Part shown: positions 1 to 36,864 of the stretch, piece after piece
Position numbering within the stretch: position 1 is the first letter of the stretch
Layout of the letters: every line of letters starts with the position of its first letter
Assembly: GCA_018240865.1 (NCBI GenBank)
Contig: JAFEEY010000076.1
Location: 1 to 36,864 of the forward strand
DNA length: 36,864 bases
DNA from: Pseudomonadota bacterium
GTDB taxonomy: Bacteria; Pseudomonadota; Alphaproteobacteria; Sphingomonadales; Sphingomonadaceae
Direction: 5' to 3'
The notes under the pieces: generated by a model
Databases searched by the model: none
What the model saw: only the letters and a program-made list of their open reading frames with translations
What the model was told of the DNA's origin: nothing
Translations under genes and position numbers: made by a program

Positions 1-270
1 ATCGCCAGCGCGAACGGCCTTTCGCTGGGCGTGCTGATCGGCACCGCTGTGGGCGCGATCTATGCCTATCCGATGCTAGGCCTGACGATCGCGCTCGCGA
101 TGCTGATCAACAATCTCGTCGCGGGTTTCGCTGGCATTCTCGTCCCGATCACGCTTGACCGGCTGCGCATCGATCCCGCCGTCTCTTCCGCCGTGTTCGT
201 GACGACCGCGACCGACGTGATGGGCTTTTTCAGCTTCCTCGGCCTCGCGACGCTGTTTCATCTGGGTTGA
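1..270 (+). CDS. mgtE: Magnesium transporter MgtE, C-terminal fragment
   Basis: The reading frame is open from the first base, so the gene begins outside the window and only its last 89 codons are present. The residues form hydrophobic helices with the ending typical of MgtE: NNLVAGFAGILVPI, then LDRLRIDPAVSSAVFVTT, then TDVMGFFSFLGLAT. MgtE is an inner-membrane Mg2+ channel whose C-terminal five-helix domain forms the pore; the PAVSS and TDVMGF segments belong to the last two helices. The cytoplasmic N and CBS domains would lie upstream and cannot be seen. The gene ends at TGA (268-270), 31 bp before the next gene on the same strand. The family call is firm even though partial. Confidence 0.88.
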   Translation: MASANGLSLGVLIGTAVGAIYAYPMLGLTIALAMLINNLVAGFAGILVPITLDRLRIDPAVSSAVFVTTATDVMGFFSFLGLATLFHLG

Positions 271-301
271 ACCGGCGGCCCCGCGCCGCCACTTTCTGCC
301 A

Positions 302-694
302 ATGCTGCACATGAGCAAAGTCGCGGTGGCTTGCACCACAGTCGATGCGCTTGCCGCGCGCGTCGCCGGCCGGGCCGAAGGCGGCGTGGTGCGGATAGTG
401 ACGCGCTTCAGGCCGACCCGGCATGCGGAGCTGGTCGGCGGCTCGTTGTTCTGGATCATCAAGCACCGGCTGGTCGGACGGCAGGAAATACTGGGCTTTG
501 CCGAAAGCGAGGATCACCGCTGCCTGATCGAGCTGGACGCGCGCCTGATCCCTGTCCGCGCCCAACCGCGCCGCGCGCACCAAGGCTGGCGCTATCTGGA
601 TGCGAAAGACGCGCCCGCCGATCTCGGCACCGGCGATATCAGCGCACTGCCGCGCCAATTGCTCGAGGAACTGAGCGCGCTGGCGCTGGTCTAA
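302..694 (+). CDS. DUF1489 family protein
   Basis: A 130-residue protein matching my memory of DUF1489, an alphaproteobacterial family of unknown function. It opens with MLHMSKVAVAC, has a basic central stretch (VVRIVTRFRPTRHAEL), the segment GSLFWIIKHRLVGRQEILGF and an acidic end. No signal peptide or membrane helix is visible, so it is probably cytosolic. The ATG at 302 fits the usual MLHxxKxAVGC-like N-terminus; an in-frame ATG at 311 is less likely. No clear Shine-Dalgarno precedes it. It follows mgtE closely and may be cotranscribed. It converges on the leftward GIN-domain genes, with a palindromic element filling the gap. Confidence 0.75.
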   Translation: MLHMSKVAVACTTVDALAARVAGRAEGGVVRIVTRFRPTRHAELVGGSLFWIIKHRLVGRQEILGFAESEDHRCLIELDARLIPVRAQPRRAHQGWRYLDAKDAPADLGTGDISALPRQLLEELSALALV

Positions 695-708
695 CCGCTC
701 CAAATCTT

Positions 709-854
709 CGTCATTCCCGCAAAAGCGGGGAACCTAGGCTCTTCGTCCTCTTCGTGTCTTTGTGATCTTCGTGTGAGAAAAATTGAGCTCACACAAAGAC
801 ACAAAGACACGAAGACACAAAGAAGGGCTGGTTCCCGCTTTCGCGGGAATGACG
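709..854. repeat. Long palindromic element, octamer-arm class
   Basis: The outer ends are CGTCATTCCCGC (709-720) and its inverted form GCGGGAATGACG (843-854). The inner arms are inverted runs of an 8-bp unit: four tandem octamers (CACAAAGA, CACAAAGA, CACGAAGA, CACAAAGA) lie at 792-823, with complementary TCTTTGTG/TCTTCGTG-type copies around 740-775. It fills the gap between the convergent DUF1489 and GIN genes and could act as a two-way terminator. A related element lies at 27858-27997. Confidence 0.85.
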
Positions 855-866
855 ACAGGCGGGCGT

Positions 867-1550
867 TCAGCGTCCGCAGCGGACCGGGCCGCCGCCGGTC
901 TGCTTGACTTCGCAGGCGGCGCCGCCGGTAACTTCGACCGCACCGATGCCCATGGCGGACACCTTGGCGCTGCGGCTCGCCTGGATGCGCACCGCGCCGG
1001 CGCTTTCGGTAGTAAGGGTCAGATCGGAGACGATGAGGTCGCCCGCGCGGATTTCGGCCGTGCCGCGCGCCACGGCCGCAGCTTGCCGGGCCTTGCCCGA
1101 AACTTCGAGCGCGCCGGCCCCGGCAATGGCGAGGCTGGCATTGTCGGCGTCCAGCTGATGCACGGTGATCCGTCCCGAACCTTCGGCCGTCAGCGTGATC
1201 CGCATGCCTTTCATTTTATCGATATCGAGACTGCCCGACCCGATCAGAATCGCCGTCGACAAATCCGGCGTCGTCAGCATGATTCTCGGCGCACCTGCGC
1301 TCTTTCCGGGATAGCCGCCCCAACTCGACAGATTCGGCCGGATCAGCATCGTCCGCCCCTCGACGCGCAGCGACACGCGCTCGATCGCGGCATCGTCGCC
1401 GCTGACCCTGGCGGAGACCGCCTTGCCGGTCGCGACCGTGACGACGAACGGCCCTTCGACGCGGATGCGATCGAAGCTGGTGACGCTGAAGCTGCGTTCC
1501 GCCGCGGCGGCCGGCGATGCCAGCAGGGCCGCAACCAGAATCAGCCGCAT
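867..1550 (-). CDS. Exported GIN-domain (DUF2807) protein, second of pair
   Basis: A 227-residue protein starting with a signal peptide (MRLILVAALLASPAAAAE, cleavage probably after AAA). The mature part resembles the GIN/DUF2807 domain, a right-handed beta-solenoid: a first beta block (FDRIRVEGPFVVTV) followed by degenerate rungs such as ILIGSGSLDI, TAEGSGRITV and IAGAGALEV. It ends in a Cys pair (ACEVKQTGGGPVRCGR), as its neighbour does. Its ATG lies inside the end of the upstream GIN gene (10-bp overlap, 1541-1550), so the two are probably translationally coupled. No catalytic residues are expected. GIN proteins are envelope proteins of unclear role, loosely described as adhesin heads. It looks like a diverged copy of its neighbour. 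Confidence 0.82.
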   Translation of the reverse strand: MRLILVAALLASPAAAAERSFSVTSFDRIRVEGPFVVTVATGKAVSARVSGDDAAIERVSLRVEGRTMLIRPNLSSWGGYPGKSAGAPRIMLTTPDLSTAILIGSGSLDIDKMKGMRITLTAEGSGRITVHQLDADNASLAIAGAGALEVSGKARQAAAVARGTAEIRAGDLIVSDLTLTTESAGAVRIQASRSAKVSAMGIGAVEVTGGAACEVKQTGGGPVRCGR

Positions 1551-2251
1551 TTCACGTCGCCGGAACCCATCTTGCTGACCTTGCAGCGCGGGGTGCCCGA
1601 CAATACCACATCGCCCGATCCGACGATCGAGACATCGGCGTCGCCATTCACTTGCGCACTGACATCGCCTGATCCGGCGATGCTGATCTTGGCCCGCTCC
1701 GCCTTCAGGCCCTTGGCGTCGAGATCGCCCGATCCCGCGATCGAGATATCGACGCTTTTGGCTTCACCTGTCACCGAGGCGTCGCCCGAGCCCGCTATGT
1801 TGAGCGAAGCGGCGTCCGCCTGCAGCGTCGCAATGGCAAGGTTGCCCGAACCCGCGACCGATCCGGAGAAGGACGCGGTCTGCACTCTGTCCACTTTCAT
1901 ATCGCCGGAGCCGGCGACCGAAGCGCCGCGCAGCTGCGGCACCGTCACAGTGACGACGACGGGATCATGATCGCCCCAGCTGACATTCCATGTGTTCTTC
2001 TCACGGCCGATGCGTAATTCGCCGTCGACGACTTCGACTTTCAGCTTGTCGAGGATGTTCTGCGGCCCGGTGGCGTTCACCGATTCGGCGCTGCCGACCT
2101 TCACCACGACATTGTCGGACCCGCGCAGCGACACGCGATCGAACCCGCGCGCCTGGAAACTGCGCGTGCCGTTGGGCCCGGCATTTTCCGCATGGACCGT
2201 GCCGCACGCGGTCAGCGTCGCCAGCACGGCGAGGATGGACAGACGGGTCAT
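1541..2251 (-). CDS. GIN-domain (DUF2807) lipoprotein, first of pair
   Basis: I chose the ATG at 2251 (236 residues) because GGAGAG lies just upstream and it yields a lipoprotein signal, MTRLSILAVLATLTACG, with a lipobox (LTAC). The upstream extension in this frame has no signal. The mature protein has the GIN N-terminal block (FDRVSLRGSDNVVVKVGS) and then at least six rungs carrying an [ISV]-[AV]-G-S-G-[DN] motif spaced by about 20 residues (VAGSGDMKV, VAGSGNLAI, IAGSGDASV, IAGSGDLDA, IAGSGDVSA, IVGSGDVVL), a textbook beta-solenoid ladder. It ends with RCKVSKMGSGDVKCG. It lies 76 bp downstream of a Crp-type regulator on the same strand and overlaps the second GIN gene. Likely outer-membrane anchored or periplasmic; function unknown. 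Confidence 0.85.
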   Translation of the reverse strand: MTRLSILAVLATLTACGTVHAENAGPNGTRSFQARGFDRVSLRGSDNVVVKVGSAESVNATGPQNILDKLKVEVVDGELRIGREKNTWNVSWGDHDPVVVTVTVPQLRGASVAGSGDMKVDRVQTASFSGSVAGSGNLAIATLQADAASLNIAGSGDASVTGEAKSVDISIAGSGDLDAKGLKAERAKISIAGSGDVSAQVNGDADVSIVGSGDVVLSGTPRCKVSKMGSGDVKCG

Positions 2252-2261
2252 GATGCTCTCC

Positions 2262-2279
2262 TCAAGCTGTGTTGCTTGA
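2262..2279 (-). promoter_or_regulatory. Inverted repeat upstream of GIN-gene ribosome site
   Basis: TCAAGC-N6-GCTTGA is a perfect 6-bp inverted repeat just upstream of the Shine-Dalgarno of the first GIN gene. It could be an operator, possibly for the neighbouring Crp-type regulator, or a small mRNA hairpin. It does not match the classic Crp/Fnr site, so the assignment is tentative. Confidence 0.3.
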
Positions 2280-2327
2280 ACAATACACCAATCCGGCGCT
2301 CTGTCCATAGTCCCAAATAGCTGAGGC

Positions 2328-3053
2328 TTAAGCGGCGAGTTGCAGATAGCCCGGCCGGAATTCGCCGGCGGCTTTCAACGCTTCCCAATCGCCGATGGTG
2401 ACGCGGCCGCTCCGCCACCGCAAAAGCCCGTCGCGGCTCAGATGTTGCAGAATGCGATTCACATGCACAGCCGTCAGACCCGTGGCGTCTCCCAGCTGCT
2501 CCTGCGTCAGCGGCATCACGAATTCGGGCCGGCGCGCCACCCCCGCTGCTTCCTGGCGGACCGCGATCTCGCAGATGAGATGGCTGATCCGCCCCCGCGC
2601 ATCGCGCCGTCCGACATTCATCAGCCACTCGCTCAAGACAGAAGCATTCCGTGCCGCCAGCCGCCACAAGGCAATCGCGATCGAAGGGTAGGATACACCA
2701 AGGCTGATCAGGGCATCGTTGGGAATCGATGCGATCGTCAATGGAGACAATGCCTGGACGTCACACGGACTTTTCTCATCCGCCGAGCCGCAAATGTTCA
2801 GCGGCTCTCCTTCCATATGAAGGGCCAGCAACGCGCGCGCGCCACGTGCGTCGGTTCGCGAGGACTGAGCGAAGCCGGACAAAAGTATCTGACAATTCTT
2901 CGTGTCCTCGCCCTCGCGCGAAATATAGGCGCTGCGGTCAAGCTGGCGGACGCGATGCGGCAGATTCAACAGCGCAGCTCGCTCGGCATCGTCTAGGCGA
3001 CGGCGCCGCTCCAGCTTCCTGACATAGGGTGCGAGTATGGATTCGTGGAGCAT
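2328..3053 (-). CDS. Crp/Fnr family transcriptional regulator
   Basis: A 241-residue protein from the ATG at 3053, which has GGAGG about 6 bases upstream; a longer frame to 3110 lacks support. The N-terminal half is a cyclic-nucleotide-binding-type beta-barrel (AYISREGEDTKNCQILLSGFA, then LALHMEGEPLNICG), followed by the long dimer helix. The C-terminal winged helix is clear: MPLTQEQLGDATGLTAVHVN followed by RILQHLSRDGLLRWRSGRVTI. There is no Fnr-type cysteine cluster, so it is not an oxygen-sensing Fnr, and the ligand cannot be told. It lies directly upstream of the two GIN-domain genes on the same strand, which makes them candidate targets. Confidence 0.87.
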   Translation of the reverse strand: MLHESILAPYVRKLERRRRLDDAERAALLNLPHRVRQLDRSAYISREGEDTKNCQILLSGFAQSSRTDARGARALLALHMEGEPLNICGSADEKSPCDVQALSPLTIASIPNDALISLGVSYPSIAIALWRLAARNASVLSEWLMNVGRRDARGRISHLICEIAVRQEAAGVARRPEFVMPLTQEQLGDATGLTAVHVNRILQHLSRDGLLRWRSGRVTIGDWEALKAAGEFRPGYLQLAA

Positions 3054-3252
3054 AAAAGCCTCCGCTCGGGGCGAAGGCAGCCATCCTCCTGCCGCTGGCG
3101 CCCTGGGCACAGCCAGCGATGAACACCCAATGCATCATTCCCTGATGAGTTCCATCCTAGGGCATGCCTGAAGAAACTTATCTGTATTGTACGCGCCGAA
3201 CAGTACCCCGAGCTTCCCAGCCCCGAGCGCCGTTCGCGGCCGCGCCAAATGA

Positions 3253-3282
3253 AAAAGGCGGCGCCTTTCGGCACCGCCTTTT
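3253..3282 (-). terminator. Rho-independent terminator of carD
   Basis: Read on the minus strand this is a 13-bp GC-rich stem with one G-U pair (AAAAGGCGGTGCC / GGCGCCGCCTTTT) around a 4-base loop, running into a T-tract. It lies 27 bp beyond the carD stop codon. Confidence 0.85.
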
Positions 3283-3308
3283 CTCGCAATCGGAAATCCG
3301 GCTGCGTG

Positions 3309-3851
3309 TTATTCCGCTGTCGCCGGCTCCTTGGCCTTGTTGTAGATCGCCGCGGCCTTGTTGAGGATTTCGAGAATCTTCTTCAGCGCGCCGGGCTCGT
3401 CGGTCTGTTCCATCGCGGCGAGCTCGCGGGCGAGGCGGCTGGCGGCCGCTTCAAAGATCTGGCGCTCGGAATAGCTCTGCTCCGGCTGATCGTCGGCACG
3501 GAACAGGTCGCGCACGACTTCCGCGATCGAGACGAGGTCGCCCGAGTTGATCTTGGCTTCATATTCCTGGGCGCGGCGCGACCACATGGTGCGCTTCACC
3601 TTGGGCTTGCCCTTCAGCGTTTCCATCGCCTCGCGCATCGTCTTGTCCGAAGACAGTTTGCGCATGCCGACGCTTTCCGCCTTGTTGGTCGGGACGCGGA
3701 GCGTCATCCGCTCCTTTTCGAAACGAAGCACATAGAGCTCAAGGCTCGCGCCCGCGATTTCCTGCCGTTGCAGTTCGACCACACGGCCCACGCCGTGCTT
3801 GGGATAGACAACATAATCGCCAACATCGAAGCTGAGCGCCTTGGCAGCCAT
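3309..3851 (-). CDS. carD: CarD family transcriptional regulator
   Basis: A 180-residue protein from the ATG at 3851 (MAAKALSFDVGDYVVYPKHG). The frame is open upstream to 3983, but that extension does not resemble the family and AAAGG lies just before 3851. The N-terminal CarD/TRCF RNA-polymerase-interaction domain is recognisable: VGDYVVYPKHGVGRVVELQR, then LELYVLRFEKERMTLRVPTN. The helical C-terminal half (MWSRRAQEYEAKINSGDL, SYSERQIFEAAASRLARELA) is the DNA-binding part. CarD binds the polymerase beta subunit and stabilises open complexes at promoters such as those of rRNA genes. It is monocistronic, with a strong terminator. Confidence 0.93.
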   Translation of the reverse strand: MAAKALSFDVGDYVVYPKHGVGRVVELQRQEIAGASLELYVLRFEKERMTLRVPTNKAESVGMRKLSSDKTMREAMETLKGKPKVKRTMWSRRAQEYEAKINSGDLVSIAEVVRDLFRADDQPEQSYSERQIFEAAASRLARELAAMEQTDEPGALKKILEILNKAAAIYNKAKEPATAE

Positions 3852-4172
3852 GAGGAACCTTTCTGTCTTCACGTCTTTGGCCCGGACCCGAGGCAGCCCC
3901 GCGACATCTGCGGGGCAATACGCGACCTCATCGGAGAGCGGGCGGATAGAGAGAGGAGGGTTTGACCTTTCTTGCAGATGCAAAGGACATCTGTGCCGAG
4001 CCGGGCCCGGTGCACCCCATTTAACAGATTCGAAATAAAATTACCAGCGCTGTCAGCAACCGCAACGATGCGCGCGCGTTGCGCGCGACCCCTGGCGATT
4101 TTGCTGCGGCGAATCGGTTCCCAAGCGGGGCGGCTTTGACTAAGCAAAATCGATCTGACGCGGAGGACAAGC
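3852..4172. other. Gene-free divergent interval carD / sseA
   Basis: About 320 bp with no supported coding region. It should carry the leftward carD promoter, most likely in the AT-rich patch near 4020-4046, and the rightward sseA promoter nearer 4100-4160. A small hairpin (GCAGATG / CATCTGTGC) lies at about 3974-3998 in the carD leader, and a GCGCGC-rich palindrome at about 4071-4089. I see no tRNA, known riboswitch or repeat element here. Confidence 0.5.
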
Positions 4173-5009
4173 ATGGATGCCCTGGTATCGACGGACTGGC
4201 TGGACAAGGAACTGGGCGCCCCGGACCTGCGCGTTGTCGATGCCACCTGGCTGATGCCGGGCGAAGGTGACGCCGCGGCAGCCTATGAGCAGGCGCATAT
4301 TCCGGGCGCCGTGTTCATGGACCTGACAGAGCTCGCCGACAGCAACACGACGCTTCCCAACATGCTGCCGCCGGCCGAAAAATTCGCCAGCCGCATGCAG
4401 TCTCTGGGGCTGGGCGACGGCAGCCGCATCGTCGTCTATGACCAGTCGCCCTACAAGACGGCGGCGCGGGCCTGGTGGATGCTGCGCACGTTCGGCGCGC
4501 ACGATGTCGCGATCCTGGACGGCGGCCTCGCCAAGTGGAAGGCGGAAACACGCGCGACCGAAAGCGGCAAGCCGACGGTGCGCCACCGCCACTTCACCGC
4601 CTGGAACGACGCCAAGGGCGTACGTACGCTTGCGCAGATGAAGGCCAATGTCGGCAGCCGCGATGAGCAGGTGCTGGATGCACGCGGCGCCGGCCGTTTC
4701 GCGGGCCAGGAAGTCGAGCGGCAGGGCGTGACGCCGGGCCACATCCCGGGCTCCAAGAACCTGCCTTTTGGCGACCTGTTCAATGCCGACGGTACCTACA
4801 AGACCGGCGATGCGCTGAAGGCGGCCTTCGACGCGTCGGGCATCGACACGAATAAGCCAATCGTCACCACTTGCGGCTCCGGCATCACTGCCTCGGTGCT
4901 GCTGTTCGGCCTGCACCTGCTCGGCAAGGACGCGGCGCTGTACGATGGCTCGTGGAGCGAATGGGGCGCCGATCCGTCCACGCCCAAGGAAACCGGCGCG
5001 GCGGCGTGA
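4173..5009 (+). CDS. sseA: 3-mercaptopyruvate / thiosulfate sulfurtransferase
   Basis: A 278-residue two-domain rhodanese, the usual length for this family. The inactive N-terminal domain runs to about residue 125 (LRVVDATWLMPG, AHIPGAVFMDL, VVYDQ, ILDGGLAKW). The catalytic domain carries VLDARGAGRF, GHIPGSKNLPF and the active loop TTCGSGITAS with the nucleophile Cys234. The loop CG[ST]GVTA-type is typical of mercaptopyruvate-preferring SseA; CRKGVT is typical of thiosulfate enzymes. The cytosolic enzyme passes sulfane sulfur to thiol or cyanide acceptors. GCGGAGGAC supplies a ribosome site before the ATG. It precedes metC, another sulfur amino acid enzyme, across a repeat element. Confidence 0.93.
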   Translation: MDALVSTDWLDKELGAPDLRVVDATWLMPGEGDAAAAYEQAHIPGAVFMDLTELADSNTTLPNMLPPAEKFASRMQSLGLGDGSRIVVYDQSPYKTAARAWWMLRTFGAHDVAILDGGLAKWKAETRATESGKPTVRHRHFTAWNDAKGVRTLAQMKANVGSRDEQVLDARGAGRFAGQEVERQGVTPGHIPGSKNLPFGDLFNADGTYKTGDALKAAFDASGIDTNKPIVTTCGSGITASVLLFGLHLLGKDAALYDGSWSEWGADPSTPKETGAAA

Positions 5010-5028
5010 GCGAACAGGTCTTTCATAG

Positions 5029-5160
5029 CCTCCCTCCTTGTGGGGGAGGTTGGTGGGGGGCAGCCCGCGCCCGCGGGCCAAAAGACCTTGCTGCGATCGA
5101 GTCCTTGTTGGCGTCTTCGGCTCACGCGCCCCCACCCAACCCTCCCCACAAGGGGGAGGG
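5029..5160. repeat. Long palindromic element, CCTCCC/GGGAGG class
   Basis: The left arm (from 5029, CCTCCCTCCTTGTGGGGGAG onward) and right arm (about 5129-5160, ending CCACAAGGGGGAGGG) are imperfect inverted copies of about 32 bp around a spacer of about 66 bp. It spans the gap between sseA and metC. Its right end carries the GGAGG used as the metC ribosome site. Similar architecture is seen at 32321-32420 and 26694-26835. Confidence 0.83.
5155..5159 (+). promoter_or_regulatory. metC ribosome binding site inside the repeat arm
   Basis: GGAGG in the right arm of the palindromic element lies 4 bases before the GTG at 5164. It supports that start over the TTG at 5038, which would translate the repeat itself. 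Confidence 0.6.
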
Positions 5161-5163
5161 CTT

Positions 5164-6342
5164 GTGAAGGACGGCCAGAAGCCTTCGACCCGGCTCGTCA
5201 CGGCCGGGCGGCGCAAGGAGTGGACGCAAGGCATCGTCAATCCGCCGGTCTGGCGCGCCTCGACGATCCTCTACGACAGCATCGCCGAGCTGAAGGAACG
5301 GCAGAAGGATACGCATCACCGCCTCTATTACGGGCGGCGGGGCACGCCGACGCAATGGTCGCTGGCAGAGGCATTGACTGAGCTGGAGCCGGGCGCGGAA
5401 GGGACTTTGCTCTACCCCTCAGGCGTGGCGGCGGTGAGCACGGCGCTGCTTTCGGTGCTGCGGCCCGGCGACGAGCTGCTGATGGTCGACAGCGCCTATG
5501 AGCCGACCCGGGCGCTGTGCGACGGGCTGCTCAAGCGGTTCGGCATCACAACGCGCTATTACGACCCGCTGATCGGGGCGGGAATCGCCGATCTGTTCAG
5601 CGACAATACTCGCGCCGTGTTCATGGAAAGCCCGGGCAGCCTGACCTTCGAAGTGCAGGACGTGCCGGCGATCTGCGCGGCGGCGAAGGCGCGCGGCATC
5701 GTCACTCTGCTCGACAATACCTGGGCGACGCCCCTTTATTTTCGCGCGATCGAGAAAGGCGTCGATCTGTCGATCCTCGCTGCCACCAAATATGTGGTCG
5801 GTCATTCCGACGTAATGCTGGGATCGGTCACGGCGGCGCCTTCGATTTGGAAGAAATTGCGTCAGACCACCTACCAGCTCGGCCAGCATGTCTCGCCCGA
5901 CGATGCCTGGCTCGGCGCGCGGGGGCTTCGGACGATGTGTGTCCGCCTTGCGCAGCATCAGGAAAGCGCGCTGAAGGTCGCGCGCTGGCTGGTGGAGCAG
6001 CCGCAGGTCGCGCGTGTCATCCATCCAGCGCTGCCGGGCTGCCCCGGGCACGATCTCTGGCGGCGCGACTTTGCCGGCGCGTCAGGCCTGTTCGGCGTCG
6101 TGCTGAACGGCGGGACCGAGGCTGCGCGTACCACGTTGATCGACGGCCTCCAGCTGTTCGGCATCGGCTTCAGCTGGGGCGGCTTCGAAAGTCTCGTCAT
6201 TCCCGCCGATCCCGCGCCCTTGCGCAGCGCCGTGCCCTGGGTCGCCGAAGGGCCGATGGTGCGCCTGCAGATCGGGCTCGAGGATCCCGACGATCTGATC
6301 ACCGACTTGGCTGCCGGGCTGGAGCGGTTTTCGGCCGTCTGA
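5164..6342 (+). CDS. metC: Cystathionine beta-lyase (PLP enzyme)
   Basis: A 392-residue protein from the GTG at 5164 (VKDGQKPSTRLVTAGRR), a normal length for MetC. A longer frame reaches TTG 5038 but would read through the palindromic repeat. It is a Cys/Met-metabolism fold-type I PLP enzyme: YYGRRGTPTQWSLAEAL (about residues 55-71), the aromatic cofactor-site region LYPSGVAAVSTALL, the pyridine-binding Asp in LLDNTWATP (D184), and the Schiff-base lysine in ILAATKYVVGHSDVMLGS (K209). The YGRRGTPT block is typical of proteobacterial MetC rather than gamma-lyases. The enzyme cleaves cystathionine to homocysteine, pyruvate and ammonia in methionine synthesis. It probably shares a transcript with sseA. 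Confidence 0.9.
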   Translation: MKDGQKPSTRLVTAGRRKEWTQGIVNPPVWRASTILYDSIAELKERQKDTHHRLYYGRRGTPTQWSLAEALTELEPGAEGTLLYPSGVAAVSTALLSVLRPGDELLMVDSAYEPTRALCDGLLKRFGITTRYYDPLIGAGIADLFSDNTRAVFMESPGSLTFEVQDVPAICAAAKARGIVTLLDNTWATPLYFRAIEKGVDLSILAATKYVVGHSDVMLGSVTAAPSIWKKLRQTTYQLGQHVSPDDAWLGARGLRTMCVRLAQHQESALKVARWLVEQPQVARVIHPALPGCPGHDLWRRDFAGASGLFGVVLNGGTEAARTTLIDGLQLFGIGFSWGGFESLVIPADPAPLRSAVPWVAEGPMVRLQIGLEDPDDLITDLAAGLERFSAV

Positions 6343-6399
6343 TTGATGAACAAAGTGTTACGTCTGCGTTCAGCCGGGACCATGCATAACCCCTGACGT

Positions 6400-6425
6400 G
6401 GAACCGGAGAGCTGTGCTCCGCGTC
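6400..6425 (+). promoter_or_regulatory. Possible EcfG-type general stress promoter
   Basis: GGAAC (6400-6404) and CGTC (6422-6425) are separated by 17 bases and lie about 40 bp before the secreted Gly/Tyr-rich gene. The alphaproteobacterial EcfG consensus is GGAAC-N16/17-CGTT, so there is one mismatch in the -10 element. This is suggestive only. Confidence 0.3.
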
Positions 6426-6463
6426 GGTTCCGCGTGTACTCATTGAGGAGACAGAGGGTGTCC

Positions 6464-6865
6464 ATGTTCACGAAGATCACGACGGGGGTGATCGCCACTG
6501 CGGCCCTGGTGGCCTCGGCGACGCCCGCTGAAGCGCAATATCGTTATCGCTATCATCACCGCGGCGGCGACCGCACCGCATTGGCGATCGGCGCCGGCGC
6601 GCTGGGCCTCGCCGTCGGCGCCGCGCTCAGCTCCAGCAATCGCGGCTACTATCGCGACCGTGGCTATTATGGCGGCAGCTATTACGGCGATCGCTATTAT
6701 GACGGCGGTTATTACGGCCGCCCCTATGGCTACGGCTATTATGGTTCCAGCTATTATGGCCGGCCCTATGCCTATGGTTATAGCGCGCGCCGTTGCTGGA
6801 CCGACCGGCAGTGGGACGATTGGCGCGGCCGTTGGCGCCGGGTTCGCGTCTGCGATCGCTATTAA
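6464..6865 (+). CDS. Secreted Gly/Tyr-rich repeat protein
   Basis: A 133-residue protein with a clean signal peptide (MFTKITTGVIATAALVASAT, cut after AEA). The mature chain is low complexity. A short His/Arg stretch (YRYRYHHRGGDR) is followed by a Gly/Ala helix (ALAIGAGALGLAVGAALSSS) of the glycine-zipper type. About 55 residues of YYG/GYYG repeats come next, and the end is charged and Trp-rich with two cysteines (RRCWTDRQWDDW, VCDRY). GAGGG lies just before the ATG; a GTG at 6458 is a possible alternative. Such proteins are common in sphingomonads and annotated as hypothetical; I cannot name a function. A glycine-zipper helix suggests association with the outer membrane or self-assembly. Confidence 0.8.
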   Translation: MFTKITTGVIATAALVASATPAEAQYRYRYHHRGGDRTALAIGAGALGLAVGAALSSSNRGYYRDRGYYGGSYYGDRYYDGGYYGRPYGYGYYGSSYYGRPYAYGYSARRCWTDRQWDDWRGRWRRVRVCDRY

Positions 6866-6874
6866 AGTCTGAGC

Positions 6875-7390
6875 TTAACGAAGGGCGGCGCCGCGCAACG
6901 TGGCGCCGCCTGCCTGCGCGAACTGCACAGCCGCGCCCCGTTTGGGATAGATGAAGCCGAAGGTTGGATAGCTGGTCTGGCCGACATCACCCTGCGCCGC
7001 GTACCAGACTTTGACCCGGCTCCAGTCGCCGTCCGCCGACACATCCACAACACGCACGTCACGCTCGACCCGGCCGCGCCGCGACCAATTGGCGTGAGTC
7101 ACGGTGATCTCGCGAGCCGACACGATGCTGCTGACAGTCGCGACATGACCGACGCGCATCTTGCCATAAGGCTTCATGACCATAACGGCGCCGACCGACG
7201 GCGTCTCGCCGCGCTCGTATCGGCCGGCGGCCTGGCCCCACCAGGTGCCGGCATTGCCGTGAATATCGATGCCGGAAATCATCCGTGCATAGGGCGCGCA
7301 CTGCCAGAACTGCGCGCTGGCAGGGCTCGCCCCGAACAAGGATGCAAACAGCAACATGGCGCCGACAAGGGCGCTGCGACCCGATTTCAT
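6875..7390 (-). CDS. Exported CHAP-domain protein (probable amidase/peptidase)
   Basis: A 171-residue protein from the ATG at 7390, which gives a good signal peptide (MKSGRSALVGAMLLFASLFG, then ASPASAQ). The upstream extension of this frame overlaps ribF on the other strand and is not credible. The mature part fits a CHAP (NlpC/P60-like) domain: the catalytic-Cys segment QFWQCAPYARMISGIDIHG, TWWGQAAGRYERG, VGAVMVMKPYGKM, the catalytic-His segment VGHVATVSSI, then VTHANWSRRG. CHAP enzymes cleave peptidoglycan peptides or related amides; this stand-alone form is likely periplasmic. The gene converges on the Gly/Tyr-rich protein with a 9-bp gap and is divergent from ribF. Confidence 0.85.
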   Translation of the reverse strand: MKSGRSALVGAMLLFASLFGASPASAQFWQCAPYARMISGIDIHGNAGTWWGQAAGRYERGETPSVGAVMVMKPYGKMRVGHVATVSSIVSAREITVTHANWSRRGRVERDVRVVDVSADGDWSRVKVWYAAQGDVGQTSYPTFGFIYPKRGAAVQFAQAGGATLRGAALR

Positions 7391-7577
7391 TTTCTTGAGA
7401 AAGTCCCCGATCTCGTTGCGGAGGGCTGTAGGCGAGGCAAAACTTAAGAGTCTTTGACCCTGCGGCGACTCGACGCGCCGACCCGATGAGTTGCGGGAAC
7501 TTTTCGGCCCGCCGTCATCGCGGCTCGACTCGTCGTCCGGCTTGGAAGCGGAGGATCGAATCTCTATAGCCGCCGCC

Positions 7578-8516
7578 ATGGAGCGGCTGGACGGCGGCTC
7601 GGCGGTTCCGGCCCATCTGCGCGGCGGGGTCGTCGCGCTTGGCAATTTCGATGGATTTCACCTCGGCCACCAAGCGGTGGTGCGTCGCGCGGTCGATCAT
7701 GCGCATGCTGAAGGCCGGCCGGCGCTGGTCGCGACCTTCGATCCGCATCCGGTGCGTTACTTCAGGCCCGATGCCTCGCCGTTCCGGCTGACTTCGCTGG
7801 AACAGCGCCAGCGTCTGTTCGCCGAAGCCGGCGCGGACGCGATGATCGTCTTCCACTTCGATGCGACGCTCGCCGGGCTGACGGCGGAGGAATTCGTGTC
7901 GCAGCGGCTGGTCGATCTCATCGGTGTCGCCGGCGTGGTGACGGGTGAGGACTTCACGTTCGGAAAGGGCCGCAGCGGCAATGCCGCCATTCTCGCCGCG
8001 CTTGCCATCAGGCACGGCTTTTTCGCTGAGACGGTCGGTCCGGTTTCGCTGGAGGGCGAGCAAATCTCGTCCAGCCGCATCCGTGAAGCGTTGCAGGCCG
8101 GCGACTGCGCAATGGCGGCGCGGCTGCTCAGCCGGCCCTTCACGATCGAAGGCGTGGTCGAACATGGCGACAAGGTCGGTCGCACGATCGGCTTTCCCAC
8201 CGCCAATGTCGCGCTCGATCGCTATCTGAGACCGCGCTACGGCATTTACGCAGTGCGTGGGCGGCTGCTCGATGAACGGGTGCTGGACGGCGCCGCCAAT
8301 CTCGGCATCCGTCCCAGTTTCCAGCCGCCCAGGGAAACGCTGGAACCGCATTTCTTCGATTTTTCGGGCGATCTTTACGGGCAGCCGGTCGAAGTTGAGT
8401 TCCACGCCTTTCTCCGCCCCGAAGCGAAATTCGACAGCCTTGACGCGCTGCAGGTTCAGATAGCCCTCGACTGCGACGAGGCGCGGCGGGTGCTAGGCAG
8501 CGAGCGCGGCCGGTAG
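7578..8516 (+). CDS. ribF: Bifunctional riboflavin kinase / FAD synthetase
   Basis: A 312-residue protein, the normal RibF length, from the ATG at 7578 (MERLDGGSAVPAHL). The N-terminal FMN adenylyltransferase has the nucleotidyl-transfer motif LGNFDGFHLGHQ (21-32) and VTGEDFTFGKGRSG (121-134), then SLEGEQISSSRIREAL. The C-terminal flavokinase has the signature VGRTIGFPTANV (200-211) and YGIYAVRG, LGIRPSF, HFFDF. The enzyme turns riboflavin into FMN and then FAD in the cytosol. No convincing Shine-Dalgarno is visible, and no FMN riboswitch is evident. Its last 24 bases overlap, tail to tail, the glycosyltransferase gene on the other strand. Confidence 0.94.
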   Translation: MERLDGGSAVPAHLRGGVVALGNFDGFHLGHQAVVRRAVDHAHAEGRPALVATFDPHPVRYFRPDASPFRLTSLEQRQRLFAEAGADAMIVFHFDATLAGLTAEEFVSQRLVDLIGVAGVVTGEDFTFGKGRSGNAAILAALAIRHGFFAETVGPVSLEGEQISSSRIREALQAGDCAMAARLLSRPFTIEGVVEHGDKVGRTIGFPTANVALDRYLRPRYGIYAVRGRLLDERVLDGAANLGIRPSFQPPRETLEPHFFDFSGDLYGQPVEVEFHAFLRPEAKFDSLDALQVQIALDCDEARRVLGSERGR

Positions 8517-9512
8517 CGGCGCGAGCGCGGCGAGGAATTGCCGCGCGCTGGCGTCCCAGCTGAAGCTGCGGCCATAGGCAGCGCAGGCGGTCCGGTCACG
8601 AGTAAGGGCCTCGGCGATCGCATCGTCCAGCCGTTCGCGCATCGCGCCGACTTGCGGAGTCAGCACGTCGATGGGGCCGCTGACCGGATAGGCGGCAACG
8701 GGCGTGCCGCAGGCCAGTGCCTCGATCATCACCAGCCCGAACGTATCGGTGCGGCTGGGGAAAACGAACACGTCGGCACTGGCATACGCGCGGGCCAGCG
8801 CACGGCCGGAGAGCGGCCCGAGGAAATGCGCGTCCGGAAAGCGCCTCTCCAGCTCGGCGCGCGCGGGGCCGTCGCCGACGATCACCCTGGTTCCGGGCTG
8901 GTCCGTTTCGAGAAAGGCTTCCAGATTCTTTTCGATCGCAATGCGACCGACATAGAGCTGGATCGGGCGCGCCAGCCCGGCGAACGCTTCGGGTATTGGG
9001 GCGTCCGGCGTAAACAGCGCCAGATCGACGCCGCGCCCCCAGGGTTTCAGATGCCGGATGCCGTGCGCTTCCAGTGTCCGCCGGATGGAGGATGTGGAGA
9101 CCAGCACCGCGTCGGCGGGTGCGTGGAACCAGCGTATGTAGCGCCAGAACCATTCGGCCGGCATGCCGGTGCGCCGGGCGACATAATCGGGGAATTGCGT
9201 GTGATAGGCCGTGGTGAAGGGGCGCCCCTGGCGCAGGCACCATTGGCGCGCCGCGAGGCAGAGCGGGCCTTCGGTCGCCAGATGCACCGCTTCGGCGCCG
9301 AACGCCGCGATGCGCGCGCCGACCGACCGGCTGCTCGCGACCGCCAGCCGGATTTCCGGATAAGTCGGGCATGGCAGCGACCCGTAGAGATCGGGCGAGA
9401 CGATCAGCACATGATGCCCCATCCGCTCCAGCTCGGCGCGCACCGCCTGGAGCGTGCGGACGACGCCGTTCACCTGCGGGCTCCAGGCGTCGGTGACGAT
9501 CGCGATCCTCAT
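8493..9512 (-). CDS. GT4 family glycosyltransferase, coupled to a phosphoesterase
   Basis: A 339-residue GT-B glycosyltransferase of family 4. The N-terminal acceptor domain opens with IVTDAWSPQVNGVVRTLQ (5-22) and contains YHTQFPDYVARR. The C-terminal donor domain shows QLYVGRIAIEKNLEAFL (185-201), VIVGDGPARAELE, and the nucleotide-sugar motif PSRTDTFGLVMIEALACG (252-269), with the EX7E-type acidic residue in the last helix. This subgroup is usually annotated as GDP-mannose-dependent alpha-mannosyltransferase or as a glycolipid glycosyltransferase; the true donor and acceptor are unknown. Its ATG overlaps the stop of the upstream phosphoesterase gene (ATGA), so the pair is translationally coupled. 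A paralogue lies at 28091. Confidence 0.87.
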   Translation of the reverse strand: MRIAIVTDAWSPQVNGVVRTLQAVRAELERMGHHVLIVSPDLYGSLPCPTYPEIRLAVASSRSVGARIAAFGAEAVHLATEGPLCLAARQWCLRQGRPFTTAYHTQFPDYVARRTGMPAEWFWRYIRWFHAPADAVLVSTSSIRRTLEAHGIRHLKPWGRGVDLALFTPDAPIPEAFAGLARPIQLYVGRIAIEKNLEAFLETDQPGTRVIVGDGPARAELERRFPDAHFLGPLSGRALARAYASADVFVFPSRTDTFGLVMIEALACGTPVAAYPVSGPIDVLTPQVGAMRERLDDAIAEALTRDRTACAAYGRSFSWDASARQFLAALAPLPAALAA

Positions 9513-10378
9513 GCCGCGAGCGCCAGCCCGCGTGCCGGTGTCCCGGCCTCGCGCTCGGCGATCTCATCGGCCCAGTGCAGCACGTCCATTCGCCCGTCGA
9601 AATGCTCGACAAGGGCGGTGCAGCTTTCGACCCAATCGCCATCGTTATAATAATCGACATCGCCGATCCGGCGCGTCTCGGCGGTATGGATATGGCCGCA
9701 GACCACGCCGTCGACGCCGCGGGCGCCCGCTTCATGCGCCACGACATCTTCGAAACGGCCGATGAAGGAGACCGCGTTCTTCACCTTGTGCTTGGCGTGT
9801 TTGGACAGCGACCAATAGGGCAGGCCGATGCAGCGGCGGATCGCGTTCACGACCAGGTTCAGCCGCATCAGCATCTGGTAGGCGGCATCGCCTGCAAAGG
9901 CGAGCCAGCGGTGCGCGAGCATGATCGCGTCGAATTCGTCGCCGTGCAGCACCAGCAATTTGCGGCCGTCCGCCGTCTCGTGGATCGCCGTGCGCCTGAT
10001 CTCGACGCCGCCGAAGCTCAGCCCCGCGAATTGGCGGAACATTTCGTCATGATTGCCGGGAATATAGACGACGCGCGTGCCGCGCTTCGCGCGCTTCATC
10101 ACCCGCCAAACCACGTCGTTATGCGCAGGCGGCCAGTAGAAGCGCTTCTTCATCCGCCAGCCGTCGATGATGTCGCCCACCAGGTACATGGTGTCGCTGT
10201 CGACATGGTCGAGGAAATCGATGAGCATGCGGGCGTTGCAGCCGCGCGTGCCGAGATGGATATCGGAAATCCAGACCGTGCGGTAACGCCGCCGCGTGAT
10301 CACTTCCGCTTCGGGATGATGCGGGGGCGGTTCCTGAAAGCTATCCGTGTCGAACGGAATGCGCGCGATCGCGTTCAT
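9509..10378 (-). CDS. LpxH-like metallophosphoesterase
   Basis: A 289-residue calcineurin-type phosphoesterase with all metal motifs: WISDIHLGTRGCNARML (D39, H41), VGDIIDGW (D69, D72), IPGNHDEM (N109, H110), LHGDEFD (H145), and CGHIHTAE (H229, H231). The layout resembles UDP-2,3-diacylglucosamine hydrolase LpxH, but the YNDGDWVESCTALVEH tail and length place it in an LpxH-like alphaproteobacterial branch. Many alphaproteobacteria use LpxI for lipid A, so an LpxH role should not be assumed. A basic central segment (MLMRLNLVVNAIRR, SKHAKHKVKNAV) may bind membranes. It is translated together with the GT4 gene just downstream (4-bp ATGA overlap), pointing to a shared glycolipid or polyisoprenoid pathway. 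Confidence 0.86.
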   Translation of the reverse strand: MNAIARIPFDTDSFQEPPPHHPEAEVITRRRYRTVWISDIHLGTRGCNARMLIDFLDHVDSDTMYLVGDIIDGWRMKKRFYWPPAHNDVVWRVMKRAKRGTRVVYIPGNHDEMFRQFAGLSFGGVEIRRTAIHETADGRKLLVLHGDEFDAIMLAHRWLAFAGDAAYQMLMRLNLVVNAIRRCIGLPYWSLSKHAKHKVKNAVSFIGRFEDVVAHEAGARGVDGVVCGHIHTAETRRIGDVDYYNDGDWVESCTALVEHFDGRMDVLHWADEIAEREAGTPARGLALAA

Positions 10379-10446
10379 GGGCAGACCCCTGGCTCACTCG
10401 CTCAGGCCCTATGAACGGCAATTGTGACAGCTGAAGTCGCAAGGCG

Positions 10447-11067
10447 TTACGAATCCATGACAATATGGCCGGGAAGCGCCGCCACGCGATCAAGCCACCG
10501 CGTGACGTTCGGATATGCTGACAGATCGAAGCCGCCCGCTTCGGCAGTGTGGGTATAGGCATAAAGGCAGATGTCGGCGAGGCTGAACGCCCGCCCGGCC
10601 AGCCAGGCCTCGTCCGCGAGATGCTCGTCCATGAGCTTCAGCGCGGCTTCGCCTGCGGCCTGCTTGGCAGGAATCTGCACGCGCTGGGCGTCACTCAAGG
10701 CCTCTTCGCCGACAAACAGGCGCCAGAATTTCAGCGTCGCGATGTTGGGCTCATGGCTATATTGTTCCCAGAACAGCCAGCGCAGCATGTCGGCGCGGTC
10801 GAACCGGTCGGCGGGGATAAGGTGGGATCCGTCCGCCAGCCAGAAGCAGGCGGCGTTGCTTTCGGCAAGGAAACGGCTGCCGGTCTGCAGGACCGGAATG
10901 CGCCCATTGGCATTCACATTCGCAAGGAAGTCCGCCGTCCGCGTCTCGCCTTGCATGATGTCGTAATTCCGGCGGATCAGCGGCACGTCCAGATGCGCGG
11001 CGGTCAGCCTGATCTTGTAGCAATTGCCCGATCGCGCATCCTCGTGAAGCACCAACTGCCCGTCCAT
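10447..11067 (-). CDS. Glutathione S-transferase family protein
   Basis: A 206-residue protein from the ATG at 11067, preceded by GGGGAGG; the frame extends further upstream without support. The N-terminal thioredoxin-like domain has the features of a GST: an early candidate activating residue (SGNCYKIRL), VPLIRRNYDIMQGETRTADF, the cis-Pro loop NGRIPVLQTG and ESNAACFWLADG for gamma-glutamyl binding. The C-terminal helical domain includes WLFWEQYSHEPNIA and the conserved N-capping-box region LAGRAFSLADICLYAYTH. It probably conjugates or reduces small electrophiles with glutathione in the cytosol; the substrate is unknown. The next gene upstream on the same strand ends 89 bp away. Confidence 0.86.
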   Translation of the reverse strand: MDGQLVLHEDARSGNCYKIRLTAAHLDVPLIRRNYDIMQGETRTADFLANVNANGRIPVLQTGSRFLAESNAACFWLADGSHLIPADRFDRADMLRWLFWEQYSHEPNIATLKFWRLFVGEEALSDAQRVQIPAKQAAGEAALKLMDEHLADEAWLAGRAFSLADICLYAYTHTAEAGGFDLSAYPNVTRWLDRVAALPGHIVMDS

Positions 11068-11156
11068 TCCAACCTCCCCTTGGTCTCTGGGCGCGCGCTT
11101 GGCACGGAGCGCGAGCCCGGCCCAATCAGTTTCGACGAACGGCGGATAAGGGGCGC

Positions 11157-11723
11157 TTATTGCCCGACGCGCGTCCAATGCATTATCCATTGCTCGTTCC
11201 AGCTCTTACCGGCGTCGCGCGATACCTGCTGGTGCCAGCGGCACGAGATAGGGGTGATCTCGTCCCAAATGCCGCGCCAGCGCTCGCTCTCTCCATCCAC
11301 CGCCTCACCGCCGAAGATGCCGGCGCCGTCGATGAAACGGCCCAATTGGGGAGCATTGACGACGCCGTTGGCCGCGCTTGTCCAATGGTCGGCCCACATC
11401 TGCTCTTCAGGATGCCAGACGCGCACGCCCAGCCCCAGGAACTTGCCGTTGGCGCGCAGTTCTTCGATGCTGGCCTGACCCCCGAGCAGGCGGTGGACGG
11501 TCGCGCCGCCCTCAAAAGTCTCCCACATATCGCTGGTGTCGTCCTTGAGCCGGCGGTTGCTGATGACCCATTCGCCGGCCAGAAAATCGAAGTCGCCCGG
11601 GCCAGTGCCGACGGTCTTCGCGCCTGGGGCGCTGGCGGCCGAGGCCCGCGCGCCGGCTGCGGCGCGCGCGAGAATCAAACCTATGCCTGCCTGCATCATC
11701 ACACGGCGGTCGATTTCCTTCAT
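11157..11723 (-). CDS. Tat-exported protein, DUF1579-like
   Basis: A 188-residue protein from the ATG at 11723, which has GGAGG just upstream. The N-terminus has a twin-arginine-like signal: EIDRRVMMQAGIGLILARAA followed by AGARASA. The mature chain begins GDFDFLAGEWVISNRRLKDD, which resembles DUF1579-like or lipocalin-like small beta-barrels that open with FDFLxGxW. Later segments are Trp-rich (WHPEEQMWADHWTS, WRGIWDEITPISCRWHQQV, WNEQWIMHWTRV). The family name is from memory and uncertain; substrate and role are unknown. A WYL-domain regulator is transcribed divergently from the adjoining region and is the obvious candidate regulator. Confidence 0.68.
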   Translation of the reverse strand: MKEIDRRVMMQAGIGLILARAAAGARASAASAPGAKTVGTGPGDFDFLAGEWVISNRRLKDDTSDMWETFEGGATVHRLLGGQASIEELRANGKFLGLGVRVWHPEEQMWADHWTSAANGVVNAPQLGRFIDGAGIFGGEAVDGESERWRGIWDEITPISCRWHQQVSRDAGKSWNEQWIMHWTRVGQ

Positions 11724-11762
11724 CACATGCCTCCTCAGACCGGGAGCTGTGACGGACAATCC

Positions 11763-11779
11763 CTGACATGGCGCGTCAG
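11763..11779. promoter_or_regulatory. Inverted repeat in divergent promoter, possible WYL operator
   Basis: CTGAC-N7-GTCAG lies in the 79-bp gap between the divergent Tat-exported protein and the WYL regulator. The arms are short (5 bp) and could arise by chance. Position and symmetry fit autoregulation by the adjoining regulator. Confidence 0.3.
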
Positions 11780-11802
11780 TGATTTCGGCGTAGAGTGAAA
11801 AA

Positions 11803-12762
11803 ATGCGCGCCAGCCGGCTCCTCGCGATACTGATCATGCTGCAGCTTCGTGCACGCACGACTGCGCAGGCATTGGCCGACGAGTTCGAAGTTTCTGTGCG
11901 GACGATCTACCGGGATATCGACGCAATCAGTGCGGCTGGCGTGCCGGTCTATGGCGATGCCGGTCCCGGCGGCGGCTACGCGCTCCTTGACGGCTTCCGT
12001 ACCCGGCTGACCGGCCTCACCAGCGGCGAGGCGGAAGCGATACCGGTGATCGGTCTCCCGGAGTTGGCGGAAGCCTTGGGCTTCGGGATGGCCGCTGCGG
12101 CGACCCGCGCCAAATTCCTCGCCGCACTGCCGGAAACGATACGCCGCGACGCGCTGGGCGCAGGTGCACGCTTTCACTTCGATCCGGCCGACTGGTATCA
12201 GGGGCAGGCCGCGCCGCGCCATTTGCCTGCGCTGGTGCGTGCGGTTCTGGACGGACGGCAGGTACGCTTCCGCTACCGGAGCTGGACGGCTGAGCGCGAC
12301 CACGAGGTGTCACCGCTCGGCATCGTCGCCAAGGCTGGCAAATATTATCTGGTCGGCGCGCGACGAGACCGTCAAATGATCTTCCGCGTGGCCGCGATCG
12401 AGGCATTCACAGTGCTCGAAACGGCCGCCACGGTGCCGCCCGATTTCGACCTTCGCGAGCGGTGGAAAGCGATGAGCGCGCGCTTCGAATGCGATCTCCG
12501 TTCACGTTCTGCCCTGATCCGGGTGACCGCCGAAGGCGCGCGCCTCTTGGCGGAGTTGGGGGATTATGCGGTGGACGCGCTCGCCGCTGCGGTACCAGAA
12601 GAGAATAGGCGCCGCCGCCTCACGCTTCCGATCGAAAGCGACGAGGTGACTGCGCGTGCGCTCGTCGCGCTGGGCGCCGAGATTGACATTCTGGAGCCCG
12701 CCAGCCTGCGTGCCGCCGTCCATGCGCTGGCGTTGCAGGCGGCGGGGGCTTCGAAACCCTAG
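11803..12762 (+). CDS. YafY-type transcriptional regulator (HTH + WYL domain)
   Basis: A 319-residue protein. Residues 1-58 form an HTH_11 winged helix (SRLLAILIMLQLRARTTAQA, then VSVRTIYRDIDAISAAGVPV) with the DAGPGGGYAL wing typical of YafY/DeoR-like proteins. A linker (TGLTSGEAEAIPVIGL) is followed by the WYL domain, where VRFRYRSWTAERDHEVSPLG and GKYYLVGARRDRQMIFRVAA match the ligand-binding core, with Y-L instead of a strict W-Y-L. A C-terminal WCX-type extension covers about 230-319. WYL proteins sense nucleic-acid fragments or other ligands and often repress a neighbouring gene. It is divergent from the Tat-exported protein and ends 4 bp into the converging oxidoreductase gene. Confidence 0.87.
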   Translation: MRASRLLAILIMLQLRARTTAQALADEFEVSVRTIYRDIDAISAAGVPVYGDAGPGGGYALLDGFRTRLTGLTSGEAEAIPVIGLPELAEALGFGMAAAATRAKFLAALPETIRRDALGAGARFHFDPADWYQGQAAPRHLPALVRAVLDGRQVRFRYRSWTAERDHEVSPLGIVAKAGKYYLVGARRDRQMIFRVAAIEAFTVLETAATVPPDFDLRERWKAMSARFECDLRSRSALIRVTAEGARLLAELGDYAVDALAAAVPEENRRRRLTLPIESDEVTARALVALGAEIDILEPASLRAAVHALALQAAGASKP

Positions 12763-13766
12763 GCGACCGTCAGCACGATCTTGCCGACATGGTCTCCGGC
12801 TTCCATTCGTTCGTGCGCCCTGGCGGCGTTGGCGAGGGGGAAGGTCGAATCGATCACCGGCCGCAGCCGCCCTTCGCGGACGTGCGGCCAGACCATCCGG
12901 TCCAGTTCATCGGCAACCATGTGCTTGAACTCGTTGGAGCGCGGCCGCAGCGTCGAGCCGGTGAGGGTCAGGCGCCGGCGCATGATGTCGAAGATCGGGA
13001 TTTCGGCGGTCGCGCCGCGCTGGACCGCGATCGAGACGTGCCGGCCCTCCTCGGCCAGGCATTGGAGATTGCGCGGCAGATAATCGCCGCCGATCATGTC
13101 GAGAACGATCTGTACGCCCTTGCCGTCCGTCGCGGCTTTGGTCGCCGCGACGAAATCCTCGGTCCGGTAATTGATCGCGTTATCGGCGCCGAGGTCCAAT
13201 GCCCGGGCACATTTGTCGTCCGATCCGCAAGTGACGATCATCCGAAGGCCGAACAATCTGCCCAGCGCGATCGCCATCGTGCCGATGCCGCTGGTGCCGC
13301 CATGGACCAGCACGGCGTCGCCCTCGGCGGCGAAGGCGCGCTCGAACAGGTTGATCCAGACCGTGAACAGCGTCTCCGGCATCGCCGCCGCCTCGACCAT
13401 CGACAGGCTTTCGGGCACGATCAGGCACGAGCCTGACGGCGCGACCGCATATTCGGCATAGCCGCCGCCCGGGATCAGTGCGCACACCGGCTGGCCGATC
13501 AGTGCTTCTTCGGCCAGCCCCTTGGCAGCGACCACTTCGCCTGCGACTTCCAGACCCGGGATGGAGGGTGCGCCGGGCGGCGGCGGATAGCCGCCCATGC
13601 GCTGCAATATATCCGGCCGGTTCACACCTGCCGCCGCGACCTTGATCAGCACCTCGCCTTCCCGGGGCTTCGGCACGGGACGCTTGACCGGCTGCAGCAC
13701 GTCCGGCCCGCCCGGCGTTTCCGGGTCGATCGCGATCATGGTTCTCGGCAGCTTTGTCACGTTCAT
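12759..13766 (-). CDS. NAD(P)H-quinone oxidoreductase, MDR family
   Basis: A 335-residue medium-chain dehydrogenase/reductase without the structural zinc loop, typical of quinone oxidoreductases (QOR, PIG3-like). The GroES-like N-terminal domain includes VLIKVAAAGVNRPDILQRMG and SIPGLEVAGEVVA. The nucleotide-binding motif is VHGGTSGIGTMAIALGRLFG, followed by VLDMIGGDYLPRNLQCLAEE. The C-terminus (AHERMEAGDHVGKIVLTV) is the standard ending. I chose the ATG at 13766 (MNVTKLPRTMIAIDPETPGG), which fits family N-termini; 13799 is an alternative start. It probably reduces quinones or enals with NADPH in the cytosol. The gene converges on the WYL regulator (4-bp overlap) and is divergent from the DUF1192 gene. 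Confidence 0.88.
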   Translation of the reverse strand: MNVTKLPRTMIAIDPETPGGPDVLQPVKRPVPKPREGEVLIKVAAAGVNRPDILQRMGGYPPPPGAPSIPGLEVAGEVVAAKGLAEEALIGQPVCALIPGGGYAEYAVAPSGSCLIVPESLSMVEAAAMPETLFTVWINLFERAFAAEGDAVLVHGGTSGIGTMAIALGRLFGLRMIVTCGSDDKCARALDLGADNAINYRTEDFVAATKAATDGKGVQIVLDMIGGDYLPRNLQCLAEEGRHVSIAVQRGATAEIPIFDIMRRRLTLTGSTLRPRSNEFKHMVADELDRMVWPHVREGRLRPVIDSTFPLANAARAHERMEAGDHVGKIVLTVA

Positions 13767-13834
13767 CCCCAAAAATCGCCGCATCCGGCACCGTTCCAAT
13801 TGACAGGGCGGCCGTTCGGGTCAACTTTTCACAT

Positions 13835-14032
13835 ATGGATCTCGACGATCTGTACGCCAAATCCCCGGGCGACCCGCTGACCCTGCTGGTCAAGCAGGAT
13901 CTCGATCCGATGTCAGTCGAAGAGCTGGCGCTTCGCATCCAGGCGCTGGAAGGCGAGATCGCGCGCGTCAAAGCGCGGATCGAACGCTCCGTTAACCATC
14001 GCGCAAGCGCTGACGCTCTATTCAAGCGATGA
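13835..14032 (+). CDS. DUF1192 family small protein
   Basis: A 65-residue acidic protein starting MDLDDLYAKSPGDPLTLLVK. It matches the short alphaproteobacterial DUF1192 family: an N-terminal D-L-hydrophobic stretch followed by a conserved amphipathic helix (MSVEELALRIQALEGEIARV) that looks like a coiled coil. Function unknown. The ATG at 13835 gives the standard length. It is divergent from the quinone oxidoreductase gene and lies 128 bp upstream of clpA on the same strand. Confidence 0.78.
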   Translation: MDLDDLYAKSPGDPLTLLVKQDLDPMSVEELALRIQALEGEIARVKARIERSVNHRASADALFKR

Positions 14033-14160
14033 TGGCCAGCCGCTCCCTTGCGTTGCAACCGGCGGCCGGGCGGGAGCGTATCTCTTGATGATTGAGGCAA
14101 GCGTCCCGAGATTAAGATGGAAGCGGTGCCCGGCACCCGCCGGGCCCGAGGAGTAGTTGA

Positions 14161-16476
14161 ATGCCCTCTTTTGCCCCCGCGCTCGAAACCACGCTGCATA
14201 AGGCGCTGACGCATGCGTCCAGCCGCCGCCACGAATATGCGACGCTCGAGCATCTGCTGCTTGCCCTTACCGACGACGCCGATGCTTCCCAGGTGATGGC
14301 GGCCTGCGGCGTCGAGCTTTCCGAGCTTCGCGACGCTGTCACGAATTATCTGGATACCGAGCTGGAGGCGCTGCGCGTCGAAGGCGAGACCGATCCGTCG
14401 CCGACCAGCGGCTTTCAGCGTGTCGTCCAGCGCGCGATCCTGCACGTCCAATCCTCCGGCCGCGACGAAGTGACGGGCGCCAATGTGCTGGTCGCCCTGT
14501 TCTCCGAACGCGAGAGCTATGCCGTCTATTTCCTGCAGCAGCAGGATATGAGCAGGCTGGATGCCGTCAGCTATATCTCGCACGGCGTCGGCAAGGGCAG
14601 CGCGCCCACGGAAACCCGCGAAGTGAAGGGCACCGAGGAAGAAAAACCGCAAAAGGCGGACGGCAAGCAAAAGGCCGAGAGCGCGCTCAAGCAATTCACG
14701 GTCGATCTCAACGCCAAGGCGAGGGACGGCAAGGTCGATCCGCTGATCGGCCGCGGCCCCGAAGTCGACCGCACGATCCAGATCCTCTGCCGCCGATCGA
14801 AGAACAACCCGCTTTATGTGGGCGATCCGGGTGTCGGCAAGACGGCGATCGCCGAAGGCCTTGCCCGCAAGATCGTCGAGGGCGACGTGCCCGATGTGCT
14901 GAAGGAAGCGGTGATCTATTCGCTCGACATGGGCGCACTGCTCGCCGGCACCCGCTATCGCGGCGATTTCGAGGAGCGGCTGAAACAGGTCGTGTCCGAG
15001 CTGGAAAAATTGCCGCACGCGGTCCTGTTTATCGACGAAATCCATACCGTGATCGGCGCGGGCGCGACCAGCGGCGGCGCGATGGACGCCTCCAACCTGC
15101 TGAAGCCGGCGCTGTCGGGCGGCACGATCCGCTGCATTGGCTCCACCACCTACAAGGAATTCCGCAATCATTTCGAAAAGGACCGCGCGCTGCTGCGCCG
15201 GTTCCAGAAGATCGACGTAAACGAGCCGACGGTCGAGGACACGATCAAGATCCTCGCTGGCCTGCGCTCGGCGTTCGAGAGCCACCACAGCGTCAAATAC
15301 ACGCCGGACGCGATCAAGTCCGCCGTCGAGCTGTCGGCGCGCTACATCAATGACCGCAAGCTCCCCGACAAGGCGATCGACGTGATCGACGAGGTCGGCG
15401 CGATGCAGATGCTGGTGCCGCCCGCCAAGCGCAAGAAGACGATCACGCCCAAGGAGATCGAGGCGGTGATCGCGACGATGGCGCGCATCCCGCCCAAGAC
15501 CGTCTCGTCCGACGACAAGAAGTCGCTGGAAAGTCTGGAGACGGACCTGAAGCGCGTCGTGTTCGGACAGGACATCGCGATCGAAAAGCTCGCCTCGGCG
15601 ATCAAGCTCAGCCGCGCCGGCCTGCGCGATCCCGACAAGCCGATCGGCAATTATCTGTTCACCGGCCCCACCGGCGTCGGCAAGACGGAAGTGGCGCGGC
15701 AGCTCAGCCAGATCATGGGCATCCCGCTTCAGCGCTTCGACATGTCCGAATATATGGAGCGCCATTCGGTCAGCCGGCTGATCGGCGCCCCGCCGGGCTA
15801 TGTTGGTTATGATCAGGGCGGGCTCCTGACCGACGCCGTCGACCAGCAGCCGCATTCGGTGCTGCTGCTCGACGAGATCGAAAAAGCGCATCCGGACCTG
15901 TTCAACATCCTGCTGCAGGTGATGGATAACGGCAAGCTGACCGACCACCACGGCAAGACCGTCGATTTCCGCAACGTCATCCTGATCATGACCACCAATG
16001 CCGGCGCGTCCGATATGGCGCGCGAGGCCCTGGGCTTCGGCGTCTCCAGCCGTGAGGGCGAGGACGAGGAAGCGGTCAAGCGGATGTTCACGCCGGAATT
16101 CCGCAACCGCCTCGATGCGATCGTGCCGTTCGGCTATTTGCCGCCCGAAGTGGTCGCCCGCGTGGTCGACAAGTTCATCCTGCAGCTGGAGCTCCAGCTC
16201 GCCGACCGCGACGTGCATATCCAGCTCGACGATGAAGCGAAGAGCTGGCTGACCGCGCGCGGTTACGACAAGCTCTACGGCGCGCGCCCGATGGGCCGCC
16301 TGATCCAGGAAAAGGTCAAGCAGCCGCTCGCCGAGGAATTGCTGTTCGGCAAACTGGTCCATGGCGGCGAAGTGAAGGTGCATCTGAAAGACGATGCCCT
16401 CGCCTTCGAAATCGTCCCGGCACCGCCGAAAAAGCCAAAGAAGAAAGGCGCCAAGTCGGCCGGCGTGGGCGCGTAA
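14161..16476 (+). CDS. clpA: ClpA, ATP-binding subunit of the Clp protease
   Basis: A 771-residue class I Hsp100. The N-domain repeats fill residues 1-150 (HKALTHASSRRHEYATLEHL, FQRVVQRAILHVQSSGRDEV). AAA+ module D1 has Walker A GDPGVGKT (221-228) and Walker B-type VLFIDEIHTVIGAG. Module D2 has Walker A GPTGVGKT (502-509), the pore-loop region YVGYDQGGLL and LLLDEIEKAHPDL. The putative ClpP-docking loop reads ALGFGVSSREGED. No ClpB-type middle coiled coil is present, which separates it from ClpB/ClpC. The C-terminus is Lys/Pro-rich (APPKKPKKKGAKSAGVGA). It unfolds substrates for ClpP. The adaptor gene clpS, often upstream in related bacteria, is not in the window. A clear terminator follows. 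Confidence 0.95.
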   Translation: MPSFAPALETTLHKALTHASSRRHEYATLEHLLLALTDDADASQVMAACGVELSELRDAVTNYLDTELEALRVEGETDPSPTSGFQRVVQRAILHVQSSGRDEVTGANVLVALFSERESYAVYFLQQQDMSRLDAVSYISHGVGKGSAPTETREVKGTEEEKPQKADGKQKAESALKQFTVDLNAKARDGKVDPLIGRGPEVDRTIQILCRRSKNNPLYVGDPGVGKTAIAEGLARKIVEGDVPDVLKEAVIYSLDMGALLAGTRYRGDFEERLKQVVSELEKLPHAVLFIDEIHTVIGAGATSGGAMDASNLLKPALSGGTIRCIGSTTYKEFRNHFEKDRALLRRFQKIDVNEPTVEDTIKILAGLRSAFESHHSVKYTPDAIKSAVELSARYINDRKLPDKAIDVIDEVGAMQMLVPPAKRKKTITPKEIEAVIATMARIPPKTVSSDDKKSLESLETDLKRVVFGQDIAIEKLASAIKLSRAGLRDPDKPIGNYLFTGPTGVGKTEVARQLSQIMGIPLQRFDMSEYMERHSVSRLIGAPPGYVGYDQGGLLTDAVDQQPHSVLLLDEIEKAHPDLFNILLQVMDNGKLTDHHGKTVDFRNVILIMTTNAGASDMAREALGFGVSSREGEDEEAVKRMFTPEFRNRLDAIVPFGYLPPEVVARVVDKFILQLELQLADRDVHIQLDDEAKSWLTARGYDKLYGARPMGRLIQEKVKQPLAEELLFGKLVHGGEVKVHLKDDALAFEIVPAPPKKPKKKGAKSAGVGA

Positions 16477-16495
16477 GTCTTTCGTCTGAAGACAG

Positions 16496-16529
16496 ATCGG
16501 GCGGCGTTCTTGGTAGAGCGCCGCCCGAT
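16496..16529 (+). terminator. Terminator after clpA
   Basis: An 11-bp perfect GC-rich stem (ATCGGGCGGCG / CGCCGCCCGAT) around a 12-base loop is followed by TTGTTA. It lies 19 bp beyond the clpA stop and just before the histidine phosphatase gene. Confidence 0.75.
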
Positions 16530-16549
16530 TTGTTATAAGGTCGGCGCAT

Positions 16550-17035
16550 ATGAAGATCCTCGCAGCTCTGGGAGCACTGATGTTGCTATCCGGCGCCGCC
16601 ACGGCCCGGCCTGCGATCGTTTATGTCATGCGGCATCTGCAGCGGGATGCAGGTGCTGATCCGAGCCTTAATGCTTCTGGGCAAGCGAATGCCGCGCGGC
16701 TGGCGGCGTGGTTTGGACACGATCGGCCCGTCGCGATTTTCGTCTCGCCTTACAAGCGGGCGCGGGAGACGGTGGGACCGCTGGCGGCGAAGCTGGGGGT
16801 TGCGCCGCGAGAGTATGATCCGCGCGATACGGCCAATCTGGTCGCTGACGTGCGGGCGGAAAAGGGGCCGGTGCTGATCGTCGGCCATTCGAGCACCGTG
16901 CCGGCGATCGTGCACGCTTTGGGCGGACCGGAAGCTCCGGAGCTGGCGGACGACGATTATGCGCGCATCTGGATCGTGAAGCGGGGCGGTAAATCGGTGA
17001 CGGTCGTGCCGCTCAGCGAGAAACAGCCGCGCTAA
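16550..17035 (+). CDS. Exported histidine phosphatase family protein
   Basis: A 161-residue protein with a signal peptide (MKILAALGALMLLSGAATAR). The mature part is a compact phosphoglycerate-mutase-like fold: the catalytic RH motif is in VYVMRHLQRD (R28, H29), with Leu-Gln replacing the usual Gly-Glu/Gln. The next core segment is FVSPYKRARETVGPL and the second catalytic His lies in VLIVGHSSTVPAIVHAL. The small SixA-like size and export suggest a periplasmic phosphomonoesterase; the substrate is unknown. It converges on and overlaps the transporter gene by 4 bp. Confidence 0.86.
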   Translation: MKILAALGALMLLSGAATARPAIVYVMRHLQRDAGADPSLNASGQANAARLAAWFGHDRPVAIFVSPYKRARETVGPLAAKLGVAPREYDPRDTANLVADVRAEKGPVLIVGHSSTVPAIVHALGGPEAPELADDDYARIWIVKRGGKSVTVVPLSEKQPR

Positions 17036-18312
17036 TCCTCTGCGATGCGGCTGTGGTCGCGGGTGTCCTTCATGCGAAGGTAGACGATCAGCGACAGGCC
17101 GCTCATCGCCGCGACATAGGCGTAGAAGCCGCGTTCCAGATGCTGGTCTTTCAGCCACAGCGCGACGGCTTCGGCAGTGCCACCGAACAGCGTGTTAGCG
17201 AGCGCGTAGGGAAAGGCGACGCCCAGCGCGCGGATATGGGCGGGGAACAGCTCCGCCTTCACGACAGCATTGATCGACGTGTAGCCGGTCACGAGCAACA
17301 GCGCGAACATCACGAGCGCGAAGGCCAGATAAGGGTCACGCACTGTCTCCAGCGCCGTGAAGATCGGCCAAGTGAAAATGAGGCTGGCGATGCCGAAGCC
17401 GATCATCAGCGGCTTGCGTCCGATCCGGTCCGACAGCGCGCCTGCGAGCGGCTGGATCAACGCGAAGACCAGCAGCGCCGCGGTCATGATCGTGCTCGCC
17501 GTCGCCCGGCTGAACCCCGAAGTGTTGGCGAGGAATTTCTGCATGTAGATTGAGTAGGCGTAGAAGGCGAGCGTGCCGCCGGCGGTCAGCGCCATCACCG
17601 TGAACGCCTCGCGCGGATGATCGCGGAACAGGACGAGCGCGCCCGACCTTGGTGCATCGGCGGCCTTGGCATTCTCGAACGATTCGGTCTCGGCGAGGCG
17701 TCGGCGGATCCAGAACACCACCACCGCCAGCACGCCGCCGACGGCGAACGGAATACGCCAGCCCCAGGCGTCGATAGCGGCCTCGCTCATCACCGATTGC
17801 AGCACCAGCAGCAAAGCGAGCGCGGTGAGCTGCCCGGCGATGAGTGTCACATATTGGAAGCTGGACCAGAAGCCGCGATGCTTCCGGCCCGCCACTTCGG
17901 AGAGGTAGGTCGCGCTCGCCCCATATTCGCCGCCCAGGCTCAGCCCCTGCGCCATGCGGGCGACAACCAGGATCAAAGGTGCGAGCCAGCCGATCTGGGC
18001 ATAGGTGGGCGTCACCGCGATCGCGATCGAACCGGCGCACATCAGCGAGACCGACAGGGTCAGCCCCGCCTTGCGGCCGCTTCTGTCGGCATAGACGCCC
18101 ATCAGCCAGCCGCCGATCGGCCGCATCAGGAAGCCGATCGCGAAGATCAGCGCCGAGTTCAGCAGCTGGGCGGTGCGGTCGCTCTGCGGGAAAAATGCGT
18201 GGGCGAAATAGAGGGTGAAGGCCGAATAGGCATACCAGTCATACCATTCGACCAGATTGCCCGCCGATCCGCCAAGGACAGAGCGCAGGCGGGATCGGGA
18301 TGGCGTGGGCAT
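17032..18312 (-). CDS. MHS-family MFS transporter (organic acid/osmolyte:H+ symporter)
   Basis: A 426-residue, 12-helix major facilitator from the ATG at 18312 (MPTPSRSRLRSVLGGSAGNL); the longer frame is repeat-derived. It carries features of the metabolite:H+ symporter branch (KgtP, ProP, ShiA): SAGNLVEWYDWYAYSAFTLY in helix 1, FLMRPIGGWLMGVYADRSGR with the MFS loop 2-3 signature, and RMAQGLSLGGEYGASATYLS in helix 4. The loop 8-9 repeat LSDRIGRKPLM is present. The likely substrate is a dicarboxylate or similar small acid. It lies downstream of aceA on the same strand, so import of a carbon source feeding the glyoxylate shunt is plausible but unproven. A palindromic element occupies its 5' leader. 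Confidence 0.86.
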   Translation of the reverse strand: MPTPSRSRLRSVLGGSAGNLVEWYDWYAYSAFTLYFAHAFFPQSDRTAQLLNSALIFAIGFLMRPIGGWLMGVYADRSGRKAGLTLSVSLMCAGSIAIAVTPTYAQIGWLAPLILVVARMAQGLSLGGEYGASATYLSEVAGRKHRGFWSSFQYVTLIAGQLTALALLLVLQSVMSEAAIDAWGWRIPFAVGGVLAVVVFWIRRRLAETESFENAKAADAPRSGALVLFRDHPREAFTVMALTAGGTLAFYAYSIYMQKFLANTSGFSRATASTIMTAALLVFALIQPLAGALSDRIGRKPLMIGFGIASLIFTWPIFTALETVRDPYLAFALVMFALLLVTGYTSINAVVKAELFPAHIRALGVAFPYALANTLFGGTAEAVALWLKDQHLERGFYAYVAAMSGLSLIVYLRMKDTRDHSRIAED

Positions 18313-18324
18313 GACTGCTTCATT

Positions 18325-18400
18325 GTCATTGCGAGCGGAGCGAAGCAATCCAGAGGCGGCGCGATGGATTGCTTCGTCGCTCGCACTCCTCGCAATGACG
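18325..18400. repeat. Palindromic element, GTCATTGCGAG class
   Basis: Arms of about 28-35 bp (GTCATTGCGAGCGGAGCGAA from 18325; the inverted partner ends CTCGCAATGAC at 18400) flank a short spacer. It sits in the aceA-to-transporter gap, ending 12 bp before the transporter ATG, so it would form a stable hairpin in that mRNA leader. The GTCATTGCGAG / GAAGCAATCC words are common in intergenic repeats of alphaproteobacteria. Confidence 0.85.
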
Positions 18401-18419
18401 TGGGGAGAGCGAACGAGCG

Positions 18420-18455
18420 ACGCCCGCCAGCGGGGAACGGTCCGCTGACGGGCGT
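18420..18455 (-). terminator. Stable hairpin after aceA, no T-tract
   Basis: A 14-bp stem with one G-U pair (ACGCCCGTCAGCGG / CCGCTGGCGGGCGT on the minus strand) and an 8-base loop lies 23 bp past the aceA stop. There is no U-run, so it may be a weak terminator or a 3'-end stabiliser that limits readthrough into the transporter gene. Confidence 0.5.
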
Positions 18456-18478
18456 GCTTCCTCTCCCTCAGGAACTTG

Positions 18479-19759
18479 TCAGGCGGCGTTCTTTCTGAAC
18501 TGGTCCGCCTCCGTGCTTTCGGCGAGCGCGGTGGTCGAAGCCTGGCCGCCGCCGACCGCGGTCGCGACCAGGTCGAAATAGCCGGTGCCCACTTCGCGCT
18601 GGTGGCGGGTCGCGGTGTAGCCATCCGCCTCGCTCGCGAACTCGGCCTGCTGCAGCTCGGAGTAAGCCGCCATGCCGCGATCCTTGTAGCCGCGCGCCAG
18701 CTCGAACATGCCGTGGTTGAGCTGGTGGAAGCCCGCCAGCGTCACGAACTGGAATTTGTAACCCATCGCGCCCAGTTCGCGCTGGAACCTGGCGATCGTG
18801 TCCTTGTCCAGCTTCGCTTCCCAGTTGAACGACGGCGAGCAATTGTACGCCATCATCTTGCCCGGATGCGCCTTCTGCACGGCTTCCGCGAAGCGCTTCG
18901 CATCGGCGAGATTGGGGTGCGAGGTTTCCCACCACAGCAGGTCGGCATGCTCGGCAAAGGCGATGCCGCGCTTGATGCAGTGATCGACGCCGGTGCCATC
19001 CTTCAGGCGGAAAAAGCCCTCGGGCGTGCGCTCGCCGGTCAGGAATTCATGGTCGCGTTCGTCGACGTCGGAAGTGATGAGCTTGGCGCTCTCCGCATCG
19101 GTGCGGGCGACCAGCACGGTCGGCACACCGCAGACATCAGCCGCCAGCCGCGCGGCGTTCAGGTTGCGGATATGCGCCTGGGTCGGGATCAGCACCTTGC
19201 CGCCGAGATGGCCGCACTTCTTCTCCGAAGCCAACTGGTCCTCGAAGTGAACGCCCGCCGCGCCCGCTTCGATATAGGCCTTCATGATCTCGAAACAATT
19301 GAGCGGCCCGCCGAAGCCCGCCTCGGCATCGGCGACGATCGGCGCGAACCAGTCGCGCTGGGCGCCGCCTTCCGAATGCTCGATCTGATCGGCGCGCTGC
19401 AGCGTGCGGTTGATCTTGCGGCACAGCTCAGGCCCGGCATTGGCGGGGTAGAGCGACTGGTCCGGATACATGGCGCCGGCGGTGTTGGCGTCCGCCGCGA
19501 CCTGCCAGCCGGAGAGATAGATCGCCTTCAGGCCGGCGCGCACCATCTGCATCGCCTGGTTGCCGCTCAACGCGCCGAGCGCATTGATATAGTCCTCCGA
19601 CCTCAGCAGCTCCCACAGCTTCAGCGCGCCGCGCCGGGCGAGCGTGTGCTCGATCGGGAACGATCCGCGCAGCCGCTCGACATCGGCCGGCGTGTAAGTG
19701 CGGCGGATGCCGTCGAACCGGCCTTCGGGCGCGGCGATCAGGTGGGAGAAGTCAGCCAT
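18479..19759 (-). CDS. aceA: Isocitrate lyase
   Basis: A 426-residue enzyme, the usual bacterial length, from the ATG at 19759 with AAAGG upstream. The signature [15 protein letters not shown] carries the catalytic Cys182. Other core segments are [32 protein letters not shown] (metal-binding acidic residues), [15 protein letters not shown] and [12 protein letters not shown]. It splits isocitrate into glyoxylate and succinate, the first step of the glyoxylate shunt for growth on acetate or fatty acids; malate synthase is not in the window. A ScfR/RamB-like regulator is transcribed divergently, and a TTTACA half-site lies right over its ribosome-site region, implying regulation by that protein. 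Confidence 0.96.
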
Positions 19760-19768
19760 CGGTGCATC

Positions 19769-19779
19769 CTTTACAAAAG
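19769..19779. promoter_or_regulatory. Half-site operator candidate at aceA start
   Basis: CTTTACAAAAG lies 10 bp before the aceA ATG, at the edge of its ribosome site. It repeats the TTTACA arm of the perfect palindrome at 19887-19901. A bound ScfR-type regulator could block transcription here. Confidence 0.4.
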
Positions 19780-19886
19780 CGCTATGCGATGACCCCAATG
19801 GTCACAAAAGGTCGCGCTGACTAAGCCGGAAAACGGTGCTGACGGGGTGAAGCTGTCCGGAATCCGCTTGTTGCAGCTAGTTGCTT

Positions 19887-19901
19887 TGTAAAGTATTTAC
19901 A
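19887..19901. promoter_or_regulatory. ScfR/RamB-type operator candidate
   Basis: TGTAAAGTATTTACA is a perfect inverted repeat (6-bp arms, 3-base spacer) in the 194-bp gap between the divergent aceA and ScfR-regulator genes, 53 bp before the regulator ATG. It overlaps a CTTTGTAAAG word that recalls the AAAGTTTGCAAA-like RamB sites of actinobacteria. This suggests autoregulation together with control of aceA. Confidence 0.55.
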
Positions 19902-19953
19902 CTCCCTCGACTCGTCATACTGGCGGCATATCGGAAGCGAAGGCGTGTAGGAC

Positions 19954-21333
19954 ATGGCGAAGTTGATCGCCGGGCATCAAGTGCGCAAGGCGCGGCGCCA
20001 GGCCGGCCTTTCCCAGACGGCGATGGCCGAGCAGCTCGGTATTTCGGCCAGCTATCTGAACCTGATCGAGCGTAACCAGCGGCCGTTGACCGCTGCGCTG
20101 CTGGTGCGGCTGACTGAGCTCTACGATTTCGACCCGCGCACGCTGACCGCCGCGGCGCCGGGTGGCGGCGCGGACGCGATCCGGCGGCGGCTGGCCGACC
20201 CGATCTTCGCCGATCTCGAAATCGACCGGACCGAGCTGGAGGAATGGCTGGCGGCGGCGCCGGGCGGAGCCGAAGCCTTTGCGCGCGCCTATGATCGGGC
20301 CGGGAACGGCGGCGGCGCCGCACCCGCCGCGAGCGACCAGACCATACCGGTCAGGCGCGAGATCGAACGCTGGCGCAATCATTTTCCCGACCTGGACGCC
20401 GCGGCCGAGACGCTGGCGGACGAGCTGCGGCTGAGCTCCGGCGACCTCTACTCGGCGATCGCCGAGCGGCTGCGCGTGAAGCATAATCTCACATTGCGTA
20501 TCCTGCCGGTCGAGGTGCTGCCCGATCTGCTCCGCCGGCTCGACCTGCATGCGCGCCAGCTCCAGCTGTCGGAAATGCTCGACCCCGCGTCGCGGACCTT
20601 TCAGGCGGCGTTCCAGCTGGGCGCGATCGAGGCGCGGGCGGAAATCGAGGCGCTGGTGAAAGGCGCCGGTTTTGCCGAACGCCCGTCCGAACGCCTCTAT
20701 CGCCGGCACCTGACCTCCTACTTCGCCGCTGCCGTGATGATGCCCTATGCCCGTTTCCTGCGCGCCTGCGAGGGAACGGGCTATGATCTGGAACTGCTGC
20801 AAAGGCGATTCGGCGCGGGGTTCGAGCAGGTCGCGCACCGGCTGACCACCCTGCAGCGCGTCGGCGCGCGCGGCCTGCCCTTCTTCATGCTCCGCATCGA
20901 CCGCGCGGGACAGGTCTCCAAGCGCTATGCCGGGGCGAGCGGCGCGGCGCTGGTGGAGGCGGAAGGGCGCTGTCCGCTGTGGCGGCTGCATCAGGCGTTC
21001 GACCGGCCGGGCCGGATCGAGACCGACTTGGTGGAATTGGAAAAAGGGGGACGCTGGTTCACGCTGGCGCGCACCGTCCATCCGCAAGGCCGTCGCGCGG
21101 GACAGGTGGGCGCGGAATTCGTGATCGGCCTCGGCCTCGCCGCCGATCTCGCTCCGGTGCTGGCGCTGGCGCACGGCCTCGATCTGAGGGGAGCGGCCAC
21201 GCCGATCGGCTTGGGCTGCCGCCAATGCGCCCGCCCCGCCTGCCCGCAACGCAGCGCCCCGCCCGCCGGCCGCGCGCTCCTCTTTAACGAACGCGAACGC
21301 GGCTTAAGCGCATTTAGCTTCGTCGAGGATTGA
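19954..21333 (+). CDS. Short-chain fatty acyl transcriptional regulator (ScfR/RamB-like)
   Basis: A 459-residue regulator. Residues 8-62 are an XRE helix-turn-helix (QVRKARRQAGLSQTAMAEQL, ISASYLNLIERNQRPLT). Then follow a linker, an IrrE/peptidase-M78-like region around 165-310 (FQAAFQLGAIEARAEIEALV, RLYRRHLTSYFAAAVMMPYA), and a C-terminal DUF2083/ScfR domain ending with the Cys motif GLGCRQCARPACPQRSAPP and FSFVED. This architecture is that of RamB, MccR and PrpR-type regulators, which sense acyl-CoA-linked metabolites and control the glyoxylate shunt or the methylcitrate cycle. The metallopeptidase HExxH is absent, as usual here. Divergent placement from aceA with a palindrome between them makes aceA the probable target. 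Confidence 0.9.
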   Translation: MAKLIAGHQVRKARRQAGLSQTAMAEQLGISASYLNLIERNQRPLTAALLVRLTELYDFDPRTLTAAAPGGGADAIRRRLADPIFADLEIDRTELEEWLAAAPGGAEAFARAYDRAGNGGGAAPAASDQTIPVRREIERWRNHFPDLDAAAETLADELRLSSGDLYSAIAERLRVKHNLTLRILPVEVLPDLLRRLDLHARQLQLSEMLDPASRTFQAAFQLGAIEARAEIEALVKGAGFAERPSERLYRRHLTSYFAAAVMMPYARFLRACEGTGYDLELLQRRFGAGFEQVAHRLTTLQRVGARGLPFFMLRIDRAGQVSKRYAGASGAALVEAEGRCPLWRLHQAFDRPGRIETDLVELEKGGRWFTLARTVHPQGRRAGQVGAEFVIGLGLAADLAPVLALAHGLDLRGAATPIGLGCRQCARPACPQRSAPPAGRALLFNERERGLSAFSFVED

Positions 21334-21344
21334 AGGCGGACAAT

Positions 21345-21735
21345 TCTCCGTATCTGTGGAGTCACGAGACATGCGCCGGCGGGAAGGGGGCGTGAAAGAT
21401 CGTCCCTGCGCGGTGTTGCTGACCGTAAAGAGCGGGCCGGCGACACATCGTAACCATGCTGCCGATCACCCACACGCGCCGCCCAATCCGGGTCTCACCG
21501 TCGAGATCCCGCACGCGACCAAGAAGCGGTTTGGCCTGGACGATGCGCGGTCCTGGGTCATTCCTTCCGAAGCCAACCGCTTCATCTGGTCCGGTCCGAA
21601 CCTGAGACCGCTACCGGGTGATCCGGCGTCTATCGCCTATGGCTGCTCTCGGCGGCACTCTTCAACACGATCCGCGATAAATGGCTGGCCGCCTATGATC
21701 GGGCCAAGGTTGGCGGCTTGCCCGAAAGACCTGAT
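21345..21735 (+). pseudogene. Frameshifted PemK/MazF-like growth inhibitor remnant
   Basis: No single frame is open, but consecutive pieces in different frames rebuild one protein that resembles the PemK-like family common in sphingomonads: YLWSHE (from 21351), then REGGVKDRPCAVLLTV, then MLPITHT (ATG 21456), then LTVEIPHATKKRFGLDDARS with WVIPSEANRFIWSGPNLRPL, then LLSAALFNTIRDKWLAAYDR to about 21732. At least three frame changes are needed: between 21368 and 21395, near 21455-21478, and a one-base deletion at about 21641-21645 where GGCCTG seems to have become GGCTG. The KDRPCAV block is the PemK-like hallmark. No antitoxin gene is adjacent. The tail runs toward the L,D-transpeptidase on the other strand. 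Confidence 0.7.
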
Positions 21736-21759
21736 CGCAATCCGCTTCCTATCCACCGA

Positions 21760-22407
21760 TCAGACGATGAACACCGCGTCGCCCTTCTTCGCCAGATCGA
21801 ACAGGCGCTTGGCGAAGTCCTCCGGCACCCCGATGCAGCCGTGGGTGGCGCGGCCTTCGCGGATGCTGCTGGCGTGGATCGCGATGCCGTCGCCGGTCAG
21901 CCGCAGCGTGTAGGGCATATCTGCGTCATAGAGCGACGAGCGGTGCTGCTTCAGCTTTGCGAGGATCGGGTAGCGGCCGGGCGGCGTCGGCTTTTCGGGC
22001 GCGCCGTAGAGAATTACCGCTGTCGCGATTTCGTGCGGACCGCGAAATACCGAAATGACCTGGGCAGCGCGATCGACCCGGATCCATAGGGGGCCGTCAG
22101 GCACGCCATTGTCGTTCCATATCGACTGGCCGAAGCTCATCCGTGCAGGCACGTCGAGCATAGAGCGAATGGGGGCCGGTGCGCCGGGAAGCTCCAACGG
22201 CGCGCCGGCTGACGCAACGACTCTGCCTTTGTCCGGCACGCTCGTGGCGGGAGCCGGCGAGGGAGAGGCAGCGGCAGGCCCGGGCCGTTGCGCGGTTTCC
22301 GGGCGCCGTTCCGGCTCGGCATTGAAGTGCGACAGCGCGGCAAGCGCCGCAACGATGACGACTATTCCCCCCGCGCCGGCCGCGATGCTTTTACCCCAGC
22401 GGTGCAT
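21760..22407 (-). CDS. L,D-transpeptidase (YkuD domain)
   Basis: A 215-residue protein from the ATG at 22407 (MHRWGKSIAAGAGGIVVIVA), with one N-terminal membrane anchor at about 8-30. A Pro/Ala-rich linker to about 90 is followed by a YkuD domain: LWIRVDRAAQVISVFRG, ILYGAPEKPTPPGRYPILAK, then the catalytic motif IAIHASSIREGRATHGCIGV with its His, Ser/Gly and Cys in place. It ends FDLAKKGDAVFIV. Such enzymes form 3-3 peptidoglycan crosslinks or attach proteins to the wall in the periplasm. Its start lies 17 bp inside the end of the PEPxxWA-CTERM gene, so they form one operon and are probably translationally coupled. Confidence 0.9.
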   Translation of the reverse strand: MHRWGKSIAAGAGGIVVIVAALAALSHFNAEPERRPETAQRPGPAAASPSPAPATSVPDKGRVVASAGAPLELPGAPAPIRSMLDVPARMSFGQSIWNDNGVPDGPLWIRVDRAAQVISVFRGPHEIATAVILYGAPEKPTPPGRYPILAKLKQHRSSLYDADMPYTLRLTGDGIAIHASSIREGRATHGCIGVPEDFAKRLFDLAKKGDAVFIV

Positions 22408-23155
22408 AAGTGAGCCGCGGGATCGCGCGGACCGCAGCGACAATCGTGCGCCGCCGGCGCCACAGCGTGCCGATGGCGCCGAAGCCCAGAATCATCAGGG
22501 CCCAGCTCTGCGGTTCGGGCACGCCCGGGGGCGGGGGTGGGGGAGGAGGGCCGGGACCGCCGCCGCCAGGGCCGAATACGACGCCGCCACCGCCGCCGCC
22601 CCAGGGCGGCACGTACACAAAGCCGCAATTGCATAAAGGAGGCTGCTCGATCGGACCGGCCGGCAAGGCATTCAACGGCACGAAACCGGGAACAAGCGGC
22701 GTATCGGCAAAGGCGAGCGGGGTCGCAGCGGGCGGCGGCGTCAGGAAGGCGGGCAACCCTGTGGGCGGAGCGAGGAGCCGGGGCTTTGCCCGCGCGACCG
22801 GCCGCGATCGTGCCGCCGCGACGGGAGGATGCTTGATCTTAATGAGGTGCGCCGAACTGCGCGCGCCGGGCGAACGGCTGCGAATAAGATCGGCAGCGCT
22901 GCGCACCGCGGACCGCGCCGAGGCAATCAGAAGCTCCGTGCCATGCGCGGCGGCCCGGCCCGAAGCCAGCACCGCTTCGCCGACGGCCAGCTCAGGCGAG
23001 GTCACCGCGACTCCCGCCATGCCGGCCAACGTCATTGCCAGAAGGGGCGACCGGCGAAGGCGCGCGGCCGAGGTCGAACGCGCACGGCCGTTACGATCAA
23101 CTATAAAATCGACCTGCGGACGCCGGACCTGGCGCCGTTCCCCTGATTCGCGCAT
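22391..23155 (-). CDS. PEPxxWA-CTERM sorting-domain protein
   Basis: A 254-residue envelope protein. A basic N-terminus (RARSTSAARLRRSPL) precedes a hydrophobic export segment (LLAMTLAGMAGVAV). The middle is Ala/Pro-rich and low complexity, with one Cys pair (PPLCNCGFVYVPPWGG), and a Gly/Pro run leads into the sorting signal PEPQSWALMILGFGAIGTLW plus RRRR (213-236). This is the PEPxxWA variant recognised by the sphingomonad exosortase/archaeosortase system, which cuts after PEP. Unusually, 18 residues (TIVAAVRAIPRLTYAPLG) follow the arginine cluster, where the signal normally ends the protein. That tail overlaps the start of the L,D-transpeptidase gene. Exosortase itself is not in the window. 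Passenger function unknown. Confidence 0.83.
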   Translation of the reverse strand: MRESGERRQVRRPQVDFIVDRNGRARSTSAARLRRSPLLAMTLAGMAGVAVTSPELAVGEAVLASGRAAAHGTELLIASARSAVRSAADLIRSRSPGARSSAHLIKIKHPPVAAARSRPVARAKPRLLAPPTGLPAFLTPPPAATPLAFADTPLVPGFVPLNALPAGPIEQPPLCNCGFVYVPPWGGGGGGVVFGPGGGGPGPPPPPPPPGVPEPQSWALMILGFGAIGTLWRRRRTIVAAVRAIPRLTYAPLG

Positions 23156-23327
23156 GCAACCCGGTCTCCCGAACGGCCGCTGCGGATACGTTGCCCGCAG
23201 CTAGTCACGGAAGCGAAACACTTGAGCGGCGCGAAGTTTCCCCTCGCTGCCGCCGGCTCGATGGGCTGTGCCCATTCGGCACGTCTCATATCGTTCCACC
23301 ACCGTTTTGTTTAGTCCGTTCGTCGAC

Positions 23328-23364
23328 AAAAAAAGGCGGCTCCCCGCGTCGATAGGGAGCCGCC
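23328..23364 (-). terminator. Rho-independent terminator of the UrcA gene
   Basis: On the minus strand, a 10-bp perfect stem (GGCGGCTCCC / GGGAGCCGCC) with a 10-base loop is followed by seven T residues. It lies 16 bp past the UrcA-family stop codon. Confidence 0.88.
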
Positions 23365-23379
23365 ACAGGGGAGAGCGCT

Positions 23380-23697
23380 TTACTGGTTCGCGGCGATCTC
23401 GACAGTCTCCTTTTGCCGTGCAGCGACGGCCTGATCCCGCATCGCCGCGGCCGATGCAAACGCATCCCCCCGGCAGGCATCGAATCGTGCCCGTCCGCGC
23501 GCGTCCGCCGGAGAGGGCGTGCCGCAAAGCGCCGAGACGGTGTGCAGAATGCGCAGATCGAGCGCGTGCTGGCCTTTGGCCGTTGCGAGATCGAGGCCCG
23601 CGGTGCTGACCGCCGCGTGCTGGGCGGCTGGCTGGGCATAAGAAGGACTCGCAAAACAGGCCGCCGCGAGCGACACGGCGAAAAACAGGGTCTTCAT
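23380..23697 (-). CDS. UrcA family exported protein
   Basis: A 105-residue protein from the ATG at 23697, with a signal peptide (MKTLFFAVSLAAACFASPSY, cut after AYA/AQ). The mature chain fits the UrcA pattern: VSTAGLDLATAKGQHALDLR, ILHTVSALCGTPSP, then FDACRGDAF, with two cysteines likely forming a disulfide. UrcA proteins are small periplasmic proteins of unknown function, common in sphingomonads. A much longer frame in the same register runs upstream through the LysR and sigma genes, but that is antisense noise. The gene stands alone, with a strong terminator, and is divergent from the LysR regulator. Confidence 0.83.
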   Translation of the reverse strand: MKTLFFAVSLAAACFASPSYAQPAAQHAAVSTAGLDLATAKGQHALDLRILHTVSALCGTPSPADARGRARFDACRGDAFASAAAMRDQAVAARQKETVEIAANQ

Positions 23698-23823
23698 GGA
23701 CGGTCTCCATAATCCGGTAAAGGGAACCGTCGGCGCCAACGTGGGACGGGCTCTACAGCTTTTCGGACGCGGGGCGTGAGCAACGATGTTGCGCACTTGT
23801 TCTGCGGAAGTGCAGAATAAGCC

Positions 23824-24753
23824 ATGTTCGACTGGAACGACGCCCGTTTCTTCCTTGCCGTGGCCGAAAGCGGCAGCACGCTGGCGGCCGGCCGCGCGCT
23901 CCGTGTCAGCCAGACCACGGTCGCGCGGCGGATCACGGCGCTGGAGGAAGCGCTGGGTCTCGCCTTGTTCGACAAGCGTCGGGCCGGTTACGTGCTGACG
24001 CCGGCGGGGCATGCCCTGCTGACGGATGCGCGTGGCGTGCAGGCCTCCGCGCTCGCCTTGGCTGACAGCGCGGCAGCGCAAAAACGCGCGGCCGGCGGCA
24101 CAGTCCGGTTGACGGCGGAAGAAAGCTTCATCGTCTCCCTCCTGCCGCCGATGCTGCGCGAACTGCACGATCTCTACCCGGACATCATGATCGAGCTGGA
24201 TGCCAGCGAAGAGGTCCGCGACCTGGAAGCGGGCGCGGCGGACATCGCCATCCGCGTGACCAAGAAGCTTGAGGGCGCGGGCCTGGTGGGACGGCGGATC
24301 GGCGAGGATCTGTGGACCGTCTATTGCAGCCGCGCCTATGCCGAGACGCACGGCGTGCCGCGCAACCGGCGCGAGCTGGCCACTCATCCCCTGATCAGCG
24401 GCGGCGGCGGTCATGTCGGCGAATATTACGGGGCCTGGCTGCGTGAGAACGGGCTGGAGCGATCGGTCGCGATGCAGCACGGCACGGTCACGGGGCTGTT
24501 CTCGGCAGTGCGATCCGGCCTCGGCCTCGCCGCGCTGCCGTGCCTGGTCGCCGAGCTGGACGATGAGCTGGTGCGCTGCCTGCCGCCCGGTGTCGCCAGT
24601 GCCCGCGAGGTCTGGCTGCTGACGCATGAGCGGTTGCGCCACACGCCGCGCGTCCGTGCCGTGCTCGATTTTCTCGGCGAGCGGCTGCGCCGGCACGCCC
24701 GGCTGGTCGAGCAGAAGCTGGCCGATTGCCCCGCGGGCCTCGTCGCCGCCTGA
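23824..24753 (+). CDS. LysR family transcriptional regulator
   Basis: A 309-residue LysR-type regulator. The N-terminal winged helix covers residues 1-60 (FDWNDARFFLAVAESGSTLA, LRVSQTTVARRITALEEALG). The effector-binding domain starts near 92 (GTVRLTAEESFIVSLLPPML, LYPDIMIELDASEEVRDLEA, GAADIAIRVTKKLEGAGLVG). A later segment, HGTVTGLFSAVRSGLGLAAL, matches the second half of the periplasmic-binding-like fold. The D-W-N-D start and single-gene setting resemble the subgroup that regulates nearby enzymes or itself. Its target cannot be read from context: UrcA is divergent on the left, and the sigma-factor operon follows 66 bp downstream. Confidence 0.91.
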   Translation: MFDWNDARFFLAVAESGSTLAAGRALRVSQTTVARRITALEEALGLALFDKRRAGYVLTPAGHALLTDARGVQASALALADSAAAQKRAAGGTVRLTAEESFIVSLLPPMLRELHDLYPDIMIELDASEEVRDLEAGAADIAIRVTKKLEGAGLVGRRIGEDLWTVYCSRAYAETHGVPRNRRELATHPLISGGGGHVGEYYGAWLRENGLERSVAMQHGTVTGLFSAVRSGLGLAALPCLVAELDDELVRCLPPGVASAREVWLLTHERLRHTPRVRAVLDFLGERLRRHARLVEQKLADCPAGLVAA

Positions 24754-24819
24754 GACTACGATATTGCGTCCGCGCAAGGCTGGGCTAGGGTCGCCCCGCG
24801 AATCGGGGAATGGCGCGGA

Positions 24820-25389
24820 ATGGAGCTTGCGGGCGGAACGGCGGAGGAAGCGCGGGCGGCGCTCGCGCGCGCCCTTGCCGCCGTCGCGGCCGGCGACCGC
24901 CGCGCCTTCCACGCCGTCTATCAGCGCACTTCGGCGAAACTTTATGGCATCTGCTGCCGTATCTTGGGAGAGGGCCGGGATGCGGAGGATGCGTTGCAGG
25001 ACGCTTATGTGAATGTGTGGCGAAGGGCGGGGCGCTTCGATGCGTCGCGCGCGAGCCCGATCACATGGCTGGCCGCGATCGCCCGCAATGCTGCTATCGA
25101 CCGGCTGCGTGCGCGCGGCACCCGCACATATGCACCGATCGAAGAGGCGCACGAACTGGCTGATCAGACGCCGCGCGCCGACGCCTTGCTGGAAAGTGCG
25201 GACGAAGCGCAAAGGCTGCACGGCTGCCTGGGCGAACTGTCGGCACGCGATGCGGCCTTGATCCGTACTGCCTTTCTGGAAGGCGCGAGCTATCCGGAAC
25301 TGGCGGAACGCGCGAACGAACCGCTGGGCACCATCAAGAGCCGCATCCGCCGCGCGCTGATCAAGCTGAAGGACTGCCTGTGCCGCTGA
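24820..25389 (+). CDS. ECF RNA polymerase sigma factor (SigK/RpoE-like)
   Basis: A 189-residue group IV sigma factor. Region 2 lies at about 28-100: FHAVYQRTSAKLYGICCRIL, DAEDALQDAYVNVWRRAGRF and SPITWLAAIARNAAIDRLRA. Region 4 lies at about 130-187: LSARDAALIRTAFLEGASYP and NEPLGTIKSRIRRALIKLKD. The YPELAE helix-turn-helix and the RRALIKL ending are typical of the group paired with RskA-type anti-sigma factors. The anti-sigma gene starts inside its last codons (10-bp overlap from GTG 25380), the usual coupling for such pairs. It is likely held at the membrane until a signal triggers release; the adjacent fasciclin gene is the best candidate target. Confidence 0.91.
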   Translation: MELAGGTAEEARAALARALAAVAAGDRRAFHAVYQRTSAKLYGICCRILGEGRDAEDALQDAYVNVWRRAGRFDASRASPITWLAAIARNAAIDRLRARGTRTYAPIEEAHELADQTPRADALLESADEAQRLHGCLGELSARDAALIRTAFLEGASYPELAERANEPLGTIKSRIRRALIKLKDCLCR

Positions 25390-26051
25390 ACGACGACGAC
25401 GAGATCCTCGCCGCCGAGCATGCGCTGGGGCTGGCCGACGCCGGCGCGCGTGCCGGGAGCGACGCGGAATTCGCCGCCGCCGTCGAGACGTGGCGCGAGC
25501 GCCTTTCGCTATGGCTGGGCGGCGATTGCGCCGCGCCGCCGGAGCTGTGGGGCCGGATCGAGCGGGCGCTGCCCGCCAATGACGATCCTGCGCGGCCTTG
25601 GCGGTTCGCGACTGTCGCGGCCAGCGCCGTGGCAGCGGCGCTGCTGAGCGTGGTCGTGCTGCGTCCGGGCGGCGAATCACCGGCGCCCGCGCCGCAGGTC
25701 GCGGCGGCGCAGCCCGCATATATGATGGTCGCCTCGCTGACCCCCAAGGATGGGGCCGGCGTGGTGACCGTCAGCTACGACGCGCGCGACGGGCGGATGC
25801 TGGTCACGCCGGTCGGCATGGACGCGGGCGGCAAGACGCCTGAGCTCTGGGTGATTCCCGCCGACGGCAAACCGCGATCGCTGGGCGTGATCCCGGACAA
25901 GGCGGCGGCCATGATGCTGCTGGCCGAAGAACGGCAGGCGATGATGGCGGGCGGTGTCACTCTCGCCGTCTCGCTGGAGCCGGAAGGCGGTTCGCCAACG
26001 GGGCAGCCGACCGGCCCGGTGGTCATGACGGGCACGATGTCGCGCGTCTGA
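25380..26051 (+). CDS. RskA-like membrane anti-sigma factor
   Basis: A 223-residue protein starting at GTG 25380 inside the sigma gene. The N-terminal cytosolic part (NDDDEILAAEHALGLADAGA, FAAAVETWRERLSLWLG) is the helical sigma-binding domain of this family, without a zinc HxxxCxxC. One membrane helix lies at 77-94 (FATVAASAVAAALLSVVV). The C-terminal periplasmic RskA domain includes MMVASLTPKDGAGVVTVSYD, ELWVIPADGKPRSLGVIPDK and GVTLAVSLEPEGGSPTGQPT. It should bind the ECF sigma factor at the inner membrane and release it on proteolysis. It is followed by the fasciclin gene 84 bp downstream. Confidence 0.88.
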   Translation: MPLNDDDEILAAEHALGLADAGARAGSDAEFAAAVETWRERLSLWLGGDCAAPPELWGRIERALPANDDPARPWRFATVAASAVAAALLSVVVLRPGGESPAPAPQVAAAQPAYMMVASLTPKDGAGVVTVSYDARDGRMLVTPVGMDAGGKTPELWVIPADGKPRSLGVIPDKAAAMMLLAEERQAMMAGGVTLAVSLEPEGGSPTGQPTGPVVMTGTMSRV

Positions 26052-26053
26052 GT

Positions 26054-26080
26054 GCATCCGCCGGAACAGTCGCTCCGTAA
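26054..26080 (+). promoter_or_regulatory. Possible ECF (SigK-like) promoter of the fasciclin gene
   Basis: GCATCC (26054-26059) and CCGTAA (26075-26080), 15 bases apart, lie 56 bp before the fasciclin ATG. Mycobacterial SigK promoters are described as CCATCC and CCGAAT boxes about 17 bases apart. The likeness is partial and the spacing is short, so this is a guess; no matching pair was found upstream of the sigma gene. Confidence 0.25.
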
Positions 26081-26135
26081 CTTCGGGCAGCGGCGGCTTG
26101 CTGACCGCCGCGCAAAGCCTGGAGGAACGACACCC

Positions 26136-26690
26136 ATGAAAACCGCTTTCAAGGCCGCGGCCGCGGCCCTTTCGCTTGCTTTCGTCGCGACCGGCGCGAT
26201 CGCCGCCGAAAAGACCGTGATGGTCGGCGGCGCGGCCATGTATCCGTCGAAGACGATCGTCGACAATGCTGTGAACTCGAAGGATCACACGACCCTGGTC
26301 GCAGCGGTGCAGGCGGCCGGGCTGGTCGATACGCTGAAAAGCCCGGGACCGTTCACTGTGTTCGCGCCCACCAACGCCGCTTTCAACAAGCTTCCGGCCG
26401 GCACCGTCGACAATCTCGTCAAGCCCGAGAACAAGGGCACGCTGACCACGATCCTGACCTATCACGTGGTGCCTGGCCGCCTGACCGCCAAGGATCTCGC
26501 GGCAAAGATCAAGGCGGGCGGCGGCAAGGCCGAGCTCACCACCGTACAGGGCGAAAAGCTCTGGGCGTCGATGATGGGCAACACGCTGATGCTGACCGAC
26601 GCCAAGGGCGGCACGAGCCACGTCACCATCAAGGACGTGCTGCAATCGAACGGCGTGATCCACGTCGTCGACACGGTGCTGATGCCTTAA
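26136..26690 (+). CDS. Exported fasciclin-domain protein
   Basis: A 184-residue protein from the ATG at 26136 (GGAGG upstream) with a signal peptide (MKTAFKAAAAALSLAFVATG, cut after IAA). The mature chain is one fasciclin (FAS1) domain: TIVDNAVNSKDHTTLVAAVQ, the H1 motif GPFTVFAPTNAAFNKLPAGT, TILTYHVVPGRLTAKDLAAK, and the H2-like ending ATIKDV-type TIKDVLQSNGVIHVVDTVLM. FAS1 domains mediate adhesion or protein interaction in the envelope. It sits directly behind the sigma/anti-sigma pair, as the SigK-RskA regulon genes mpt70/mpt83 do in mycobacteria. A palindromic element starts 3 bp after its stop codon. Confidence 0.92.
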   Translation: MKTAFKAAAAALSLAFVATGAIAAEKTVMVGGAAMYPSKTIVDNAVNSKDHTTLVAAVQAAGLVDTLKSPGPFTVFAPTNAAFNKLPAGTVDNLVKPENKGTLTTILTYHVVPGRLTAKDLAAKIKAGGGKAELTTVQGEKLWASMMGNTLMLTDAKGGTSHVTIKDVLQSNGVIHVVDTVLMP

Positions 26691-26693
26691 CGT

Positions 26694-26835
26694 CCCCCTC
26701 TCCCCGGCGGGGAGAGGGCGACTCGCGTGAGCGAGCGGGGTGAGGGGGTAAGGCGCCGGGATTTATTCTTGGGCCGCCACTCCCCTCACCCGGTCGGCTC
26801 CGCCGACTCGACCTCTCCCTATGGGAGAGGTGAGG
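26694..26835. repeat. Long palindromic element, CCTCTCCC class
   Basis: The outer hairpins CCTCTCCCCGGCGGGGAGAG (from 26697) and CCTCTCCCTATGGGAGAGG (about 26812-26830), plus inner GGGGTGAGGGG / CCCCTCACCC arms, make an imperfect palindrome of about 140 bp. It lies between the convergent fasciclin and glycerophosphodiesterase genes and contains the stop codon of the latter at 26819-26821. A two-way terminator role is plausible. Confidence 0.82.
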
Positions 26836-27841
26836 AAAGAGCCTCCACCGCCGCGCCCGGGAAATCGGTGAAGAGGCCGTCGATGCCTTGTCTCGCGAAC
26901 ATGCGGACTTCTTCCCCCGCTTTACCGTGCGCGCGGGGATCGGCGCCGTCGCGGAGCTCGGCGGGCAGGAAGACATTCTCCGCGCGGAAGGTCCAGACGA
27001 TGACTTTCAGGCCCGCCGCGTGGGCGTCGGCGACCAGGCTGGTGGGTGGCAGCAAGTGCCCCTCGCCGTCGCGCGGAAAGATCAGCGCCTTGGCCGGGCC
27101 GATGCCGTCGGCATAGGCGGCGATCGCCTTCAACCCCGCAGGCGTGATCATCGCCGCGTAGCTCTTTGCGCCGCCATCGGCGGGCGCGCCTTTCTCTTCC
27201 AGCAATTGCACCAGCTTCAGTTTCGTGGCCTGGCGCAACACCTTGAGGTTTTGGACCTCGAAGCTTTCGATCCAGATCGGGTCTTCGGCGCGGGTCCAGC
27301 CGTGGCGGGCGAAGGTCTCGACCAATTTCGCCTCCAGCGGCAGGCCGATCGAAGCGAAATAGCTGCTGTGCTTGATCTCGGCGACGACCCCTTTGCCGCG
27401 CGACTTCGCGAGCGCGATCAGCTCGTCGAGCGTCACGATCCGCTCGTCCGCATAGGCAGCGTTCGCGGGACGCAGCTGAGGCAGCCGCTCGCGGGCGCGG
27501 AGCGTTTTCAGCTCGGCGAGGGTGAAATTCTCGGTGAACCAGCCGGTCAGCGTCTGGCCGTCGATGGTTTTGGTGGTGCGGCGGTTCGCGAACTCAGGGT
27601 GTTCTGCGACGTCGGTGGTGCCGGATATCTCATTCTCATGGCGGGCGACGAGTTGATGATCCTTGGTCGGCACCACGTCCGGCTCGATGAAATCCGCGCC
27701 CTGGTCGAAGGCGAGCGTGTAGGCAGCGATCGTATGTTCGGGCCGCTCCCCCGACGCGCCGCGATGGCCGATGACGAACGGGCGGGCAGCGGCGGAAGTC
27801 GCGAGGCTCATGGCGAGCAGGATGGCGAGGATCAGTTTCAT
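26819..27841 (-). CDS. glpQ: Periplasmic glycerophosphodiester phosphodiesterase
   Basis: A 340-residue protein from the ATG at 27841 with a signal peptide (MKLILAILLAMSLATSAAAR). The GDPD TIM-barrel motifs are complete: VIGHRGASGERPEHTIAAYT (catalytic His/Arg), GADFIEPDVVPTKDHQLVAR (metal-binding Glu and Asp), RHENEISGTTDVAE, ERIVTLDELIALAKSRGKGV and VVAEIKHSSYF. The C-terminus includes VIVWTFRAENVFL and GIDGLFTDFPGAAVEAL. It hydrolyses glycerophosphodiesters to glycerol-3-phosphate and an alcohol in the periplasm. Its stop codon and last few residues (SSPLP) are encoded by the downstream palindromic element, so the C-terminus was probably altered by that insertion. Another repeat lies just 5' of the gene. 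Confidence 0.92.
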   Translation of the reverse strand: MKLILAILLAMSLATSAAARPFVIGHRGASGERPEHTIAAYTLAFDQGADFIEPDVVPTKDHQLVARHENEISGTTDVAEHPEFANRRTTKTIDGQTLTGWFTENFTLAELKTLRARERLPQLRPANAAYADERIVTLDELIALAKSRGKGVVAEIKHSSYFASIGLPLEAKLVETFARHGWTRAEDPIWIESFEVQNLKVLRQATKLKLVQLLEEKGAPADGGAKSYAAMITPAGLKAIAAYADGIGPAKALIFPRDGEGHLLPPTSLVADAHAAGLKVIVWTFRAENVFLPAELRDGADPRAHGKAGEEVRMFARQGIDGLFTDFPGAAVEALSSPLP

Positions 27842-27857
27842 GAGCAACCTTACCCTT

Positions 27858-27997
27858 CGTCATTCCCGCGAAAGCGGGAACCCAGCTTCTTCTTTGTGTC
27901 TTCGTGCCCTTGTGTGAGTCCCGCTTAATCTCACACGAAGACACAAAGGCGCGAAGAGGAAGAAGAAGCTGGATCCCGGATCAAGTCCGGGATGACG
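27858..27997. repeat. Long palindromic element, octamer-arm class with mixed ends
   Basis: The left end is CGTCATTCCCGCGAAAGCGG (27858) and the right end is CCCGGATCAAGTCCGGGATG plus ACG (to 27997); both end in the same CGTCAT/ATGACG terminus but have different inner palindromes. The inner arms contain octamers CACGAAGA, CACAAAGG, CGCGAAGA (27934-27957) with inverted TCTTTGTG/TCTTCGTG copies near 27890-27910. It lies in the divergent gap between the phosphodiesterase and GT4 genes. Confidence 0.85.
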
Positions 27998-28021
27998 AAA
28001 AGGGGCGCGAAGAGAAGAGCG

Positions 28022-28047
28022 GGATGCCGGATCAAGTCCGGCATGAC
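28022..28047. repeat. Short CCGGATCAAGTCCGG palindrome
   Basis: TGCCGGATCAAGTCCGGCA (28025-28043) followed by TGACG is a single-hairpin relative of the right end of the adjoining element. It sits in the leader region of the GT4 gene, about 45 bp before its ATG. Confidence 0.8.
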
Positions 28048-28090
28048 GGGGTTGTGGAATTTTGGATGGCACCCGGCTAACACGCCGCCG

Positions 28091-29272
28091 ATGCAAGCCA
28101 GCGACCTTCGCATCGCGCTGTTCAGCGGAAACTACAACTACGTCCGCGACGGCGCCAATCAGGCCCTCAATCGGCTGGTCGGCTATCTGTTGCGGCAGGG
28201 CGCGCAGGTGCGCGTCTATTCGCCGACCACCGACACGCCCGCTTTCCCGCCCGCGGGCGAGCTGATCTCCGCGCCGTCCTTCGCCTTTCCCGGCCGCCCG
28301 GAATATCGTTTCTCGACCGGATTGCCGGGCCGGCTGAAGCATGACCTGGAGGATTTCCGGCCGAACCTGTTCCACATCGCGGCCCCCGACGTGCTGGGTC
28401 ATCGCGCTGCGACCTTCGCTCGCAAGCATGGCCTTCCGATCGTCGCATCGGTCCACACGCGCTTCGAGACCTATCCGCGCTACTACGGTCTGGCTTTCCT
28501 CGAGCCGGTGATCGAGGCGATCCTGCGCCGCTTCTACCGGCGCTGCGACGCGATCGTGGCGCCGTCCGACTCAATGGCACAGCTGCTGCGCGAGCAGCGG
28601 ATGAGCTATGATGTCGGCATCTGGACGCGCGGCGTCGACCGGGAGATTTTCCACCCCGGCCAGCGCGATCTCGGCTGGCGGCGGAGCCTCGGCATCGGCG
28701 ACGAAGAGGTCGTGATCGGCTTTCTCGGCCGGCTGGTGATGGAAAAAGGCCTCGATGTGTTTTCGGACACGATCGACAAGCTGGAGCAGATGGGCATCCG
28801 GCACCGCGTGCTTGTCGTCGGCCACGGCCCGGCGCGCGACTGGTTCGAGCGGCGCCTGCCCCAGGCGGTGTTCACCGGCGCGCAGAGCGGCGGCGATCTG
28901 GGCCGGGCGGTCGCCAGCATGGATATGTTGTTCAACCCGAGCGTCACCGAGACGTTCGGCAATGTGACGCTGGAAGCGATGGCCTGCGCCGTGCCCGTCG
29001 TCGCGGCGATCGCGACGGGCAGCGAGAGCCTGGTGAAGGACGGCGTCACCGGGCGGCTGGTGCGGCCGGGCTGGATCGACGGCTTCGCCGACGCGCTTGC
29101 CGCCTATTGCACCGACGCCGCCCTGCGCAGCGCAGCGGGGCAGGCGGGGGAGAGAGCGGCGGAACGGTTCGGCTGGGACCGGGTCAACCAGGCGCTGGTC
29201 GACACCTATCTCCGCATCCTCCGCCAGCGCGCGGCGGGCGGCTCCATACCGATGATGGGGCCGGTGCCGTAA
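28091..29272 (+). CDS. GT4 family glycosyltransferase (second copy)
   Basis: A 393-residue GT-B enzyme from the ATG at 28091; upstream codons in frame would read the repeat. The N-terminal domain begins RIALFSGNYNYVRDGANQAL and holds FHIAAPDVLGHRAATFARKH and VHTRFETYPRYYGL. The donor domain shows FLGRLVMEKGLDVFSDTI, VLVVGHGPARDWFE, and the nucleotide-sugar motif NPSVTETFGNVTLEAMAC. It belongs to the same broad mannosyl/glycolipid GT4 group as the enzyme at 8493-9512, though the two differ clearly. Acceptor and product are unknown; a cell-envelope glycolipid is a reasonable guess. It is flanked on both sides by palindromic elements. Confidence 0.87.
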   Translation: MQASDLRIALFSGNYNYVRDGANQALNRLVGYLLRQGAQVRVYSPTTDTPAFPPAGELISAPSFAFPGRPEYRFSTGLPGRLKHDLEDFRPNLFHIAAPDVLGHRAATFARKHGLPIVASVHTRFETYPRYYGLAFLEPVIEAILRRFYRRCDAIVAPSDSMAQLLREQRMSYDVGIWTRGVDREIFHPGQRDLGWRRSLGIGDEEVVIGFLGRLVMEKGLDVFSDTIDKLEQMGIRHRVLVVGHGPARDWFERRLPQAVFTGAQSGGDLGRAVASMDMLFNPSVTETFGNVTLEAMACAVPVVAAIATGSESLVKDGVTGRLVRPGWIDGFADALAAYCTDAALRSAAGQAGERAAERFGWDRVNQALVDTYLRILRQRAAGGSIPMMGPVP

Positions 29273-29284
29273 GGAAGGGATTAT

Positions 29285-29424
29285 TTCGCGCGAAGACGCG
29301 AAGACGCGAAGGGTTCGGAGCTGGGGACACGGGCGCGCCCTTTCGGCGAAGCCAATTTCTTGTTCGGCTTCGCCGGAAATTCCGGGACGCTCGGTATCTT
29401 TGCGTCTTTGCGTCTTCGCGCGAA
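29285..29424. repeat. Long palindromic element with CGCGAAGA octamers
   Basis: The 27-bp arms at 29285-29311 and 29398-29424 match at 25 of 27 positions when inverted. The left arm is TTCG plus three tandem octamers (CGCGAAGA, CGCGAAGA, CGCGAAGG; 29289-29312). A nested hairpin (GGCGAAGCC / GGCTTCGCC) lies near the centre at about 29345-29380. It fills the GT4-to-ileS gap. Its octamers are a C/G-variant of those at 792-823 and 27934-27957. Confidence 0.87.
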
Positions 29425-29476
29425 CCAATCGGGCCGGGGTGACGAGCGCCGAAGCGCGCGCTAAGGGCCGCTCCCT

Positions 29477-32320
29477 ATGGCCGACACTCCCGATTATCGC
29501 GACACCGTCTTCCTGCCCAAAACCGACTTTCCGATGAAGGCCGGCCTTGCGCAGAAAGAGCCGGCGATTCTCGACAAATGGAAGGCCATGCGCCTGTACG
29601 AGACGCTGCGCGCGAAGCGTGCGGGGCGCGAACGCTTCATCCTGCATGACGGCCCGCCCTACGCCAATGGCGACATCCATATGGGCCATGCGATGAACAA
29701 GGTGCTGAAGGACATCATCGTCCGCTCACAATCCCTGCTCGGCAAGGACGCGCCCTACATCCCGGGCTGGGACTGCCACGGTCTCCCGATCGAATGGAAG
29801 ATCGAGGAGGAGTATCGCAAGAAGAAGCAGAACAAGGACGAAGTGCCCGCGCCTGAGTTCCGCGCCGAATGCCGCGCCTATGCCTCGCACTGGGTCGGCG
29901 TGCAGCGCGCCCAGTTCGAGCGGCTGGGCGTGATGGGCGATTGGGACGACCCGTACCTCACCATGAATTACGACAGCGAAGCGGCGATCGTCGTCGAGCT
30001 GTTGAAGTTCGCGGAAACCGGCCAGCTCTATCGCGGCGCCAAGCCGGTGATGTGGAGTCCGGTCGAGAAGACCGCGCTGGCCGAGGCCGAAGTGGAATAT
30101 GAGGACATCACCTCGACCCAGATCGACGTGGCGTTCGAGATTGTCGAAAGCCCGATCCCCGAGCTGGTCGGCGCCCATGCGGTGATCTGGACGACCACGC
30201 CTTGGACGATCCCGGTGAACCAGGCTTTGGCCTACAATCCGCATATCGTCGACGAGCATTTTGACGCATCTTACGCCACCTTCCGAGCAGACGATGGCAG
30301 GCTGTTTCTGTTGTCGCGTGCGTTGGTCGATGCGTTTGCCGCGAGAAGCGGCCTCCAGTTGACTGAAGAAAGCGCCATATCGCCAGAGGCAATCGGGCAG
30401 AGTGTGGCCCGCCACCCGATGCACAAGCTCGGCGGTTTCTTCGCCAGGCCGCGTCCGTTCCTGCCCGGCGATTTCGTCACCACCGATGCGGGCACGGGCT
30501 TGGTGCATATGGCGCCCGATCATGGCGAGGACGATTTCGAGCTGTGCAAGGCGCACGGGCTGGAGCCGGTGTTCGCAGTGGAGGGCGACGGCAGGTATCG
30601 CGCCGACTGGGCGTGGCTGGGCGGCCAGGGATCGGTCATCAATCCCAAATTCAACGCGCCGGACGGCCCGATCTGCACCGACCTGCGCGAGGCCGGGGCG
30701 CTGCTGGCGGCGAGCGCGGACTATACTCACAGCTATCCGCATTCGTGGCGCTCCAAGGCCAAGGTGATCTTCCGCGCGACCCCGCAATGGTTCATCGGGA
30801 TGGATCGGGCGCTTGAGTTGCGCCCCTCGACTTCGCTCGGGACGAGCGGAGAAGGGGCCGAAAAAATCTCGCTCGTCCCGAGCGAAGTCGAGGGGCGTGG
30901 CTCCAACGGCCCCACCTTACGCGAACTCGCGCTGGACGCGATCGCGCGGACGCGGTGGGTGCCGGAGAAGGGGCGCAATCGCATCCAGGCGATGGTTGAG
31001 GGGCGGCCGGATTGGGTGATCTCCCGCCAGCGCGCCTGGGGCGTGCCGATCGCGCTCTACGTGAACCGCAAGACGGGGGAGTATCTGCGCGATCCGGCCG
31101 TCAACGCGCGGATCATCGAAGCCTTCAGGCAAGGCGGCGCCGATGCCTGGTTCTCGGCCGATCATCAGACCTTGCTGGGGCCGGACCATGCCCTCGCCGA
31201 TTACGAGCCGATCAATGACATTCTGGACGTGTGGTTCGACAGCGGCTCGACCCACAGCTTCGTGATCGAGCAGCGTTATGGCGAGGGTGTGCGGGCCAAT
31301 CTGTATCTGGAAGGATCGGACCAGCATCGCGGCTGGTTCCAGTCCTCGCTGCTGGAAAGCTGCGGCACTCGCGGGCGGGCGCCCTATGACGCGGTGCTGA
31401 CCCACGGCTTCGCGCTCGACGGGCAGGGGCGGAAAATGTCCAAGTCATTGGGCAATGTCGTCGATCCGCTGAAAGTGATGAGCGAGAGCGGCGCGGACAT
31501 TTTGCGCATGTGGGTCGCTTCCACCGACTATTTCGACGATGTGAAGATCGGCAAGGAAGTGCTGGCCGGCGCGTCCGATGCATACCGCAAGCTGCGCAAC
31601 ACGTTCCGTTACCTGCTGGGCGCGCTCGACGGGTTCGGTGAGGCCGAGCGGATCGACGACTTCCCTGAGCTGGAGCGCTATATCCTGCACCGCCTCGCGA
31701 CGCTGGATGCGGAGCTGCGCGATGCGACCGAGGCGTTCGAGTTCAACCGCTATCTCCGGCGGCTGACCGATTTCGCCAATGATGATCTTTCCGCTTTCTT
31801 CTTCGATATCCGTAAGGACTGTCTCTATTGCGACGCGGCCGATAGCCCCAAGCGGCGGGCCTATCGCACTGTGCTCGACATTCTGTTCAACGCGCTGGTG
31901 CGCTGGGTGGCGCCGATCATCCCGTTCACGGCGGAAGAAGTGTGGCAGACGCGCTTTCCGGATGCGGACGGCTCGGTGCATTTCGCCGATTGGCCGGACG
32001 TGGATGAGCGGTGGCGCGACGACGCGCTGGCGGCGAAATGGGATGGCCTGCGCACTTTGCGCGGTCAGGTCACCGAAGCGATCGAGCCGCTGCGGCGCGA
32101 GAAGGTGGTGGGATCCAGCCTGGAAGCCGAAGTCACCGTGCCGCAGCCGCCCGCGGCCGATCTGGAAGAGCTGTTCATCGTGGCGAAGGTATCACCGGGC
32201 GATAGCATCGCCGTGGAGCGCACCGACTATCGCAAATGCGGTCGCTGCTGGCGGCATCTGCCGGAAGTGACGGAGGACGGGACTTTGTGCGCACGGTGCA
32301 CGGAGGTGGTGCGTGGTTAA
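29477..32320 (+). CDS. ileS: Isoleucyl-tRNA synthetase (with repeat-encoded insert)
   Basis: A 947-residue class I synthetase charging tRNA-Ile. The HIGH motif is in PPYANGDIHMGHAMNK (68-71), the CP1 editing domain includes VIWTTTPWTIPVNQALAYNP, the second catalytic motif is GRKMSKSLGN (653-657), and the C-terminal zinc finger is YRKCGRCWRHLPE with LCARCTEVV. Domain order and ends are normal for proteobacterial IleS. Oddly, residues 449-474 (RPSTSLGTSG ... SLVPSEVEGR) between WFIGMDRAL and TLRELALDAIARTRWVPE have no counterpart in the family as I know it. They are encoded by a perfect 28-bp inverted repeat. It is followed by lspA after another palindromic element. Confidence 0.96.
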   Translation: MADTPDYRDTVFLPKTDFPMKAGLAQKEPAILDKWKAMRLYETLRAKRAGRERFILHDGPPYANGDIHMGHAMNKVLKDIIVRSQSLLGKDAPYIPGWDCHGLPIEWKIEEEYRKKKQNKDEVPAPEFRAECRAYASHWVGVQRAQFERLGVMGDWDDPYLTMNYDSEAAIVVELLKFAETGQLYRGAKPVMWSPVEKTALAEAEVEYEDITSTQIDVAFEIVESPIPELVGAHAVIWTTTPWTIPVNQALAYNPHIVDEHFDASYATFRADDGRLFLLSRALVDAFAARSGLQLTEESAISPEAIGQSVARHPMHKLGGFFARPRPFLPGDFVTTDAGTGLVHMAPDHGEDDFELCKAHGLEPVFAVEGDGRYRADWAWLGGQGSVINPKFNAPDGPICTDLREAGALLAASADYTHSYPHSWRSKAKVIFRATPQWFIGMDRALELRPSTSLGTSGEGAEKISLVPSEVEGRGSNGPTLRELALDAIARTRWVPEKGRNRIQAMVEGRPDWVISRQRAWGVPIALYVNRKTGEYLRDPAVNARIIEAFRQGGADAWFSADHQTLLGPDHALADYEPINDILDVWFDSGSTHSFVIEQRYGEGVRANLYLEGSDQHRGWFQSSLLESCGTRGRAPYDAVLTHGFALDGQGRKMSKSLGNVVDPLKVMSESGADILRMWVASTDYFDDVKIGKEVLAGASDAYRKLRNTFRYLLGALDGFGEAERIDDFPELERYILHRLATLDAELRDATEAFEFNRYLRRLTDFANDDLSAFFFDIRKDCLYCDAADSPKRRAYRTVLDILFNALVRWVAPIIPFTAEEVWQTRFPDADGSVHFADWPDVDERWRDDALAAKWDGLRTLRGQVTEAIEPLRREKVVGSSLEAEVTVPQPPAADLEELFIVAKVSPGDSIAVERTDYRKCGRCWRHLPEVTEDGTLCARCTEVVRG
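30821..30897. repeat. In-frame palindromic element inside ileS
   Basis: Arms 30821-30848 and 30870-30897 are perfect 28-bp inverted copies (CGCCCCTCGACTTCGCTCGG... and its complement) around a 21-base spacer. The element is translated as residues 449-474 of IleS without a stop or frame loss. The same words recur inside egtB at 36516-36645. Confidence 0.93.
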
Positions 32321-32420
32321 GCCCCTCCCCTTCAGGGGAGGGGTTGGGGTGGGGCGGGTTCGCCTGCCACGCCTTGATCGACATGCCCCACCCCCATCCC
32401 CTCCCCTGAAGGGGAGGGGC
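32321..32420. repeat. Palindromic element, CCCCTCCCC class, ileS-lspA gap
   Basis: Left arm 32321-32355 and right arm 32385-32420 are near-perfect inverted copies (about 35 bp, one indel), each with its own hairpin (CCCCTCCCCTTCAGGGGAGG). It begins one base after the ileS stop codon and ends two bases before the lspA ATG, so it forms the whole intergenic region. Its right end holds GGAGG for lspA. Confidence 0.9.
32413..32417 (+). promoter_or_regulatory. lspA ribosome binding site inside repeat arm
   Basis: GGAGG lies 5 bases before the lspA ATG and is part of the terminal hairpin of the palindromic element. Pairing with CCTCCCC in the same arm could hide it, so folding may modulate lspA translation. 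Confidence 0.65.
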
Positions 32421-32422
32421 GC

Positions 32423-32926
32423 ATGAACCCTTCCCGCCGCCTTGGCCTGCTGATCGCGCTCGCGATTTTCGTGACCGACCAAGCCGTCAAATGGGCGATC
32501 ACCGGCCCTATCGCGCTTGACGAGGTCGGGCAGGTCACGCTGCTGCCGGTGTTCAACCTGACCTGGGTGCAGAATTACGGCGTGTCGATGGGCTTCCTGA
32601 CCGCTGGGTCCGAGACGACGCGCTGGGCGCTGGTCGGTCTCACCGGGGCGATCGGGACCGGCGTTTTGGTCTGGCTGTGGCGGGAAACCAACCGGGCCGA
32701 CGTCATTGCCCTGGGCCTGGTGTTCGGCGGCGCGCTCGGCAATATCCTCGATCGGGTGCGGTTCGGCTATGTGGTCGATTTCCTCGACCTGCATTTCGGG
32801 GACTTCCGGCCCTTTTTGGTCTTTAACGTCGCCGACGCCGCGATTACCATCGGCGTCCTGATCCTGTTGCTGCGCGCCTTGTTCGTGCGGCCGAAGAACG
32901 AACCCGCGGAGAATGTGAATGCGTGA
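32423..32926 (+). CDS. lspA: Signal peptidase II (lipoprotein signal peptidase)
   Basis: A 167-residue inner-membrane aspartyl protease with four membrane helices (about 8-26, 64-86, 92-106, 132-155). Conserved segments are IFVTDQAVKWAI, FNLTWVQNYGVSMGFL, ALGNILDRVRFGYVVDFLDL with catalytic D119, and FNVADAAITIGV with D138. It cuts the signal peptide of prolipoproteins after lipidation. Two probable clients are encoded nearby: the lipoprotein that overlaps its end, and the GIN lipoprotein at 1541-2251. The ileS-lspA order is the classic one; here the gap consists of a repeat element that also carries the ribosome site. Confidence 0.95.
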   Translation: MNPSRRLGLLIALAIFVTDQAVKWAITGPIALDEVGQVTLLPVFNLTWVQNYGVSMGFLTAGSETTRWALVGLTGAIGTGVLVWLWRETNRADVIALGLVFGGALGNILDRVRFGYVVDFLDLHFGDFRPFLVFNVADAAITIGVLILLLRALFVRPKNEPAENVNA

Positions 32927-33371
32927 AGCTATAGTTCTGGCCCTTGCCGGCCTGACGCTCGCGGGCTGCGGCGGCGGCGGATTGAACCGCGCGCGGCCGG
33001 ACGAATTCGCGGTCGCGCGCCGTGCGCCTTTGGTGGTGCCGCCCGATTTCGCGCTGGCGCCGCCCAGCCCCGGCGCGCCGCGTCCGCAGGAAGCGGACAG
33101 CTCCACTCAGGCCTTGCAGGCGATGTTCGGCGGCACGGCTCCGCGCAGCGCGCCCGAGGCCGCCGCCTTGAACCGCGCCGGCGCCGACCGCTCGGCCCCT
33201 GGCATCCGCTCTGAAGTTGGCTCGCCCCAGACCAACGCGGTCGACAAGGGCGCCGTCACGCGCGACATCATCGCCGCGCCGGAGGGCGACGGCCAGGATG
33301 CGCGGGCAGGGACGACCGGTACGCCGGCGCCCGCACCCACGCCGAGCCCGTCACCGACGCCAAAGAGCTAA
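32919..33371 (+). CDS. DUF3035 lipoprotein
   Basis: A 150-residue protein whose N-terminus (MREAIVLALAGLTLAGCGGG) has a lipobox LAGC, so it is lipidated. The mature part shows the DUF3035 core RARPDEFAVARRAPLVVPPD followed by FALAPPSPGAPRPQ, common to alphaproteobacterial proteins downstream of lspA. The rest is Ala/Pro-rich and likely disordered, ending in a PAPTPSPSPTPKS tail. Its ATG overlaps the lspA end by 8 bp, so the signal peptidase and one of its probable clients are coupled. Function unknown. Confidence 0.88.
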   Translation: MREAIVLALAGLTLAGCGGGGLNRARPDEFAVARRAPLVVPPDFALAPPSPGAPRPQEADSSTQALQAMFGGTAPRSAPEAAALNRAGADRSAPGIRSEVGSPQTNAVDKGAVTRDIIAAPEGDGQDARAGTTGTPAPAPTPSPSPTPKS

Positions 33372-33385
33372 GCGCAACCTTCACA

Positions 33386-33476
33386 CCGGCTTGCCTGAGC
33401 CTGTCGAAGGCTTCCCTTCTTCCTGAATCGCCGAGTTCGAAGAAAGGGAGGGCTTCGACAAGCTCAGCCAAGCCGG
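33386..33476. repeat. Palindromic element, CTTCGACAAGCTCAG class
   Basis: Arms of about 31 bp (CCGGCTTGCCTGAGCCTGTC... and its inverted partner ending CAGCCAAGCCGG at 33476) flank about 28 bp. It separates the convergent DUF3035 and HNH genes. A sister element lies at 35270-35360. The CTTCGACAAGCTCAG core is common in sphingomonad intergenic repeats. Confidence 0.87.
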
Positions 33477-33504
33477 CAATTGGGGCGGCGCAGGTTTTCG
33501 AACG

Positions 33505-34071
33505 CTAGGCCTGCAGCTCAACGTCCCAATAGAGCCAGTCGCGCCAGGTTTGGTGCAGGTAATTGGGCGGAAAGGCGCGGCCGTGATCCTGCAGCTGCCA
33601 GCTGGTCGGGCGATAAGGCTGTTCGAACAGCGCCATATGCGCCTCGGCGGGCGTGCGGCCGCCCTTTTTCAGGTTGCAGGGCGCGCAGGCGGTCGAGACA
33701 TTCTCCCAGGTCGTGCGGCCGCCATAGGCGCGGGGGACGACGTGATCGAAGGTCAGATCGCGCGAGGTGCCGCAATATTGGCAGGTGAAGCGGTCGCGCA
33801 AAAAGAGGTTGAATCGCGTGAAGGCGGGGTGTTGCGAAGGACGGACATATTGCTTGAGCGCGATGACCGAAGGCAGCTTCATCGCGCTGGTGGGACTTCG
33901 TACTTCCTTCTCGTAGGATTCGATGATGTCCACCCGATCGAGAAACACTGCCTTGATCGCGGTCTGCCAGGGCCACAGGCTCAGCGGATAATAGCTGAGC
34001 GGCGTGTAATCGGCGTTCAGCACCAGCGCCGGGCAGCTGTCCGGATGACGGATCAGATCGGGATGGTACAA
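33505..34071 (-). CDS. HNH endonuclease family protein
   Basis: A 188-residue protein. The N-terminal half (CPALVLNADYTPLSYYPLSL, WPWQTAIKAVFLDRVDII) is a conserved domain of alphaproteobacterial HNH proteins. The nuclease core is FTCQYCGTSRDLTFDHVVPR followed by AYGGRTTWENVSTACAPCN: two CxxC zinc pairs and the catalytic DH of the beta-beta-alpha metal fold. The start is TTG at 34071, with AAGGGGAC upstream; I am only moderately sure of it. Such stand-alone HNH proteins are near-universal in the group, and their biological role is unclear; nothing here links it to a phage or restriction system. It is divergent from gluQ. Confidence 0.85.
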   Translation of the reverse strand: MYHPDLIRHPDSCPALVLNADYTPLSYYPLSLWPWQTAIKAVFLDRVDIIESYEKEVRSPTSAMKLPSVIALKQYVRPSQHPAFTRFNLFLRDRFTCQYCGTSRDLTFDHVVPRAYGGRTTWENVSTACAPCNLKKGGRTPAEAHMALFEQPYRPTSWQLQDHGRAFPPNYLHQTWRDWLYWDVELQA

Positions 34072-34165
34072 GCGCCTGTCCCCTTCACTCGCCCGGGCGA
34101 TTGCCCGCTGTTAATGACGTGAAAATGACATTTCCCGCGATTCCGCGTCAACCCGGCCCACATCT

Positions 34166-35017
34166 TTGTCCATAGACTTATCCACAACACGGTTCGCGCC
34201 GAGCCCGACCGGGCGCCTCCATCTGGGCCATGCGATGAGCGCGGTGCTGTCCCATGACTATGCACGCGCTCGCGGCGGCCGGTTCCTGCTGCGCATCGAG
34301 GATATCGACCCGGGCCGGACGCGCGAGGAATTCGTCGCGGGAATCGAAGAGGATTTGCGCTGGCTCGGGCTGGCGTGGGACGGGCCGGTGATGCGCCAGT
34401 CGGCGCGGCTGCCGCTCTATGCCCAGGCACTGGAGCGGCTGAAGGCGCCGGGGCTGGTCTATCCCTGTTTCTGCACGCGCGCCGATATCCAGCGCAGCGC
34501 ATCCGCGCCGCACGGGCCGGAAGGGCCGCTCTATCCGGGCATGTGCCGCGGTCTCGCCGATCCCGATCTGAGCCGGCCGCATGCCTGGCGGCTGGATGTC
34601 GCCAGGGCGATGGCGCTGGCCGGGCCGCTCACCTGGCATGACGAGCATGCGGGCACGATCGCGGCGCGGCCCGATCTGCTCGGCGATGTCGTGCTGGCAC
34701 GCAAGGATGCGCCGGTCAGCTATCATCTGGCGGTGACGGTCGATGACGCTGCGCAGGGCGTGACGGATGTGATCCGTGGCCGCGATCTGTTTCTTTCGAC
34801 CCATGTCCATCGGCTGCTGCAGGCGCTCCTCGACCTTCCAGCGCCTCGCTATCATCACCATGCCCTGATGATCGGCGCGGACGGCGAGCGGCTCGCCAAG
34901 CGGCACTGCGCCCTGAGCCTGGCCGATCTGCGCGAACGCGGCGAAGACCCCGCCGCGATCGTCGCCGCCTTCCGCCGGGGCGCGGCGCCGCTTGGCTTCC
35001 GGCTGTCGGACGCCTAG
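34166..35017 (+). CDS. gluQ: Glutamyl-Q tRNA(Asp) synthetase
   Basis: A 283-residue truncated glutamyl-tRNA synthetase paralogue lacking the anticodon-binding domain, which defines GluQ (YadB). The HIGH motif is RFAPSPTGRLHLGHAMSA (19-22). The zinc site fits CFCTRADI (C101, C103) with YPGMCRG (Y123, C127). The degenerate KMSKS is GERLAKRHCALSL, and VDDAAQGVTDVIRGRDL is the GluRS core. It attaches glutamate to queuosine in tRNA-Asp after activation without tRNA. The start is probably TTG 34166, giving MSIDLSTTRFAPSPTG; no ATG precedes the motif and no clear Shine-Dalgarno is seen. Confidence 0.91.
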   Translation: MSIDLSTTRFAPSPTGRLHLGHAMSAVLSHDYARARGGRFLLRIEDIDPGRTREEFVAGIEEDLRWLGLAWDGPVMRQSARLPLYAQALERLKAPGLVYPCFCTRADIQRSASAPHGPEGPLYPGMCRGLADPDLSRPHAWRLDVARAMALAGPLTWHDEHAGTIAARPDLLGDVVLARKDAPVSYHLAVTVDDAAQGVTDVIRGRDLFLSTHVHRLLQALLDLPAPRYHHHALMIGADGERLAKRHCALSLADLRERGEDPAAIVAAFRRGAAPLGFRLSDA

Positions 35018-35026
35018 ATTGTGGCT

Positions 35027-35257
35027 ATGACCATTTTCCTCTGGATCCTTCTCATTCTTGCCGCGATCGCCACGGTCGTCATGCTGATCCGCGGCATCGT
35101 CACGTTTCTGCGGACGACCGAGGACGACCTGAAAGCGCAGGCCAATGGCGGCCCCAGCCCCTCCGGCCTGAAGCAGAACAAGATGATGATGGGGCGCATC
35201 ATGTTCCAGGCGATCGCCGTGCTGATCGCCGCGCTGATTTTGATGCTTTCCAGGTAA
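35027..35257 (+). CDS. Small twin-transmembrane (HIG1-like) protein
   Basis: A 76-residue membrane protein with two helices, MTIFLWILLILAAIATVVML (1-20) and FQAIAVLIAALILMLS (58-75), and a polar loop (TTEDDLKAQANGGPSPSGLK, then QNKMMMGRIM). It resembles the short alphaproteobacterial twin-transmembrane proteins annotated as HIG1-domain containing, known for helping respiratory-complex assembly; that function is not shown here. The ATG at 35027 is preferred over an in-frame GTG at 35021. It lies 9 bp behind gluQ and before the adenosyltransferase gene, separated from it by a palindromic element. Confidence 0.78.
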   Translation: MTIFLWILLILAAIATVVMLIRGIVTFLRTTEDDLKAQANGGPSPSGLKQNKMMMGRIMFQAIAVLIAALILMLSR

Positions 35258-35269
35258 AGCCCTCAACCA

Positions 35270-35360
35270 CCGTTCGGCCTGAGCTTGTCGAAGGCCTCCC
35301 TTCTTCTTGCCGGGCGGGACGAAGGGATAGGGAGGGCTTCGACAAGCTCAGCCCGAACGG
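35270..35360. repeat. Palindromic element, CTTCGACAAGCTCAG class (second copy)
   Basis: Arms of 32 bp (CCGTTCGGCCTGAGCTTGTC... and its inverted partner ending CAGCCCGAACGG) match at 30 of 32 positions around about 27 bp. It occupies the gap before the cobalamin adenosyltransferase gene and ends 10 bp before its start codon, with its last GG forming part of the GGAG ribosome site. Confidence 0.9.
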
Positions 35361-35370
35361 AGCAAGAGAT

Positions 35371-35943
35371 TTGGTCAAGCTGAACAAAATCTACACCCGC
35401 ACCGGCGATGACGGCACCACCGGGCTGGTCGATGGATCGCGCGTGCCCAAGAGCGCGGCGCGGATGGCGTTGATCGGCGATGTCGATGAAGCGAACAGCG
35501 CGATCGGCATGGCGATCGCCGCGCTGGCTGACGACCCGGTCGCGGCGGACCTGATTCGCATTCAGAACGATCTGTTCGATCTCGGCGCCGATTTCGCGAC
35601 GCCGGGCGAGGATTTCGAACCGTCCGAAATGGTGCTCCGCATCGTTCCGCGCCAAGTGACGCGGCTGGAGGACGAGATCGACGCGATGAACGACCATCTG
35701 GAGCCGCTCCGCTCCTTCATCCTGCCGGGCGGGACGGCGGCGGTCGCTGCGCTGCATTTCGCGCGGAGCGTGGTGCGGCGGGCGGAGCGAAGCGCGGTCG
35801 CGGCCGCCGGGCAGATGCCGCTTAACCCGCAGGCGCTCGCTTACCTCAACCGCCTGTCCGACCATTTGTTCGTTGCGGCGCGGCTGGTCGCGAGCCGCTC
35901 CGGTGGCGAAGTTCTGTGGGTGCCGGGCGCCTCGCGCACATAA
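35371..35943 (+). CDS. PduO-type ATP:cob(I)alamin adenosyltransferase
   Basis: A 190-residue protein with the PduO/MMAB signatures: KIYTRTGDDGTTGLVDGSRV near the N-terminus (ATP-binding loop), DVDEANSAIGMAI, LPGGTAAVAALHFARSVVRR followed by AERSAVAA, and LNRLSDHLFVAARL. It makes adenosylcobalamin from cob(I)alamin and ATP for enzymes such as methylmalonyl-CoA mutase. The start is a TTG at 35371 with GGAG 8 bases upstream; no upstream ATG fits. No cobalamin riboswitch is visible; a palindromic element occupies most of the leader. Confidence 0.92.
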   Translation: MVKLNKIYTRTGDDGTTGLVDGSRVPKSAARMALIGDVDEANSAIGMAIAALADDPVAADLIRIQNDLFDLGADFATPGEDFEPSEMVLRIVPRQVTRLEDEIDAMNDHLEPLRSFILPGGTAAVAALHFARSVVRRAERSAVAAAGQMPLNPQALAYLNRLSDHLFVAARLVASRSGGEVLWVPGASRT

Positions 35944-36009
35944 CGGCCTGTCGCAAAAAGAGAACAAAAAGGTAACGACAAGGCAGCAATCCACGCTATA
36001 TCGGGCCGG

Positions 36010-36864
36010 ATGACGCCCTTTGCGCATTCCGAGGCCGATCCGCTGGCCGCGCTCTATGGGCGCGTGCGGGGGCTGAGTCTGGGTCTGGCGGCCCCACTTT
36101 CGGATGCAGACGCCACCGTCCAGTCGATGGACGACGCCTCGCCCGCGAAATGGCACCTCGCGCATACCAGCTGGTTCTTCGAGACGTTCGTGCTGCGGGG
36201 CGTGTCCGGCTATCGCGCCTTCGACCCGGCCTACGCTTATCTGTTCAACAGCTATTACGAAGCGGAAGGCCCGCGCCATGCCCGGCCCCGGCGCGGCATG
36301 CTCACCCGCCCGAGCCTCGACGAAATCTGCGCCTATCGTGCGTATGTGGACGCTGCGCTGGCGGATGCTTTGCCGCGATTGGGCGAAGAGGCACGCGGGC
36401 TGGTCGAGCTTGGCTGCCATCACGAGCAGCAGCATCAGGAATTGCTGCTGACCGACCTGCTGCATCTGTTTTCGCAGAATCCTTTGAAGCCGGCGGTGGG
36501 CTACCGCCAACCCCTCTCGCTCGTTCCGAGCCCTTCGACGCCGCCTGCCGGCGTCGCTCGGGATAAACTTCAGCCTTTGGCTGAAGTCGAGGGGCGCGGC
36601 TCGGAGCTTGTCACCCGCCCCTCGACGGCGCTCGGGACGAGCGGAGGGTGGTGGGAGTTTGTTGGTGGCGTCGCCCGGATCGGCCACTTTGGCGGCGGTT
36701 TCGCCTTCGACTGCGAAGGACCGCGCCACGAAACCCTGCTCCAACCCTATGCGCTGGCGGAGCGGCCCGTCACCAATGGCGAATGGATCGCGTTCTTCGC
36801 GGACGGCGGCTATCGCGATCCGCGTTTCTGGCTGTCCGACGGCTGGGCCTGGGTGCAGCGCGAA
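36010..36864 (+). CDS. egtB: Ergothioneine biosynthesis protein EgtB, 5' part
   Basis: The frame is open from ATG 36010 to the window end (285 residues seen of probably about 430). The DinB-like N-terminal domain carries the iron-binding pattern of EgtB: KWHLAHTSWFFETFVLRG (H52) and GCHHEQQHQELLLTDLLHLF (H138 and H142), with SYYEAEGPRHARPRRGMLTR between them. The sulfatase-modifying-factor-like domain starts at about 215 (WWEFVGGVARIGHFGGGFAF, PYALAERPVTNGEWIAFFAD). EgtB joins a thiol donor to trimethylhistidine as a sulfoxide. Residues about 169-212, in the interdomain linker, are encoded by a palindromic element and include SLVPS, EVEGRGS and RPSTALGTSG, also found in IleS. The methyltransferase partner egtD may lie beyond the window. 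Confidence 0.88.
   Translation, partial: MTPFAHSEADPLAALYGRVRGLSLGLAAPLSDADATVQSMDDASPAKWHLAHTSWFFETFVLRGVSGYRAFDPAYAYLFNSYYEAEGPRHARPRRGMLTRPSLDEICAYRAYVDAALADALPRLGEEARGLVELGCHHEQQHQELLLTDLLHLFSQNPLKPAVGYRQPLSLVPSPSTPPAGVARDKLQPLAEVEGRGSELVTRPSTALGTSGGWWEFVGGVARIGHFGGGFAFDCEGPRHETLLQPYALAERPVTNGEWIAFFADGGYRDPRFWLSDGWAWVQRE
36516..36645. repeat. In-frame palindromic element inside egtB
   Basis: The outer arms CTCGCTCGTTCCGAGC (36516-36531) and GCTCGGGACGAGCGGA (about 36630-36645) are near-perfect inverted copies. Inside are an ACTTCAGCCTTTGGCTGAAGT hairpin (about 36567-36587) and two CCCCTCGAC / GTCGAGGGG words. It is a composite relative of the ileS element (30821-30897), translated in frame as EgtB residues about 169-212 with no stop. 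Confidence 0.85.

Follow-up and report, generated by a model that had tools for sequence, protein, structure and literature searches.

A REPIN-like palindromic repeat within the isoleucyl-tRNA synthetase gene of a sphingomonad, in a loop that appears to be an insertion hot spot for several repeat families

Rickettsia palindromic elements (RPEs), a form of palindromic selfish DNA, are found in frame within housekeeping genes that include those of aminoacyl-tRNA synthetases (PMC10969869, PMC3767692), and in Rickettsia the choice between an insertion hot spot and a common origin, the latter raised as an alternative for RPE-4/6/7, was left open (PMC3767692). A second class of short repeats, the REPINs, is mobilised by RAYT transposases (PMC3116915). 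In addition, the passages of Di Nocera 2013 (PMC3733652) that bear on this subject describe intragenic GTAG- and CGTC-tagged REPs and REP dimers, some of which are translated in frame as 20-30 residues; among the genes with in-frame REPs they mention tRNA synthetases from E. litoralis and S. alaskensis, and they indicate that the sites differ for most genes, recB apart. In-frame REPs, including REPs within tRNA synthetases, are already known. Literature searches with sequence and peptide strings returned no matches, and those on insertion hot spots in IleS or other synthetases returned nothing relevant beyond Di Nocera 2013. The literature searched contained no description of recurrent capture of several repeat families at a single loop.

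Both E. litoralis and S. alaskensis are sphingomonad relatives. From the bacterium considered here, a stretch of 36,864 nucleotides (the window) was analysed. Its plus strand carries, at 29477-32320, the gene for a 947-residue isoleucyl-tRNA synthetase (ileS, IleS), identified as an ORF with a profile match (TIGR00392; 794.9 bits, cut-off 621). Within that gene lies a palindrome whose left arm (30821-30848, plus strand) contains CCTCGACTTCGCTCGGGACGA and reads ..PSTSLGTSG, and whose right arm (30870-30897, minus strand) is its perfect inverted copy and reads LVPSEVEG; the arms are complementary at 28 of 28 positions, the 21-nt spacer between them (30849-30869, plus strand) forms the loop of the hairpin, and a wider, imperfect palindrome with 42-nt arms at 86% (30807-30911, no strand assigned) takes in the flanking bases. 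The chance expectation for perfect 28-bp inverted repeats with a spacer of at most 100 nt is 7e-10 in the window, in agreement with an earlier sequence-only reading that had called the arms exact inverted copies far beyond chance. That reading had also held that the frame stays open and gains about 26 residues, and the ORF does run uninterrupted across the element, which corresponds to IleS codons 449-474.

The 77-bp element is without a stop codon in all six frames, a property shared by 7% of random 77-mers from the window and by 31% of shuffled palindromes with matching composition. No second IleS was found in the genome, which is 99.6% complete and in which the runner-up match scores 72 bits. 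Translation of the element as part of IleS is expected, since the enzyme on either side of it is intact and in a single frame. The same continuity bears on the possibility that an assembly or sequencing artefact joined two contigs through a repeated element: the assembly does consist of 147 contigs and the repeat is multi-copy, but the IleS is full-length and its sequence is correct, and in a single frame, on either side of the element, and equivalent insertions are present in independent assemblies, several of them single-contig, which leaves such a join with next to no probability.

A genome-wide search for the element, which the sequence-only reading had proposed as a check, recovered 98 copies of the 21-mer core CCTCGACTTCGCTCGGGACGA at up to two mismatches (none for a reversed control), grouped in 60 clusters, while an 89-bp stretch gave 128 matching segments in the same genome. 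The 77-bp unit is a head-to-head (inverted) dimer of this repeat, and 37 inverted dimers are present in the genome, mostly with a spacing of 48-50 nt; 29 have the minus-plus order and eight the plus-minus order of the ileS copy, to which the closest other genomic copy is 88% identical. Of 124 related genomes, 21 contain the repeat (repeat A, at most one mismatch), which two members of the same genus lack. Because its cores are multi-copy, form inverted dimers and are patchily present across relatives, the element is a mobile-type, REPIN-like repeat. Like REPINs (PMC3116915), it pairs two copies of a short repeat in inverted orientation across a short spacer of fixed length, occurs many times per genome and coexists with RAYT genes. 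Unlike REPINs as described there, it was not found beside a RAYT gene of its own: the flanks of both Y1_Tnp (RAYT) genes of the genome, L141 and L142, were searched for the ileS repeat and contain other palindromes instead, each gene having its own (AAAATAGGGACAGTCCCTATTTT; GGTGACAGTTTACTTAATCCC), at L141 1365-1456 and 2106-2128 and at L142 824-852 and 1542-1563. A RAYT gene accompanied by its own palindrome is the arrangement of a REPtron, seen here for two further repeat families.

The element was at first taken for a CGTC-tagged REP, an identity that was subsequently rejected. The passages that define such REPs (PMC3733652) specify a CGTC end, a stem of 8-9 bp starting with A-T pairs and a loop of 4-5 nt; CGTC is present in the arm, but a single repeat unit folds weakly (-1.2 kcal/mol) into a short bulged stem that starts with C-G pairs. 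The broader resemblance to the REPs described in that paper (PMC3733652) lies in their being short palindromic repeats, often dimers, that supply in-frame peptides; the difference is that one IleS loop is struck here by several families, although ileS may itself be among the cases that the paper covers.

Pfam scans of the ORFs that span other copies placed the repeat in frame, within or between Pfam domains, in at least ten further recognised genes of this genome, including those of core enzymes such as NAD-dependent DNA ligase (ligA, L028), the glycyl-tRNA synthetase beta subunit (glyS, L022), an RNB-domain protein of the RNase R type (rnr, L049) and the small chain of carbamoyl-phosphate synthase (carA, L008), as well as those of TsaD, RibD, a phytoene/squalene synthase, an AMP-binding enzyme, a hydantoinase, a phage portal protein and an ABC transporter. 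A UvrD-like ORF probably carries a copy in frame as well, and the remaining copies are mostly intergenic or not assignable to a gene. The likeness to RPEs drawn by the sequence-only reading therefore holds for the mode of residence, a palindromic repeat in frame inside host genes (ileS and at least ten others, with translation presumed), and fails for kinship: the element is built as an inverted dimer from a REP-like repeat of sphingomonads, measures 77 bp against 100-150 bp, lacks the ATGAC motif of RPE-4/6/7 throughout 30807-30911 and comes from a different bacterial order. A further difference from Rickettsia, where hot spot versus common origin was left open, is that the families found at the one IleS site are demonstrably different. 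RPEs are the best functional parallel, and the ileS element, set apart by the length and motif descriptions of RPEs, is not one of them. The further proposal that a palindromic element is tolerated as a peptide in an essential sphingomonad gene agrees with its multiple copies, its in-frame presence elsewhere and its absence from the closest element-free relatives.

The peptide occupies most of a 37-residue loop (residues 444-480; 30806-30916, plus strand) between the conserved WFIGMD and LRELALD, a junction at which the same reading had known of no family insert. That statement did not survive comparison: from QWFIxMD to LRExAL, the loop measures 3-14 residues in most other alphaproteobacteria sampled and up to 70 in Sphingomonadaceae, where it often holds repeat-derived inserts. 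Such peptides are found in 40 of 150 sphingomonad-group IleS genes and fall into about six unrelated families, whose labels were assigned by visual inspection of the peptides and of the arm sequences: family A, the window's own (STSLGTNG..SSEVEG), B (VRAEPVEA..LRQAQGER), C (PSPxGEGLGEG..PHPNPSPEGEG), D (PSRLREGxGEG..PPLTPPASGRG), E (MPAKAGIS..TPASAGVT) and F (SGGGS..NPPPLGEVAAAPADGGG). A search with one member per family in its own genome confirmed families A to E as multi-copy there (128 matching segments for A in G000, 69 for B in G021, 44 for C in G036, 42 for D in G003 and 79 for E in G094); family F, with just five, is weakly supported as a genomic repeat. Among 117 IleS genes of the family, 19 of the 28 strong inverted repeats lie inside the loop, which makes up 3.6% of the gene (p ~2e-21, a value that treats genes as independent). 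Seven of the nine outside it sit at residues 316-319, a second hot spot, and the last two at residues 294-296 and 843-849. The second site (IleS residues ~313-327, HPMHKLGGFFARPRP; 30413-30457, plus strand) is empty in the window and holds other repeats in about 14 relatives.

Long loops throughout Sphingomonadaceae, set against short ones in other alphaproteobacteria, could also stem from a single ancient insertion that was inherited by all sphingomonads and later diverged past recognition, and a 35-residue loop type conserved over many genera does show that part of the length is old. The repeat-bearing loops already contradict such an origin, since their inserts belong to unrelated families and each closely resembles further copies in the genome that carries it, sister genes differ on the tree, and repeat-free loops stand beside filled ones. 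In a tree of 150 IleS proteins that FastTree built with both loops left out, the 40 genes with an element cannot be explained by fewer than 37 state changes, or 32 for presence and absence alone (minimum parsimony, one topology). Six genomes of the window's own genus have the loop states A, A, C, D, none and none, and the two without a loop element are also without repeat A; within a single clade, L206 has no repeat, and L160 and L087 share a loop start that is broken by repeats. Alignment of IleS across sphingomonads, also proposed with the sequence-only reading, showed that residues 449-474 are not conserved in palindrome-free genes. The closest element-free relatives lack the ileS element, but the loops of the nearest relatives differ too much to provide an exact empty site, and neither such a site nor a target-site duplication at the ileS insertion was found. 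Because the families are unrelated, sister genes differ and filled loops lie beside empty ones, the comparison of sequences argues that the loop is an insertion hot spot with multi-family capture, and a single ancient insertion is very improbable. The sphingomonad loop thereby separates a hot spot from a diverged ancient insertion, and settles its own case in favour of the former.

The 35-residue insert itself (..KTPAEKxWEGEGGAIDPADE.., HLPAKTPAEKAWEGEGGAIDPADETLCAAPT) follows WFVPMD and is carried, across many sphingomonad genera, by the IleS of L075, L080, L094, L097, L170, L171 and others. It is non-palindromic, old and located at the same site as the repeats, and is possibly a domesticated repeat.

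The reading frames of the inserts provide a further line of evidence. The left arm of family A (STSL) has the same codon phase (0) in eight of eight IleS genes (p ~5e-4 under random phase) and its right arm (SEVE) has phase 1 in seven of seven (p 1e-3 under random phase), although loop position and arm spacing vary. The minus arm of family B is in phase 1 in seven of seven genes, and families D and E keep one phase each (three of three in both); the frame of family C is less uniform. In other genes of this genome, STSL is the frame of the plus arm in 10 of 13 cases (p 0.0016, counted by eye), and the minus arm is found in all three frames. The near-constant frame within a family suggests that selection acts on the encoded peptide, and hence that it is translated, although a phase preference of the insertion event itself may be another source of the bias. 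Such a measurable bias may serve as a signature of selection on encoded peptides.

The constancy of frame also bears on whether the palindrome chiefly regulates ileS as a hairpin in mRNA or DNA, by slowing translation or altering mRNA stability, with the peptide as a by-product. The palindromic stretch folds as RNA into a single, very stable hairpin (-75.4 kcal/mol, z -11.5), as such a role would lead one to expect, but it is not conserved and is absent from the loop in most relatives, and a nucleic-acid function would not need a constant peptide frame. Likewise, no Rfam family reaches threshold for the palindrome, and the weak miRNA matches merely reflect the long hairpin. A regulatory hairpin is thus a most unlikely account of the element.

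An AlphaFold2 model of IleS (64 sequences; mean pLDDT 89.8) superposes on the solved IleRS structures 1qu3 (Z 38.0, 4.2 A over 840 residues) and 8wng (Z 38.0, 3.1 A over 878 residues). In the model, the insert enters between a strand and a helix; in S. aureus IleRS, the corresponding point lies between aligned residues 418 and 419. Residues 452-476, which nearly coincide with the element peptide at 449-474, are the sole segment with a pLDDT below 50, a value expected for any variable loop, and the peptide is accordingly predicted to be disordered.

Taken together, a REPIN-like inverted dimer caught in a tolerant IleS loop that is a hot spot for several families, and read through as a peptide, is the reading to which we assign a probability of roughly 0.87. 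A short palindromic repeat would multiply in sphingomonad genomes, and a copy in the form of the 77-bp inverted dimer would arrive, presumably by transposition, in a length-tolerant and probably surface-exposed loop; since all six frames of the repeat are free of stop codons, the gene would stay open, and the element would be read as about 26 residues of disordered loop. Loop 444-480 and a second loop near residue 317 would be hot spots because inserts are tolerated there, so that unrelated families could land many times, and purifying selection would retain the insertions that preserve the frame, presumably leaving each family with one harmless peptide frame in most cases. It is conceivable, but rather doubtful, that selection extends beyond openness of the frame, with IleS of Sphingomonadaceae retaining a general docking loop for palindromic repeats of many families, one peptide frame permitted per family, and with some old inserts, such as the 35-residue one, being domesticated former repeats that have a role in the enzyme. 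Under the hot-spot reading, selfish palindromic DNA would, outside Rickettsia, repeatedly remodel an enzyme that is both essential and highly conserved, and the independent insertions of several families at one loop would constitute a natural experiment on the peptide inserts that an aminoacyl-tRNA synthetase tolerates.

Additional palindromes of these and other types are found near ileS and across the window. Directly after the ileS stop, an imperfect palindrome of the GGGGAGGGG type (32321-32420; 34-nt arms, 91%) resembles loop family C and spans the gap to an ORF at 32423 that looks like lspA. Just 5' of ileS, an inverted repeat at 29279-29430 contains short GCGAAGAC-like runs. A second inverted dimer (CCGTTCGGCCTGAGCTTGTCGAAGG; 35270-35360, 32-nt arms, 94%) is of the family-B type that sits in the IleS of other genera, and inverted repeats of two other types (TCGTCATTCCCGC.. 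and TCTTCGTGTCTTTGTG..) lie nested at 708-855 and 749-815, such that this single 37-kb window harbors at least four to five repeat families.
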